NCBI GenBank assembly: GCA_963920705.1
Contig: OY987232.1
Span: 10,195,318-10,259,317, forward strand
Origin: Odiellus spinosus
Lineage: Eukaryota > Arthropoda > Arachnida > Opiliones > Phalangiidae
Direction of reading: 5' to 3'
DNA length: 64,000 nucleotides
How positions within the stretch are numbered: the first letter of the stretch is position 1; each line of letters opens with the position of its first letter. Below, piece after piece: positions 1 through 64,000 of the stretch. A model generated the notes under the pieces. It was not told the DNA's origin, did not search any database, and saw only the letters and a list, made by a program, of their open reading frames with translations. A program made the translations under genes and the position numbers.

Positions 1-59
1 AGTATTATATGGTTCATTCCTCCAATCACTTCTGTTTACCTCCTTGTAATATTTTAGGT

Positions 60-292
60 TAGGTTAGGTTTGTGAATCACTCGGACTATACCGTACCTCT
101 TGTTATATCATAAGTAGGGTTCGGTTAGTTAATCACTCGAACTAGCCCGTCACTCTAGTTATATTATAAGTAAGGTTTTGTTAAGTCAGTTGATCATTCG
201 AACTAGCCGTCCCTCTTGCTATATTACAAGCAATTCTAGATTAGAATAGTTGATCTCTCGAACTAGCCCGTCCCTCTTGTTATGTTTCAGGT
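60..292. repeat. Tandem repeat, about 60-bp unit, four copies
   Basis: Four diverged copies follow one another, each with a core like TCGAACTAGCCCGTC followed by CTCTTGTTATATTA and AAGTA. They begin near 60, 118, 178 and 237. A short run of GGTTA units sits at the left edge of the first copy. No coding potential is seen. Confidence 0.75.
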
Positions 293-396
293 AAACTGAG
301 ATCGAAGGCACTTCAGAATTAAACTAGGTGGAAAGAAACTATTTGAAGTTTAACAAATGGCAATTGCGCGAAGTACTTTGGGCGAAATGGGAGTAA

Positions 397-1226
397 ACAT
401 AAGAGAAATAATTACCATAAGTAAGACTCGCCCATAGGCGCAATATAAACGGCATTTACCATCTACGCATATACCCCCGTGTGAGAGATTTAGGTACCAC
501 CGGAAAAAGGGGGAAAACCGCTCTAATGGGGCTGAGAAACTCGAGCGCCCCGATGCGGCGGCAGAGGCGCACGTAAGTACGGCGCGAAAAAAAACCCCGG
601 GGGCGGCGTGACGCCGCCGTGGCCGTGTTTTTTTCCTGCTTTCGGCGGCGATCCGCGCTCCGAGTTTTTCCCCGGGGACAGCGTAAGTTATGAGCTGCGG
701 CGTTTATAGCCGTGATCGGCGGCGGCGTCGAAAATATTGAAAAGGTAATCGGCGGGGTCGGAGTCTACGCTAGACCCAGCACACGAGAGTTGCGGAGATA
801 AATGACGTTAGAATGATCCAAAGCAAGTGTTAATTTAACTTAGTTAGTTTGCGAAATATCTGAAAAATGAACGTGTTATATAAAAGCCTTTGAATGAGAA
901 GGTCTACATAAACATCGTTCTGAAATACATAATAAACTATATGAAGCAGCCTCCACCATAAGACTGTAAATGAACTTTCTATACGATAGTGACATCTATA
1001 CTTCAGCGTTATTTGATACGTATTAAAATTACTTTTAATCATCACGTTAATTACTTGGAGATCCATAACGATTTTATTAAAACAATTTAATTATACTTAT
1101 AAGTAATGATTTGGTTTATAGCGATAATTTACGGTATATACAAATTCAACATTTTGAGTGTATGGTAAATGCCGTTTATATTGCGCCTATGGACGAGTCT
1201 TACTTATAGTAAATATTTTTCTTATG
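397..1226. mobile_element. TIR-flanked element with a GC-rich core
   Basis: About 67 bp at 397-463 reappear inverted at 1161-1226 with few mismatches; both ends share CATAAG at the outside and GGCATTTACCAT at the inside. Between them, 500-790 is very GC- and CpG-rich, unlike the surrounding AT-rich DNA, and contains short GC hairpins and two splice-donor-like GTAAGT sites (near 575 and 683). The rest of the interior is AT-rich with no credible protein. It looks like a non-autonomous DNA element carrying a CpG-island-like, possibly promoter-derived segment. A target duplication was not identified. Confidence 0.55.
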
Positions 1227-1708
1227 ACAATACCCAGACTTTGCCACTGATACGCCAGTTTACAGAAGTACGCCACCACTCCCGGCATAAATACAGGGTG
1301 TTTCTGAAAGGTCTGGAAAAAATGAAGGGGGTTTTTCGTGGGATCATACTGAGTGAAAAAGGTTTATGAACCTTTAGTCTCACGCGCTGCGTTGCGTAGT
1401 TATGAGCCCTTGAAAATAGTCCTCAAAAATACGAAAAACGACCGAAAGGTGTACGTAAGATTGTGCCTTGACCATTATTGTTTTCAATTTAATTGTGCAT
1501 AAGCTAATTATCGAGAGATAAGTGGAACAAGGTGTTTATTAACTAAGAAAAGCGTATCAACATGTTTAGGAGTGTGCAATCATTGACTTTGGTCAGAAGT
1601 ACTTGAACTCAAAGTGTGGTTTATTGCGTGTGTTTCGGGTGTTGAAAAGGGAATTTTACAAGAAACCATTATTAATTACCATAATTATCAATTGGTTAAT
1701 AATCGGAA

Positions 1709-2286
1709 TCAGAAGTATTTACAAAAATTGTTCGAAATGCATTCCGTCAGCGTTAATACACACTTGAGCCCGTCTAATGATTTTCTAACTCGTTCGAAGA
1801 TCCCTGGTGTGTTGCGTATGGTTTCGCAGGCATCAATAATCCTTTGACGTAGATCTTTCACGTCACGCACTTCACTCACATAAACTAAGTCCTTAAGGTG
1901 GCCCCAAAGAAAGAAATCACAAGGGTTTAGGTCCGGAGATCTGGCTGGCCACGCAACCGTTCCGCCACGACCAATCCACCTCAAAGGGAATGTTTCATTA
2001 AGGAAGTCCCTAAATAGGAGAGAAAAATAAGGTGGTGCACCGTCGTGCGCATACCAAATGTCTCGTCTCAAGGCCAATGGTACGTCTTCAAGAAGCTCGA
2101 ACAGATTGTCTTGAAGAAATCGGAGATATGCCTCACCATTAAGCCTTGGCTACAAAAAGAATGGTTACCAACAATTCCGCACCAGACGTTTAAGCTGAAT
2201 TGAGCTTGGTGAGCCCTAACACTTGTAGCGTGGGGGTTTTGTTGCGCCCACTGATGCCTGTTGTGGGTAATTCTCGCACAGATCAA
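1709..2286 (-). pseudogene. Mariner-like transposase fragment, left arm
   Basis: The minus strand encodes the second half of a DDE/D transposase of the type often annotated with DUF4817 in insects. Visible motifs are NRHQWAQQNP, WCGIVGN, AHDGAPPYFS (second catalytic Asp) and WPARSPDLNPCDFFLWG (third catalytic Asp), then the helical tail RQRIIDACETI. The reading frame shifts near 2070, between the WCGIVG part and the HDGAPP part. The N-terminal DNA-binding region and first catalytic Asp are missing because the nested element begins at about 2285. It cannot make a working enzyme. Confidence 0.85.
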
Positions 2287-2745
2287 CCAAAAAAATTGAA
2301 TTTTTGGACCCCACCCCTGTCGAAAACCCTCATATTTTGTTTCTAGGGTTTTTGGGCCATAGAAGACGATTCCGAAAGTTTTAAAGTGATCGGGCCAGCC
2401 GTTTTTGAGATACAGCTTTGATCATTTTAGAGAAAATGACCACCACCCCTAAAACACTTTTAATTTTATCTCAGCTTATATTTGTCGTAAACTAACGTGT
2501 AAGAGCTTATTTTAAAGACTTTTTAGGGCCAAAAAAGAATATTACGTTTAATTGTTAATCCGGATAATATTTAAAACATTATCAGTTTTCAAAATTTTTG
2601 ACCTTTGATTTTGGCCTTTCACTAAAATTATAAGTCAAAAATTTGGTCATTTTCGAAATCCTCGCCCTCTATTGCATACGAATCGCTCAAAATCCCATTG
2701 CAGTATGTTTAGTTCCCGAGATATCGATTTTTGAAATTAAGCCCG

Positions 2746-2782
2746 CATTAAAAAAAAAAAAAAATAATAATAATAATAATAT
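2746..2782. repeat. Poly(A) and (AAT)n microsatellite
   Basis: A run of A followed by repeated AAT inside the 5' region of the nested transposon. Confidence 0.85.
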
Positions 2783-2869
2783 TTTCAGCACTCTTTGTCT
2801 GAATTGTGGTCGTCTGCTAATTGAAGTTAGGTAGCCCGAGCAAAGACTCATTTTAAAAATGGATCGTAA

Positions 2870-5602
2870 TTGCTCTTTTGGACGGCAAATAGTGCCTGTC
2901 ATTTAAATAATTTAACTCAGAAAGTGGGTATAATCACTAAACTATCTGAAGACGATAAAGTAACGTTAAGCTGCATAACATCTATACCAATAAGCAAAAT
3001 TAGAAACATATGCCACCACCACAACGAAGAACATATGAAAAGGCATTCTCAACGGCAAATCAAGTGTGTGAATCCTTTCAACATTCATGACTTATCTGAA
3101 CGACGAAAATCGCTAAGATTAATCTCCTTGGACTTGTACAAACGGTTGAACGATTTGGGTATTGAAGTTGTCGTAGGAGATAAGCTATGTGTCGAGTGTC
3201 AAATGGTGGTTCAAAGAAAAGTTAAGAGCGTTGCTTCAGTGCCATCTGAAAATGAGACTCAATCATCAATGGACATATTAGAAACCTCTGACACTTTTTC
3301 TGAGACTTAAACTCAGAAAAGCGAAGGTTTCAGTCAACATTCTTCGGAGTCTGAAAGCCAAGGTAACAAAGAAATAGCCTTGCTTGCTGTCAATGAAGCA
3401 TTTCGACATCTGCATGAATCGCCAATTAAAACAAGAGTTTAATTTTTAAACTATCTACTTGGCAGCGTTAAAAACCCAGTTTCTATAGTACAGAACAGTG
3501 GTTTAAGGCTGCATCAGGAAAATGTTCTCTAAATGTAATATATTTTTATAAACAGAAGGGCTCTCGGAATATCATAAGGTTAACCTGGCTAAGAAGAAAC
3601 TAAATTCTGGAAAAGAATCCCTTAAACGAAAACTTGAACAATCTCTAAATGTAGATCTGGAAGATGATGATCTAAATGATGATGTTAGGTCACTTGTGAA
3701 AGAACACAAACTGTACGAGAATATTTTAGGCGAACTAATAAATAAGTTTAACAATCCCAACACATCTTACGGTGAAAAACTTCAAATTCTGACGCTATCA
3801 CCATTTGGTATCCACCGTACGATTAAAGAATTTGGAGCAACTCAATATATGGTCAAACGCAGCAGACAGCTTAAAGCTGAAAAGGGAATTCTTTCTCTAC
3901 CAGAAAAACTTTCAAAAGGACGAGTACTTTCCGAAGAAGTTAAAACTAAAATCACAGATATTATGAAAATGATGATAACAGTCGCATGACTCCGGGTCAG
4001 AAAGAGTTTGTATCGGTTAGAAATCCTAGTACAGGTGAAAAAGAACATCGTCAAAAAAGACTTCTTCTAAACTTGAAAGAATTATATCAGAAATTCAAAG
4101 AAAGCGGTAATGCCTCAATTGGATTTTCAACATTTTGTTCACTTCGACCACCATGGTGCATATTAGCGGGTCCCAAAGGTACGCATTCGGTATGTGTATG
4201 TACCTATCACCAAAATGTTAAATTGATGATAGCTGCTTTCCCTTCATCTTGCCTCATGAAAACCGATTCAGATTTTAGGACACTAACAGTTTGCGATATT
4301 AATAACAGAAACTACATGATGAGAGTCTGTAAAGATTGTCCTGGAAAACAAGGAATACTTGAAAATGAATATTTGAAGGAGTTACTCGAAGACTATGACG
4401 ATATTAAATTCATGCAATGGGTGGCCACTGATAGCACAAAACTAGTCACGGTGAATGAAAGTTGTGATGATTTTCTTAACAACATGGCTACCAAATTTCT
4501 TGAATTAACTAGACATCACTATACCGCAAAATCGCAAGCTCAATACTTAAAGACACTGAAAGACACTCTTTTACTTGGGGATGTAATAGTACTTGGTGAT
4601 TTTGCAGAAAATTATTCTTTCGTTATTCAAGATGAAGTTCAGAGCTTCCACTGGGACAATATACAGGCTACAGTGCACCCATTCGTCATCTATTATACTT
4701 TAGTTGAAAATGGAAAACTTGAGCACCAGAGTTTCTGCATAATTAGCGACACCAGAGTACATTCAACCGCTACTGTCTACACCTTTGTCTCAAAATTGGT
4801 ACCAGAAATAAAATATCACTCTCCTGAAGTAAAGAAGCTAATATATTTTACGGATGGTTGTGCAGGGCAGTACAAAAACAAGTACAATTTCTCAAATCTT
4901 TGCCACCACAAAATAGACTTTGGTTTGGAGGCAGAGTGGCATTTTTTCGCCACTTCACATGGGAAAGGCCCTTGTGATGGAATAGGGGGAACTGTAAAAA
5001 GAAAAACCGCGAAAACAAGTCTTCAAAGGCCCGTATCTGGGCAAATATTAACTCCCATGGACATGTACAACTTCTGTTTGACAGCATTTGAAAACATAGA
5101 ATTTATTTACGTTGCAAACGAAGAAGTGTCCGAAAACTCCGAGCTTTTGAAAGAAAGATTTTCTAAAGCCATTACTATAAAAGGTACGCAACGTTTTCAT
5201 AAGTTTGTCCCTAAAACCGTCAACGAAGTTGTGGTTGCACCTTTGTCTGTGGATCACAACCTAAAAACGGTCAAAGTATCTAGTTTGGATCCCGAAAAAA
5301 ACAGTTTAGAAGAGTCAGAAAAACGCAGTGTAGGGGATTTTGTTTCATGTATTTACAAAAACCGTTTATACATCGGTATTATTGAAGATGAATCGAATGA
5401 GTTTGCAGACTTTTTTATAAAGTTTATGCGTCCGTCTGGGTTGTCGGACTATTACCATTGGCCTCGAAAAATAGATAACTGTTGGATACCTATGGAAAAT
5501 GTGCTATTTAAGATCGTTACTCCAACAACCCTATCAAATGGCAAAGGTTATCAGATAAAAGCCGATGACAAATTAAGAATAATGCATGCTTTGCCGAAGT
5601 AA
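2870..5602 (+). pseudogene. Broken DDE-like transposase, unassigned family
   Basis: A long open stretch at 3986-5602 (538 residues) belongs to a multicopy protein type that I have seen annotated as uncharacterised in insects and cnidarians. Marks are FCSLRPPWCILAG, HSVCVCTYHQNVKL, GDFAENY, YFTDGCAGQYKNKYNF and ATSHGKGPCDGIGGTVKR. The Asp residues in GDFAEN, TDGCAGQ and CDGIGG (about residues 202, 288 and 329 of this stretch) are candidate catalytic acids. Upstream parts of the same protein lie in other frames: a Cys/His-containing N-terminal piece (2870-3310, then past a stop to about 3442) and a helical Lys/Glu-rich piece (about 3560-3975). A one-base frameshift near 3965 separates the last two, so the gene is inactive as read. 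Assignment as a transposase rests on position between TIRs and on the acids. Confidence 0.7.
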
Positions 5603-5819
5603 ATTACTAAGCCAATCAACATTACTATGCCAGAAATACTAAATAAAACTTTTTTTGAAAAATAATAATTGGTCTCTAAAATGACCAATGCTGTATCTCA
5701 AAAACGGCTTGACCGATCGCTATAAAACTTTCGGCCCAAAAAACCCTAGAAACAAAATATGAGGGTTTTCGACAGGGGTGGGGTTCATAGCGTTGGTTGA
5801 ACTGTCCAAGAATGCCCCT

Positions 5820-6000
5820 TGTGCATGTTCAATATGCCATCACGGGAAAAATTGGCCTCATCCGTAACTAAAAGGTTTTGGGGTAAGTTGATGTCTTGTC
5901 AGTGGTTTATCGCTCAACATCAAGACATCAACTTACCCCAAAACCTTTTAGTTACGGATAAGGCCAATTTTTTCCGTGATGGCATATTGAACATGCACAA
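5820..6000. repeat. Near-perfect palindrome in right mariner arm
   Basis: About 78 bp (5820-5897) are repeated inverted at 5922-6000 around a 24-bp loop. The right half is transposase coding sequence, so the left half is an inverted duplicate of it. RNA or single-stranded DNA here would fold into a long hairpin. Confidence 0.85.
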
Positions 6001-6534
6001 CAGGCATCAGTGGGCGCAACAAAACCCCCCGCTACAAGTGTTAGGGCTCACCAAGTTCAATTCAGCTTAAACGTCTGCTGCGGAATTTTTGGTGACCATT
6101 TAATTGGACCATTCTTTTTGTAGCCAAGGCTTAATGGTGAGGCATATCTCCTTTTTCTTCAATACAATCTTTTCGAGCTTCTTGAAGACGTACCATTGGC
6201 CTGGATACGAGACATGTGGTTTATGCACGACGGTGCACCACCTCATTTTTCTCTCCTAGTTAGGGCCTTCCTTTATGAAACATTCGCTTTGAGGTGGATT
6301 GGTCGTGGCGGATCGGTTGCGTGGCCAGCCAGATCTCCGGACCTAAACACTTGTGATTTCTTTCTTTGGGGCCACCTTAAGGACTTAGTTTATGTTAGTG
6401 AAGCGCGTAACGTGAAAGATCTACGTCAAAGGATTATTGATGCCTGCGAAACCATACGCAACACACCAGGGATCTTCAAACGAGTTAGACAATCATTTAT
6501 TAGACGGGCTCAACTGTGTATCAACGTTTTTTAG
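5920..6534 (+). pseudogene. Mariner-like transposase fragment, right arm
   Basis: Same transposase as in the left arm, in opposite orientation. The first part (about 5920-6070) has LVTDKANFFRDG, where the first catalytic Asp is expected in TDEA-type motifs, then NRHQWAQQNP. The second part (6196-6534), in a different frame, has FMHDGAPPHFS and WPARSPDLNTCDFFLWG. A frameshift lies between them near 6070-6190 and the N-terminal DNA-binding domain is absent. The other arm keeps only the last two catalytic motifs. Confidence 0.85.
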
Positions 6535-6787
6535 TTAATAAACACCTTGTTTCACTTATCTCTCGATAATTAGCTTATGCACAATTAAATTGAAAAACAA
6601 TAATGTTCAAAGGCACAACCTTACCTACACCTTTCGGTTGTTTTTCGTATTTTTGAGGACTATTTTCAAGGGCTCATAACTACGCAACGCAGCGCGTGAG
6701 ACTAAAGGTTCATAAACCTTTTTCACTGAGTCTGACCCCACGAAAAACCCCCTTCATTTTTTCCAGACCTTTCAGAAACACCCTGTA

Positions 6788-7027
6788 TAACTTTTACATT
6801 TTGTTATTATTCTTATCTAAGGCGTAGGAGGCAAGCAGAGGAATCTTGATCTAAGAGCAGGGACGGAAGTAAGCGTAGTCCGATAAAATTTCTAACTCTG
6901 TATGGAATTATAAGCTAAGTTCAGCGACCCATACTGAAGTGTATGATATGAGTTTCTGTACCCACTCATTGGATAAACTTTACGCCAAAGAGCCTGTTTG
7001 AGAGGAGTGCTAATAATATGTGATATT
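6788..7027. other. Spacer, nothing recognised
   Basis: No repeat, protein motif or RNA gene was recognised between the mariner element and the minisatellite field. Confidence 0.5.
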
Positions 7028-7254
7028 TTACGAAAGGACTTGTAATGAGATGTTCGCGGTTATTTATTCGCGATAGACAATTTAGGAGTAAAGGACTAAT
7101 TATGCACTTTCAGTTGATTGTTTAGTTTTAAATACCGGTAATAGTTTAGATATATATATTGGTTTAGATATAGGAAACGGTTTAGATACAGGTAATTGTT
7201 TACATATAGGCAACGGTTTACATATAGTTAATGGTCTAGATATTGTTTTTGGCT
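7028..7254. repeat. Duplicated block with 18-bp minisatellite, copy 1 left part
   Basis: Starts CTTGTAATGAGATGTTCGCGG and continues into degenerate units like GGTTTAGATATAGGAAAC. The same block starts again at 15202 right after the BEL/Pao element. This copy is interrupted at 7255 by the 1.7-kb repeat and resumes at 8964. Confidence 0.8.
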
Positions 7255-8963
7255 TGCCTGCTTTTGATATGACTTTTTGCGAAAATGTTTTTCGGATTTA
7301 TAGTGGAGAAAACTAAAGCCCATTTTTTTTATTCAAATATAGACTGTTTGTTTTTTAAACACAAGAAACCTACTATACTTCAAAGAGAGTTTTCATTACC
7401 ATCGTTTTTCTTATGATTTCTAACATCCGCCTCAGCTATAAATTTTATACACCAATTCCGCTTGAACTGGTTATATTTACTCCGAGTATAATCGATCTAT
7501 TAACTAGAGTATAATAGTAAAACTCTACTTAGCTTATTCAAACCATATTGAGTTTGCTGCAAGCGTAAGCTCACACTACATGTGCTTGAGTTTAGACGCG
7601 TGCTGAAATCTGAAGCTGGTATTAAACCCATAAAAGTCTCTAAATTCTTAGAACACTTCTTAAATATCTTGAACATTGTTTTATATTGATTTAAACATTC
7701 AGCTATTTCATTAATAGACGATAACATAAATTCTGACTACGTCTCAACCTTGAAAAAATGTACCATCTTCCGCATAAACTGGTTCTATTTAACGGCTCTT
7801 CTTGTTAGTTTCAAGACTGGAAAATGTATAGAAAATCCTATACTTTGTACCAGCCTGGAAAAAAGGGACCATCTTCAATACAAACGGGTGCTTTTCAACT
7901 ACTCTTTTATTCGTTTGCAAGATTATTTTATAATACGGCCTATTAGATTAAGTTTAACCATTTTAATTTTTTAGATAATATATAAATTAATATTGCGTTT
8001 CATTTCCCTAAACGATATCACATCATGAGGCTCATTTGCATTGACTCCAAAAATGTAGTATATAAACCGTTCGAAGTGCTTTATTAGTTGAGCGATGGGA
8101 GGAAAACCCCCTCCCTCCAATGTCTTGTTGATTCTTGATCTCTAGGCGCTTGGTAGGTAAAGCTAATTCACCCAGGTGGGGCGATGTTTGGAGAGTGGAA
8201 GGTTGATGTGGACCATATTAGTGAGGGGCGCCTCGCTAATAAGGCCCGCTGAGACGTCCCATTGCTTATAATGAGCATCGAGGTTCCACCGTAATGTGTA
8301 TGGTGGAAGGCGATAATATGCAATGGGAGAAGTCCTGCTGTATATAATTGCACGCCCCTCTTAAAGGAGGTAATTCTCGTTAAACGGATTTGAATGATAA
8401 GATGGCATGATTACGTCTCTAGACTTTTGGCTCCACGAGCTAGGTCACGTAATATCCGGTTACACCGGAAGTAGTGTACGCCGGAAGAGACACACATACA
8501 CAACCCCTGTAAAACCTCCCCCTGAACTACAGTTCAGTTGGGGAGGTAAAAATACGTTAACCCTGTTTCGGGTTAAGAAAAAAACGAATTATCCAAAAAC
8601 CTCGTTTGTTAACGAGAAGGGGCATGCTATTTCTCTCCTTATTACTTCTATCAAGGGCCAAATATAGTTTTTAATACAACTAACAATGGACAAATATAAG
8701 TTTTACTACAACTAACAATTAATTGTAAGTTATTTCCAAATATATTATTTGTCCATGGCAAGTTGGGTTAAAAATAATATCTGTCCATTGTTAATTGTAC
8801 TAAAAACTATATTTGGCCCTTGATAGGAGTAATAAGGAGAGAAATAACATGCCCCTTCTCGTTATAAAACGAGTTTTTGTTAATAATATTTGACCCTTAA
8901 TATTGTCAGTCATCAAGGGAAAAGTACGTGTATGTATAGAAGTTTGTGAATAAGTTGCTAAAT
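7255..8963 (+). repeat. 1.7-kb unknown repeat, left copy
   Basis: The 1709-bp segment is found again, nearly identical and inverted, at 16330-18038. In this copy it clearly interrupts a minisatellite: the uninterrupted version is present at about 15415-15500, where a few bases (TAGTTATA) lie at the insertion point instead. No terminal inverted repeats, target duplication or convincing protein were seen. Internal features are a hairpin around 8514-8548 (CTCCCCCTGAAC with its complement) and a foldback at 8598-8885. It may be a non-autonomous mobile element of unknown class. Confidence 0.7.
8598..8885. repeat. Foldback/MITE inside the 1.7-kb repeat
   Basis: About 105 bp at 8598-8703 (CTCGTT, GAGAAGGGGCATG, TATCAAGGGCCAAATATAG) return inverted at about 8780-8885. 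The centre has TGGACAAATATAAG / CTGTCCATTG motifs resembling the larger foldback at 29114-29800. The mirrored copy is at about 16408-16695. Confidence 0.8.
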
Positions 8964-9181
8964 GGTAATGGTTTATATATAGGTAATGGTTTAGAGATAG
9001 AGGTAATGGTTTATTTTTAGCCGACGTTTTCTTTTAAGTGATTGTTTAAGTATAGATAATGGTTTACATTTAGGTTATGGTATATTTTAGGTTATTGTTT
9101 AAATATAGTTAATGGTTTATATTTGGTTCATTTTTAGGTTGAGGTACGTGCTTTATAATTGGTTCATTTTTAGGTTTAGGA
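8964..9181. repeat. Degenerate 18-bp minisatellite, copy 1 right part
   Basis: Repeats such as GGTAATGGTTTATATATA and GGTTCATTTTTAGGTTGAGG continue the block begun at 7028, up to the target duplication of the BEL/Pao element. Confidence 0.75.
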
Positions 9182-9186
9182 CTTGT

Positions 9187-9788
9187 TGTAATATTTTGGG
9201 AGAGCGTTTTAAAGTTTTCTAGCTCCGGCCAATCTACTCTCGGACTGAAACAAGAGTTATGGCCCTAATTATTTATTTAAACTGATTAATTTTAACTATA
9301 ATGGTTCATTTGGAACCTTGCACTTATGGTGCGTTCAAATTATCTATATTTTAATTGAAAAGTCGAAGTTTTTAGAATACGACTAAATTTTACTTTATTT
9401 TTGACCATTTGGGTCTTTCCGTCCTCGTTTGCTGACGAGCAAGTTAAAAGTGTGCAGTTCCAAAAAAAATATTCGCTCTTTCTTGAGGGAACGAAGCTTG
9501 GAATTCCTATTGTGTGGATTCGGGTGAAAATAGAAAGGAAAATTTCCCAATTCCATTTTAACACCTGCATGAGTGACGTAGGGAATTCCAAGCTTTTGAC
9601 AAAATTATTTACAATAGAAAAAAAAAAATTATAAAATATTTACAGAACAAGTTTTAAAAACAGGAAATTTTATACCACGATGACATTTAGTCGTGGATTT
9701 TGGGTTTTTCTTTTTAGGTTTTACTTAAAAATAACAATTATTAAATCTATAAATTATTTATGCTAGTAAACTATTACTATTTTCAACA
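9187..9788 (-). repeat. BEL/Pao 3' LTR
   Basis: Matches 14600-15201 base for base except one substitution that I noticed. In element orientation it starts TGTTGAAAATAG. Confidence 0.95.
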
Positions 9789-9800
9789 CTCCCCCGGTAA
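9789..9800 (-). other. Polypurine tract of BEL/Pao element
   Basis: Minus strand reads ACCGGGGGAG directly before the 3' LTR, the expected plus-strand primer site. It is followed upstream by a small hairpin, GGTAATACT with AGTATTACC. Confidence 0.8.
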
Positions 9801-9838
9801 TACTGAAAGTATTACCAGGTTTGTTTAAGTGCGCTAGT

Positions 9839-12800
9839 CTAGTTAATTTCTAAATTACATAAATGTTGTACAGCTCTTTTTATTAAATTTCCGTTTTTAG
9901 TTTTAATTATACACATTCTATTTTGTCCATCGCGACCATCAATAACTTCGCTAATTAAACCTATTTTCCACATATGGCGTGGTAATTTATCTTCATAAAT
10001 CAATACTACATCGCCAATTTTAAATTTAACATAGTTTTTTGGTAGTTTTGAATGGTGCGCAGATCTTAACTCCATAACATATTCGTGTCGCCACCTTTTC
10101 CATGTTTTTTCTAATATATTTTCACGGTATTTTAACCGTTTCGTCATTTCAACTCGTGTAGTTGGTACAAATTCATTTTTAAATTTTGAAGGTGGCAACG
10201 AAGTAATTCTCTGTCCAATTAGAAACTCAGCGGGCGAAAGGGGGGTAGGTTCATTTGAATCGTTATAAATGTAAGTTATCGGCCTACTGTTGATTAATGC
10301 CTCTACTTCTAAAAGCGCGGTTTCTAATTCTGTATAAGTTAAACTGGCTTGACCCAGTGTTTTTCTTAATGATGTTTTGGTGGAACGAACAAGTCGTTCC
10401 CACCATCCACCGTGCCAAGCCGCCCTTTCAACTATAAACTTCCAGACTATGCCCTGATTTCCAAAAAATTCTTTTAAGTCATTTTCCTTTAAATTTGTCC
10501 AGATATTGTTTAAATCCTTATTTGCCTTTTTGAAGGTTTGAGCATTGTCGCTATATATTACGGATGGTAAGCCTCTACGTGAAATTATTCTCCTTAAAGC
10601 CATGATAAATTCGTCTGTACTAAGCGATGGTACCAACTCTAAATGTATTGCACGGGTTACCGCGCATGTTGCTAGGCAAATATATGATTTTTTGTTTGTA
10701 TTATTGGCCTTACCGTCCTTTACAAATAGGGGTCCCGCAAAATCTATGCCCATTATTGAAAAGGGTGGGGACTCTCCTATTCTATCCTGTGGCAATGATG
10801 CAGTGGGCCTATCCGCCGGTTTCACTCTTGATTTTCTACATTTTATGCAATCGTTAATAATTTTTCGAGCTAATTGTCTACTAGAGGGAATCCAAAACCT
10901 TTCTCTGTTTTGCGTTATGGTATCATTGATCCCGCTATGCATTACTTGTTCGTGGCTTTTAATCATTAATAAATTTGACAACAAATTATTTTTATTGAGA
11001 ATAATCGGGTGTTTTTGGTTAAAGCTTAAATTTGAATCGCCAATTCTTCCCCCTACGCAAATAAGTCCATCTTTTAATATGGGGCTTAAAGAGGCAATTT
11101 TTGAAGTTTTTGAAATTTGTCCCCCGTTTTCTAAGGAATTCAGCTCCTCCCCGTATTCTTCCTTTTGAATATCTTTAACCCAAGTCAATTCTGCGTGTAG
11201 CATTTCCTCTGCACTAATTGGGCCTGTCTTTTTGATTTTATTTCTAGCTATGAATCTAAATACATAAGCTGTTACGCGCAAAGTTTTACTGAGGGAATTA
11301 TGCCTATTTAAATCCATTACGTATTGAATTCCCGTTTTATTTTTAATAACAACCCCTAGTGTGAGTTTGCGTTTTTCGTGTGATACTAATTCTAAGTTTG
11401 TTTCGGGAATTGTATTTGGCCAATATTTTTCAGATTTTCTAAGCCATTCTGGGCCTGACCACCAAAGTTTACTATTTACTAAATCTTGGGCCTTTATCCC
11501 CCTAGTTGGCAAATCAGATGGGTTTTCTGTACCTGGACAATGACCCCATATCCCCTTTTCCGTTAATCTTTGAATTTCCTGAACTCTGTTGGATACAAAA
11601 GGTTTCCAACTTTTAGCCGCGCTTGTTATCCAACTTAGCGCTATAGTGGAGTCTGTCCAAAAGAATAAACCATCTAATTTGTCTTTAAATGTATCTTTAA
11701 CATAATTAGTTAAACGCGCCCCGATTAAACATCCCATTAGTTCGAGTCTTGGTATTGTTTGACTTTGATCTTCACTATTTTCCGAACCCTTGACTGGCGC
11801 TATTCTAGTTTTTGCTGCCACTAAAGCCGTTCCAATTTTTCCGTCTCTAGTTTCATATCGTATGTAAAGTGCGGCTGCGTAAGCTTTGAGACTAGAATCT
11901 GAGAAGCAATGTAATTCTAGGTTTTTAATATCTCCATTGGTTTCGCAAAAATAATTTCTGTTTATGTTTAAACTGTTTAATACGGGTAGTTCTGAGCACC
12001 AAATTTGAAATTGTTCCTTTATGTCATCTGGTATTTCCGAGTCCCAACCTATCTTTTCCCTCTGAAGCCATAAACTTTGAAAAAGCATTTTTCCTCGAAC
12101 TACAAAGGGATGCGGTAGATAATACGTTCCTGGCTTTGAAATGTTTATTTGGTCTTTTGGTACCTTCTCAATTATCCCCGTTTTGTTTATAGTTTTAGCC
12201 GCTTCAACTGAAATTTCGTAAGCTTCATTTTCACTGTCAGCCCCGCTAACCCAATCATCTGATTGATTATTGGGGAGGGTTTCTTTGCTAACTTTCCATG
12301 GGAATTTAACAGAGTATCTATCGTCCCTAAATGTTATGTCCTTGAAAAAGGTGTTTAGCGTGGTTTCATCTGAAATATCTAAGCTTTCCTTTTCTCTAAT
12401 GCCCATACTCTCTAAATTCCAAAATGTTTGCAACGTGTCATTTACTTGTTTTTGACCTAATCTGACTAACATCGTTTTTACCGATTTTCCTGATTTTACA
12501 TTTTCTCTCTTAACTTCCGAGTTTGTAGGTCCTTGAATAGTCCATCCCAATTTAGTTTGTTGCGCCATTAATTTAGGTGATAATCTTTCAAAATTTTCTA
12601 TGGCTACATCCCAATAATAGTCCGCCCCGATTAAGAGATCGCACTCTGATTTTGTGTTAGCTACATCTCCCGTATCTTCGGCTAATTCTAAACCTTTAGT
12701 TTTCATGATGGTTTCTATTTCCTTTATAGAGCTAGCGCTGCTAATCGCCTCGTAACAAATAAATGGTAGTTCTATAGCCACTATTTCTGAGAATTGGATC

Positions 12801-14512
12801 GAGTTATTTCTATTTTCAAGTCTTAATTTTACTAATTTCGCTTTGGTTTCTTGGGGTTTCTCATTGCCACAGCTAAATATTTCTAAGTTTTGTTCCCCAA
12901 CAATAGGAAGATTTAAATTCCGCGACAACTCCCTCCTTATGAAAGTTGCCTCACTCCCCCCGTCCAAAAAACATCTAACCTTTTCGCCTTTCTGGGCCTG
13001 ATTTGGATTTTTAAGTACGCCTACCGCTGTTTGTAATAGGACTATTTTTTCCCCTTTGTTAATCTTGGCCGCAGCCGAATTTATTTGAACTATTTCTTTG
13101 ACCTCCGTGTTTTGTTTACTATCTTTTGGTTTTAAATTTACTTCGTTATTTTCGCATACCGCGTAATTGTGCATTTTTGAGCACCCCTTACAATTTTTAA
13201 ATCTTGATGTGCAATTATTTACCCCGTGCCCAAAACGGAAGCAAACAAAACACCTATTACTTTCTCGAATTATTTTCCTTTTAGTTTCTAATGTATGATT
13301 AGCGCAATTTATTGACTTATGATTCTCGCTTTTACAAAACACGCAGTACTGATTCCCCTGATTGTAATTTACGTTAGCTGAAAATGCCCTTGCTGAGGCG
13401 TTATGTCTATTTCTATCTGAATTAAATTTAATTCGAGGTTTTTCCTCCTCGTGGTAAACTTTTGGTTTACTTTTGCCTATTTCCCCACTAAGGATTTCCG
13501 CCATTTCCCTACTCTCTATCTGTCCTCTAATGAATTCGATTAACTCCAACGCGTCCCAAGTTCCTTTATTAGCTACGGGTTTTCGTTTAATGCAATAATC
13601 CGTTCTGATTTCGCTAGGTAGGCTTTTTAGAATAGCTGGACAAACAAATGACGCTTTATCTTTTATATCGACCCCCAAAACTTCTAAACTCCTTAAACTG
13701 ATTTCGCAGGTATCTAATAGGCTACGTAGGGACTTCAAATTTTTGATATCATGGACCGGCTGAATTTCTAATAATTTATTCATATGAACGTTAATGCTTA
13801 AATCTGATCTTTCAAATCTATTTTTTAACAAAGTAACTGCCTTATCGTAAGAAGCATCCGCTTGGGTTAAGCCTTCTACGGTTTTAAGCGCGTCGCCTTC
13901 TAAGTAAGACGTTAAATAAATTAGTTTTTCTACCTTCGATAGCCGTTGATTTGTATCCACCGTCGCTTGAAACCGTCCCCAGAAGCTGGTCCATTTCTCG
14001 TACGTTCCGTTGAATGTTGGGATGGTCAGTTGAGGTAGACGAACTTCCGGTTGATTTGTTGCTCCTCCGCTGGATCCCGACGAACCTCCGCCCGAGCTGA
14101 CGATGGTTGTAGATCCTCCGTAAGATGATCCTGCCGTTCCCGTTGCTTTTCGAATCCTTCGGCTTAGAGCTGATTTTAGGTCCAGGATTTTCTCCTTGTA
14201 GGCGATGGCGTCTGTGATTTCTTTTTCCATCTCCGCGTCGTTTTCAATGAGTGACTCCACTTTGGTATCGATGATGATCAGTTCATCCTCCTTTTGTATT
14301 ATGGCGTCCAAAGAGTCCTCTAGTTTCTCCAATGGCGTTTCCGGTATAGCGAGTATAGCTTCTACCGATTTTATGCGATTTGTGGCCGCTGTTCTTATAC
14401 TTCTTCTGGAAGCTTTTGCTAGTTTTAGCAAGTCCTTGTTTGACTTGGTTGGGGGTTGCTGTCCCTGTCCATTACTGCCGCTTGCAGCCGCCGCGATTTC
14501 GTCTCCTGCCAT
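9839..14512 (-). CDS. BEL/Pao Gag-Pol polyprotein, RT deleted in frame
   Basis: An uninterrupted 1557-residue frame. Order: Gag with an Asp/Glu-rich helical start and the SFWGRFQATVDTN-type domain (about 170-360), zinc knuckles such as CFVCFRFGHGVNNC (about 385-455), an aspartic protease with FLDGGSEATFI (near 515), then the conserved pre-RT part ending YYLPHPFVV near 800. The next residues, RGKMLFQSLW, normally follow the RT domain, so the whole RT core (about 300 or more residues, including the YxDD box) is gone without loss of frame. RNase H (HCFSDSSLKAYAAALY, near 869), the integrase zinc-binding part (HSGIND...CIKCRKSR, about 1190-1225), the integrase Asp residues (MGIDFAGP, IYSDNAQTF) and the Glu in WWERLVRST follow intact. 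The ATG is the first one after the leader. It would need RT from a relative to move. Confidence 0.93.
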   Translation of the reverse strand: MAGDEIAAAASGSNGQGQQPPTKSNKDLLKLAKASRRSIRTAATNRIKSVEAILAIPETPLEKLEDSLDAIIQKEDELIIIDTKVESLIENDAEMEKEITDAIAYKEKILDLKSALSRRIRKATGTAGSSYGGSTTIVSSGGGSSGSSGGATNQPEVRLPQLTIPTFNGTYEKWTSFWGRFQATVDTNQRLSKVEKLIYLTSYLEGDALKTVEGLTQADASYDKAVTLLKNRFERSDLSINVHMNKLLEIQPVHDIKNLKSLRSLLDTCEISLRSLEVLGVDIKDKASFVCPAILKSLPSEIRTDYCIKRKPVANKGTWDALELIEFIRGQIESREMAEILSGEIGKSKPKVYHEEEKPRIKFNSDRNRHNASARAFSANVNYNQGNQYCVFCKSENHKSINCANHTLETKRKIIRESNRCFVCFRFGHGVNNCTSRFKNCKGCSKMHNYAVCENNEVNLKPKDSKQNTEVKEIVQINSAAAKINKGEKIVLLQTAVGVLKNPNQAQKGEKVRCFLDGGSEATFIRRELSRNLNLPIVGEQNLEIFSCGNEKPQETKAKLVKLRLENRNNSIQFSEIVAIELPFICYEAISSASSIKEIETIMKTKGLELAEDTGDVANTKSECDLLIGADYYWDVAIENFERLSPKLMAQQTKLGWTIQGPTNSEVKRENVKSGKSVKTMLVRLGQKQVNDTLQTFWNLESMGIREKESLDISDETTLNTFFKDITFRDDRYSVKFPWKVSKETLPNNQSDDWVSGADSENEAYEISVEAAKTINKTGIIEKVPKDQINISKPGTYYLPHPFVVRGKMLFQSLWLQREKIGWDSEIPDDIKEQFQIWCSELPVLNSLNINRNYFCETNGDIKNLELHCFSDSSLKAYAAALYIRYETRDGKIGTALVAAKTRIAPVKGSENSEDQSQTIPRLELMGCLIGARLTNYVKDTFKDKLDGLFFWTDSTIALSWITSAAKSWKPFVSNRVQEIQRLTEKGIWGHCPGTENPSDLPTRGIKAQDLVNSKLWWSGPEWLRKSEKYWPNTIPETNLELVSHEKRKLTLGVVIKNKTGIQYVMDLNRHNSLSKTLRVTAYVFRFIARNKIKKTGPISAEEMLHAELTWVKDIQKEEYGEELNSLENGGQISKTSKIASLSPILKDGLICVGGRIGDSNLSFNQKHPIILNKNNLLSNLLMIKSHEQVMHSGINDTITQNRERFWIPSSRQLARKIINDCIKCRKSRVKPADRPTASLPQDRIGESPPFSIMGIDFAGPLFVKDGKANNTNKKSYICLATCAVTRAIHLELVPSLSTDEFIMALRRIISRRGLPSVIYSDNAQTFKKANKDLNNIWTNLKENDLKEFFGNQGIVWKFIVERAAWHGGWWERLVRSTKTSLRKTLGQASLTYTELETALLEVEALINSRPITYIYNDSNEPTPLSPAEFLIGQRITSLPPSKFKNEFVPTTRVEMTKRLKYRENILEKTWKRWRHEYVMELRSAHHSKLPKNYVKFKIGDVVLIYEDKLPRHMWKIGLISEVIDGRDGQNRMCIIKTKNGNLIKRAVQHLCNLEIN

Positions 14513-14581
14513 TTTTCACGACCGTTTTAATTTTTAATTGTTCCGATTTAATTTTACCGATTTATCCGAGTTTCCGATTAT

Positions 14582-14599
14582 CCCGGGTTTCGTACACCA
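14582..14599 (-). other. Primer binding site of BEL/Pao element
   Basis: Directly inside the 5' LTR the minus strand reads TGGTGTACGAAACCCGGG; the TGG start fits pairing with a tRNA CCA end. The tRNA itself was not identified. Confidence 0.7.
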
Positions 14600-15201
14600 T
14601 GTAATATTTTGGGAGAGCGTTTTAAAGTTTTCTAGCTCCGGCCAATCTACTCTCGGACTGAAACAAGAGTTATGGCCCTAATTATTTATTTAAACTGATT
14701 AATTTTAACTATAATGGTTCATTTGGAACCTTGCACTTATGGTGCGTTCAAATTATCTATATTTTAATTGAAAAGTCGAAGTTTTTAGAATACGACTAAA
14801 TTTTACTTTATTTTTGACCATTTGGGTCTTTCCGTCCTCGTTTGCTGACGAGCAAGTTAAAAGTGTGCAGTTACAAAAAAAATATTCGCTCTTTCTTGAG
14901 GGAACGAAGCTTGGAATTCCTATTGTGTGGATTCGGGTGAAAATAGAAAGGAAAATTTCCCAATTCCATTTTAACACCTGCATGAGTGACGTAGGGAATT
15001 CCAAGCTTTTGACAAAATTATTTACAATAGAAAAAAAAAAATTATAAAATATTTACAGAACAAGTTTTAAAAACAGGAAATTTTATACCACGATGACATT
15101 TAGTCGTGGATTTTGGGTTTTTCTTTTTAGGTTTTACTTAAAAATAACAATTATTAAATCTATAAATTATTTATGCTAGTAAACTATTACTATTTTCAAC
15201 A
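14600..15201 (-). repeat. BEL/Pao 5' LTR
   Basis: 602 bp, nearly identical to 9187-9788. Presumed to carry the element promoter; no clear TATA box was assigned. Confidence 0.95.
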
Positions 15202-15720
15202 CTTGTAATGAGATGTTCGCGGTTATTTATTCGCGATAGACAATTTAGGAGTGGAGGACTAATTATGCACTTTCAGTTGATTGTTTAGTTTTAAATACCG
15301 GTAATAGTTTAGATATATATATATTGGTTTAGATATAGGAAACGGTTTAGATATAGGAAACGGTTTAGATACAGGTAATTGTTTACATATAGGCAACGGT
15401 TTACATATAGTTAATGGTCTAGATATTGTTTTTGGCTTAGTTATAGGTAATGGTTTATATATAGGTAATGGTTTAGAGATAGAGGTAATGGTTTATTTTT
15501 AGCCGACGTTTTCTTTTAGGTGATTGTTTAAGTATAGATAATGGTTTACATGTAGGTTATGGTATATTTTAGGTTATTGTTTAAATATAGTTAATGGTTT
15601 ATATTTGGTTCATTTTTAGGTTGAGGTACGTGCTTTATAATTGGTTCATTTTTAGGTTGAGGTACGTGCTTTATAATTGGTTCATTTTTAGGTTTAGGTA
15701 CGTGGTTATTTTTTATGTGA
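15202..15720. repeat. Duplicated minisatellite block, copy 2
   Basis: Repeats the block that begins at 7028, without the 1.7-kb insertion. Units are GGTTTAGATATAGGAAAC, then GGTAATGGTTTATATATA, then two copies of a 35-bp unit with TTGAGGTACGTGCTTTATAA. It preserves the empty site for the 1.7-kb repeat. Confidence 0.85.
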
Positions 15721-15892
15721 TTGCTTAGTTCTAAAGTTATAAGGTTAGGTTAGGCGCGTGAAATTAGTATTACGGGCCCCTGGGAACCGTCTTGTTTACA
15801 TATTTCCTCTAAAGTAATGTCAGAAAACCACAAGTCACGCGCGTTTACCGCCGAGTGTTCGTTTTCTTATAGTTCTTCACCATTTAATTAGC

Positions 15893-16185
15893 GGCGTTCA
15901 TACTAGGCCTTGGAATCGATTTAAACCGTTTCAAAACGTTTCGCTAGAGTCGTGTGAACAGGAAACCGTCTTTTCTCGAATCGATTTGTTTCGATTTCTC
16001 GAAACCGCTTCGAGAACCAGTTTCATACCGATTCGGTTTATACAACCGATAGATGAAGCTACGATAAATCGATTAAAGTGTGAACGCAAGATGCTTAAAA
16101 TGATTCCTGTCGATATGAATATCGGTTTGATTTAACCGTTTGAAACCGATTAAGAAATGCTAGTGTGACCGTAGCTATTCACGCC
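15893..16185. repeat. Degenerate MITE-like inverted repeat
   Basis: The left end (TTCATACTAGG, then ATCGATTTAAACCGTTT) resembles the reverse complement of the right end (AAACCGATTAAG, then GCTAGTGTGACC). The interior is rich in AACCG/CGGTT words that pair with each other. An old short DNA element is likely; the superfamily is unknown. Confidence 0.5.
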
Positions 16186-16329
16186 TTTCGCCTCTAGATA
16201 GTGTTCCACCAAATTCGAAATATACTTTTTGATCGAAAACTGCCGACTGTCTAAAGTGACGAAATCGAACTATTTTACCATTGTTGAGAGATTGCACACG
16301 TTTCTTCCAAGTTTTATTATAAAAAATAA

Positions 16330-18038
16330 ATTTAGCAACTTATTCACAAACTTCTATACATACACGTACTTTTCCCTTGATGACTGACAATATTAAGGGT
16401 CAAATATTATTAACAAAAACTCGTTTTATAACGAGAAGGGGCATGTTATTTCTCTCCTTATTACTCCTATCAAGGGCCAAATATAGTTTTTAGTACAATT
16501 AACAATGGACAGATATTATTTTTAACCCAACTTGCCATGGACAAATAATATATTTGGAAATAACTTACAATTAATTGTTAGTTGTAGTAAAACTTATATT
16601 TGTCCATTGTTAGTTGTATTAAAAACTATATTTGGCCCTTGATAGAAGTAATAAGGAGAGAAATAGCATGCCCCTTCTCGTTAACAAACGAGGTTTTTGG
16701 ATAATTCGTTTTTTTCTTAACCGGAAACAGGGTTAACGTATTTTTACCTCCCCAACTGAACTGTAGTTCAGGGGGAGGTTTTACAGGGGTTGTGTATGTG
16801 TGTCTCTTCCGGCGTACACTACTTCCGGTGTAACCGGATATTACGTGACCTAGCTCGTGGAGCCAAAAGTCTAGAGACGTAATCATGCCATCTTATCATT
16901 CAATTCCGTTTAACGAGAATTACCTCCTTTAAGAGGGGCGTGCAATTATATACAGCAGGACTTCTCCCATTGCATATTATCGCCTTCCACCATACACATT
17001 ACGGTGGAACCTCGATGCTCATTATAAGCAATGGGACGTCTCAGCGGGCCTTATTAGCGAGGCGCCCCTCACTAATATGGTCCACATCAACCTTCCACTC
17101 TCCAAACATCGCCCCACCTGGGTGAATTAGCTTTACCTACCAAGCGCCTAGAGATCAAGAATCAACAAGACATTGGAGGGAGGGGGTTTTCCTCCCATCG
17201 CTCAACTAATAAAGCACTTCGAACGGTTTATATACTACATTTTTGGAGTCAATGCAAATGAGCCTCATGATGTGATATCGTTTAGGGAAATGAAACGCAA
17301 TATTAATTTATATATTATTTAAAAAATTAAAATGGTTAAACTTAATCTAATAGGCCGTATTATAAAATAATCTTGCAAACGAATAAAAGAGTAGTTGAAA
17401 AGCACCCGTTTGTATTGAAGATGGTCCCTTTTTTCCAGGCTGGTACAAAGTATAGGATTTTCTATACATTTTCCAGTCTTGAAACTAACAAGAAGAGCCG
17501 TTAAATAGAACCAGTTTATGCGGAAGATGGTACATTTTTTCAAGGTTGAGACGTAGTCAGAATTTATGTTATCGTCTATTAATGAAATAGCTGAATGTTT
17601 AAATCAATATAAAACAATGTTCAAGATATTTAAGAAGTGTTCTAAGAATTTAGAGAATTTTATGGGTTTAATACCAGCTTCAGATTTCAGCACGCGTCTA
17701 AACTCAAGCACATGTAGTGTGAGCTTACGCTTGCAGCAAACTCAATATGGTTTGAATAAGCTAAGTACAGTTTTACTATTATACTCTAGTTAATAGATCG
17801 ATTATACTCGGAGTAAATATAACCAGTTCAAGCGGAATTGGTGTATAAAATTTATAGCTGAGGCGGATGTTAGAAATCATAAGAAAAACGATGGTAATGA
17901 AAACTCTCTTTGAAGTATAGTAGGTTTCTTGTGTTTAAAAAACAAACAGTCTATATTTGAATAAAAAAAATGGGCTTTAGTTTTCTCCACTATAAATCCG
18001 AAAAACATTTTCGCAAAAAGTCATATCAAAAGCAGGCA
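16330..18038 (-). repeat. 1.7-kb unknown repeat, right copy
   Basis: Inverted and nearly identical copy of 7255-8963; the few differences seen are single bases. Its outer flank (from 18039) differs from the flank of the left copy, so the boundary is sharp. Short open frames within it have matching differences only by chance and do not look like genes. Confidence 0.8.
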
Positions 18039-19165
18039 TGTTCTGTGAACTACGTTAGAGAGCAGAGCAGACGTAGTAAGAGAGCTGTAAAGATTTAAGT
18101 TAGATTATTTTATTGGATTAGAGAAGTTGGCATTATAGAGATAGGCAGAAATGTAGTTGACTGCTATTATCTTTGGACTTTGCTTTGTTTGTTTATGTTA
18201 CTTTCGTTAAGCTAAATTGTCGTTAAATATAAGTTGGGGGTTCAGGAGGACTGAACAGCAGTTAAAATTCGTGAAGACCTTGTCATTATAGATCAACCAG
18301 CGTAAAATGTCATCACCATTTTAAGTAAACAGAGCAACTTCACGGTTGCCATTTCCATTTGCAAGAAGAGACGGCCTGGCCAAAAGAATTGGGACATAAA
18401 GCAGGGAGTGTTTTCAGACTCGACATGTAAGATGCCTACAGTCATATATAAATAGATCTATTCAAGTGTAAATACTAATGAATTTCGTCTTTTTTTCATG
18501 CGTTTTAAGATATTTTTTATTTTAGGAGTACCGAGGAAGGTCATGTCAGGCTGTCAGCGGTTTTGGACAAGCTCTATCCTTGGATTCCTCCAATGACTGA
18601 GATCACACGTATGATTTAAAGATCAATAATGGTCCTCTATTAGAACGTCAGAACAGAAATTCACACGAAAACACTACCGGAAGTATTGCCAATCATCTAC
18701 CGAGGAAGGGCTAATGCAAATTTCAGTCTAGAATATCTTGGGTTTGTCCAAGAATAATTGCTGGCCATAATGTTCTCGAAAAGTTTATGCTTAGTTTTAA
18801 GCATCTTGTAATCAAATCAATGGATTAACAAAAGATAATTGCGCAGTACAGTCTAATGATACGGATGTCCACCTATATATTTTAAAATAAACATTTCATT
18901 GTGTTTGTCTATACTCATCCTACGACCAGACATAAAATAAGGTCAAGGGAATTTAGAGCACTCTGAGTATAATGAGAAAATTGTTATACACTGTAACATA
19001 GAGGGGAAATAAAAAACTGGCAATCAAAATCAGCCTGGTCCATAAACTCATCCTAATTCTCTACATACGTCCATCTTTTATTTAAAGTAGGGTTAGGTCA
19101 ATGTTGTCGGGGTGGTAATATTTTGGTTTCCCAACTTGTTAATTCATAATTTCAATCCACAAAAA
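18039..19165. other. Spacer, nothing recognised
   Basis: AT-rich DNA with no repeat, RNA gene or protein motif that I could support. Confidence 0.5.
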
Positions 19166-19237
19166 GCAAACAGAAATTAATAAAAAAAAAGTTACTTTGC
19201 TTCGCACTTCTAAAAGAGTGCATTTATACCTAACGAT

Positions 19238-19629
19238 TGTAATGGGGACCCCTTTTTATACATTTAATGAAAGACCAAAGAGCTTACCTAGGTTCATGAA
19301 ATGCATTCTAGCAAATGGGACTTAATCATTCTTTCAACCCATGAGGAAACCTCCTATAGAGGGGGCCACCTATAGGTTCATTATCACCTAGGATGTCATG
19401 TGTCCAGGATGAGCTATTTAATGAAGAGAACCCTACAGAAGGGGGCAGACCGTAACTAGTGGGAATAAAGGAGAGATTCGAACTCAGGACTCCTGTTTGT
19501 TTGTTAACTCAGTTATATATTATTGATTAATTCATATTGTTATTTCAATTAGGAACTAATTTAAAAGTTAATTAAAGTTTATAAGATTATCCAGTAGTTA
19601 TTTTGTTCAGACTAACCCACAAAGTTACA
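19238..19629 (+). repeat. Gypsy 5' LTR
   Basis: Begins TGTAATGGGGACCCC and ends AAAGTTACA. An AATAAAGG signal lies in its second half. It differs from the 3' LTR at six positions that I could see. Confidence 0.95.
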
Positions 19630-19631
19630 AA

Positions 19632-19646
19632 TGGAGATACCGCCGA
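19632..19646 (+). other. Possible Gypsy primer binding site
   Basis: TGGAGATACCGCCG starts two bases after the LTR, the usual place and start for a tRNA-primed site. I cannot name the tRNA. Confidence 0.5.
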
Positions 19647-20696
19647 TTCGTTTTTCAGCGCCGCCGTTTTTCTTTTTCGGTCGGGGGTGTGTGCAGCCCC
19701 ATCAGCTGTGAACATTGTTTTCCAGGTGACATTACTTATTTACACGCCTATTGTTCAACCCCATGTGTTTGGACAGCAATTGAACTACCATCCCAGTAAG
19801 TGCTACAATTACGTTTCTACCAGTGCGTTCAGGCTGTCGGTTCAACCGGTTTTTTTTTTCTTTTTTTTTTGGAGATTTTTGGGGTTCTTTGTATTTGAGA
19901 AGTGCGGACCTCCATCAACGCTCGCGGAGGCCTAAATGCGCTCATTGCATTGATTCCCTTTAATTCTCCCTTCAGAGGAACACGTTCCTCTTTTTGCCGA
20001 CATAATCCTGGACAATATTTTCAAGTGGTATATCATTTTACAACGGCTATTAGCCTTGTGCTTTATGGACACATCTACCTGGAACACCTCAATTGTTGAT
20101 ACTTGGCACTGAACACCCAGAGGAACAACCTTGAGTATAATTTATGTTTTGTGTCTGTTGGGGAACCGGAGGGATATATAAATTTTGGATATTCATTCGT
20201 ATATTTTATTGTAGTTAGTTTATTCTTTTTTTTTGGTTGGTTGTCCCATTTTTAAGAGGGTACCGAGTTTTTGGTTTTTGCACTGGAATCACATGTTAGG
20301 TAGTTGCTAATCCATACTTGAATACTCCTTGGTTTATCACGTGCTTAAGAGAGGGCTTTTCTCGTTGATGGCTTTAGAATCGTTCTTTTTGAGACGCCTA
20401 ATCAACAAGAAGCCACGTTTTTCTAAAGCCAAAGTTTTTAAACATTAATTTTTTTGAAATAATTAACTTAATACTTGTTATCTATATTTTTAAACCTAAT
20501 ATTAATCTTTTTCTGAATTTTTTACTAATTACAAATTATAATTCAGGTGTTAGGCCTTAGTCTTTTATAAGCCACCATTTTTTATGTTAAGAATTTTTTT
20601 TTGGGATAATAAGCCCTTTAGTATTAATCATGTTTGGATTGTCGAATTTAGATTTGGGACTTCTTGTAGGGGTTATGTATTACATATTAATGATCT

Positions 20697-22656
20697 ATGG
20701 ATGTTTTTTTCTCGGGGATGTATCCACATACTGATCCTATTCGAAAGGCTGGTGTAATACCACCTGCATACCAGACCCCAGAGGATACTGATTATCATAC
20801 CCCTGCACCAACTCCTCGTAGAACCCCTTTACGTAGGGCAAGATTTAGAAGTTTATCTGATTTAACCGATAGAAATACCGTTCAAAATGCTGAGAGAGAA
20901 CTATTTAACGAGGAACGATGGTTGAGGCTATTTCTAATAGGGTTTATGACAAATGTAGTAATAGACTAGAGCATACAGAACAGGAGCTTAGGTTATTGAC
21001 GCAAGCAGCTCAAGAGAAACCTGTAGCTAATCATACCCAAATAAATACAGCAACTAATCCTAGTACGGTAGACGATGATACTCAGGCACAGTTAGCTAGG
21101 GAACGGGAAGAGATTATTAGAGACCGTTGTGAATTGGAACAACAACACGTATTGTTAAGGCAGGCTCAAGAAGCCTTGGAGCAGCAAACATTAGGTGTTC
21201 AGAATAGAATTATACAGAATAGAAAGACACTTAATCAGGAACGATTGTTATTCCGTTGACAGAGACCCTCCGCCACCAGAACAAATGGAAATTTCAAATA
21301 GTGAGGGAAGTAATAATGATCCACAGGAAAATGAAGTAAATTTACCCCAGAGTTCCCGTGAAAGGGCTATTTTAGTCATAATAAGACATATAGGAACTGA
21401 CCCCGACCCTATATTATCGGGAGATGTTAATAGTGTAGTCCATCAAATTGCTCCGTCCTCTGCATCCCTGAGTTTAGGAAACCCTATCAGTTTACCGGTT
21501 TCAAGCGGAGTAACAGTTAATTTAACCAGTTCCGGTATTTCGTCCTCGACAGGAATAATATATTCTATAGCCAATACTTCTCCAAATGCTAGTATAGTTA
21601 GCTCAGGTAGGGGGGATCCTATTTTGCATTCAATCCCAATTGTTGCTAATATTGTTGGTGGAACGTCGGGAAGTTTTATACCTCCTCCTCTTAATATTCC
21701 TGGTTCAAGTATACAGACACCCACTAGTTTGGGAATAGGGAGTCAAATGTCTTCCCTAACGGTGGCGTTACCTGGTTTGATTCCCATGACAACTTCGATT
21801 TAGTTCGATACCAATACTTAGTACTATGCAGGCGGGTGGACAAGCCCGACAGCAATTGGGAGCTCATTATATTTTGAGTAAACAATTCCAAATGCCAACT
21901 TTTTCAGGGGAACCTAATGAAGACCCTAAGCTATTCTTGTATACGTTGAGCGAATACGTACAATTTCATAACTTTACGGAAGATACCTTGCATCTTTTAT
22001 TACCCAGGGTATTTACTAAAGGAGCTCAAGTATGGATTATGGATTTAATGTATAAAAATAACCGTAGATTGACCTGGCAAAATTTCATGACTGAATTTCA
22101 TGTTAAATATTTATCCGATGACAGAGAAAGTTGTTTAGAGATGGCCCTTTTTGGAGCTTTAGCCCAGGATAATGATGACCTTTTGGATTTTAGACATAAG
22201 ATAGTTAAATTGAATTAGTCATTACGAGAACCTTTAACCGAAGATAGGCTGGTTCGTTTGTTGGTAGCAAAATTACCCCCATCGGTTAAAATGTTGCTAA
22301 CTAGGAATACCTGTGGAACTATGGCCCAATTTAATAGTGAAATATTACGAATCCAGGAATCTAGAAATAGTGGTGTTGATTTACCTAGTCAAGCTACGGG
22401 TATAGTTACCCAGGGAAGGTATATTCCCCCTACATCCCCAAGAAGACCAAGTTCTTTGCAAAGAACAACTTATCCTAGACCTACTGGGTCATCTACTTTT
22501 ACCCCTACCTGTTTTAAGTGTCATGAAATTGGTCACATTAGTCGAAATTGTCCCAATGTACCACCCCAAACTAGCGCAGCTAGCTCATTACAACAGAATT
22601 CCCGAAGGGTTACTCCACCCAATACTTCTTCGGTAAACGAAACTCCAACTCTTTGA
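20697..22656 (+). pseudogene. Gypsy Gag, broken by frameshifts and a stop
   Basis: Pieces of one Gag occur in successive frames. First a Pro-rich start (about 20715-20960), then a Glu/Gln-rich coiled-coil piece (20918-21259), a Ser/Gly/Pro-rich linker (21195-21803), and the capsid-like part (from 21826, with FQMPTFSGEPNEDPKLFL and TWQNFMTEFHVKYL). An in-frame stop at 22216-22218 interrupts the capsid, after which the same frame continues to a CCHC zinc knuckle, CFKCHEIGHISRNC. The 5' leader (19630-20690) is untranslated and contains T-rich tracts. Several lesions make it non-functional. Confidence 0.85.
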
Positions 22657-22754
22657 ATGGACCGCAGGGAGTTGGACAGAGACGGGGACAGGGTGCAATA
22701 ATTAATTTAAATATGTATCAAACTAATCAAGCCCGACACAATTTTCTACATGGT

Positions 22755-24135
22755 ATCAAATTAATATTATATCAAAAATGTCTTTGCGAACAAAGACCCA
22801 GAAGGACATGTTATGGCCTTGAATGTCTGAAGTGACAGATATTTAATTTTCTTTTAAAACATTAAATTTAAATACAATTAGATTTTCTTTTAAAACGAAA
22901 TTTAAATATAATCACAATCTGGCACGATTTAGAGTTTCAAATTTCAAAACAACTGATTTTATTCACTCGGAAATATTTAAGAAAATACATAACAGACGAT
23001 TTTCTCCCATTGACGCTTAACATAAAATTTCGCTTAATTATTTTTCAGGGAAAACGTGTATTGAACTGTTATTTTTCAGTATAACGCGAGTCCACTTTTT
23101 GTTTTCTTAATTTAACCCGAATTGCCACGACTCGCAATTGAACGGATCGTTAAAAATACTCGCCGGTTTAATGGAATGGGTTTATGATAAAGGGAAATGT
23201 GTTTTTTTAAAGCCCGTTTAAAGTCACCTTCTTTTAAACTTAGCAGACGACGCAAACCATAACAATTTGTACTTTCAAAGCTATATTGTGCGCGCGAGGG
23301 AAGAGAATTTCAAAGCGACGAATTTTAGAGCGGATAAGGTATAAATTGTAATACTTTCATTTTTCTTCTCATTAAAACCGTACAATTAAAATGATGATTT
23401 CCATAAGGGACCACTAATTAGTTATTAGGAGTTATAAAAAAACAGTATCCATGGATTAGGTTTGTTCGTTTGCAACCCAAATTAAAAATTAAAATATGGG
23501 GAATTTTTATTCCCTTTAAATTCCTTGATAAGCATTCATAAGCTAACATGAACGAATTGCCTCGACTAAAGTCGAGGAGTTGTAATAAAACATTATCCAT
23601 GGATTAGGTTTGTTCGTTTGCAACCTAGATTAAAAATTAAAATATGGGGAATTTTTTTCCCTTTAAATTCCTTGATAAGCATTCATAAGCTAACATGAAC
23701 GAATTGAATCGACTAAAGTCGAGGAGTTATAATAAAGCATTATCCATAGAAAACATTATCCAATTAAGGTATGAGATCAGATCATAGAACATTTTGTTTG
23801 ACACGTAATCCCTGAAAAATAATTAAGCCAAATTTAATGTTAAGCGTCAATGGGAGAAAATCGTCTGTTATGTATTTTCTTAAATATTTCCGAGTGAATA
23901 AAATCAGTTGTTTTGAAATTTGAAACTCTAAATCGTGCCAGATTGTGATTATATTTAAATTTCGTTTTAAAAGAAAATCTAATTGTATTTAAATTTCATG
24001 TTTTAAAAGAAAATTTAATTGTATTTAAATTTAATGTTTTAAAAGAAAATTAAATATCTGTCACTTCAGACATTCAAGGCCATAACATGTCCTTCTGGGT
24101 CTTTGTTCGCAAAGACATTTTTGATATAATATCTG
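22755..24135. repeat. Large foldback inside Gypsy, arms ~330 bp
   Basis: The segment 22755-23050 (with ATGTCTTTGCGAAC, GGACATGTTATGGCC, AAGTGACAGATATT) is repeated inverted at about 23810-24135. The right arm has an extra copy of an internal TTTTAAAAGAAAATTTAATTG unit. The centre (23050-23810) holds a direct repeat and no gene. Confidence 0.85.
23438..23735 (+). repeat. Direct repeat, two ~147-bp units
   Basis: ATCCATGGATTAGGTTTGTT begins both units (about 23448 and 23596); each ends with a small hairpin, CGACTAAAGTCG. The units are about 95% alike. Confidence 0.85.
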
Positions 24136-24169
24136 TCACTTCAGTCTAACACGAAAGTGTTAACTTCTA

Positions 24170-26995
24170 TATTAAAATAAATTTTTTCATAATTTTTAAT
24201 GTTAATAGCTGCGGCAGCCGCACTTGATTCAGTCAAATCTCTACATTTTTACCAGTGCCCTTTAATCCCAATTAAAATTAACTTTTTCATAATTTTTGAT
24301 GTTAATAGCTCGGGCAGCCTCACTTGATTCAGTCAAATTTCTACATTTTTACCAGTGCCCCTTAATCCCAATTAAAATTAATTTTTTCATTATTTCTGAT
24401 GTTAATAGCTGGGGCAGCCGCACTTGATTCAGTCAAATCTCTACATTTTTACCATTGCCCTTTAATCCCAATTAAAATAATTTTTTTCATAATTTTTAAT
24501 GTTAATAGCTGCGGCAGCCGCACTTGATTCAGTCAAATCTCTACATTTTTACCAGTGCCCTTTAATCCCAATTAAAATTAACTTTTTCATAATTTTTGAT
24601 GTTAATAGCTCGGGCAGCCTCACTTGATTCAGTCAAATTTCTACATTTTTACCAGTGCCCCTTAATCCCAATTAAAATTAATTTTTTCATTATTTTTGAT
24701 GTTAATAGCTGGGGCAGCCGCACTTGATTCAGTCAAATCTCTACATTTTTACCATTGCCCTTTAATCCCAATTAAAATTAATTTTATCATTATTTTTGAT
24801 GTTAATAGCTGGGGCAGCCGCACTTGATTCAGTCAAATCTCTACATTTTTACCATTGCCCTTTAATCCCAATTAAAATTAATTTTTTCATTATTTTTGAT
24901 GTTAATAGCTGGGGCAGCCGCACTTGATTCAGTCAAATCTCTACATTTTTACCATTGCCCTTTAATCCCAATTAAAATTAATTTTTTCATTATTTTTGAT
25001 GTTAATAGCTGGGGCAGCCGCACTTGATTCAGTCAAATCTCTACATTTTTACCATTGCCCTTTAATCCCAATTAAAATTAATTTTTTCATTATTTTTTAT
25101 GTTAATAGCTGGGGCAGCCGCACTTGATTCAGTCAAATCTCTACATTTTTACCATTGCCCTTTAATCCCAATTAAAATTAATTTTTTCATAATTTTTGAT
25201 GTTAATAACTGCGGCAGCCTCACTTGATTCATTCAGATCTCTACATTTTTACCATTGCCCTTTAAACCCAATTAAAATTATTTTTTTTTCACAATTTTTG
25301 ATGTTAATAGCTGGGGCAGCCTCACTTGATTCAGTCAGATCTCTACATTTTTACCATTGCCCTTTAAACCCAATTAAAATAAATTTTTTCACAATTTTTG
25401 ATGTTAATAGCTGGGGCAGCCTCACTTGATTCAGTCAAATTTCTACATTTTTACCAGTGCCCTTTAATCCCAATTAAAATTAATTTTTTCATAATTTTTG
25501 ATGTTAATATCTGCGGCAGCCGCACTTGATTCAGTCAGATCTCTACATTTTTACCATTGCCCTTTAAACCCAATTAAAATAAATTTTTTCACAATTTTTG
25601 ATGTTAATAGCTGGGGCAGCCTCACTTGATTCAGTTAAATTTCTACATTTTTACCAGTGCCCTTTAATCCCAATTAAAATTTATTTTTTCATTATTTTTT
25701 ATGTTAATAGCTGGGGCAGCCTCACTTGATTCAGTCAAACCTCTACATTTTTACCATTGCCCTTTAATCCCAATTAAAATTAATTTTTTCATTATTTTTG
25801 ATGTTAATAGCTGGGGCAGCCTCACTTGATTCAGTCAAATCTCTACATTTTTACCATTGGCCTTTAATCCCAATTAAAATTAATTTTTTCATTATTTTTG
25901 ATGTTAATAGCTGGGGCAGCCGCACTTGATTCAGTCAAATCTCTACATTTTTACCATTGCCCTTTAATCCCAATTAAAATTAATTTTTTCATAATTTTTG
26001 ATGTTAATATCTGCGGCAGCCGCACTTGATTCAGTCAGATCTCTACATTTTTACCATTGCCCTTTAAACCCAATTAAAATTAATTTTTTCACAATTTTTG
26101 ATGTTAATAGCTGGGGCAGCCTCACTTGATTCAGTCAAATTTCTACATTTTTACCAGTGCCCTTTAATCCCAATTAAAATTTATTTTTTCATTATTTTTG
26201 ATGTTAATAGCAGGGGCAGCCTCACTTGATTCAGTCAAACCTCTACATTTTTACCATTGCCCTTTAATCCCAATTAAAATTAATTTTTTCCTTATTTTTG
26301 ATGTTAATAGCTGGGGCAGCCGCACTTGATTCAGTCAAATCTCTACATTTTTACCATTGCCCTTTAATCCCAATTAAAATTAATTTTTTCCTTATTTTTG
26401 ATGTTAATAGCTGGGGCAGCCGCACTTGATTCAGTCAAATCTCTACATTTTTACCATTGCCCTTTAATCCCAATTAAAATTAATTTTTACATTTTTTTTG
26501 ATGTTAATAGCTGGGGCAGCCGCACTTGATTTAGTCAAATTTCTACATTTTTACCATTGCCCTTTAAACCTAATTAAACTAAATTTTTTCATAATTTTTG
26601 ATGTTAATAGCTGGGGCAGCCTTACTTGATTCAGTCAGATCTCTACATTTTCCCCATTGCCCTTTAAACCCAATTAAAATTAATTTTTTCATCAATTTTG
26701 ATGTTAATACCTCCGACAGCCGCAGCGAAATCATTATATTTTCCCCATTGCCCTTTAAACCAAATTTAAATTAAATTTTTCATCAATTTTGATGTTAATA
26801 CCTCCGACAGCCGCAGTGAAATCTTTATATTTTCCCTATTGCCCTTTAAACCAAATTTAAATTAATTATTTCAGCAATTTTGATGTTAATACCTCCGACA
26901 GCCGCAGCGAAATCTTTATATTTTCCCCATTGCCCTTTAAACCAAATTCCAATTAATTTTTTCATTATTTTTGATGTTAATACCTTCCTTATTGC
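24170..26995 (+). repeat. 100-bp satellite array, about 28 copies
   Basis: Each unit contains GTTAATAGCTGGGGCAGCC, CACTTGATTCAGTC and CTACATTTTTACCATTGCCC. The first ten units keep an exact 100-bp period. Units 1-3 are repeated as a 300-bp block in units 4-6. The last three or four units (from about 26700) are diverged and shorter, with CCTCCGACAGCCGCAG. The array lies inside the Gypsy element between gag and pol. Confidence 0.95.
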
Positions 26996-27049
26996 CGTTC
27001 GGAATGGCAAGTCGTTCGGAATTTCACTAATTTTTAAAAAGGAGAGTAC

Positions 27050-27590
27050 TTTTAAGGCTGAGAAATTGAAAATTAATGTTATTCTATGGGATTTAGATTT
27101 TTTGCAAGAGACTTACCTTTCAGATTTATTTTCTAAAACTTCCAAATATTTTACAGGCTTTATTTTAAGACTTATTTCATAATTTTATACCGATTAGTTT
27201 GGTCACAGTCTATAAACGGCAAAAATATGAAGAAGGAGAAATTAAGTCATTAGAGTTCAATACCCATAGCCTCCAAATCAAGCGCGCGCGCTCGTGCTCG
27301 TGATTTTAAAAAGCCATATAAAACCTAAGCCTAATTTGTCAAATTAGGCTTAGGTTTTTGGCGAATCTATTTCTCCGCCTTGTTGTTCCCTCCGTTTTCA
27401 TGAATATATTGTGGGCCAACTAATCGGTGTAAAATTATGAAATTAGTCTTAAAATAAAGCTTGAAACTTAATTCATACCACACGGAAAATCCAAGTCTGA
27501 AAAATATCCGGAAGTATTAGAAAATAAATCTGAAAGGTAAGCCACTTTCAAAAAACTAAATCCCATAGAATAACATTACGAATTTGGCCA
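27050..27590. repeat. Inverted repeat next to the satellite
   Basis: About 135-170 bp at 27070-27205 (TTATTCTATGGGATTTAG, TTTCAGATTTATTTTC) return inverted at 27413-27580. In the centre a perfect hairpin, AAACCTAAGCCTAATTTG with its complement, occupies 27319-27357, and an alternating GC run lies near 27281-27292. Confidence 0.8.
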
Positions 27591-29106
27591 TGCGCGAAAC
27601 CAGCTAAGTACCAAAAAAAGGGTCAATTTCAGAATTAAGTTTAAAATACTTAGACTTAATATTTTTAAACGAAACTTAGAAAAGGCACACATTCGAACTT
27701 TAATCTTTCATTTAAAATTAGTTTCAACTGTAACAAATGATTATTTCGATAAGTTATGCCCCGGAACAGACATGTCCTCGAAAAAGTCGATTTTAATGTT
27801 ATTTCAATGGGAAAATGGAGCGTTTTGATTGGCTAGAGACTGAATTTTTTAGGAAATCAAAATTGCATTACAAATGATGATCAGCCCAATACATAGAACC
27901 CTACCGGGTTCTCCGAAATATGTAATTAAGTGGTTCGCAGTAGCGAAACACTTTCTATTTGTGAGAGTGCCAAAATCCCAGCAAAGTTTTCTCTCTTAGA
28001 GATTGAGTTTTGGGAGAGGAGGAGAATGAGGAGGATGAGGAGAATCAGGAGAATTCTATTCTGTTCATCACTTTCCAAGTGACGAATCACGTACCGAGGT
28101 TACGCTCTCTCATTAATATCTCTGGTAGCGTGAATGGCGCCGACACTCAAGGAACCTCCTACTCTTCAATAACCCATCATTACTACGGGAGCCTACCTCC
28201 TACAAACCGTCCCGAAAAACCGAGACGGTAAGTTTGTACGCATTGAAATTTCACGTGGCTCTAACAAAAACGAATCACAGCCGGGCTAAACAAGCAGATT
28301 GAAACTACACTGCGCGCTGAAAGACGACCTCCGCTCCCTACATTTTTTCTGGGATGGGGAAAAAAACACCCCTTTAGCTTTATACCCACTGAATTTAGTA
28401 AGTGGAATAAGCCAGAGAGCCGCGGAAAGCTATCGTCCTGACGCCATCATTTTTCTCGCCTTTCCTACTTTAAATTATAATATCTTTACCAAAATACCTT
28501 AAGTAAGGGTGTTATTTTTGTTCATTTCCATTTTAAAAGGTGGGAATTGTGCATTTTACAAGTTATTTTTTCCATTTGGCCTTAAATATACCGTAACATC
28601 ACGTTTAATTTTGTTATCCAAAGGCTTAGTGAAACAAACTCGATACTACCGCTATCACGCACAGCCAGCGGCGTTAAGCTAATGTTTTACTATATTTGTT
28701 TTACCATATTTTTTTTTAACTTTAATTATTGTTTAAATAAATTATATAATAAAATATCATTCGTCTTCGAATATTATAATATGTTATTTAAATAAAATTA
28801 TAAATTCAAAATAAATTTAATTATTTAAATTATGAATAAAGTTAGAAGGCGCCACTCTATGCTCGCAGATGGAAGAGGGCAAGAGGCCCAAGGTTTCTAA
28901 AAGCCTTGAAAAGGGATAAGGAAGCGCATGTTTTAAAGGGATATGAAAGTGGATTTTTGAATATTTTAAATTTGTAACAATCTTATTTTAAGAAGATATC
29001 CGCGCTTTTTGAAGAGATAATGAAACTGATATTTGAATTTGGTGCGCATGCAAACATAGTTCAATATTTTTTTAATGCTTTTTATCACACGAGTTTCTTT
29101 AAAGGG
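27591..29106. other. Insert within Gypsy, no gene recognised
   Basis: AT-rich with a short Glu/Asp-coding purine run (about 28010-28060) and a hairpin AGAACCCTACCGGGTTCT near 27896. No known protein or RNA is supported. Confidence 0.5.
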
Positions 29107-29113
29107 ACAGATA

Positions 29114-29800
29114 TTAGATAAAAACCAGTTGGGCAGCCGCCCACCTAGAAGGGAGGGCTATTTGTGACAGATATTACAACTCAGAATGGACAGGTATTAA
29201 ATTACATCTGGCAATGGACAGATATATAAGTTTTATTACAACTCAAAATGGGCAGATATTAAATTACATCTTTCGATGGGCAGATATTAAATTACATCTT
29301 TCGATGGACAGATATTAAATTACATCTTTCGATGGACAGATATAATTTTTTATTACAACTTGGAATGGCCAGATATTAAATTTTCAAATCAGTGCAATTC
29401 AGCCAAACCTTTCACAAATAACTCTGCCCTTTGAAATAAATATTTTGTTTCATATCGTAGTATGTCACAAGATGATTTAAATTTTTATTTCAAAGTTCCT
29501 TTCACCAAAAAAAAATGCATGTTACAAAAGACAGTACAACAAATTCAGAATGACTAAAATAAAGGGCAGAGTTATTTGTGAAAGGTTTGGCTGAATTGCA
29601 CTGATTTGAAAATTTAATATCTGGCCATTCCAAGTTGTAATAAAAAATTATATCTGTCCATCGAAAGATGTGATTTAATATCTGCCCATTTTGAGTTGTA
29701 ATAAAACTTATATATCTGTCCATTGCCAGATGTAATTTAATATCTGTCACAAATAGCCCTCCCTTCTAGGTGGGCGGCTGCCCAACTGGTTGTTATCTAA
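29114..29800. repeat. Foldback with TGGACAGATATT units
   Basis: Ends TTAGATAA..AACCAGTTGGGCAGCCG and its complement. Arms of about 280-340 bp contain several short copies of GGACAGATATTAAATTACATC. The element abuts the protease coding region of the Gypsy element at its right end. Confidence 0.85.
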
Positions 29801-32800
29801 TAAAAATATAGTGGAATTCCTCGATTCCGGTGCTGATAAAAGTGCTATTTCTGAAGAGTTCATTTATGACCTTGGGGTATCTACGTTGATAGAATATAAG
29901 CCCAGGGTTGTACAAATGACAACTGATACTTTGACGGAGGAAACTTTGGGACATGTTACTCTTGAGATAGATTTGGGATTGAACATGGGCATTATTCCCT
30001 AAAATTTCATGTAATACCAGGTTTACGTCATCCCCTTATTTTGGGTAATGAACTAATTAGAGATATGAAGGCAGTTATTGATTATGATAATGATACATTT
30101 TCTTATTGTGGGTTTACCTTGCCTTTACTACCTTTAAGTTCAAATCAACCAACTCCAGTTAAGGATTTAACCAAAATTCCACAAATAAATGCAAACCAAT
30201 TAAACTTGAGAGAATCATTATTGGAATCTGAAACGAATGATCTGTTATCATTAAGTCACGAGTTTTATACTTTGTTTTCTGGAAAACCAGGTAGAACCCA
30301 TTTAGTTACACATCACATTAGACTTAAACCAGGAACAATACCAGTTAGTAAACAACCCTATTCTCATAGCCGGTTTGTTAACGAAGAAATTGATAACCAA
30401 ATTCAAGAATTATTGAAACAGGGTATGATACGCCCTTCAGAGAGCCCATGGGCTTCACCCATAATAATGGTAGACAAAAAAGATGCCAGAAAGGGAGATG
30501 GAAGAGATAGACGCATGTGTATCGATTTAACAGCAGTTATAGCAGTCACCATTAATGATCCATACAATATTCCCAAGATTGATGAGATAATAGATTCAAT
30601 GGGTAAACCCAAATATATCACGAAGTTAAGACTTGAAATCAGGTTATTGGCAAATTGAAATGGCCCCTAAAGATATTGAGAAAACAGCTTTCGTAACTAG
30701 AGACGGTAAATATGAATGGTTAGTTATGCCCTTTGGACTTAAAAATGCCCCGTCCAGCTTTATGCGTTTGATGAATAGAGTTCTAAGATATGCCAGAAGA
30801 TACGGGGTTGGAATTTATTTGGATGACATAATTATTGCGAGTCAAACCTGGTCGGATCATTTGGTAGCCTTACGCTATGTATTTTCGTAATTGAAACATG
30901 CAGGCTTAACCCTTAACTTAAGTAAAAGTTATTTTGGTGTAACTCAGGTCTCAGTATTGGGATATATAGTTAGTGCCCAGGGAGTTCAAATAGATCCCGA
31001 TAAAGTCAGAGATATCATAAATTTTCCTACACCTAGAACAGTTAAACAAGTCTCTTCTTTTTTGGGTATGTGTGGATATCACACTAGATTTATTCCTCGA
31101 TTAGCTGATCTTACAGCCCCATTGAATAAATTAAAAAGGAAATATTATAGGTGGCGTTGGGGTGATGAAGAACATAATGCCTTTGAGGAATTGAAATATC
31201 TAATTGCTACCGCAGCCATGCTTCAGGTACCAACTCCCGATGGGAAATATATAATAACGACGGATGCTAGTGGGACAGGCATTGTGGGTATGTTAAGTCA
31301 AATTCAGGGTGAAGAAGAAGTCACCTTGGCTTACTTTAGTAAGTTATTGACCCCTGCACAGCTAAAGTATAGTACCCCAGAACAAGAAGCTTTAGCGGTT
31401 ATCGAAACCGTTCGAAAATTCAGACATAATATAGCGGGAAGGAATTTTGCTATAGTATCAGATCATCGTGCCCTTTGTTGGTTACTTAAACTAAAAAATA
31501 AGAAGAGCAGATTAATGAGATGGGCCCTAGAATTACAAGAATATATGCCCTTTGAAATCTTGCATAAATCTGGTAGTGAAAACCTTGTAGCAGATGCCCT
31601 ATCAAGATGTCCCGTATCTGATTTACATTCTGTTAGTCCCAAAAATATTGATACGCAAGAACCCGAGGATTTAAGACCTATTAATTTAAATGTCATAGCC
31701 TGTAACCCAGGTCTTACTGTATCACATCTGGATTTCGTTACCATGGATGAAATCAAAGAAGCTCAAAAATCTGATCCTAAGTTGATTGAATTAAGAAATA
31801 AGCTAAATAATAATGAACCATCAAGAGTGTATGAAATCAGAGATGATTTAATCTATAGAAAACCTGAAGGATTTCAGCCAGTGAAGGTGTTGATCCCTAC
31901 TAAGTTAATACCTAGAGTGCTACAAGCATATCATGACCATCCCATGTCTGGTCATAGAGGTAGAACTACTACCTATGCCAAAGTTAGAGCTCGATATTAT
32001 CATCCCCAATTGTATACCCTGGTTAAGAAATATGTTAAAGAATGTGAAATTTGTCAACGATATAAAAGTAGAAATACAAAGCGCCCAGGTCTTATGATAC
32101 CCTCGTATAAGATACACCCAGGCGATCTGTTGGGAATAGATATTATGGGTCCATTACCCTGCACTAAAAATCAAAATCGATTCCTGTTTGTAATGGTAGA
32201 TTATTTTACGAAATATGTGGACGTTTTTCCCGTTAGAAGTATTACAGCTCCGATATTGTGTAAAGTATTGCTCCAGTATATTTCTAGGCACGGTACTATG
32301 GCGCTTATTTTGTCGGATAATGGGCCCCAATTTATATCTAACCTTTAACAATTATGCCATAAGTTGAAAATTAAAGTTAAATTTACTTCTCCGTATCATC
32401 CCCAGGCTAATATGACTGAACGAGTGAATAGAGTTATGGGAGAAATTATGAGCATATATACAGGAAATGTACATACAAAATGGGATGAACATTTACCATT
32501 AATTCAGTTGGCAATTAACAGTACAGTACATGTATCCACTGGTTATTACCCATTTTATCTTCATCATGGTTATGAACCTACGTTACCCTGGGATGAAAGA
32601 AGTTTTGAGGGGGTACCCATTAATGTAGAAACGGTCCTAGAATATGAGAAAGGACCTATTTATGACTGGCAGATAGCTATAGATTTCGCACAGGAAATAA
32701 ATGACCTAGCTTGCATGAAACAGAAGTATTTTTATGATAAAAATTATACCAATAGCGAACTCGAGGTGGGACAGTTAGTATGGAAGCTGGGACATAGATT

Positions 32801-33728
32801 GTCAAATGCGGTAGCGAAGTTTTCCGCTAAGTTTGCACCCCTTTGGGAAGGCCCATATCGAATTGTAGAAAAAATTTCCCCTGTGAGTTTTTTAATTATG
32901 GAGATGAGTACTGGCGCCCTGGCTGGCACCTGGCACATTAATCAATTGACATTATATATGTGTACTGCATCCCTAGACACACAGGAAGTCTTAGAACCTG
33001 AGGTTAATCCTACTGTTGTGATAGACCCAGTTGCTGAAGAACCTCCCATAGATCCGGATCAAACATTTGTAATGTTTCCCTCAAGTAGAAATGCTCCGCC
33101 AGAAATGGAAGAGGATTCAGAATTGATAGAAGTTATTGTAGTACAGGATAAAGCAGTACCGGATTCTGTAAAACAAATACAATCTTCCTAATCTTTGGTC
33201 CCTTATATTAACCAAACAGACAGCAGTTCAACTAATTCTATAATAAATGATTCGGATGAATCTTTGAATAACAGAAATATAAATGTTCAGATGGGTAGCT
33301 CTATAGTTGTCGAGGAACCATCTAGTGAAAGTGAAAATGAGGAACCTCCTCGGTATAATTTGAGGTCAAGAGTCAGATTCTCAAATCCCCTTATTGAGGA
33401 GATACCAGCTGTTGATCAACAAATCCTAGTTGTTCATCAGGACTCTGTTTTGACTCTAGATACAGAAGAAAATGATAATCCCTTATTAAAACCTTTTTCT
33501 TATGGTTGGCATAGGGAAGTGGTATTCCGTAGATCCCAAGTTTCTCGTCTCGGAGATGTTTATTATTATACCCCCGGTCCTAATGTTAGAAAATTACGTT
33601 CTTTCCCTGATATTGATGATTATCTTTTATTGCATGCAATTGCACCCCATATTCTAAATAGGTTTAACTTTTCTATGAAACCTATACCAATTGCTTATCC
33701 CCCATTCGAAACCGTACGCCATTCGTGA
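29800..33728 (+). pseudogene. Gypsy Pol, broken by frameshifts and stops
   Basis: Protease (FLDSGADKSAISEEF, about 29818), RT with RMCIDLTAVIAVTINDPY and intact YLDD (IYLDDIIIAS, about 30816), RNase H (TTDASGTGIVGMLS, about 31258; YSTPEQEALAV; VSDHRAL), integrase zinc-binding part (HPMSGHRG...CEICQRYK), integrase core Asp residues (GIDIMGP, LSDNGPQF) and Glu (MTERVNRV), then a GPY-like module (LWEGPYRIVEKISPVSF) and an acidic tail with YNLRSR. Frame changes near 30003 and 30635 and in-frame stops at 30888, 32346 and 33189 disable it. In the RT, TAVIAV replaces the usual YRALNAV-type motif. Confidence 0.92.
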
Positions 33729-33799
33729 TTGTATTGTTGTCCCTATATTTTTATAGATGCTTCGAACAAGAGGCAAGCAATTCACGGGGGTACTATCCC

Positions 33800-34887
33800 A
33801 TGACAGCTCAAATGGACAACTCATCTGATCTCCTACTTCAAGAAGCGATTAAACGTATCGAAAAACTAGAACTTCAAAATCAATTATTACGTAGGAATCG
33901 TCCGGACAGTGATTGTCCTAGTTCTTTTTTGGAATCATTACCTGAGGGACCACTGCCTTCGATACATTTATCCGAGGGTCTTAACGAATCCCAAGAGTTA
34001 GGGGCTTCTTCCCCAATTATTCCTCCGGCAGAGTCATCTAATGAACCTGGTCCTTCAACACAAACAATACCAAAAGCGCCTCAATCTACTTTCATGCAAG
34101 TGACTCGTGAAGAGTCTCGTTCCGCAGCAGCACCCGTTACCGTAGAACAGGATATCCCATATGTGGACATTTTGTTTTCAATTGGGCTATATTATCGTCA
34201 AAAGGGCCTAACTATCCCATTTCAAAAATTCGTGGATAATAATCCTCAAATGTTCCCTGGCAAATTTGAAGGGTGCATTGTGCACATTGGCAATCGCCCA
34301 ACGGACTTAAATGCTTCAACACTCCATTACGGCAAACTGCCGGGAATTTTTATGGTAGTGGAAATTCATCCTGCCTTTGCGCGTCAATTCTGTGCGGATG
34401 ATATGGGAGCCCTAGTAGCCAAGTGTCTCGGATATGCCCATGTGCGGGGGTGGGAAATATTGGTTTGGATTATACATCAGAGGTCCTCCTCACTTGTTCT
34501 AACATTCAGCAACAATTTGCCTTTCGCAAAAAGTTGGGAATCGCCAAGGAGTACGGTCAACCGGTTTTTATACATTGTCGGCTCGCGTTTACTGACTGCT
34601 TTTCTATTCTGCAGCAGGAATTGGCCCCAAATCACCCAATTATTATATAAACTTTCCAAGGCAATCGACCCCAAATGTCCCAATATTTGTCAGCCTTTTC
34701 CCGTGTGTATTTTGCTGTGAGTCCCCTAGTGGTGCGTTCCAGTTCACAACCAACCCAGGACGCTTTAAAATATATTCCGGGCAATCGCCTTTTAGTTGAG
34801 TCTAATGCCCCCATGATAAAACCGATAGGGTTAACTTTTCCGGATGGTCTTCCATCAATTTCACACCCAGTTGGCCCATCAAATTAG
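33800..34887 (+). pseudogene. Gypsy third ORF with TatD-like hydrolase domain
   Basis: After pol and before the 3' LTR. An ATG at 33800 opens a helical, possibly coiled-coil region (LLLQEAIKRIEKLELQNQLL), then a Ser/Pro-rich linker, then a region that reads as a TatD-family metal hydrolase: MVVEIHPAFARQF, then after a frameshift near 34450 GNIGLDYTSE (family: GEIGLDY), AKEYGQPVFIHCR, a stop at 34648, then ALKYIPGNRLLVESNAP (family: RLLLETDAP). TatD proteins are Mg-dependent phosphoesterases. Here the N-terminal HxH metal motif is not visible (LFSIG at that place) and the late metal-binding Asp is Asn (ESNAP), so catalysis may have been lost even before the frameshift. The position is where some Gypsy elements carry env; no signal peptide or membrane anchor is seen. 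Confidence 0.8.
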
Positions 34888-35212
34888 GGATAACACCTAC
34901 CGTGTTATTGGGGTCTAATAAGATTTCATGTTGTTGAATAATTTTTTTTTTCAGTACGGGGTACAAAGGTCCCTTTAAGTTTTGGTAGTGTTTTTTGGAT
35001 TACACACCCTGCTTTTTGGGTATAAGATGTATTATTGTTTCTGATATTTTAATTTTTTTTTCTTTTCTCTCTTTTTGCCACCTCTCCTGTTACGAGGTTC
35101 TTCATTGTTTTGTATTTTTGATGTTCATGTGTTTCCCATATTAAACTCTCTGGACCTCTTTTGCTGTTGTTTTTTTTTCTCTCTCTTTCTTTCCAGTGGT
35201 CTTTCATATTTT

Positions 35213-35226
35213 GTGGCGGGGGGTAT
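35213..35226 (+). other. Gypsy polypurine tract
   Basis: GTGGCGGGGGGTAT lies directly before the 3' LTR. It is preceded by long T/C-rich tracts (35050-35200). Confidence 0.75.
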
Positions 35227-35618
35227 TGTAATGGGGACCCCTTTTTATACATTTAATTAAAGACCAAAGAGCTTACCTAGGTTCATGAAATGCATTCTAT
35301 CAAATGGGACTTAATCATTCTTTCAACCCATGAGGAAACCTCCTATAGAGGGCGCCACCTATAGGTTCATTATCACCTAGGATATCATGTGTCCAGGATG
35401 AGCTATATAATGAAGAGAACCCTACAGAAGGGGGCAGACCGTAACTAGTGGGAATAAAGGAGAGATTCGAACTCAGGACTCCTGTTTGTTTGTTAACTCA
35501 GTTATATATTATTGATTAATTCATATTGTTATTTCAATTGGGAACTAATTTAAAAGTTAATTAAAGTTTATAAGATTATCCAGTAGTTATTTTGTTCAGA
35601 CTAACCCACAAAGTTACA
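35227..35618 (+). repeat. Gypsy 3' LTR
   Basis: 392 bp, same ends as the 5' LTR, followed by CGAT, the target duplication. Confidence 0.95.
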
Positions 35619-36275
35619 CGATGGTCGACACAGCCGTAAAGGTACATAAATAAAAAATTCAAAACCGTGAAGGGTCAGAAATTAAAAATTAAAGGTTAAG
35701 AAATAAGAAAGCCAGTCTAATAAATAAGAAAGTTATAAGTTTAGATATAATTTGAATAAAAATTATACCAAAAAAAAGACATAAATTCAGCCTATGGAAA
35801 GTTTTAATAGTAGAGCGCAGAATAATATTAAGATTATAATTCGACCTAAATAGGAGTGGCGTGAATAAATAACTGGTCCAAGGGTGGATTCTACGATGAG
35901 GAGTCAGCAAGGGAGACATTGATATGTCAGAGGATTCTCTCTCTTACCTCGGTGTCATCCCCCTTAGTGATGGAGTTACAGTATTAGCCATTAAAGGGGG
36001 TTCCATGACGTCAGGTTTTCTTACTCCCTTGGCTCTTTGCTGTCTCCATAAAGGATGACTACATAACTTTTACTTTTCATATGCCGAATTTGTCTTTTGT
36101 ATCATTTTTATTCACATTAATATCTAAAAGTATAAATTCCTAATTTCTTATTTCTTTAAGCATTAATTTTTAATTTCTGTACCTTTTCGGCTTTGATCGA
36201 CCATCGTTAGGTATAAATGCGCTTTTTTAGAAGTGCGAAGCAAAGCTACGTTTTTGTATAATTTTATTGTTGTTT

Positions 36276-36600
36276 GGCATTTTTTTTTGCCAAAATAAAA
36301 TGAGATATACTAATTCGACCTAAATTAATTTAGTGTGGCATTTTGAATTTAGCTAGATTTAATATTACTCAAAATAAAAATGTAAATGTGAATCGGCAAT
36401 TCGCTTTATAAAGCTATTTTTCGGTAATTTAAAAATATTTTTATCTTCTTAACTATAAATTTTAAGTTATATTTTAAAATATATTTGGGGGTAGTCCTCA
36501 TTTACTAACCACTAAATTATTATAAGTCTCGCAAGATCATCCCGGCATATAATTTTTATTAATTTCCATCGGGGATATTTAAACAAAGTTTCGAGTGCCG
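36276..36600. other. Spacer, nothing recognised
   Basis: AT-rich sequence with no motif that I can support. Confidence 0.5.
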
Positions 36601-36760
36601 TTGGACCGAATCCAAAATCTGCCGAAGTGCGGGATTGCGGTCGAAAGGTACTCGACGGTCCCTATTAATCGAAACCCTCGTGTTGTATGGTCTTTGGGAT
36701 TGGTTTTGATCTAATGGGATTCGGCGCTAACAAACACAGCTCGAATGGCAAACTGCGCAA
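36601..36760 (+). repeat. Dispersed repeat related to 45190-45660
   Basis: GGACCGAATCCAAAATCTGCC, AGTGCGGG and CGGTCGAAAGG recur as the reverse complement at about 45195-45243; GGGATTCGG recurs near 45640. This points to a moderately diverged interspersed repeat of unknown type. Confidence 0.6.
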
Positions 36761-36769
36761 GCTCTTGTA

Positions 36770-39053
36770 TATAAGCAAGCTTCTGTATATCTGAAGAATC
36801 GTTCATATCACGGTAAAATGGGAGAGAAGGTGCCAATCAAATAATGTATAAATAGTAAACCTAGTGCACGCATTTAAAACGATATGGATGCTTAGCATTC
36901 GTGCACGTACCCTAACAACAAAGGCGTAATAAATTCAAGAGTAGAGCAAAATTAGGTATACTAGTTTGGTATATTAGTTGGCTATGCCAATTATGCACAA
37001 GGTTATAGAATTGGGAATCTTCATGAAAAAGAAGTAGTGGAATCCAAGCAAGTCATCTTCGCTGAACAAAATTTGGTATCGAAAATGTAAAAAATACATA
37101 CCATGACCAAAACGAACATACGGTTTAATATGGCTAAATGAAGATTCAGATGATGAGGAGACAAATTCCATACAGAAGAGGAAAGAATCAGAAGAAAATA
37201 AATTAAATCTAATAGTATTGGCAAATAAAGAAAAGGATTCGACCGAAAAAAACCATAAAGAAACTGGAGTTGAAATAGAAAAAGAAGCTGACTGTCCCCA
37301 GATTACCAGACGGTTGGAAAAGAGAAATTAAGATTCAAAAAAGGGGGCAACTAAAGAATTACCGGACATTTATTAATATGATCATGCCGGAGAGAAATTA
37401 CGATCTGTATCAGGAGTCAAGAAATACCACAAAAAAAAATAATTTGGAATACAAGCCTGAATTATTTGATTTCTCAAAGAAAAATCAAACAGAAACTTTA
37501 CTGACAGAAATTACAGCGGGATATATAAATGAAGTATTGGAGGCACACTGTACAGAGGTTACCGGGCCCAAAATTTAACAGTAAGCGATGAAGTCTGCCA
37601 AATATCACGAATGGTCTAAAGCCATGGAAGATGAAATAGCAACATTGACCGAGCGTGAAGTTATAGAAGTTGTACCAAAAATACTGCAAACAAAATCGTA
37701 GGTTGTGGATGGGTATACACCCTAAGGAAAAATAATGAAGGTGTAATCTTTCGTTAGCGAGCAAGATTAGTTGCGCAAGGATTTAGGCAAGTTGTAGATA
37801 TCGATAATGGAGGTACATTTGCACCTGTTGTTAGCTTCAGTTTGATTCGACTACTAATCGCTATTTTTAAAACAAGTATGGGCTGGGTCCATTGGCATAT
37901 GGATGTCAAGAATGCATTATTGTATGGAGATATAAACTGAGTCATATATATGAAACATAAATCTGGTTTTTAAACGGTGCAATCGTCAGAATTTTGCCTC
38001 AAATTACGCAAAGCGCTCTATGGATTACCTTAGAGTGGGCGTCAGCGGTTCTTGAAGTTGAATGCCAGTTTTCGAGAACTTAGATACACTAAATTGATTG
38101 GTACTAATTGCTTATACAATATACCTCGCAAGGTGATAATGGTTTAGGATGTTGTATTGGCCAATAATATAAATTTATTACAAGGGACTTATAAACTATC
38201 ATCGCAATACGATCTAAAATACCATGGGCCCATAAGAAAAAATTTGAGAGTACATTTTAAATTTGAATCAAACGGCACTGTCAAGATACCATATATTAAT
38301 GGTATGGAAAGAAGATTTGTAATCAGAGTCGATGAACCTGTTAATCTACCTATAAAACAAGGCGAGATTCTAACAAGAAACGAGTTTCCTAAAACAAATG
38401 AAGAACAACAACGTATGCCAACTCTACCGTATTGATCACTTGTCGGAAGTCTATTATTTATCTTAACGTACGAGACCTGATATATTGTTCCTCATCATTA
38501 CACATCTAAATTAAACAATTATCCTAGGATAAACCATTGGAATTAGTTATGTAGCGCGCTACATGATATATCAACCCCAATTATGAACTAAGGAAAAAAC
38601 GGGATCAAAATCCTAGTTTAGTTATTAATAGCGACAGCGATTGGGGATCGTATATACTAGAAGATCTTATTGCGGTGTATTTGAATCGTGCGCTGTGTCA
38701 TGGCGTTCTCTGAAACCAAAAATCAGTCGCATTATCTACGATGGAAGCTGAGTACGTCGCTTTGAATGAAGCCATTAAATACCAGAAGAAACCGCTAGTT
38801 TTGAGTGATAAACAGTCTTGAATTTTGTATACTCAAAATAATATCGAGAATCAAACGTCAAAACATAAAGACTTAATATACTTTATACGAGAACATTTAC
38901 AACAAGATATGTTTGATCTTAGATATGAACATTAAAGAAAAAATGTAGCAGATGTGCGAACTAAAGCTAGTTTTGATAATTGTGTAACTATGTTAAACTT
39001 AAATGATACGACTAATTTTTAATATACTAGTGTATGCTAAAGAGGGGGAGATT
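36770..39053 (+). pseudogene. Decayed Ty1/Copia pol
   Basis: Copia motifs appear in order through many stops and frameshifts: the end of integrase (LVGYANYAQGYRI, about 36975), RT start (WSKAMEDEIATL, 37612; LVAQGFRQV, about 37769), GGTFAPVVSF and WHMDVKNALLYGDI (about 37805-37940), the region before RNase H (SLVGSLLFI, about 38440), RNase H (SVALSTMEAEYVALNEA, about 38724) and the tail with HIRE-like IREHLQQDM. A purine tract AAAGAGGGGGAGA ends at 39052, followed by what should be the 3' LTR start (TTGTAGATAATG). The active-site YxDD is not preserved. The 5' half of the element was not found. Confidence 0.85.
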
Positions 39054-39150
39054 GTAGATAATGTAACTATTTGACCTAAAGAGATACTAGTAGGTCATGT
39101 GGCCAGATTCTAGAGGTGTCTACTACTATAGTTTTTACACTATTCCACTC
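39054..39150 (+). repeat. Remnant Copia 3' LTR start
   Basis: Sequence right after the Copia polypurine tract. Its right end cannot be placed because no partner LTR is present. Confidence 0.4.
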
Positions 39151-39159
39151 TCCCCTCAA

Positions 39160-39790
39160 CTTTGGTATAACAAAGATGCAAAATGTTATGTTATTCAGTG
39201 CTATGGATTTAAACTTAAATTATTAAATAACTCAGTTATATCCAAATGCTTGTTTTATTTAATAATCTCAACACAGACTTATAACCAATGTACGACGTTA
39301 ACCAATTTAAGAAAACAGCTCTGGATCCTTAAAGGAAGAGAGTTAATAAAGAACGAAATTCATCGGTGCGTCGTGTGTAAAAAAGCAAGAATAATTGAAA
39401 GTCGTTATTCACATGTGCCGTAACGTTCATTTGAAGATCTTCTCGGACCAAAACTGCCTTCAGCTTCTTATTATCCCTATGAAGATTTATTTCCAGACAA
39501 GGGTTAAGCAAAATTATCTATTCGGATAACGCGAGAACGTTTAGAAGGCTACATTAATGCGGAGAAATGTGGGAAAGACTAGTCTCTTCTACCAAGAACG
39601 TTTTAAAGAAAATATTGGGAATAGCACTGTTGAGTTTCGAAGAAATGATTACCATGTTAGCTGAAATGGAAAATATGTTAAACACCTATCCCTTAACTTA
39701 TCATAATGCTGATCAAAATGTCCCAGCTCATTTGACAACTTCTAACTCCCGGTCCAATCCACCCACGAATAGTTTAATTCGGGTCACCAC
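39160..39790 (+). pseudogene. BEL/Pao integrase relic, left part
   Basis: Plus-strand pieces read as a BEL/Pao integrase: NLRKQLWILKGRELIKN and HRCVVCKKAR (zinc-binding part, about 39300-39390), degenerate core, then MWERLVSSTKNVLKKILG and NTYPLTYHNADQNVPAHLT (39567-39735), equivalent to WWERLVRSTK and SRPITYIYND of the intact element at 9.8-14.5 kb. It belongs to another family than that element. It is cut at about 39790 by the EnSpm insertion. Confidence 0.75.
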
Positions 39791-39792
39791 TA

Positions 39793-40180
39793 CACAGAAA
39801 AAAGTGTGTTCTAGTTTTGAACACATTTCAGTGTTCAAAAGTAGAACATGTTTCACGTTGGGGGGGTAAAAAATGTTCAAAGGGGGAAAAAGTGTTCGGG
39901 GGGAAGAAAATGTGTTCAGATATTGAACACCAGTCACGTTTCTGGTGTTCTAGCACTAATTAATGTGTTGAATTAAATCTAAAATTAACATTAGAACACA
40001 ATACCGGAACACTTGCATTATGAACACGTTCAATTGACTGAACATGTTCATTTATGTTTGCATATTCAAACCATAGGCCTAGCCCCAATGAACACGTTAA
40101 ATTTTCAAACATGTTCATTTTGTTTTCATAATTAAAACCATGCAGTTCGTTAGGCCTAAAGTTTCAAATTAGGCTTAGCG
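39793..40180. repeat. Left subterminal GAACAC repeat region of EnSpm
   Basis: At least fifteen copies of GAACA/TGTTC words in both orientations, e.g. GAACACGTTCAATTG, GAACATGTTCA. Such arrays are transposase-binding sites in CACTA elements; the same words fill the right end at 52268-52519. Confidence 0.8.
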
Positions 40181-40479
40181 TTTTTAACAGTTCCCGCCTC
40201 AAAATGGATATCCTGAAATAAAAAATAAATATAGTTCCCGGTTAATATAATTCAAAATCAAAGGAATGTAAGATAACTTGAAAGTCTGAAAGATAGGCGG
40301 TAAGAAATAATAATTTTCCTTTAATATATATATATTTATTGGTATTCAACGTTAGTCTTAAGGAATTTTGAAAATTTATTTAACGTTAAGCTCAAGGAAG
40401 TTCGAATGCATAATGGAGTTGTTTATTCTCAATTCGAAATTTATATTTCGCGCAATTCATGGATGAATTCTACTTCTAC

Positions 40480-40634
40480 TCTAAGATACAGATGTCACCA
40501 CTGTAGCTCATTCGTTTAGTTTTAGCTCTCAGCTGAGAGGCTGAAAGATCACGGACTCGGAGACAGTCCGTGAATCCGCGATCGACGGCTTTATAGATTT
40601 AGGTCATCGCCCTAGACGCCCTTTGAATTTCAAG
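40480..40634 (+). promoter_or_regulatory. Putative 5' untranslated exon and promoter of EnSpm transposase
   Basis: A GC-richer stretch ends at a strong splice donor, CAAG/GTAAGT (donor at 40635). A second donor of the form CTTG/GTAAGT is at 40935. The ATG of the transposase lies three bases after an acceptor (TTTTAG, about 41761-41766). Together they suggest leader exons spliced to the coding exon. No TATA box was assigned. Confidence 0.45.
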
Positions 40635-41245
40635 GTAAGTTTTATTGTTTTTATTCTAATTATAAGTACATAATTTGATAATTATATTTGACAACGATCT
40701 AGCTTTAATTCTCGATATGTATTGCAAATAATGGGCAGAAAGGACGTCGAGCGAGTGGAAGAATAGTGCTTATCCCTCGGGCCTTGGTTTCCCGCTTTTT
40801 TCGTAGCGGACCTTGACTTATAAATTGGCTATCAGATTGTCAATAGTTCAATACATATTCCAGAAGTTCGAACTTATAAATTATTAAGAAAATTGCACTG
40901 GATTTGGACAGGAACATCATCTTCTCCAGCCTTGGTAAGTTTTTAAGTGTTGATTATTATTATTATTGTTATTATCTGTATTAACTAATTAAAGACCCCG
41001 GGGAATGATTTAATTGTAGATGTACCTTTCCCTCATAATCCATCCTGTTTTAAAGAAATGTGATACTCTTATTGGCACAAATGAAAGGGAGTTTGCATAG
41101 TCCCCATAGACTACTTTATTGTTTATGTGGCCCAAAATGTTATGGGAGAAACCTACCATAATAATGCTTTTAACTTTTAAGACTTGAAAATGTAACTTAA
41201 TGAAGCTAAAAATAAGTGAAATAGAATCTTTTTAGGGTTATGGAG

Positions 41246-41476
41246 ACAGAGAAAATATACTAAAGGAATAGAATTAGCGGCCTTTTAATGGCACGAGCGA
41301 ATGGTTATCCTTATATTTCCGGTTATGACGTCAAATCAGCATTAGCTTCACAAATGACAGCCAATGAGAGACAACCGGAAGAGAGGGGATAACTAAAATA
41401 ACAAAAGGCATCCGTGCCATTCTAGTATTGCCTGTATAAACGGGGGACCTTCTATTTCTGTAGTATATTTTCTCTG
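41246..41476. repeat. Short MITE in EnSpm leader
   Basis: GAGAAAATATACTAAAGGAATAG at the left is mirrored by CTATTTCTGTAGTATATTTTCTC at the right; a further inner pairing involves GGTTATCC / GGATAACT and GGCACG / CGTGCC. Confidence 0.65.
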
Positions 41477-41496
41477 ATGGAGACAGAAAGAGAAGG

Positions 41497-41754
41497 TTGT
41501 AACAGGCGAAATCTAATCCTAATCAAGCGTTTGATATGATCTTGATACAGGAAGTTCAAACTGACGAAGCTAAAAATAATTCGCAAAGGATCTTTTTAGG
41601 CTCATGGAGGCCCACTGAGAAAGTTGTAATAAGGGAAATCTAATCTTAATCAAGCATTTGATATGACCTTGATACAGGAAGTTCAAACTGACGAAGCTAA
41701 AAATAAGTCAAAAAGGATATTTTTAGGCTCATAGAGGTCCACCGAGAAAGTTGT
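41497..41754 (+). repeat. Tandem duplication, two ~128-bp units before the transposase ATG
   Basis: Each unit has AAATCTAATC, TTGATACAGGAAGTTCAAAC and TTTTTAGGCTCATGGAGG. A partial, older copy lies near 41180-41240. Each unit carries an acceptor-like TTTTTAG, so splicing into the transposase exon may have several choices. Confidence 0.75.
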
Positions 41755-41768
41755 ATTAAGTTTTAGAG

Positions 41769-44204
41769 ATGGAAAACCGAAATTTGGAAGGTTTTTTTTC
41801 TTGCAACATTTGTCCTTTCTACACACAAAACATTGGTCATTATAACAGCCACATTTTAAAAGATCATCCTCATATGAGCCGCTGTTCGTATCGGTGCCCA
41901 GTTTGCAATGCTACTTATAATAACTACAGTTCCCTTCGAAGCCACAAAAGCAGAAAAAATCATAATGGAGGTGAGGACCGTGAGGTTCAAGCAATGATTG
42001 ACGCGGAACGTATAAATGAAGAGGCGGCTATTGAAAATGTGCCTCTGGTTGAAAATATTGATATTTTCAATGAACAGGAGGGAAGACCTTCGAAACAAAC
42101 CTTCATCGAAGCTTCTTACCTATTAAAGCTCAAAGAGAGTTTTAAACTCTCAGACCGCCAAATATCAGAAGTCTTGTGTGCCACGAAAGATCTCATTTCT
42201 TGCTATCAAAAAAACCTAGAAGGGGCTGATGTTAAAATTCCTTTTCAAGGTATGGAAACTGCGTATAAACAAGAGGCGTTTCTTAAGAAGCATTTAAATT
42301 ATATTCCACCTGTTCCGGTTCATATGGGTGAAAGATTGGTGACTCGCGCGAAGAAAGGTATTACAAGAACAGAAAAGAGGAACGTCCTTGGTTTCTGTGT
42401 TCCATTTGAGAAGTCCTTAGAAGCCTTAGTGACTATGCCAGAAGTAGAATGTCTTTTTGGAAACACGAGAGATGCAACAATTGAGAACTCAAATGACGTC
42501 ATGAAGGACATCTGGGATGGAACTGACTACAAAGAATTTAAGAATCTCTCTCATAAGTACCTCCTGTTCTCGTTATACACTGATGATTTTGAAATCGCCA
42601 ACCCAATAGGGGCACACGCTAAGACACACAAGGTCACTATATTTTACTGGCAGTTGCTCAACATTCCTCCAGAGTTTCGATCAAAGCTCTCCAGTATTCA
42701 ACTTTTAGCTGTTGCGAGGCAAAAGGATGTGAAGGAGTTTGGTCTTGTTAATCTACTTTCAAATTTCAAATCGGGTTTAATCCTACTTAATGAAGGTTTA
42801 GTGATGAAAGTAAATGGCAATGATTTGAAATTTAAGGGAAGACTTGCCTACGTGACAGGGGACACACTTGCGGCGCAAGAGTTAGGAGGCTTTAAAGAAG
42901 GTGTGGGTTCGGCTTATAAATTTTGTAGAACTTGCGAGATTACTCGCCCAGACATCAGCAATTCGTTTGTGCACTCCGACTTTCCAGAAAGAAGCTTAGA
43001 AGAACATAACGATAGATGTAAAGCGTTACAAATATGTACTGCCCAAACTCAAAAATACTGGTCAAAGCAGTATGGAATCAACAAAGAAAGTGCTTTACAT
43101 GGAATCCCTGGGTTTAATGTTACTCATCATTTATTACACGACCCGATGCATATTCTTTTAGAGGGAGTCGTTAAGTACGAGATAATACTGATGTTGATAG
43201 TTTTTATTGAAAGGAAGAAATATTTCACGTTGGATTATCTTAATGCGAAAATCCAAGGTTTTCCGTATGGCAAAGACGAAACGGATACAAAACCTTCATT
43301 TATTGAAAAGAAGCATCTTCATAACGAAATGAAACAAACAGCATCAGCCATGAAATCCTTGCTTTTTAACATGCCAATGTACGTGGCTGACAAAGTGCCA
43401 GATGATGACCCTAATTGGAAAAATTTTATACTACTTCAAAAAATTACGCAACTAGCCTTGTCCAGCATAGCCAATACTGATTCTGTCCATACTTTAAAGC
43501 TCTTAATCGCTGAGCATGGGGAGGATTTCAAATCGTTGTATTACCCGGAGAATACCATAACACCTAAGCTACACTATCTTAACCATTTACCCGACCAAAT
43601 GAGCAACTTTGGTCCATTGCGCCATCATTGGTGCATGCGGGAAGAAGGTAAACATTCGCTGTTCAAGAACAGACCCTGGAAATGTTTTAAAGCTGTAGCT
43701 AAAACAATGGCCCTTCGGCACCAAAGGTGGATGTGTATGCAGCAAAGCGATGGCTTAGGAGGAAAGGCTTATAACTATTTAGATGATGGAGAATTTGTCT
43801 CAGAAGGCTACGACGTAGTTTTGGAAGATCAAATTAAATTACAGCTAAGGCAATTTGAGCCCAACGTTGACGACAGACAAAAAGCCCATATTAGTAAGGA
43901 GATAAAAGTATTGGGGCACATTTACCGTAAAAACACGATTTTACTAATGGGTTCTGCAACTGTGCCGACATTTTACATCATTCAGCAAGTCCTCACAATT
44001 AATTTAAAGTCTTACGCTTTGTGTTCCAAACTACAAATTCTTTATTACGATGAGCACTACAATCGATACGCTCTCAGAAACAGTAACGCCAGTGAGCCAA
44101 TGATTTTAGTACCTCTTAGAAGCTTAAAATACAAATGGTCCCAGCCTACATACTACAAAATTGACACTTATCTGACTATGATGTACAATGCGGAAGATCT
44201 ATGA
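41769..44204 (+). CDS. EnSpm/CACTA transposase with two C2H2 zinc fingers
   Basis: An unbroken 811-residue frame. It starts with two C2H2 fingers (CNICPFYTQNIGHYNSH, then CPVCNATYNNYSSLRSH, residues about 13-66) that could bind the subterminal repeats. The middle has the features of animal EnSpm transposases: LYTDDFEIANPIG (Asp near 272), FYWQLLNIPPEFRSKL, LGGFKEGVGSAYKFCRTC, HDPMHILLEGVV (Asp near 458) and LRHHWCMREEGKHSLFKN (Glu near 624), giving a plausible DDE triad. The ATG follows a splice acceptor by three bases. No stop or frameshift is seen, so this is the best candidate for an active transposase in the window. It would cut and join the CAC ends in the nucleus. Confidence 0.93.
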   Translation: MENRNLEGFFSCNICPFYTQNIGHYNSHILKDHPHMSRCSYRCPVCNATYNNYSSLRSHKSRKNHNGGEDREVQAMIDAERINEEAAIENVPLVENIDIFNEQEGRPSKQTFIEASYLLKLKESFKLSDRQISEVLCATKDLISCYQKNLEGADVKIPFQGMETAYKQEAFLKKHLNYIPPVPVHMGERLVTRAKKGITRTEKRNVLGFCVPFEKSLEALVTMPEVECLFGNTRDATIENSNDVMKDIWDGTDYKEFKNLSHKYLLFSLYTDDFEIANPIGAHAKTHKVTIFYWQLLNIPPEFRSKLSSIQLLAVARQKDVKEFGLVNLLSNFKSGLILLNEGLVMKVNGNDLKFKGRLAYVTGDTLAAQELGGFKEGVGSAYKFCRTCEITRPDISNSFVHSDFPERSLEEHNDRCKALQICTAQTQKYWSKQYGINKESALHGIPGFNVTHHLLHDPMHILLEGVVKYEIILMLIVFIERKKYFTLDYLNAKIQGFPYGKDETDTKPSFIEKKHLHNEMKQTASAMKSLLFNMPMYVADKVPDDDPNWKNFILLQKITQLALSSIANTDSVHTLKLLIAEHGEDFKSLYYPENTITPKLHYLNHLPDQMSNFGPLRHHWCMREEGKHSLFKNRPWKCFKAVAKTMALRHQRWMCMQQSDGLGGKAYNYLDDGEFVSEGYDVVLEDQIKLQLRQFEPNVDDRQKAHISKEIKVLGHIYRKNTILLMGSATVPTFYIIQQVLTINLKSYALCSKLQILYYDEHYNRYALRNSNASEPMILVPLRSLKYKWSQPTYYKIDTYLTMMYNAEDL

Positions 44205-44396
44205 CAAATGGTGAATATCTTTATCTTCTGACCTCAAAGCTCATTCCTAAAACCCAGTTGTATCCACTGATTTTGATATCCAGTTATAAGGGGTTTGAAA
44301 TTGAGTATCAATAGTTATTTGACCTTGTGGATACCTTGATGTTATTTAACGGGTCCCACCCCTGCTTAGCCAAATAAAGACCTCACCTTATTACAG

Positions 44397-44588
44397 ATTG
44401 AATTTGTTAAAGAAAAAGTTTGCGCTAATATTTTCTTGGGCTTAAATAATTCAAATACTTCAATAAATCCAACTGACAAAAATATTTGGAAAGATTATAA
44501 TTTTATTTATTATACTGAGGAAGGTTTCCAACTAAAACCTGCCACACCGCCAGAGAAAATATTATCTCAAACTTTTCCTTTAATCATG
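44397..44588 (+). other. Possible coding exon between the two EnSpm genes
   Basis: A 64-codon open stretch lies exactly between an acceptor (TTATTACAG) and a donor (ATCATG/GTAATT), in phase 0. It includes CANIFLGLNN and FIYYTEEGFQLKPATPP. I do not recognise it. It could be an alternative 3' exon of the transposase or an upstream exon of the next gene; chance is also possible. Confidence 0.35.
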
Positions 44589-44824
44589 GTAATTTGAATA
44601 ATAATATTTTAACGAGACTAATACTTCATGCTTTTATCTTCAAACAAATTTTGGAAACCTTGTGTTTAGTCGGGTTGAAAGGAGCTAGAAAGACTTATCG
44701 AAATATTTAACCTTCAAGTTTAAAATCTTGGAGTATCAGGCTCTTTAATTTAACAGACTCACTTTAGATGTTTCGGTAAAGTCTTATATAATAATAATAA
44801 TTCCAGGTTCGTGTCTACGGTAAA

Positions 44825-47416
44825 ATGCCTTTGTTCAAGATTACCAATTGTGAGAGAAGCATTAAAATTGCTATTATTGCCAATTCCTTCGAAGAACTGG
44901 CTAAACAAGGTAAAAGTTTGTCTCTTAAAGCCCTAGAATTTCTTCCGCCTGCCACCCTGGAAATAAACTACCCTTTTAGGCTTTCCCTTGCATTTAGGCT
45001 TTCTTCAAAACAGGTTTTTGGCGAAGGTCGAGCGACAACCTGTTTTGAGGAAAGCCTAAAAGAGGAGTTTATTTCCAGGGTGGCAGGCGGAAGAAATTCT
45101 AGGGCTTAAAGAGAAATCTACACGCAAAATTGTTAAATATACATTATAGAGCGTGATAAGGTAAATAAAAGCTTGTCTCCCATACGACCGAACCCATTCC
45201 CAATCGACCGAAAAGCCCGCACTTTGGCGGATTTTGGATTCGGTCCATTGGGATGTCCCATCGGACCGAGTAATCCCCAACCCAACCTAGCCCAACCCAA
45301 CCTAGCCCAACCCAACCTAGCCCAACCCTAGCTAACCCAACCCAAGCTAATACCCTCTTCAGACAAGGGTAGTTAACTGCGATTTAAGCAGATTTAACCG
45401 ATGTTTATTGTACTGAGAAGGCTACGTTAACCTCGGTTAAAACTGAATAAACCGGCTAATTTCGCCTTGTCTGAAGAGGGTATAACCCAACCCAATCTAA
45501 CCCAACCCAATCTAACCCAACCCAAGCTAACCCAACCCAGTTAAAACGTTTCGATTAAATGGGAAAAAATCCCGTTTAATCGAAACCCGCCAGCAGGCTA
45601 TTTTTCATGTAAACTTGGCTATTTTATCGTTCGAATGGGAATTCGGTGCTATGGGATATGACCAAATAGCTTGATACAATACTCTTAGCTATGGCAATAC
45701 CGCAGCTACAAGAGTACATTTTTATTCTCTTTAATATATTTTCTAATATCAAAAATGTTTTTCAACATTTGAAAACTGAGAGGATATCTATATATTTTCT
45801 AGCTTATTTGAAGTTGGCTTTGCCTCCTGGAACTTTTAAAGTCTTATTAGATTGTGATGGAACCATCATCGATGATTGGGAAGTTTTAACAGAAGTTAAA
45901 AATGAAACCTTAATGATTCTAAGAGAAGACCAGAAATATGCTCCAGTAAGTACTAGTATCTCAATTCAAGAGTTGGGTAAGATGAAAGCTTTTCTCGACA
46001 TATTTGTAAACAATTGTCATTGGTAACATCCCTCCAATCGAACGTATTCTCTACGATTTCTAATAATATTTTTTGTAGAGGCCAGTTATTATTCAAGATG
46101 TCTTAATTCAGAGGGATGTAAAAAGAGTTAACGACCAGCCGGGAAACTCCGCTATAGAAGCTACTTTTAGTTGTCAAGGAGTTTTTAAAGAACACGAGAA
46201 TTTAATATCGGAAGTCTCAGATTTTAACAATCACGATGAGTTTAGTACGGAGTGTTTAGATGCGGATGACCCTATTGCAGTTTCGAAAACTCCAAAAAAC
46301 GTTAGTTAAGCAAATTTACTTCTATCATAACCCAGTTTACTAAAAATACAAAAGTGACTTGTAGCTTTAATTAGTCATGGAATTGTATGCCATCATCTTG
46401 GCAAAGAGGTTCAAAGCTTCTCTTAACACGCACTAAAAAAACTAGTTTATTATTAATTGATTTAGGAGAAGAGTGGAGGGGTTCTTTTAAATATTTTTGA
46501 ACTTTTTAAACTGGTTTTTGTCATATTTTTCTCTTTACGAATAAGATTCTTTGGCCAATTTGAACAATTATTAATATTTTTTGAAGGTATGTGATGAGAT
46601 TATTGAATTACCGAGATTGACTGATTACGTGCACAACATGCTAGTTACGGGAAAACCTGTTTGTGTATTTCGAAAAATGATTGACGAATTTGCCCATGGG
46701 CTTCTTGCTAAATACAGTATGAATAAAAAGAGTGATTACGCGACTGTGGGAAAATTGGCAATAACCAAATATCCATCGATACACATTGACAAGAAAGCTA
46801 TAAATCCTTGGGTGAGCTTTCTCTTTTGTTAAAGTACTTAATCAAACACGTTTCCTAAAGTCTTCAATAAAACAAACAGAGCATGAAATAGTTCATTTTT
46901 GAGAGAAATTAAATTTTAGGTCTAACAGAGCTTCTTGTTTTGAAACATTGAATTATTAGCGAGCAAGAACAGCAGTGTCAGCTAGGCCCAAAAAAAAAAA
47001 AAACACATCAATACCTGATTTTAACGGGAGGGTGAAGAGGAAAATAAAGTGATTTTTCATCGATTTTGCTAATTATAGGACCTATATATCTCCATGATTT
47101 TAAAAATCAAATTAGATCCATATTTCACTAAAACAAACTCTTCCAACCAATCGTTCCAGCGAACAAAATGCTTGTGCATGCACTATGTGGAGTGCGATTA
47201 TAGCACGAGATGTGATGAACGTGGCGCGTGCCACGAGTATTTTGTTCGCTGGAAGGCACGGCGTTACACGATTGGTTGGACGAGTTAGTTTATTGAAATA
47301 TGGATCTATTTTGATTTTTAAAATCGTGGAGATATATAGGTCCTATAATTAGCAGAATCGGTGAGAAATTACTTGATATTTCTCTTCATCCTCCCGTTAA
47401 AATTGGGTATTTATGT

Positions 47417-47451
<35 letters not shown>

Positions 47452-49995
47452 GGACCAATCTGACACTGCTTCATAAAAAAATAACTAAAATCTTGTTTAG
47501 ACAATACTACTTTTAACTCAACTAGATAAGTCTCAAATAAGGGTCACCGATACATCAAAAGAGTTAAAAAATAATCAAGTTAAAGAAGCTCTGCCGTCAA
47601 TCGCATAATCTCGTGATTTTTTTGGAATCTGGGCTAAATTTGGGACCCTTAAAGTTTTCTGACAATTAATAGATGTTTCAAAAGGGAAACTTGGAGCTAA
47701 AAATGGTACACCATTTGGATTTTTTTTCGGAATCACCAAACCAAAAAAACGTATTAGAGCATTTTTTAGACACATATATGGTGTTTGAAAATTTTAATTT
47801 TAGTAAATATAAAATCCAACCTATCATATTATTTCAGGTCTTAACTGTGCTTGTAATGTCGTAACATTAATAGAATAGGCTGGCGTTTGACAGCCAAGGT
47901 CTTGGGCATCAAACACCGGCCTATTTTTTTAATGTTGCGACATTGCAAGCGCTGTTAAGTTCTGAAATAATGATTGGTCCGATTTATATTTACTAAAATT
48001 CTAATTTGACCATTCTTTAGAAATTAATTTAAGCACCAAAAATGTGTAAAAATTCTGAAATAAAATTCTCGAATACGTTTTGTTGGTTTGGTGATTGCGA
48101 AAATAAATTCAAAAGGTGTAAATATTTAGTTCCAAGTTCCCTTTTAAAGGGAGCATGCAACCAAATAACAAGTGATTTTTTTTTTATCGATTCCTTATCG
48201 TTTAAATATAGCAGTCTAATCCACCAGTAAAAAGTTTACGAAACAAATATGAAACTAGAAATAAATTAAAAACTCACCCGGAAAATAGGCTTAGCTGGAT
48301 TCATGGAGAGCCGAAACTCAACAGGTGTAAGGTATAGTGACCAATGAGCAACGGCCCGTCGTTTACGCGAGATCTCCACGAGACATCCGATAAGTCGCTA
48401 GGCCTTACACCGATTAATATTGGGTCTCCATGAATCCCACTAAGCCTATTTTCCGGGTGAGTTTTATTTCTAGTTTAATTTTTACTGTACACTTTTTTAC
48501 TGGGGGATTAGACACATTTAAACGATAAGAAACAATAACAAAAATCATTGCACGCTGCCTTTAAAGACAAGTATTTTGTCCTATTAAATTTGATTTCAAC
48601 CTATATTAAGTAGACCTTTAACGACTGCACTCCGAATTCCAAACCCTCGCGTTAATCCGCTAATCCTGCTTCTTCACACTATACAACTAATTGACTTGAC
48701 TTAAGATGTTTCTGTAAGTTTTAGTGATGACTTCGTTTAACATAATGTTATCAAATAAAGGAACTTGTTTCATTTCACTATACTCCCTTTAAAGGATGCT
48801 TGCGTGTGTTGGGGAAATATTCGATTCAGAATTATTTATGGGATTTTATTTTCAGGGTTTATTTTCGAAGAAATTGTCCCAACGAATTAGACACATAAGA
48901 CTTTACGAAAAGAAAGTAGAGTGTGGGGAAAAAAGAAAATCAAACACAACCAAAAAGTCAACGGCCTTAGAAATGGAATCAGCAGATATCATAGACATAA
49001 ATGCTTTAAATTGTGAAAATCTTCTTTTGGACGAATGGAACAAAACAAATAGAAATGTTTCAAAAATTCTCAAACTATCCAGAGATACATTTTCTGAGAG
49101 AAGAAAATGGATTGAAGAAAACCCTTTAACAATAAAGGAAATTTTCGAACGTTTTCCGCACCTCGGAGAAAAACCCTACGTAAGTTTATGGTACTAAATT
49201 TCAAAAGTTTTTCCCCTAACACTAACGAATTTTAAACGATAGGTCAAATTAGAATTTTCTCTTTTTGACGGCATGAAAGAAAAGGAAGAGGAATTTTATA
49301 GCAACTATGAAGAAGTCGCAACTGCGTTATTCCCAGATGAAGCTAGGGCAAGTTGCGTGATAATTTTAAATTGATAAATTAAATACAGTGTTTTCAACCA
49401 AGAAAATACTTTTAGGATCTGAAAAACGACGAAGTAGTGCTTAAATTTTTAAATAAAGTTGAAGAGAAATTAATCCCGCAAGCCAAAATTAAGACCAAAT
49501 CGAAGCCTAGAGTGGTTAAAAAGAATATTCAGTATTCTGTTATCCGCATAAAAGACGTAAGAAACTATAAGTTTCCAAATGTTGATCCCTCTCTGAAATT
49601 GGTATCGAATGTCTTAGCAAGGGGTCGGACATACACCTAATTGTGTACGGATTTTAAAAATTAAAATAAATTTTTAGGCATTACCAGTCGAAGCGAATAT
49701 TGAGGCACCGCAACTTGTGGTGATAACAAACAACAAAGAGGTCTTAAACAACGGATTTGTTGTTGTAAATGAAGCCATTATCGATTGTCAAGCCAGCTCA
49801 CTACTAGAATGTCTTTACATTCTGCTGATTACATACTATGTGCTGGACTTGAGTTACCCTCTTATCTTAAGACAAGTTCTAGGTTTTTTCCAGGAGTATC
49901 TTCTCAATGATCACTCTGAAAAGGCCAAGTTTGGAAAAAATATGGCGTACTTTAAGTTAATAGAAGAATTTGGCATCAAACCAGCTGGGCATTAA
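44825..49995 (+). CDS. EnSpm second gene: CIDE-N-like plus SAMD3-like protein, about 8 exons
   Basis: Exons inferred from frame and splice sites: 44825-44909, 45803-45945, 46079-46300, 46587-46811, 48856-49179, 49243-49347, 49416 to about 49590-49610, and 49678-49995. Joined, the first two give a CIDE-N-like fold (MPLFKITNCERSIKIAI, FEELAKQ, then LALPPGTFKVLLDCDGT and LMILREDQKY, residues 1-76), a protein-interaction domain known from the CAD/ICAD and CIDE families. The later exons (PRLTDYVHNMLV, FAHGLLAKYSM, YPSIHID..AINPWGLFSKKLSQRIR, FPHLGEKP, LLECLYILLITYYVLDL) resemble the C-terminal part of SAMD3-type proteins, but no SAM domain is seen. Predicted length is about 530 residues. Intron 6 starts with GC (AGG/GCAAGT); the donor of exon 7 is uncertain. 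All other exons are phase-compatible without stops. The function in transposition is unknown. Confidence 0.78.
44931..45112. repeat. Palindromic TTAA-type MITE in intron 1
   Basis: TTAAAGCCCTAGAA with TTCTTCCGCCTGCCACCCTGG at the left returns inverted at the right; arms about 75 bp. Ends resemble the MITE at 62414-62556 (TTAAAGGCCTAGGAT). The TTAA borders suggest piggyBac-type mobilisation. Confidence 0.8.
45190..45660 (-). repeat. Dispersed repeat with CCCAACC minisatellite and a nested MITE
   Basis: 45195-45243 is the reverse complement of 36601-36650. It is followed by a 15-bp minisatellite (CCCAACCCAACCTAG units, 45275-45345 and 45484-45545). A 134-bp MITE with TACCCTCTTCAGACAAGG ends (45351-45484) sits inside the minisatellite. 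Confidence 0.7.
46967..47470. repeat. Foldback in intron 4, arms ~200 bp
   Basis: Ends CAGTGTCAG..CTGACACTG. Arms contain GGGAGGGTGAAGAGG, TAGGACCTATATATCTCCA and CCAACCAATCGTTCCAGCG with inverted partners. An A tract (about 46990) pairs with a T tract of more than 30 bases (about 47419-47452). Confidence 0.85.
47790..48000. repeat. Short foldback in intron 4
   Basis: TTAACTGTGCTTGTAATGTCG, AATAGGCTGG return inverted as CCGGCCTATT, CGACATTGCAAGCGCTGTTAA. Arms are about 100 bp with a short loop. Confidence 0.75.
48135..48590. repeat. Foldback in intron 4 with inner foldback
   Basis: Outer arms carry TTATCGTTTAAAT and AATCCACCAGTAAAAAGT; inner arms (about 48258-48310 and 48425-48475) carry CTCACCCGGAAAATAGGC and ATTCATGGAGA. 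Both pair with their inverse across the centre. Confidence 0.8.
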
Positions 49996-50120
49996 AATTT
50001 TGAGCAATTGTTTGAACTTAATATATTTAAAAAACATTAATGTAAACGCTTTACTTAGGACGTAAGCTCCTGGGATTTTTTATTCTCGTACAGCATTGGG
50101 GTTAGCCTTAGATTTTTAAA
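49996..50120. other. 3' flank of the EnSpm second gene
   Basis: Noncoding; no clear AATAAA close to the stop. Nothing else recognised. Confidence 0.4.
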
Positions 50121-50128
50121 TACAGGGT

Positions 50129-50448
50129 ATTGAGATAAGACCAACATTCACTTTGCGGACAGCCCCCAGAACTTCTGACGTCAGAAATCGCTATGCTAAA
50201 TTGTAGACCTCGTATACAGGGTTTATTCTTGCATCTGCGAAATATCACATTTAGTATCATCTGTACATGTCCCCAAAGATATTTTTGCTGTCAATTGATA
50301 TTTGAATAAATGATGCGTCATCTGAAAGAAGAATGTTTAATTATACCCTGTATACGAGGTCTACAATTTAGCATAGCGATTTCTGACGTCAGAAGTTCTG
50401 GGGCTGTCCGCAAAGTGAATGTTGGTTTGATTTTAGTCTCCCTGTGTG
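50129..50448. repeat. MITE with CAGGG ends
   Basis: TACAGGGTATTGAGATAAG at the left and its inverse TTTTAGTCTCCCTG at the right; arms of about 100 bp share CCAACATTCACTTTGCGGAC, CTTCTGACGTCAGAAAT and GTAGACCTCGTATACAGGG. The left flank is TA, which would suit a mariner-mobilised MITE; the right flank is TG. Confidence 0.8.
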
Positions 50449-50926
50449 GCTTGGTACTTTAACCAAGAATAATTAAAAATTAATGGATTTCTATCAATGC
50501 GCCTCTCGAGTAACTTAACCGACCTTCTTTCGGATAAGAAGGGAAATTTCGCATTCTGAAAATGTACCCAGCGTAATTGTTTAGCTGTCCTTTCGCCTGT
50601 CGTCCTTGCTTACTTGAGGTGCGTTAATGTAAACGTTTAGGTTTTTTTCTACAATAAGAAATATGCCCCTTAAAGACTGTAATTTTAGTTCCTATTCAAA
50701 AAGACTAATGCTAATCCCAAAGTTCTTTTGGTAATTAACTTCATTTATAACTTAAACTAATACTTGGCTTTCAACCACCAAGTACTTATAAAACGTAACA
50801 CCTATACATGTACCCGTGAACTGTAAAGGGGCAATTTTCCTAGCCTATTTTATGCATAAATATTTAGTTTTCCTTAATCTGTTCATTTTTTAATATGAAA
50901 ATGTTATTAAAAACCTAAGGGAATTG

Positions 50927-50927
50927 T

Positions 50928-51015
<88 letters not shown>
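50927..51015. repeat. (TA)n microsatellite
   Basis: About 85 bp of uninterrupted TA dinucleotides. Confidence 0.95.
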
Positions 51016-51017
<2 letters not shown>

Positions 51018-51654
51018 CTTATTATTATTATTATATTAATGAACAATAAAATTCTTATAGAAAAAGTGCCTGAGAGTTTTTTAGATAGACCTCGGGAAAA
51101 CCTAATATCTTCAGAGTCATACAATAAAGCAAACAAATCGACGCGGACGAGATAAAAAGGGGAGGTTGAGTGTTTTTGGCTCTAGACTGTCAATATTGAA
51201 AACTCGAGAACAACAAACAAGTTGTCGCGAACAAGATAAGGGATCTTACGCGTGTTGTGTTCTAGATTGTCAGTAATGAAACACATGATTTGCCTTGACT
51301 TTTAAAACTTCAATAAGTACGTACAAGTGATTGTGACGAAGTGCATGTGACCAATGTGACGGTGATAGAAATGAATGACTTTACGCGTTTTCAACCGTAT
51401 TACCAGGAATCTAACTATGCATATGGGCTTGACCAGCCTGTTGAGCGTGCCAATAAATTATTTCATATGACATAATGTGAGACAGTGGTGGCACTGGTTA
51501 AGTATTGGTTTGATTTGAGCCCTAGAGAAAATAATCCTTAATTTTTGTGGAGTCCGCAATGTGTTTCAAAGTTTCCCGCTGAAATTACGAGCATCATGCT
51601 TAATTATTGTGCAAGTAGTCACATAGTAAAGGGACTATCTGCGATTTTTAAATC

Positions 51655-51780
51655 CCTTTTAAAGTCGCCTACTTTTCTAGCGTGGCAGACGACGTTGACC
51701 ATAACAAATTGTATACAGTCAAAGCATAAGGGAAGAGCATTTTAAAGGGGCAAATTTCAGAGCAGATAGGGTCTTTAAAT
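51655..51780 (+). repeat. Diverged repeat shared with 23215-23345
   Basis: GTCGCCTACTTTTCTAGC, GGCAGACGACG, ACCATAACAAATTGTA, AAGGGAAGAGCATTT, TTTCAGAGCAGAT match, in order, GTCACCTTCTTTTAAAC, AGCAGACGACG, ACCATAACAATTTGTA, GAGGGAAGAGAATTT, TTTTAGAGCGGAT in the Gypsy-internal foldback. No coding potential. Confidence 0.65.
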
Positions 51781-52149
51781 GCAGTGACAAGAATATTTAA
51801 TATATCTTTAAGCCATAGAGACTCGTATATTGCATGCTTTAATTAAGCATTGATGTCGTGTCAAAATTGTCTGCTCATTTCATCTTGATGCCAAGTTCAG
51901 GATATACTTTTTCTCCACTTGAAAGTCGTCTACCTGCGTAGTCTTTGCTATGAAGAAACCAATATGGGAGGTGCAGCCAACTCGGAAAATAAGTTTTGAG
52001 GGGATTCTTGTTTGGGTACAACCTTTTCTAATTTACCATCAAAGTCATTCAAGGTCTAAACATTGCCATGAAACACTTTAATGGTATATCAAAGGATGCA
52101 CTCTGAATAGTTACACGCGAGTACCTTTATTGATGAATACTCAATAAAT

Positions 52150-52233
52150 ATACACCTTTAATTAGAAATTCGACCCTTGGCAACGAACTAATACCCCAGT
52201 TCGTTGCCATGGGGAGCGTTTTTAATTGAAGGT
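52150..52233. repeat. Hairpin near EnSpm right end
   Basis: ACACCTTTAATTAGAAA and CCCTTGGCAACGAACT pair with their inverse across a 12-bp loop. Confidence 0.8.
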
Positions 52234-52267
52234 GTCTATTGGATTATACATATAGCACACTTGCTAT

Positions 52268-52519
52268 ATATGTTCATACCCAGAACATTTGAGAAAAGAA
52301 CATGTTCATTTCCAGAACACATTAGATTAAAACATGTTCAAAAACGGAACACATAATATACTGAACACATGAAAATATGAACACATTTTTTTCTGAACAC
52401 ATGAAAATATGAACACATTTTTATCTGAACACGTTCACATTTTTGAACACGTTATGGGGAGTGTTGCATGATGGTGTTCAGTTAATGTGTTCAGTTTCTG
52501 AACACATTTTTTTCTGTGT
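52268..52519. repeat. Right subterminal GAACAC repeat region of EnSpm
   Basis: Repeated GAACACA, ACATGTTCA and GAACACGTTC words, ending in GAACACATTTTTTTCTGTG. Mirrors the left subterminal region. Confidence 0.85.
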
Positions 52520-52521
52520 AG

Positions 52522-52650
52522 CAGTCGTTGGGAAAACGAGTATATTCTCAAGTTGTAATCAGCAGATTAAAAAACCTAACAAGGCGGTATCATCAAAAAT
52601 CTGGATAACCGACACTTTACGAAAGATCCCTTTAGATAAGAGTTTTCAGT
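52522..52650 (+). pseudogene. BEL/Pao integrase relic, right part
   Basis: Begins SRWENEYILKL, which fits the RW..EY...L sequence near the integrase C-terminus and continues the relic cut at 39790. It decays within about 130 bp. Confidence 0.55.
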
Positions 52651-54292
52651 TTATGGCTTACTATTAATATCCTGTAGTTATTAGCATACAGTTTTTACAT
52701 AAACAGCTATTTAAGAATTTATATTATTTTAATTCCAATTAATCTAAATACTTTTCTTATTTATTTATACCACTAGTTCTAGAGACACGCTACATATCAT
52801 GATCATCATTGGATGATTCCACTTTCGATGAACTATAATCATTTTAACGAGAATTCTCTTAATTTGTGCCTATTTCGAGTTCAAACATGTATTTCAACCA
52901 TTATTGTTTTTAACACTTTAAATGTTGAAGAATATTATATATTAAGATCTAGTTAATATTAATAAAAATACAGCGAAATCTTTTATTTAAAATGTTCCCC
53001 AGGAAACGCAAATTAAAACGAACTTTTTAGCGTTATTTTCGATGTCGAGAGTAAATTCAACGGTAAAACTGACGTCATTTAAGGATTTTTTGTATTCTTG
53101 AAAAGGAAATTCATGTGCTTGGCGCAATATCAATTTGACGAGGTTCGAATTGAGTCAGATTGTATACGTACTTTAAGAAGGACAACCTACCAAGACAAGT
53201 ATGGAAACTGCATAAGATTTAAGAACAATTAATTGGTCGTGGTGGACTGGTTCGTTCTTGTAGGGTTAGACTTTAAAGGGTATTATTGTTAAACGCCCAA
53301 TTAAATTGTTGTGCACCTTAGAGGTAGACGTAACTGGAAATTTGGGAAGAGCTGATTAGAAGCCCATCGGTTGGGAGTCTTTAAACTGGTGTTTTTAAAA
53401 ATAAACTTTGGTATTTAACTTTTATAAAAAAAAAATTATAAGATTATTGTAGTTAAAGTAGGATAACGATAAAGGTCGAGAAAATTAATCAAGTTAGTTT
53501 TCTGTTGTTACTAGAGGGAATCGAACGTTTTAATATCTTTCTTGTTCAAGTTGGAATTTATGTCGTTGTTATTAAATTTATTTTAAAAGTTTAAGCCAGT
53601 TCCAGTTTCGTTCTTTATCATTCGGAAATACGTCAAATATTTATCTTGGAACCAATCTGGATATTTGGTAAAGTTTACTCGACACCTGCATTCCTGGAAA
53701 TCAATTTGGTTTAGTTCCTTCTTAGGCCAGTGCAATTAGAGTTGGACATAGAAAAAATTATAGACAAGCAAAATAAAATATAAAGTCTTAATGGTTCTTG
53801 TTCAGGGAAAACATTTTCCGAACTTGGGAGGAAGATCCCCAGCCATTTTAGGAAATGTCGGTTGGTCGGATTTTAAGGGAAATTGGTAGCTCATATGAAA
53901 AAATCTGATCTAATATTAATGTAGAGGATATAAAACTCTTTTCTGGCGCCTTTGAATCGATATCATAGGACTTACCATACGGTATTTTGAATTTTCGATG
54001 TTTTCTTTTAAAAATTAGAAAATAGTGTGTGAAATATACTATAAATGTATAGGAACAGAAATGGTACTCTTTATTTAAATTATATTACATGTGTCCGACC
54101 CCTCACGTACGACTTCGAAATACTTAATTTTTATTTAAGTAATAATTTTACTGATAACCCATTTTGAATTTTCGATCCTTTGACTTGTATGATTAAATAT
54201 ATTGTTTTGAAATTCGTGAAAATATTAGTTCTAAATGGTCTACTGAGTCAATGACTCTTTATAATGTCCCGTAGCGTTTTATAGTTTTATTG
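52651..54292. other. Spacer, nothing recognised
   Basis: AT-rich, stop-rich in all frames, with no repeat or protein motif that I can support. Confidence 0.5.
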
Positions 54293-54499
54293 TATTAGAA
54301 GCTTTACAATTAAATTTTTTTTAAAGAATGAGATCAGATACTTCATGGAGTAAGGTAAAAATTGTTTAAAACTTTAAAATAATGGTAGCTTTCGGACCGT
54401 GGGCCTTCCTCAGCCGCTTTGAATTCACAATTAAATAAATGAAGTTTCCAATAAATATTTTTAGACAATAATATAACCCCTGGTGTGAAATCTCTAATC

Positions 54500-55900
54500 T
54501 AATTTTAATTTTTATCCTCTAAGTGAAACCCACCTAAAACCTGCATGTTCACCGCTCCTAGATCTAAATTTAGTCTTACCTCTATCTCTAATGTATATAG
54601 CTTCTTTTGCACCAGTTGGCCTCTTGACCCAAAACACTTGTCGAATCCCAGTCTATTTTATATTTTTTCATTTTTATACGCGCTGCTAATCCGTTATTTT
54701 CATCAAGTTTTTTACACAGTTTTTGTGTTCTGTTTGCCTTTTAGTTTGTCCAATATATTTTTAATTGCATTCACATCCTATTTCGTATATCACATCAGTT
54801 CTTTTCATGTAATATATTTTAGGTTTATTTTTAGCTGATTGTGATTTTAGTCTATTTGTTATTCCGCTTACTAAGGTTATATATATATTTTTTAATTGTC
54901 AACAAGTTTTTTCCTGAATCCCTTTAATATATGATAGTGATACAATGTGTTCCGGTTTTTTGTGAGGATATTATTTTTTACGTTATGACTATTAAATATT
55001 TGATTAACTATATGATTTGGGTATCCGCTATTTCTCAACTGTTTCTTGAAAATAGTTTTTCTTTAGGTGGTTCATCCGATAAGCATTCTATTCTAATTTT
55101 AAATTATTTTAATATTCCTATTTTAATTTTATCGCCATGTGAGGACTGGACATTCAAAAAGGACCTCGCGTGTGTAGAGTCTATTACATTGAGCAAGAAA
55201 AAGTTTTGTTATGTTAAACTAGAATATATAGGAAAGGTAAACATTTGTCCTTTTCCCCTTCAAAAGAAATTTTATAGACTTTGACGTTTTATTTGCAATT
55301 TCTATTAATTTATCTTCTTTTAAACTTTTGATCTTGATTAGAAAAACATCATCCATAAATCTTTTCCCATAATTTTATATTTTGTTTTATAACAGTTTTC
55401 ATTAAATTATTTCCCTCTATATGTTCCATAACGAGATTTGCATTCGGGGCAGATAATGGATTCCCCATTGCTAATTCATTTGTTTGTGAATAATAATTAT
55501 CTTCATAGAGAACATATGTCTCAGTCTGATTTCTGTAGTTTAAGAATTGTTTCTATACGTTGTTCTGTTCTTTAGTGTTTTATCTGATTTCAATATTGTT
55601 TTAAATATTGTTTTAAATATTTTTAAAGCTAATTGTATTGGTATATCATATAAATTTATAACATCCAAGCTACATATATCATTGTTTGAGTCTAATTTTT
55701 GTCTTTTCATATCTCTTACATATTTTTGGGAATTGTTTATAGAAAATTCCTCGTTTCCAACCACTGGTTGTATTATTTTAAATAATGATTTTGCACAAGT
55801 GTAGGTAGGGCAGTTAATTGATGATACAATTATTCTTAGTGGATTATCTTCCTTATCCATTTTTACTAACTCGTAAATATGTGGAATTTTTAATATAAAC
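54500..55900 (-). pseudogene. Penelope RT and GIY-YIG endonuclease, broken
   Basis: The clear RT part (55897 to about 55560) reads PHIYELVKMDKEDNPLRIIV, NCPTYTCAKSLFKIIQP, VVGNEEFSINNSQ and CSLDVINLYDIPI, close to Penelope RT motifs. After frameshifts, NELAMGNPLSAPNANLVMEH (about 55480-55420) continues it. The YxDD-type box is replaced by a stop-containing LWEKIYG stretch. Further down, minus-strand DNA opposite 54545-54838 encodes a decayed GIY-YIG part (VIYEIGCECN). The 5' end of the RT is missing at the inverted junction near 55897. Confidence 0.82.
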
Positions 55901-55924
55901 CTAATATAGATTACATGTAAAAAA

Positions 55925-56265
55925 ACTGGGGTGATATACGAAATAGGATGTGAATGCAATAAATAAAAAAATTATAAAGTATAAACTAAAAGACATTTAA
56001 AAAAGGCAAACAGAACACAAAAACTTTGTAAAAAACTTGATGAAAATAACGGATTAGCAGCGCGTATAAAAATAAAAAAAGATTATAAAATAGACTGGGA
56101 TTCGACAACGGTATTGGCTCAAGAGGCCAATTGGCACGAAAGATATTTTAAAGAAGCTATATACATTAGAGATAGAGGTAGACTAAATTTAGATCTAGGA
56201 GCAGTGAACATAAAGGGATGGGGTGGATTTCACTTAAAGGATAGAAAATTAAAATTAGATTAGAG
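55925..56265 (+). pseudogene. Penelope GIY-YIG part, second copy
   Basis: Plus-strand reading GVIYEIGCECN, then (after frame changes) IDWDSTTVLAQEANWHERYF and KEAIYIRDRGRLNLDLGAVN. This is the C-terminal endonuclease domain of Penelope elements in its usual order. Stops interrupt the part holding the first catalytic residues. Confidence 0.75.
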
Positions 56266-56515
56266 ATTTCACACCAGGCGTAATATTTAATTTATTTAAT
56301 TGTGAATTGAAAGCGGCTGAGGAAGGACCACGGTGCGAAAGCTACCATTATTTTAAAGTTTTAAATAAGCTATTTTTACTTTACTCCATGAAGTATCTGA
56401 TCTCATTTTTTAAAATTTTTTAAATATTAAGACGTGCCATAGATCAAAATTTTTTAATATTTATGAATATTAGAAGCTTTCTTTCCTAGAAACGTTCCGT
56501 TCAGACTTACGCTCT

Positions 56516-58256
56516 CAGTGGCGGCGCCACGGGGTAGGCTGAGTAGGCTATAGCCTACGTGTAAATTTCACGGAGGCCCCTTAATCCACTCGAAGGGCCC
56601 TGGCCGAAAAATATCGTCAAGCGTAAAATGTCAGCTATTTTTCTATACACATATAAAAAAGTTCCGCTGAATTTAACAGAGCTATATTACCAAAAAAAAA
56701 GGTTATTTGAAATTACATATTTTTTAATTAATTTTAATGTAAAGAATATGCTTAGGTAAATCCCAAGGGATAAATTTAATTCGTCCCAAAAACCCCCGAT
56801 GAATAATTATTCGTCTTCAGGACACGCAATGTCATTGTAAATAAATAAGTTGTCATTCGAAACTCGTAAAGTTCGTCGCCAGTGGGCTCTTTGCTAATTT
56901 ATTTCCAGCCCTGTTCTCTGCCCAGGTCACCCATGTGACCTGTAGCAGAGTACAGACACAGTCTTCATTGTCCACGGAACACAAATAGGTTTAGTCAACG
57001 TAGTGAAATTTTTACCCCTTTTTGTGATTTTACGGTACAAAGTTCGATAATTTTTCTTTACTCGTTTTCGAAAAACTCCAAGTTGGAATTATAAATTTTT
57101 TAATCGGTTATTTTTCACTCTGACGCTGACGTATACGAAAGCGCGCTATAATTTTCAACCCGTAACTCGAGTCAAGTTCCTTAAACCTCAACAGGGGCCA
57201 TGATAGATAAATGACGGTGTAATATAGTCGAAACGAAAAGGTAACGGAGTTTTTTCGGAATTAAAAATTTCAACTTTTTATTGGGAAGACCAGTTGCGCG
57301 CGAATAGAAAATAAGAATGGGCACAGGCTAAAATTCAACGAGTAAAAATTATTGCCCGAATGAGATACGTCAAGTAACCACATTGGATGGACTTCTAGAA
57401 AGATTGTGGTTAACCGATTTAAGAAATTAAAACAACGACACTTGAGAGGCCCAGCCCTATAAGTGGATTTGAAGTCGTGTATGTGGTATAAAAACCGTTT
57501 TGCGAATTCGGAGTTTCGCGCTAAGCCTCGGCCAGTGGAGCTTTAATTCTTCGCCTTTACTCTTTGCTTCATCGAACCTTCATCACCCCCTCTCCGATGT
57601 AGCAGTAAGTGAACTTTTTTTGTTTTTTTAAGGGTTACTGTATCAATTACTACATGTAAGAGGTACCATATTCAACCATCCTTCGGGAAGTAAAAGGTGG
57701 GAGTACCCGAGGTTTTCAAGGGCTCAGAAATTGAGTCTTGTAGAAGGGGAAAAATAGTGAAGCGATTAGAAAATAGAGTTTTATAATACTTCATAAAACT
57801 TCATAAATTTTAAAAATTGCTTATCTGTCTAAGAATACGCCCTGACCGTACTAATTAAATTTCCTTGGCTACATTATTTTAATTAATGAATCTTGAAGAG
57901 GTGAAAAATAATTTTCAATCATAATTGTGTGACAAAATTCGAATGAATAATGGTAGAAAACTAATTGTCAGAAAAACTGATAAACTGTGGACACAATGGC
58001 GAAGTTATAATAGTGGGAAAAATATAAAAAATAAGAGGGCCTAACGTACTAAACCTCCTGATAGTAATTGCGGAAAACTTTGTGATAATATAATCGTGGC
58101 AACAAAATATGCGAAACTCCTTATTTGGTAGTAACTTCTCTTTCCTAAAAAATGTGTTTAAAGTTGAATTTTTCAATTCCCCTCCCCCCCTTATTCACTA
58201 CTGGGCCTCCAAGCCCCCACTTAGCCTTCCCGAAAAAACTCTTGGCGCCGCCACTG
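56516..58256. mobile_element. Non-autonomous hAT element, 1741 bp
   Basis: Perfect 14-bp ends CAGTGGCGGCGCCA and an exact 8-bp target duplication TACGCTCT (56508-56515, 58257-58264). No transposase is present. Weaker inverted similarity extends inward (GGAGGCCC / GGGCCTCC). Confidence 0.95.
57470..57612 (+). promoter_or_regulatory. Promoter-like segment with first exon inside hAT element
   Basis: GTGGTATAAAAACCG (57481-57495) is a good TATA box. About 30-110 bp later comes a GC-richer stretch ending in a strong donor, GTAGCA/GTAAGTG (near 57601-57607). It looks like a promoter plus untranslated first exon, from the parent hAT or captured from a host gene. Confidence 0.5.
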
Positions 58257-58264
58257 TACGCTCT

Positions 58265-59341
58265 AACATAACTTTTAAGGGTAAAAACACTGCCCCATTG
58301 CTTTAGATAAGTTTACGGTAGTTAAAGCCTCTATAACCGAGCACTGCACGGCATGTAAGAAGTTCCAGGCGGGATCTGGAGCGGTTTGAGAACTGCTTTG
58401 AAAAACATTCTCCGTTTAATAAAGAATTCGGACCCAAGCTAGTTTCTATGTCAAGCGGATACGTTGTTGAAACTGAAATAAATTGCGAGTTTGCGACATA
58501 TAGATGAGTAAGTGGGTGAGAAACCGATGAATAATGCAAAAAACTGGCTTTTCGTAGATTGGATCAGGTAAAACTCTTAACAAACCACATTAAAGTCTAT
58601 AAAGACTAAGAATGATCCAGTACTGATAAATCATCTGCAACGTTTTGACAGTATTATAGTACCAGTAAATTTAGAATATTGCTTAGTACAAAATATCAAG
58701 AACAAACGCGAAGGATACCATAAAAGCGCTGGTACTCATAGATTTTACTTATTTGCATTTTTATCACTGAAAGCCAGAAATCGTTCAACTGGATCAGAAA
58801 ACTCTTTTAAAAATCTTTAAAATTGCCGAAGTAGTATCGCAACCAGAGAATGCATGGATAAACGTAAAGATTTCGGATAGCCCTCCAAGTTTGCAACAAA
58901 TCTCACGGATATCTGGAACTATATCCTCTTTGAAATTTTTTTCCCGGTCGTATCATGTAAAAATGTTTCTCTTGTTACGTCAGAACCAAACCATTGTAGC
59001 AATGTAACCTAAAATCTTAAACGTATTGCATCTGGCAAGGTTTTAACGTAAGCAAATAACTTTAACTTTGTTTCATCCGAGTTCCTTTTTCGCGTACATG
59101 GGCACTAATCATAGCTTCATGTTTAATTTCAGTATAAACTAATACTATTTTAAAACTTAAACATTAAAACAAATATAAACACTCACACTGACTTAAAACA
59201 TTAAAACAAATATCAACACTCACACTGACTTAAAACATTAAAACAAATATAACTCCATTGTTCAATTACACACTTATCCCTTCCAAAATATTTTAAAACT
59301 TAAAACTAAAAAACAAAAATGTACAATACTTAAAATCCTCC
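58265..59341. other. Spacer with a short tandem repeat
   Basis: No gene recognised. At about 59152-59252, 42-bp units with ACATTAAAACAAATATAAAC and ACTCACACTGACTTAAA occur 2.4 times. Confidence 0.6.
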
Positions 59342-59349
59342 GTGGCTAC

Positions 59350-60501
59350 TAGAGACGAGTCGGGCCCCCGATTAAATCGGGTTTTTTCGACCCGACCCGA
59401 ACCCGTTTCGGGTCGGGTCGGGCACAAAAATAAAAAAATTATTCCGGGTCGGGTCGGGCTTTTATTTCGTGAAATTCATATCGGGTCGGGTTTTTTCTTC
59501 CCCTTAAAATATTCGGGTCGGGTTTTTTTTCGGCTTAAAATATTCGGGTCGGGTTTTTTCTTCGGCTTAAAATATTCGGGTCGGGTTTTTTCTTCGGCTT
59601 AAAATATTCGGGTCGGGTTTTTTCTTCGGCTTAAATATTCGGGTCGGGTTTTTTTCTTCGCCTTAAAATATTCGGGTCGGGTTTTTTCTTTGCCTTAAAA
59701 TATTCGGGTTGGGTCGAGTACGCTTTATTTTTCACGGGCGGGCTCTCATACTTAAGCTTTATTTTCGTGAGAGGGAGAATTGAAGCGACTTCTTTAGGAA
59801 AGATTCGCTACTCGCGAGACATATTTAAGAAATAGCTCGACTCTAGTCTAATCTCTAAATACCATTAGCTAGTAGCCTAGTGTCTACAATTCTACATACA
59901 CCTCTAGCCCTAGCTCTTGGGCGCACGTCGCAGGAAAACGTCTTACTTCGTGGGAATTACGGCTTTTAAATCATCCCATCCCCTACCCCACGCTCCCACA
60001 GTGTGATATCTGCCGTGACCTGTGAGCGCAGTTCTCATTTTCCTCCTTGGCGTCGCCAGGGAATATTAAGGGGGATGGAATGGCGGCCACACGTTATAAC
60101 GCGTGTCGTTCAAACTCGGCTTCTGCGTCCAATTCCCCCTCTTTTTTTCGCGCTTGGCTGTTAATATATTTGCTAATGCGCGTCCTTTTTCGCGCATGCT
60201 ACGTGACTCCTTGCTAGAGAAGGAGAGAGCAGACTAAAACATTTAAGGCTAGATGATGTAAGTATGTCACGTGAGTGCGCACCAAAAAAACGGTTAGCAA
60301 CTCAGCATCTTTGGCTACAGAAGCGAGAGAGGAAACTACGTCATCTTCAGAATTTTCACGGACTAGTCAGCGCCGTTTTTCGGGTCGGGTTTTTTTTAAA
60401 AAAAAAAATTTCGGGTCGGGCCGGCTCGGGTTTTTTTTAGATTTTTTTTTTTGGGTCGGGCCGGGTCGAGTCTTTAAAATGGTGGGCCCGACTCGTCTCT
60501 A
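59350..60501. mobile_element. Non-autonomous hAT element with GGGTCGGG arrays, 1152 bp
   Basis: Ends TAGAGACGAGTCGGGCCC (18 bp, inverted at the other end) and an exact 8-bp duplication GTGGCTAC (59342-59349, 60502-60509). Both subterminal regions consist of CGGGTCGGGT words. No transposase is present. Confidence 0.95.
59395..59735 (+). repeat. GGGTCGGG minisatellite in hAT end
   Basis: Seven to nine units of about 32 bp, each ATTCGGGTCGGGTTTTTTC followed by TTCGGCTTAAAAT. The opposite end (60375-60480) has shorter GGGTCGGGCCGG words. Confidence 0.9.
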
Positions 60502-60509
60502 GTGGCTAC

Positions 60510-60993
60510 CCTGGTTTTCGCATTCGCTTCGCGAATCACTTTTCCGTGCGTATCGTTGACGGCGCGTTTCTTGTGCTACCATCTTCATTTTCGGGACCTA
60601 ATTAATTCGCGCGAGGTCATGTGTACCTCTTTGTTTGTCGGAGAGTACACGTATTGGCCTATTGCTCTTTTTCCTCTTTCCCAAATCGTGCTTGGGTCAT
60701 TCCGTGGTCATCGGTATATACTTCTATTTTTATCAGTCCGGAGATGGACTTAGGAGGCAATTCTCTAAGGATTTTTCGTTCGTTTTATCGTTCGTTTCGT
60801 GTGAATATTACGACTACGAACTTCAAAAGCTCAAAACGCAATTCTGTAAATTTTTAAATTTCGCGCGTTCGTAAATAATGAAATTATTTTCGTATAAACT
60901 AAACGACAGGTGTCAGGCTGTCGTTGACACTTTTTTGACCTTCGTAAGGCGTCTGCAAAGGGGTCACGTAAAATTATTATTGCATTTGTTACG
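60510..60993 (+). promoter_or_regulatory. 5' region of the Harbinger-like gene
   Basis: Upstream of the ATG at 60994. GC-moderate with several CG sites and no clear TATA box. It was the target of the hAT insertion at 59350-60501, so the left end of the Harbinger element is probably left of 59350. Confidence 0.4.
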
Positions 60994-63403
60994 ATGGCGT
61001 TTAATCAACTCGTAATTTTAGAACTTTTAAAGAAAGTTGAGGATGAAAATAAGCGCGCTAGTAGGAGAGAAAGAGTTTTAAGAGATCCTACGATGGCTTG
61101 CGAGTTAAGTGACCAACAATTTGTTAGACTGTTTCGCCTTTCAAGATGTTTGGTTTTTGATGTATGTGATGAATTGGATGAGCCACTCTCTGGAGAGAGA
61201 TCTACTTCTTTGCCTGTCCATTTAAAGGTAAGCCTTCGGTTGTCATTTGTCAACTATGAAAATGTTTAAATTTCTTTCTAATATATATTATTCTATTATT
61301 AGATATTAATCGCACTGCGTTTCTTCGCAACTGGTTGTTACCAGATGAGTGTAGCGCAGGATTTTTTGCTAAATGTTAGCCAATCCACTGTTAGTCGAAC
61401 CGTAAGATCGGTAAGCCAAGCCATAGTTGACCAACTCATGGACAAATGGGTGAGGTTCCCTGCAACTGAAGATCAAAAGAGTAGAATAAAGAAAGGATAA
61501 GTCAAGTTTTTGTAATTTCTGAATCATTATTGGTGGAAATTTATACTAGTAACTCAATTTGCGGCAGTAAAGCGGATCAATTTTATCCATTTCCACGGGA
61601 ACTTATGTAATAGTTTCTAATTTTAAGTAAATATTTCACGCAACAGATTCATGGAATCTTGTCACATACCCGGAGTAATTGGAGCACTGGACTGTACTCA
61701 TGTAGCAATTGTTTATCCAACGAAAAAGGACGAAGAACTTGGGGCCTATCACTTTATATATCGAAAAGGATTCTTTTCAATTAATGTTCAGCTTGTAAAT
61801 AACTAATTTGCTCAGTTTAATGTCTCGAGAGGGCACTATGAATCCTAATATTTACCCGCAAATTTAAGAAATCTTTGCTTTAGGCCATTAATCCTAGTTT
61901 TACAGTTAACAAATATCTTTACTTACAATTAATTTTTAACAATGGATTTATGGTTTTATTTTTATGAATTTAAAGGGAGGGTGAAGAGAAAGTTTTTTAT
62001 TGATTTATGAACTAAAAACAAGGCTATCTAAATAATCTAAAATTAATACATATTTTGGCCTTGTCTAAGATAATTAAAAAAATCTTTGACTAATCACGCG
62101 TACTTTAATCCTGTAGTCGTATAAAATCTCCGCGAGACGTCGCAGAGTTCATACCACATTTGCGAACTGATTTCCCAGAATTTCCAGGTCCAAGACCGAA
62201 CTACCCATTTCTGTCAATAAAATGTATTTATAACATTGGGACACCTCCCTAGAGTGGTGTTTAGTCTATTTGATGAAACAACCAATTATAATGCCTAACA
62301 CCTCAAATTTCCCTGAATTTCACTAATATTTTTAAATTTTCCAGAATAAATTAATTTACCAGATTGGCATGAACCCTGCGTCAAGCGAGAAATTCGGTTT
62401 AAAATCAGGAAGCTTTAAAGGCCTAGGATATCTTCTGCCTGTTTCACTGGAAGTGGGCTCACCTTCTGGGCCTGGGAAGCGAGGCTAGGGAAAGTCTGGA
62501 GGGTGAACCCACTTCCAGTGAAACAGGCAGAAGAAATCCTAGGCCTTTAAGCTTTGGTTTTTATTTTATTTTTTCTCTCGCTTTTACTTAGAAATAAAAT
62601 CAAGAAAAACACTATATTTTTCTCTTCGAAACTTTGATCTTCCTTTAATACAATGAAAACAACACGCAGGGTTTCATAATCGTTTGACCAAACTTATTGG
62701 GATTCTCAACTCTCAGAAGGACAATGTAAAATATAGACCATTAACATTTTTCAATTAATTTTTAGATTTGCGACCATGAGGCTATAATTCTTAATGTGAA
62801 CGCTAGGTATCCAGGCTCCACTCATGATGCATTTATTTGGAAAAATTCATTGGTCAATTCTCACTTACAGCAAACCCACGAGAATGGAACCTTAAATTGT
62901 TCTTTTTTACTAGGTTTGTATAGTTTAATTAGTTTTTACTCCAGTGAATCTAAATTAATCATTGTTTTTCAGCGAATTCAGGCTATCCTTGCCAACCATG
63001 GTGTCAGCCACCTCACCCTAAACCTAGGTTTAATTCACCAGAGTCTCGCTTCAATGATGCGCATGTTGATGGCCGTCAAATTATAGAGCGTTGCAATTTA
63101 TTAAAACAAAGATTTCGGTGCCTTTTGAAAGATAGAGTTCTTCATTATTGCCCTTCAACAGCTGGAATTATAATCAATGCCTGTTGTATTTTACACAATA
63201 TGTGCAAAACAAGAAAAGTTTCTGAAGATTTTAGTGGAGAAAAACCACTCGAAACGGAAGACCGATTGTTCAATACGGATATTGAGGGGCAAGGAGAAGT
63301 TGGATGTGGTGAAGAAGAAATTGGTAGAAGACCAGGTCATAATAACAATTGGCATGGCCCGGGTGTTCAAGTCAGAAATAGTTTAATTCGCCGATTTCGT
63401 TAG
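60994..63403 (+). CDS. PIF/Harbinger transposase, HARBI1-like, five exons
   Basis: Exons by frame and splice sites: 60994-61227, 61303-61496, 61647-61794, 62766-62913, 62973-63403, giving about 384 residues. It starts with a helical N-terminus (FRLSRCLVFDVCDEL), a helix-turn-helix-like part (ALRFFATGCYQ, NVSQSTVSRTV), then the DDE core: GALDCTHVAI (Asp), NARYPGSTHDAFIW (Asp) and GRQIIERCNLLKQRFRCL (Glu), ending in a Glu/Gly-rich tail. HARBI1-type proteins are nuclear and need a Myb-like partner. The frame is open and all junctions are phase-matched, but intron 2 begins ATAAGT where GTAAGT is expected, which should block normal splicing. An AATAAA lies at about 63450. Confidence 0.85.
61497..61646 (+). 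other. Intron 2 with mutated splice donor
   Basis: The donor reads AAAGG/ATAAGT and the acceptor CAACAG. Joining at this point restores the reading frame exactly (GG+A). The first intron base is A instead of G; the end is AG, so this is not an AT-AC intron. A stop follows two bases into the intron. Confidence 0.7.
62412..62558. repeat. Palindromic TTAA-type MITE in intron 3
   Basis: TTTAAAGGCCTAGGATAT and CTTCTGCCTGTTTCACTGG at the left; the inverse at the right, ending ATCCTAGGCCTTTAA. Arms are about 60 bp. Same family as 44931-45112. Confidence 0.85.
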
Positions 63404-63526
63404 AACCTTTCATATGAAAGTATCAAGTTACTCTCGGAAGAAATTATACTTAAATAAAAACTATTATATAGCATTTTCAAACAAAATTGTTTCTCGCCCA
63501 GTTAAATTTATATTTTACATACCATT

Positions 63527-63735
63527 ATCATTACAACCACGGTTGAAACCCTGGAAGATTTCGGGGTTTTGAAACCCATTCTCTAGACTGCTTGTTACGC
63601 TCGATAGATACTTTCCACCTAGGCTACTCCTGTAATGTGTGCTCATGAAATGAAGTCATTAATTTAAAGTTCTCTTTATGTCCAAGTCCAAATAAATCCC
63701 CAAAATCTTCCAGGGCTTCAGCCGTAGTTGTAATG
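63527..63735. repeat. Small MITE between the Harbinger genes
   Basis: TTACAACCACGGTTGAAACC and CTGGAAGATTTCGGGG at the left return inverted at 63695-63735. The central part holds AGGCTACTCC and no gene. Confidence 0.75.
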
Positions 63736-63909
63736 AAAACTTTTATAAAATAGAGCCATAAATAGTTTGAAATTAGTTATACCAATAGTTTAAAGTCAAG
63801 TGTAACAGGTATTTTCTCATTTAAAAAATATTAGACGAATGATATTGTTATGATTTTAAATTTTATTATAAAACATTTAAAACATTGAACAAAATAAAAT
63901 AATATAATT

Positions 63910-64000
63910 TTAATCTTCTTTGGTTTTGCTGAGTCGCAAGAAATGTTTAGTATAGTGATAAGCAGCTTGAGCTATGTTGGCCAGTGCTTCAGCCTTTTCG
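63910..64000 (-). CDS. Harbinger partner gene, C-terminal end only
   Basis: Minus-strand frame entering from the right edge and ending with a stop at 63910-63912: EKAEALANIAQAAYHYTKH then FLRLSKTKED. The helical, Ala- and Lys-rich end is like the tails of Myb/SANT or MADF-type second proteins of Harbinger elements, which help the transposase enter the nucleus and bind DNA. It converges on the HARBI1-like gene, a common layout in this superfamily. Too little is present to identify it by itself. Confidence 0.6.
   Translation of the reverse strand, partial: EKAEALANIAQAAYHYTKHFLRLSKTKED

Follow-up and report, generated by a model that had tools for sequence, protein, structure and literature searches.

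A TatD-like third open reading frame between pol and the 3' LTR of Ty3/Gypsy retrotransposons in Odiellus spinosus

To our knowledge, few retroelements keep a third open reading frame that does not encode an envelope protein. In a stretch of 64,000 nucleotides from the genome of Odiellus spinosus (contig OY987232.1, positions 10,195,318 to 10,259,317 of the forward strand), hereafter referred to as the window, a preliminary description made from the sequence alone placed such a frame between the pol gene and the 3' LTR of a Gypsy element, and likened its product to the TatD hydrolases. What is this frame, which we call ORF3, is it a regular part of the element, and could its product still act as a hydrolase?

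The element in the window and its third reading frame

Two LTRs of 392 bp, both TG...CA and both on the plus strand, are found at 19238..19629 (5' LTR) and 35227..35618 (3' LTR) and share 98.5% identity. They are bordered by a 4-bp target-site duplication, CGAT, at 19234..19237 on the left and 35619..35622 on the right. Since CGAT lies on either flank of matching LTRs, segment 19238-35618 is a single insertion of 16.4 kb. The coding pieces between the LTRs are all on the plus strand. The gag region (21195..22656), the frames of which are broken, has a CCHC zinc knuckle (zf-CCHC, E=8.8e-6), and its matches to Ty3_capsid and Retrotrans_gag in the profile search were weak and below the cut-off. 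It is followed by a protease piece (29757..29999; gag-asp_proteas, E=8.2e-4, below the Pfam cut-off) and a reverse transcriptase piece (30630..30887; RVT_1, E=1.3e-18). The next segment (30891..32345) comprises RNase H (RT_RNaseH, 1.5e-30), the zinc-binding domain of the integrase (Integrase_H2C2, 7.9e-21) and the N-terminal part of the integrase core (rve, 4.2e-8). The C-terminal part of the integrase is located at 32349..33188 (SH3_Tf2-1, 0.0017, and Integrase_p58_C, 0.0018, both below the cut-off). With the order PR-RT-RH-IN, the pair of TG...CA LTRs and the 4-bp duplication, the element is a Ty3/Gypsy LTR retrotransposon. Pol ends in a tail (frame 33192-33725) that includes a methyl-CpG-binding domain of the MBD/TAM type at 33471..33680 on the plus strand (PF01429, E=2e-10). 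This tail adjoins ORF3 upstream and was absent from the preliminary description.

The element also contains a minisatellite of a 100-bp unit at 24171-26982, with about 28 copies and a 91-bp unit at its end. An inverted-repeat block at 29112-29802, whose arms measure up to 142 nt and are 95-98% complementary, reaches the protease piece. Elsewhere in the window, a BEL/Pao element on the minus strand (9842-14515) has a frame of 1558 codons without interruption.

ORF3, which is on the plus strand, can be described as an N-terminal part (33757..34144), made of a coiled coil and a linker and carrying frame changes in the window copy, followed by a TatD-like domain. In the N half of this domain (34145..34447), alignment with relatives puts YVDILFS at the place of the TatD HxH. 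The middle (34448..34647) includes GNIGLDY and PVFIHCR, and the C part (34651..34884), which includes NRLLVESNAP, lies past a stop codon at 34648-34650. All four TatD motifs that had been claimed are thus present, in two reading frames: HPAFARQF at 34367 in one, and GNIGLDY (34453), PVFIHCR (34561) and NRLLVESNAP (34783) in another. The comparison with the TatD_DNase profile PF01026, which had been proposed together with them, gave matches well beyond chance and above the curated cut-off when made by pieces. Segment 34402-34647 matches profile positions 86-151 (E=1.2e-11) and segment 34651-34884 matches positions 155-209 (E=3.7e-7). The N half alone (34145-34450) has no Pfam or NCBIfam match; in tblastn it is co-linear with the N-terminal portion of the TatD-like domain of relatives (55.9% for L001, 90-91% for L002 and L011). 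The predicted fold agrees with the profile, and ORF3 belongs, by PF01026 match and predicted TIM barrel, to the TatD family. A coiled-coil-like part had been noted before the TatD motifs, and a helix predicted for residues 26-60 in the relative L007, with low to middling model confidence, supports it.

The motifs lie within 33800..34887, where the ORF had been placed, but the ORF starts earlier, at the ATG at 33757. In the window this ATG opens a short frame and a frame change follows in the domain, so that, with the stop codon, this copy of ORF3 is broken. The ATG is abutted by a T-rich stretch with TAG (33745..33759, plus strand). Start sites were surveyed in 20 loci, and L027, which has its MBD downstream of TatD, was left out; "T-rich" was judged by eye. 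Of the 19 loci having an upstream MBD, 17 show a T-rich AG immediately before the ORF3 ATG (exceptions L021 and L029). As the copies are related, the effective sample amounts to about seven subfamilies by our own grouping. For comparison, 79 of 1151 ATGs in the surveyed loci follow AG, the ORF3 sites included. In 12 of the 17 loci the ORF3 ATG opens at least 250 codons. From this pattern across relatives, the T-rich AG likely represents a 3' splice site. A strict pattern for a splice donor found none in the 5' region of the window element.

Copies of ORF3 in the genome

Is ORF3 a regular part of these elements? The TatD matches could be a one-off host fragment, or a multicopy host family like TATDN2 that has Gypsy neighbours by chance. 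In the genome searched, which comprises 443 Mb, at least 92 matches to PF01026 were merged into 77 places, and 30 loci were taken for detailed reading. The MBD tail is upstream of TatD in 19 of the 30 loci, and an LTR resembling that of the window is 3' of TatD in 14 of the 29 other loci. L006-L009 and L017 are near-identical copies, all of which end at one LTR end, after which their flanks diverge. The longest uninterrupted ORF3 frames among the copies reach 443 codons, so intact copies exist. At L027, TatD pieces are found three times in tandem.

The Pol tail was also used as a query against the genome; 150 of its 307 candidates were scored, and the co-location counts use all 150 rows. In 52 of them, a TatD match on the same strand lies 436-1716 nt downstream, the search distance being 2 kb. 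When the tails were randomly shifted, a mean of 0.25 had TatD downstream. The fraction with TatD downstream is 22/29 for rows of at least 150 bits, 38/61 for rows of at least 75 bits and 14/89 for rows below 75 bits. The 98 rows that have no nearby TatD match include many weak ones, which may be other MBD elements. Counted from the TatD side, 47 of the 77 places have a Pol tail upstream.

These counts make a host family with chance neighbours extremely improbable. Such a family would agree with the 30 of 77 places that have no scored tail match upstream, and with a figure legend that lists a TATDN2 next to transposon-like genes in the Hox region of the giant squid (PMC6962438). However, it conflicts with the fixed order of Pol tail and TatD and its excess over the random mean, as well as with copies that stop at LTR ends and differ in their flanks. 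The one-off host fragment, which the preliminary description had named as a possible outcome, is excluded by the multiple insertions and by the TatD matches that follow the Pol tail. As described there, the ORF is situated between pol and the 3' LTR; the 5' LTR was found too, and the search for further copies proposed there shows ORF3 in the same position in several independent insertions. As identities of ORF3, a one-off host fragment, env and a nearby host gene family were rejected.

The other outcome considered there, copies of the family that lack the ORF, is found in part among the tails without a full TatD match that were read individually, namely L063, L064, L072 and L073. L072 is without ORF3, but L063 and L064 keep it with an internal deletion within the TatD domain. 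Compared with L030, L072 has 79% DNA identity in the Pol tail and 86% again from just before the LTR, and ORF3 is absent between (L072:1-880). The pol frame of L072 is open over 1381 codons despite the missing ORF3. Since L072 is a sister element of L030, ORF3 can be absent and is accessory; it would be helpful but not strictly needed, because the sister without it keeps a long open pol frame. In a more distant MBD element (L073:100-2601), a long open frame of charged E/R/K repeats lies downstream of an MBD-bearing frame of 1570 codons, and no TatD was found in that downstream frame.

The metal site and the constraint on the barrel

The metal ligands of TatD, which we take to be HxH, Glu, His, His and Asp, correspond to motifs seen in the aligned bacterial TatDs. 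The ligand columns were taken from this alignment and read in the 30 loci by tblastn alignment. HxH is missing from all 20 loci in which its place could be read, and the pattern DTHxH was not found in any frame of the 30 loci. The Glu column holds N in 18 loci, A in 7 and G in 5. The His of HCF is replaced by L in 25 and M in 3, with a stop in 2, and the Asp column has N in 24, H in 3, and Q, Y and a gap in one each. The His of xCR, which is the first His outside HxH, is kept in 14 of 30 loci, the position otherwise being K, L, M, R, N or A. Loose patterns in three frames gave IHxR in 16 loci and TDxP in L011, L025 and L026, outside the aligned columns; despite the stray TDxP, the aligned Asp column is N in L011 and H in L025. 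The missing HxH and the D-to-N change in ESNAP, both noticed in the window, are therefore family-wide over the 30 loci and not a defect of one copy. The idea of a captured hydrolase holds for the TatD fold, but the metal residues are mostly gone, and ORF3 is probably a TatD-fold barrel that has lost its metal-binding site and is no longer a hydrolase. Compared with the TatD/TATDN nucleases (PF01026; 2gzx, 1yix, 8efg), it is without HxH, Glu, HCF-His and Asp, it has an additional N-terminal coiled coil, and it is encoded by a retroelement.

Could ORF3 nevertheless be an enzyme, with a rearranged, non-canonical metal site or with metal-free chemistry on the nucleic acids of the element? The barrel is conserved and has invariant polar residues, and the partly retained xCR His would fit such an activity. 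However, Glu, HCF-His and Asp are replaced wherever the column is readable, and the xCR position varies among copies that are otherwise constrained. Moreover, a host-type TatD gene of this genome, the only one read and covered outside its HxH exon, retains the motifs with Glu, His, His and Asp. We consider an active enzyme rather unlikely.

In a tree made without animal TATDN2, the ORF3 proteins form one clade (100/100), separate from the host TatD gene and from 12 database proteins; the likeness of ORF3 to TATDN2 is presumed here. Two natural pairs of copies gave pS 0.57 and pN 0.107 (L003-L004) and pS 0.71 and pN 0.121 (L011-L022). In each of the 10 pairs formed by L001, L003, L004, L007 and L030, pN/pS is lower for the barrel than for the linker encoded in the same frame. 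Many pairs are saturated at synonymous sites, so the dN/dS values are rough. This pattern of substitutions indicates that the barrel is under purifying selection across subfamilies. Synonymous sites near saturation with amino acids kept would mean that selection has acted over many element generations.

The same two features, the kept amino acids and the faster evolution of the linker, weigh against ORF3 as a near-neutral passenger of recently amplified elements. A passenger would be compatible with the sister L072 and its long open pol frame, and with the accessory ORF3s of rotifers, for which a passage of PMC5408684 gives no significant departure from neutrality. We judge it quite unlikely.

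The position between pol and the LTR and the likely spliced mRNA are shared with env, and ORF3 could be an env-like protein for movement from cell to cell. In five copies, however, the maximal 19-residue hydropathy mean is 1.36-1.47, which is below transmembrane strength, and by hydropathy neither a transmembrane segment nor a signal peptide was recognized in these copies. With a soluble barrel fold predicted as well, an env-like protein is very improbable. The net charge of the barrel, -1 to +6 in five copies, gives no argument for nucleic-acid binding.

The MBD tail and a possible role for ORF3

The solved chain nearest to the MBD of the Pol tail is that of BAZ2B (E=1.3e-6). The TAM domains of BAZ2 proteins are not known as strict readers of methylated CpG. 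For a methyl-CpG reader we assume the contacts Arg, Asp-x-Tyr and Arg. In these columns, two Arg and one Tyr are invariant in 14 of 14, and the window retains the Asp, as do 5 of 6 related Gypsy tails (not L029). Copia elements (RVT_2) of the same genome have an MBD upstream of the reverse transcriptase in 7 of 7 loci scanned (L037, L039, L040, L047, L051, L057 and L058), located after integrase/SH3 where this was seen. MBDs thus occur in two superfamilies of LTR elements of this genome, and the targeting of retroelements by DNA methylation becomes directly testable.

A metal site that is lost, together with purifying selection across subfamilies, suggests binding or interference as the use of ORF3. 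We give somewhat better than even chances to the following account, in which ORF3 is an accessory Ty3/Gypsy gene for a TatD barrel that has no metal site and is preceded by a coiled coil and a linker of variable sequence. ORF3 would be translated from a spliced mRNA, like the env of errantiviruses, and its coiled coil would make it oligomeric. The dead barrel may bind the nucleic acid of the element (ssDNA or RNA ends, RNA:DNA hybrids) or block a host nuclease of the TatD type, without cutting, and the cDNA of the element would thereby be protected or chaperoned. The terminal MBD of Pol would tether the integration complex to DNA or to methylated CpG, as the chromodomain does in chromoviruses. 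The low charge of the barrel, the one His kept in 14 of 30 loci, L072, the 98 of 150 tail rows with no TatD nearby and the lack of a strict donor weigh against this account, as does the fact that the prokaryotic, viral and mixed-metagenome collections searched gave no retroelement relative. The fuller version, in which this Gypsy lineage reads DNA methylation via the integrase-tail MBD and counters host processing of its nucleic acids of the TATDN type with a spliced, dead TatD that acts as a decoy or binder, is tentative, and we doubt it more than we believe it. If it holds, many invertebrate "TATDN2-like" genes would be ORF3s of such elements. Human TATDN2 is described as an RNase that resolves R-loops, and medaka is reported to require tatdn2 in its primordial germ cells (PMC12709183). 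A heritable retroelement has to act in these cells, and a dead TatD relative could compete there.

Chromoviruses are Gypsy elements with an integrase chromodomain, and errantiviruses, such as gypsy, have an env. With chromoviruses, the elements described here share a chromatin- or DNA-reader domain at the end of Pol, which is of the MBD/TAM type and accompanied by a third ORF, instead of a chromodomain. With errantiviruses they share a third ORF before the 3' LTR that starts at a likely splice acceptor, but no transmembrane or envelope features were seen here. PMC6338049 counts the chromodomain among the accessory domains of LTR elements. The closest kind is that of the LTR elements of bdelloid rotifers whose ORF3 has an enzyme fold (PMC5408684). 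There, Vesta and Juno have a GDSL esterase or DEDDy exonuclease ORF3 replacing env, as the TatD ORF3 does here, and GDSL derivatives of Athena-L retroelements miss catalytic residues, as ORF3 does. In contrast to the bdelloid elements, those of O. spinosus have a TatD fold, a metal site lost family-wide, an MBD at the end of Pol and a barrel that appears to be under purifying selection.

Protein searches with the N part of ORF3 (439 candidates) and with its C part, in which stops were set to X (66 candidates), gave none that scored. Profile A2 gave 52 proteins from 3538 candidates, all marked PF01026, and the two named by organism are from Dehalococcoidia. Scans of IMG/VR with the tail, the TatD piece, the pol piece and A2 found none, nor did a phage DNA search. 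No relative of the retroelement beyond the host genome was found in prokaryotic, viral and mixed-metagenome collections. In open-licence PMC, no report of LTR elements bearing a TatD domain or an MBD was found in the titles and abstract starts among the matches listed. Relative to the literature searched, the TatD fold, the family-wide loss of ligands and the MBD tail are new in LTR elements.

In BFVD, one match had E <0.001, to a Yasminevirus protein. Caution is called for where invertebrate annotations list TATDN2-like genes in many copies, since these may belong to transposons; the "TATDN2" in the legend of the giant squid Hox cluster figure could be such an ORF3 (PMC6962438).
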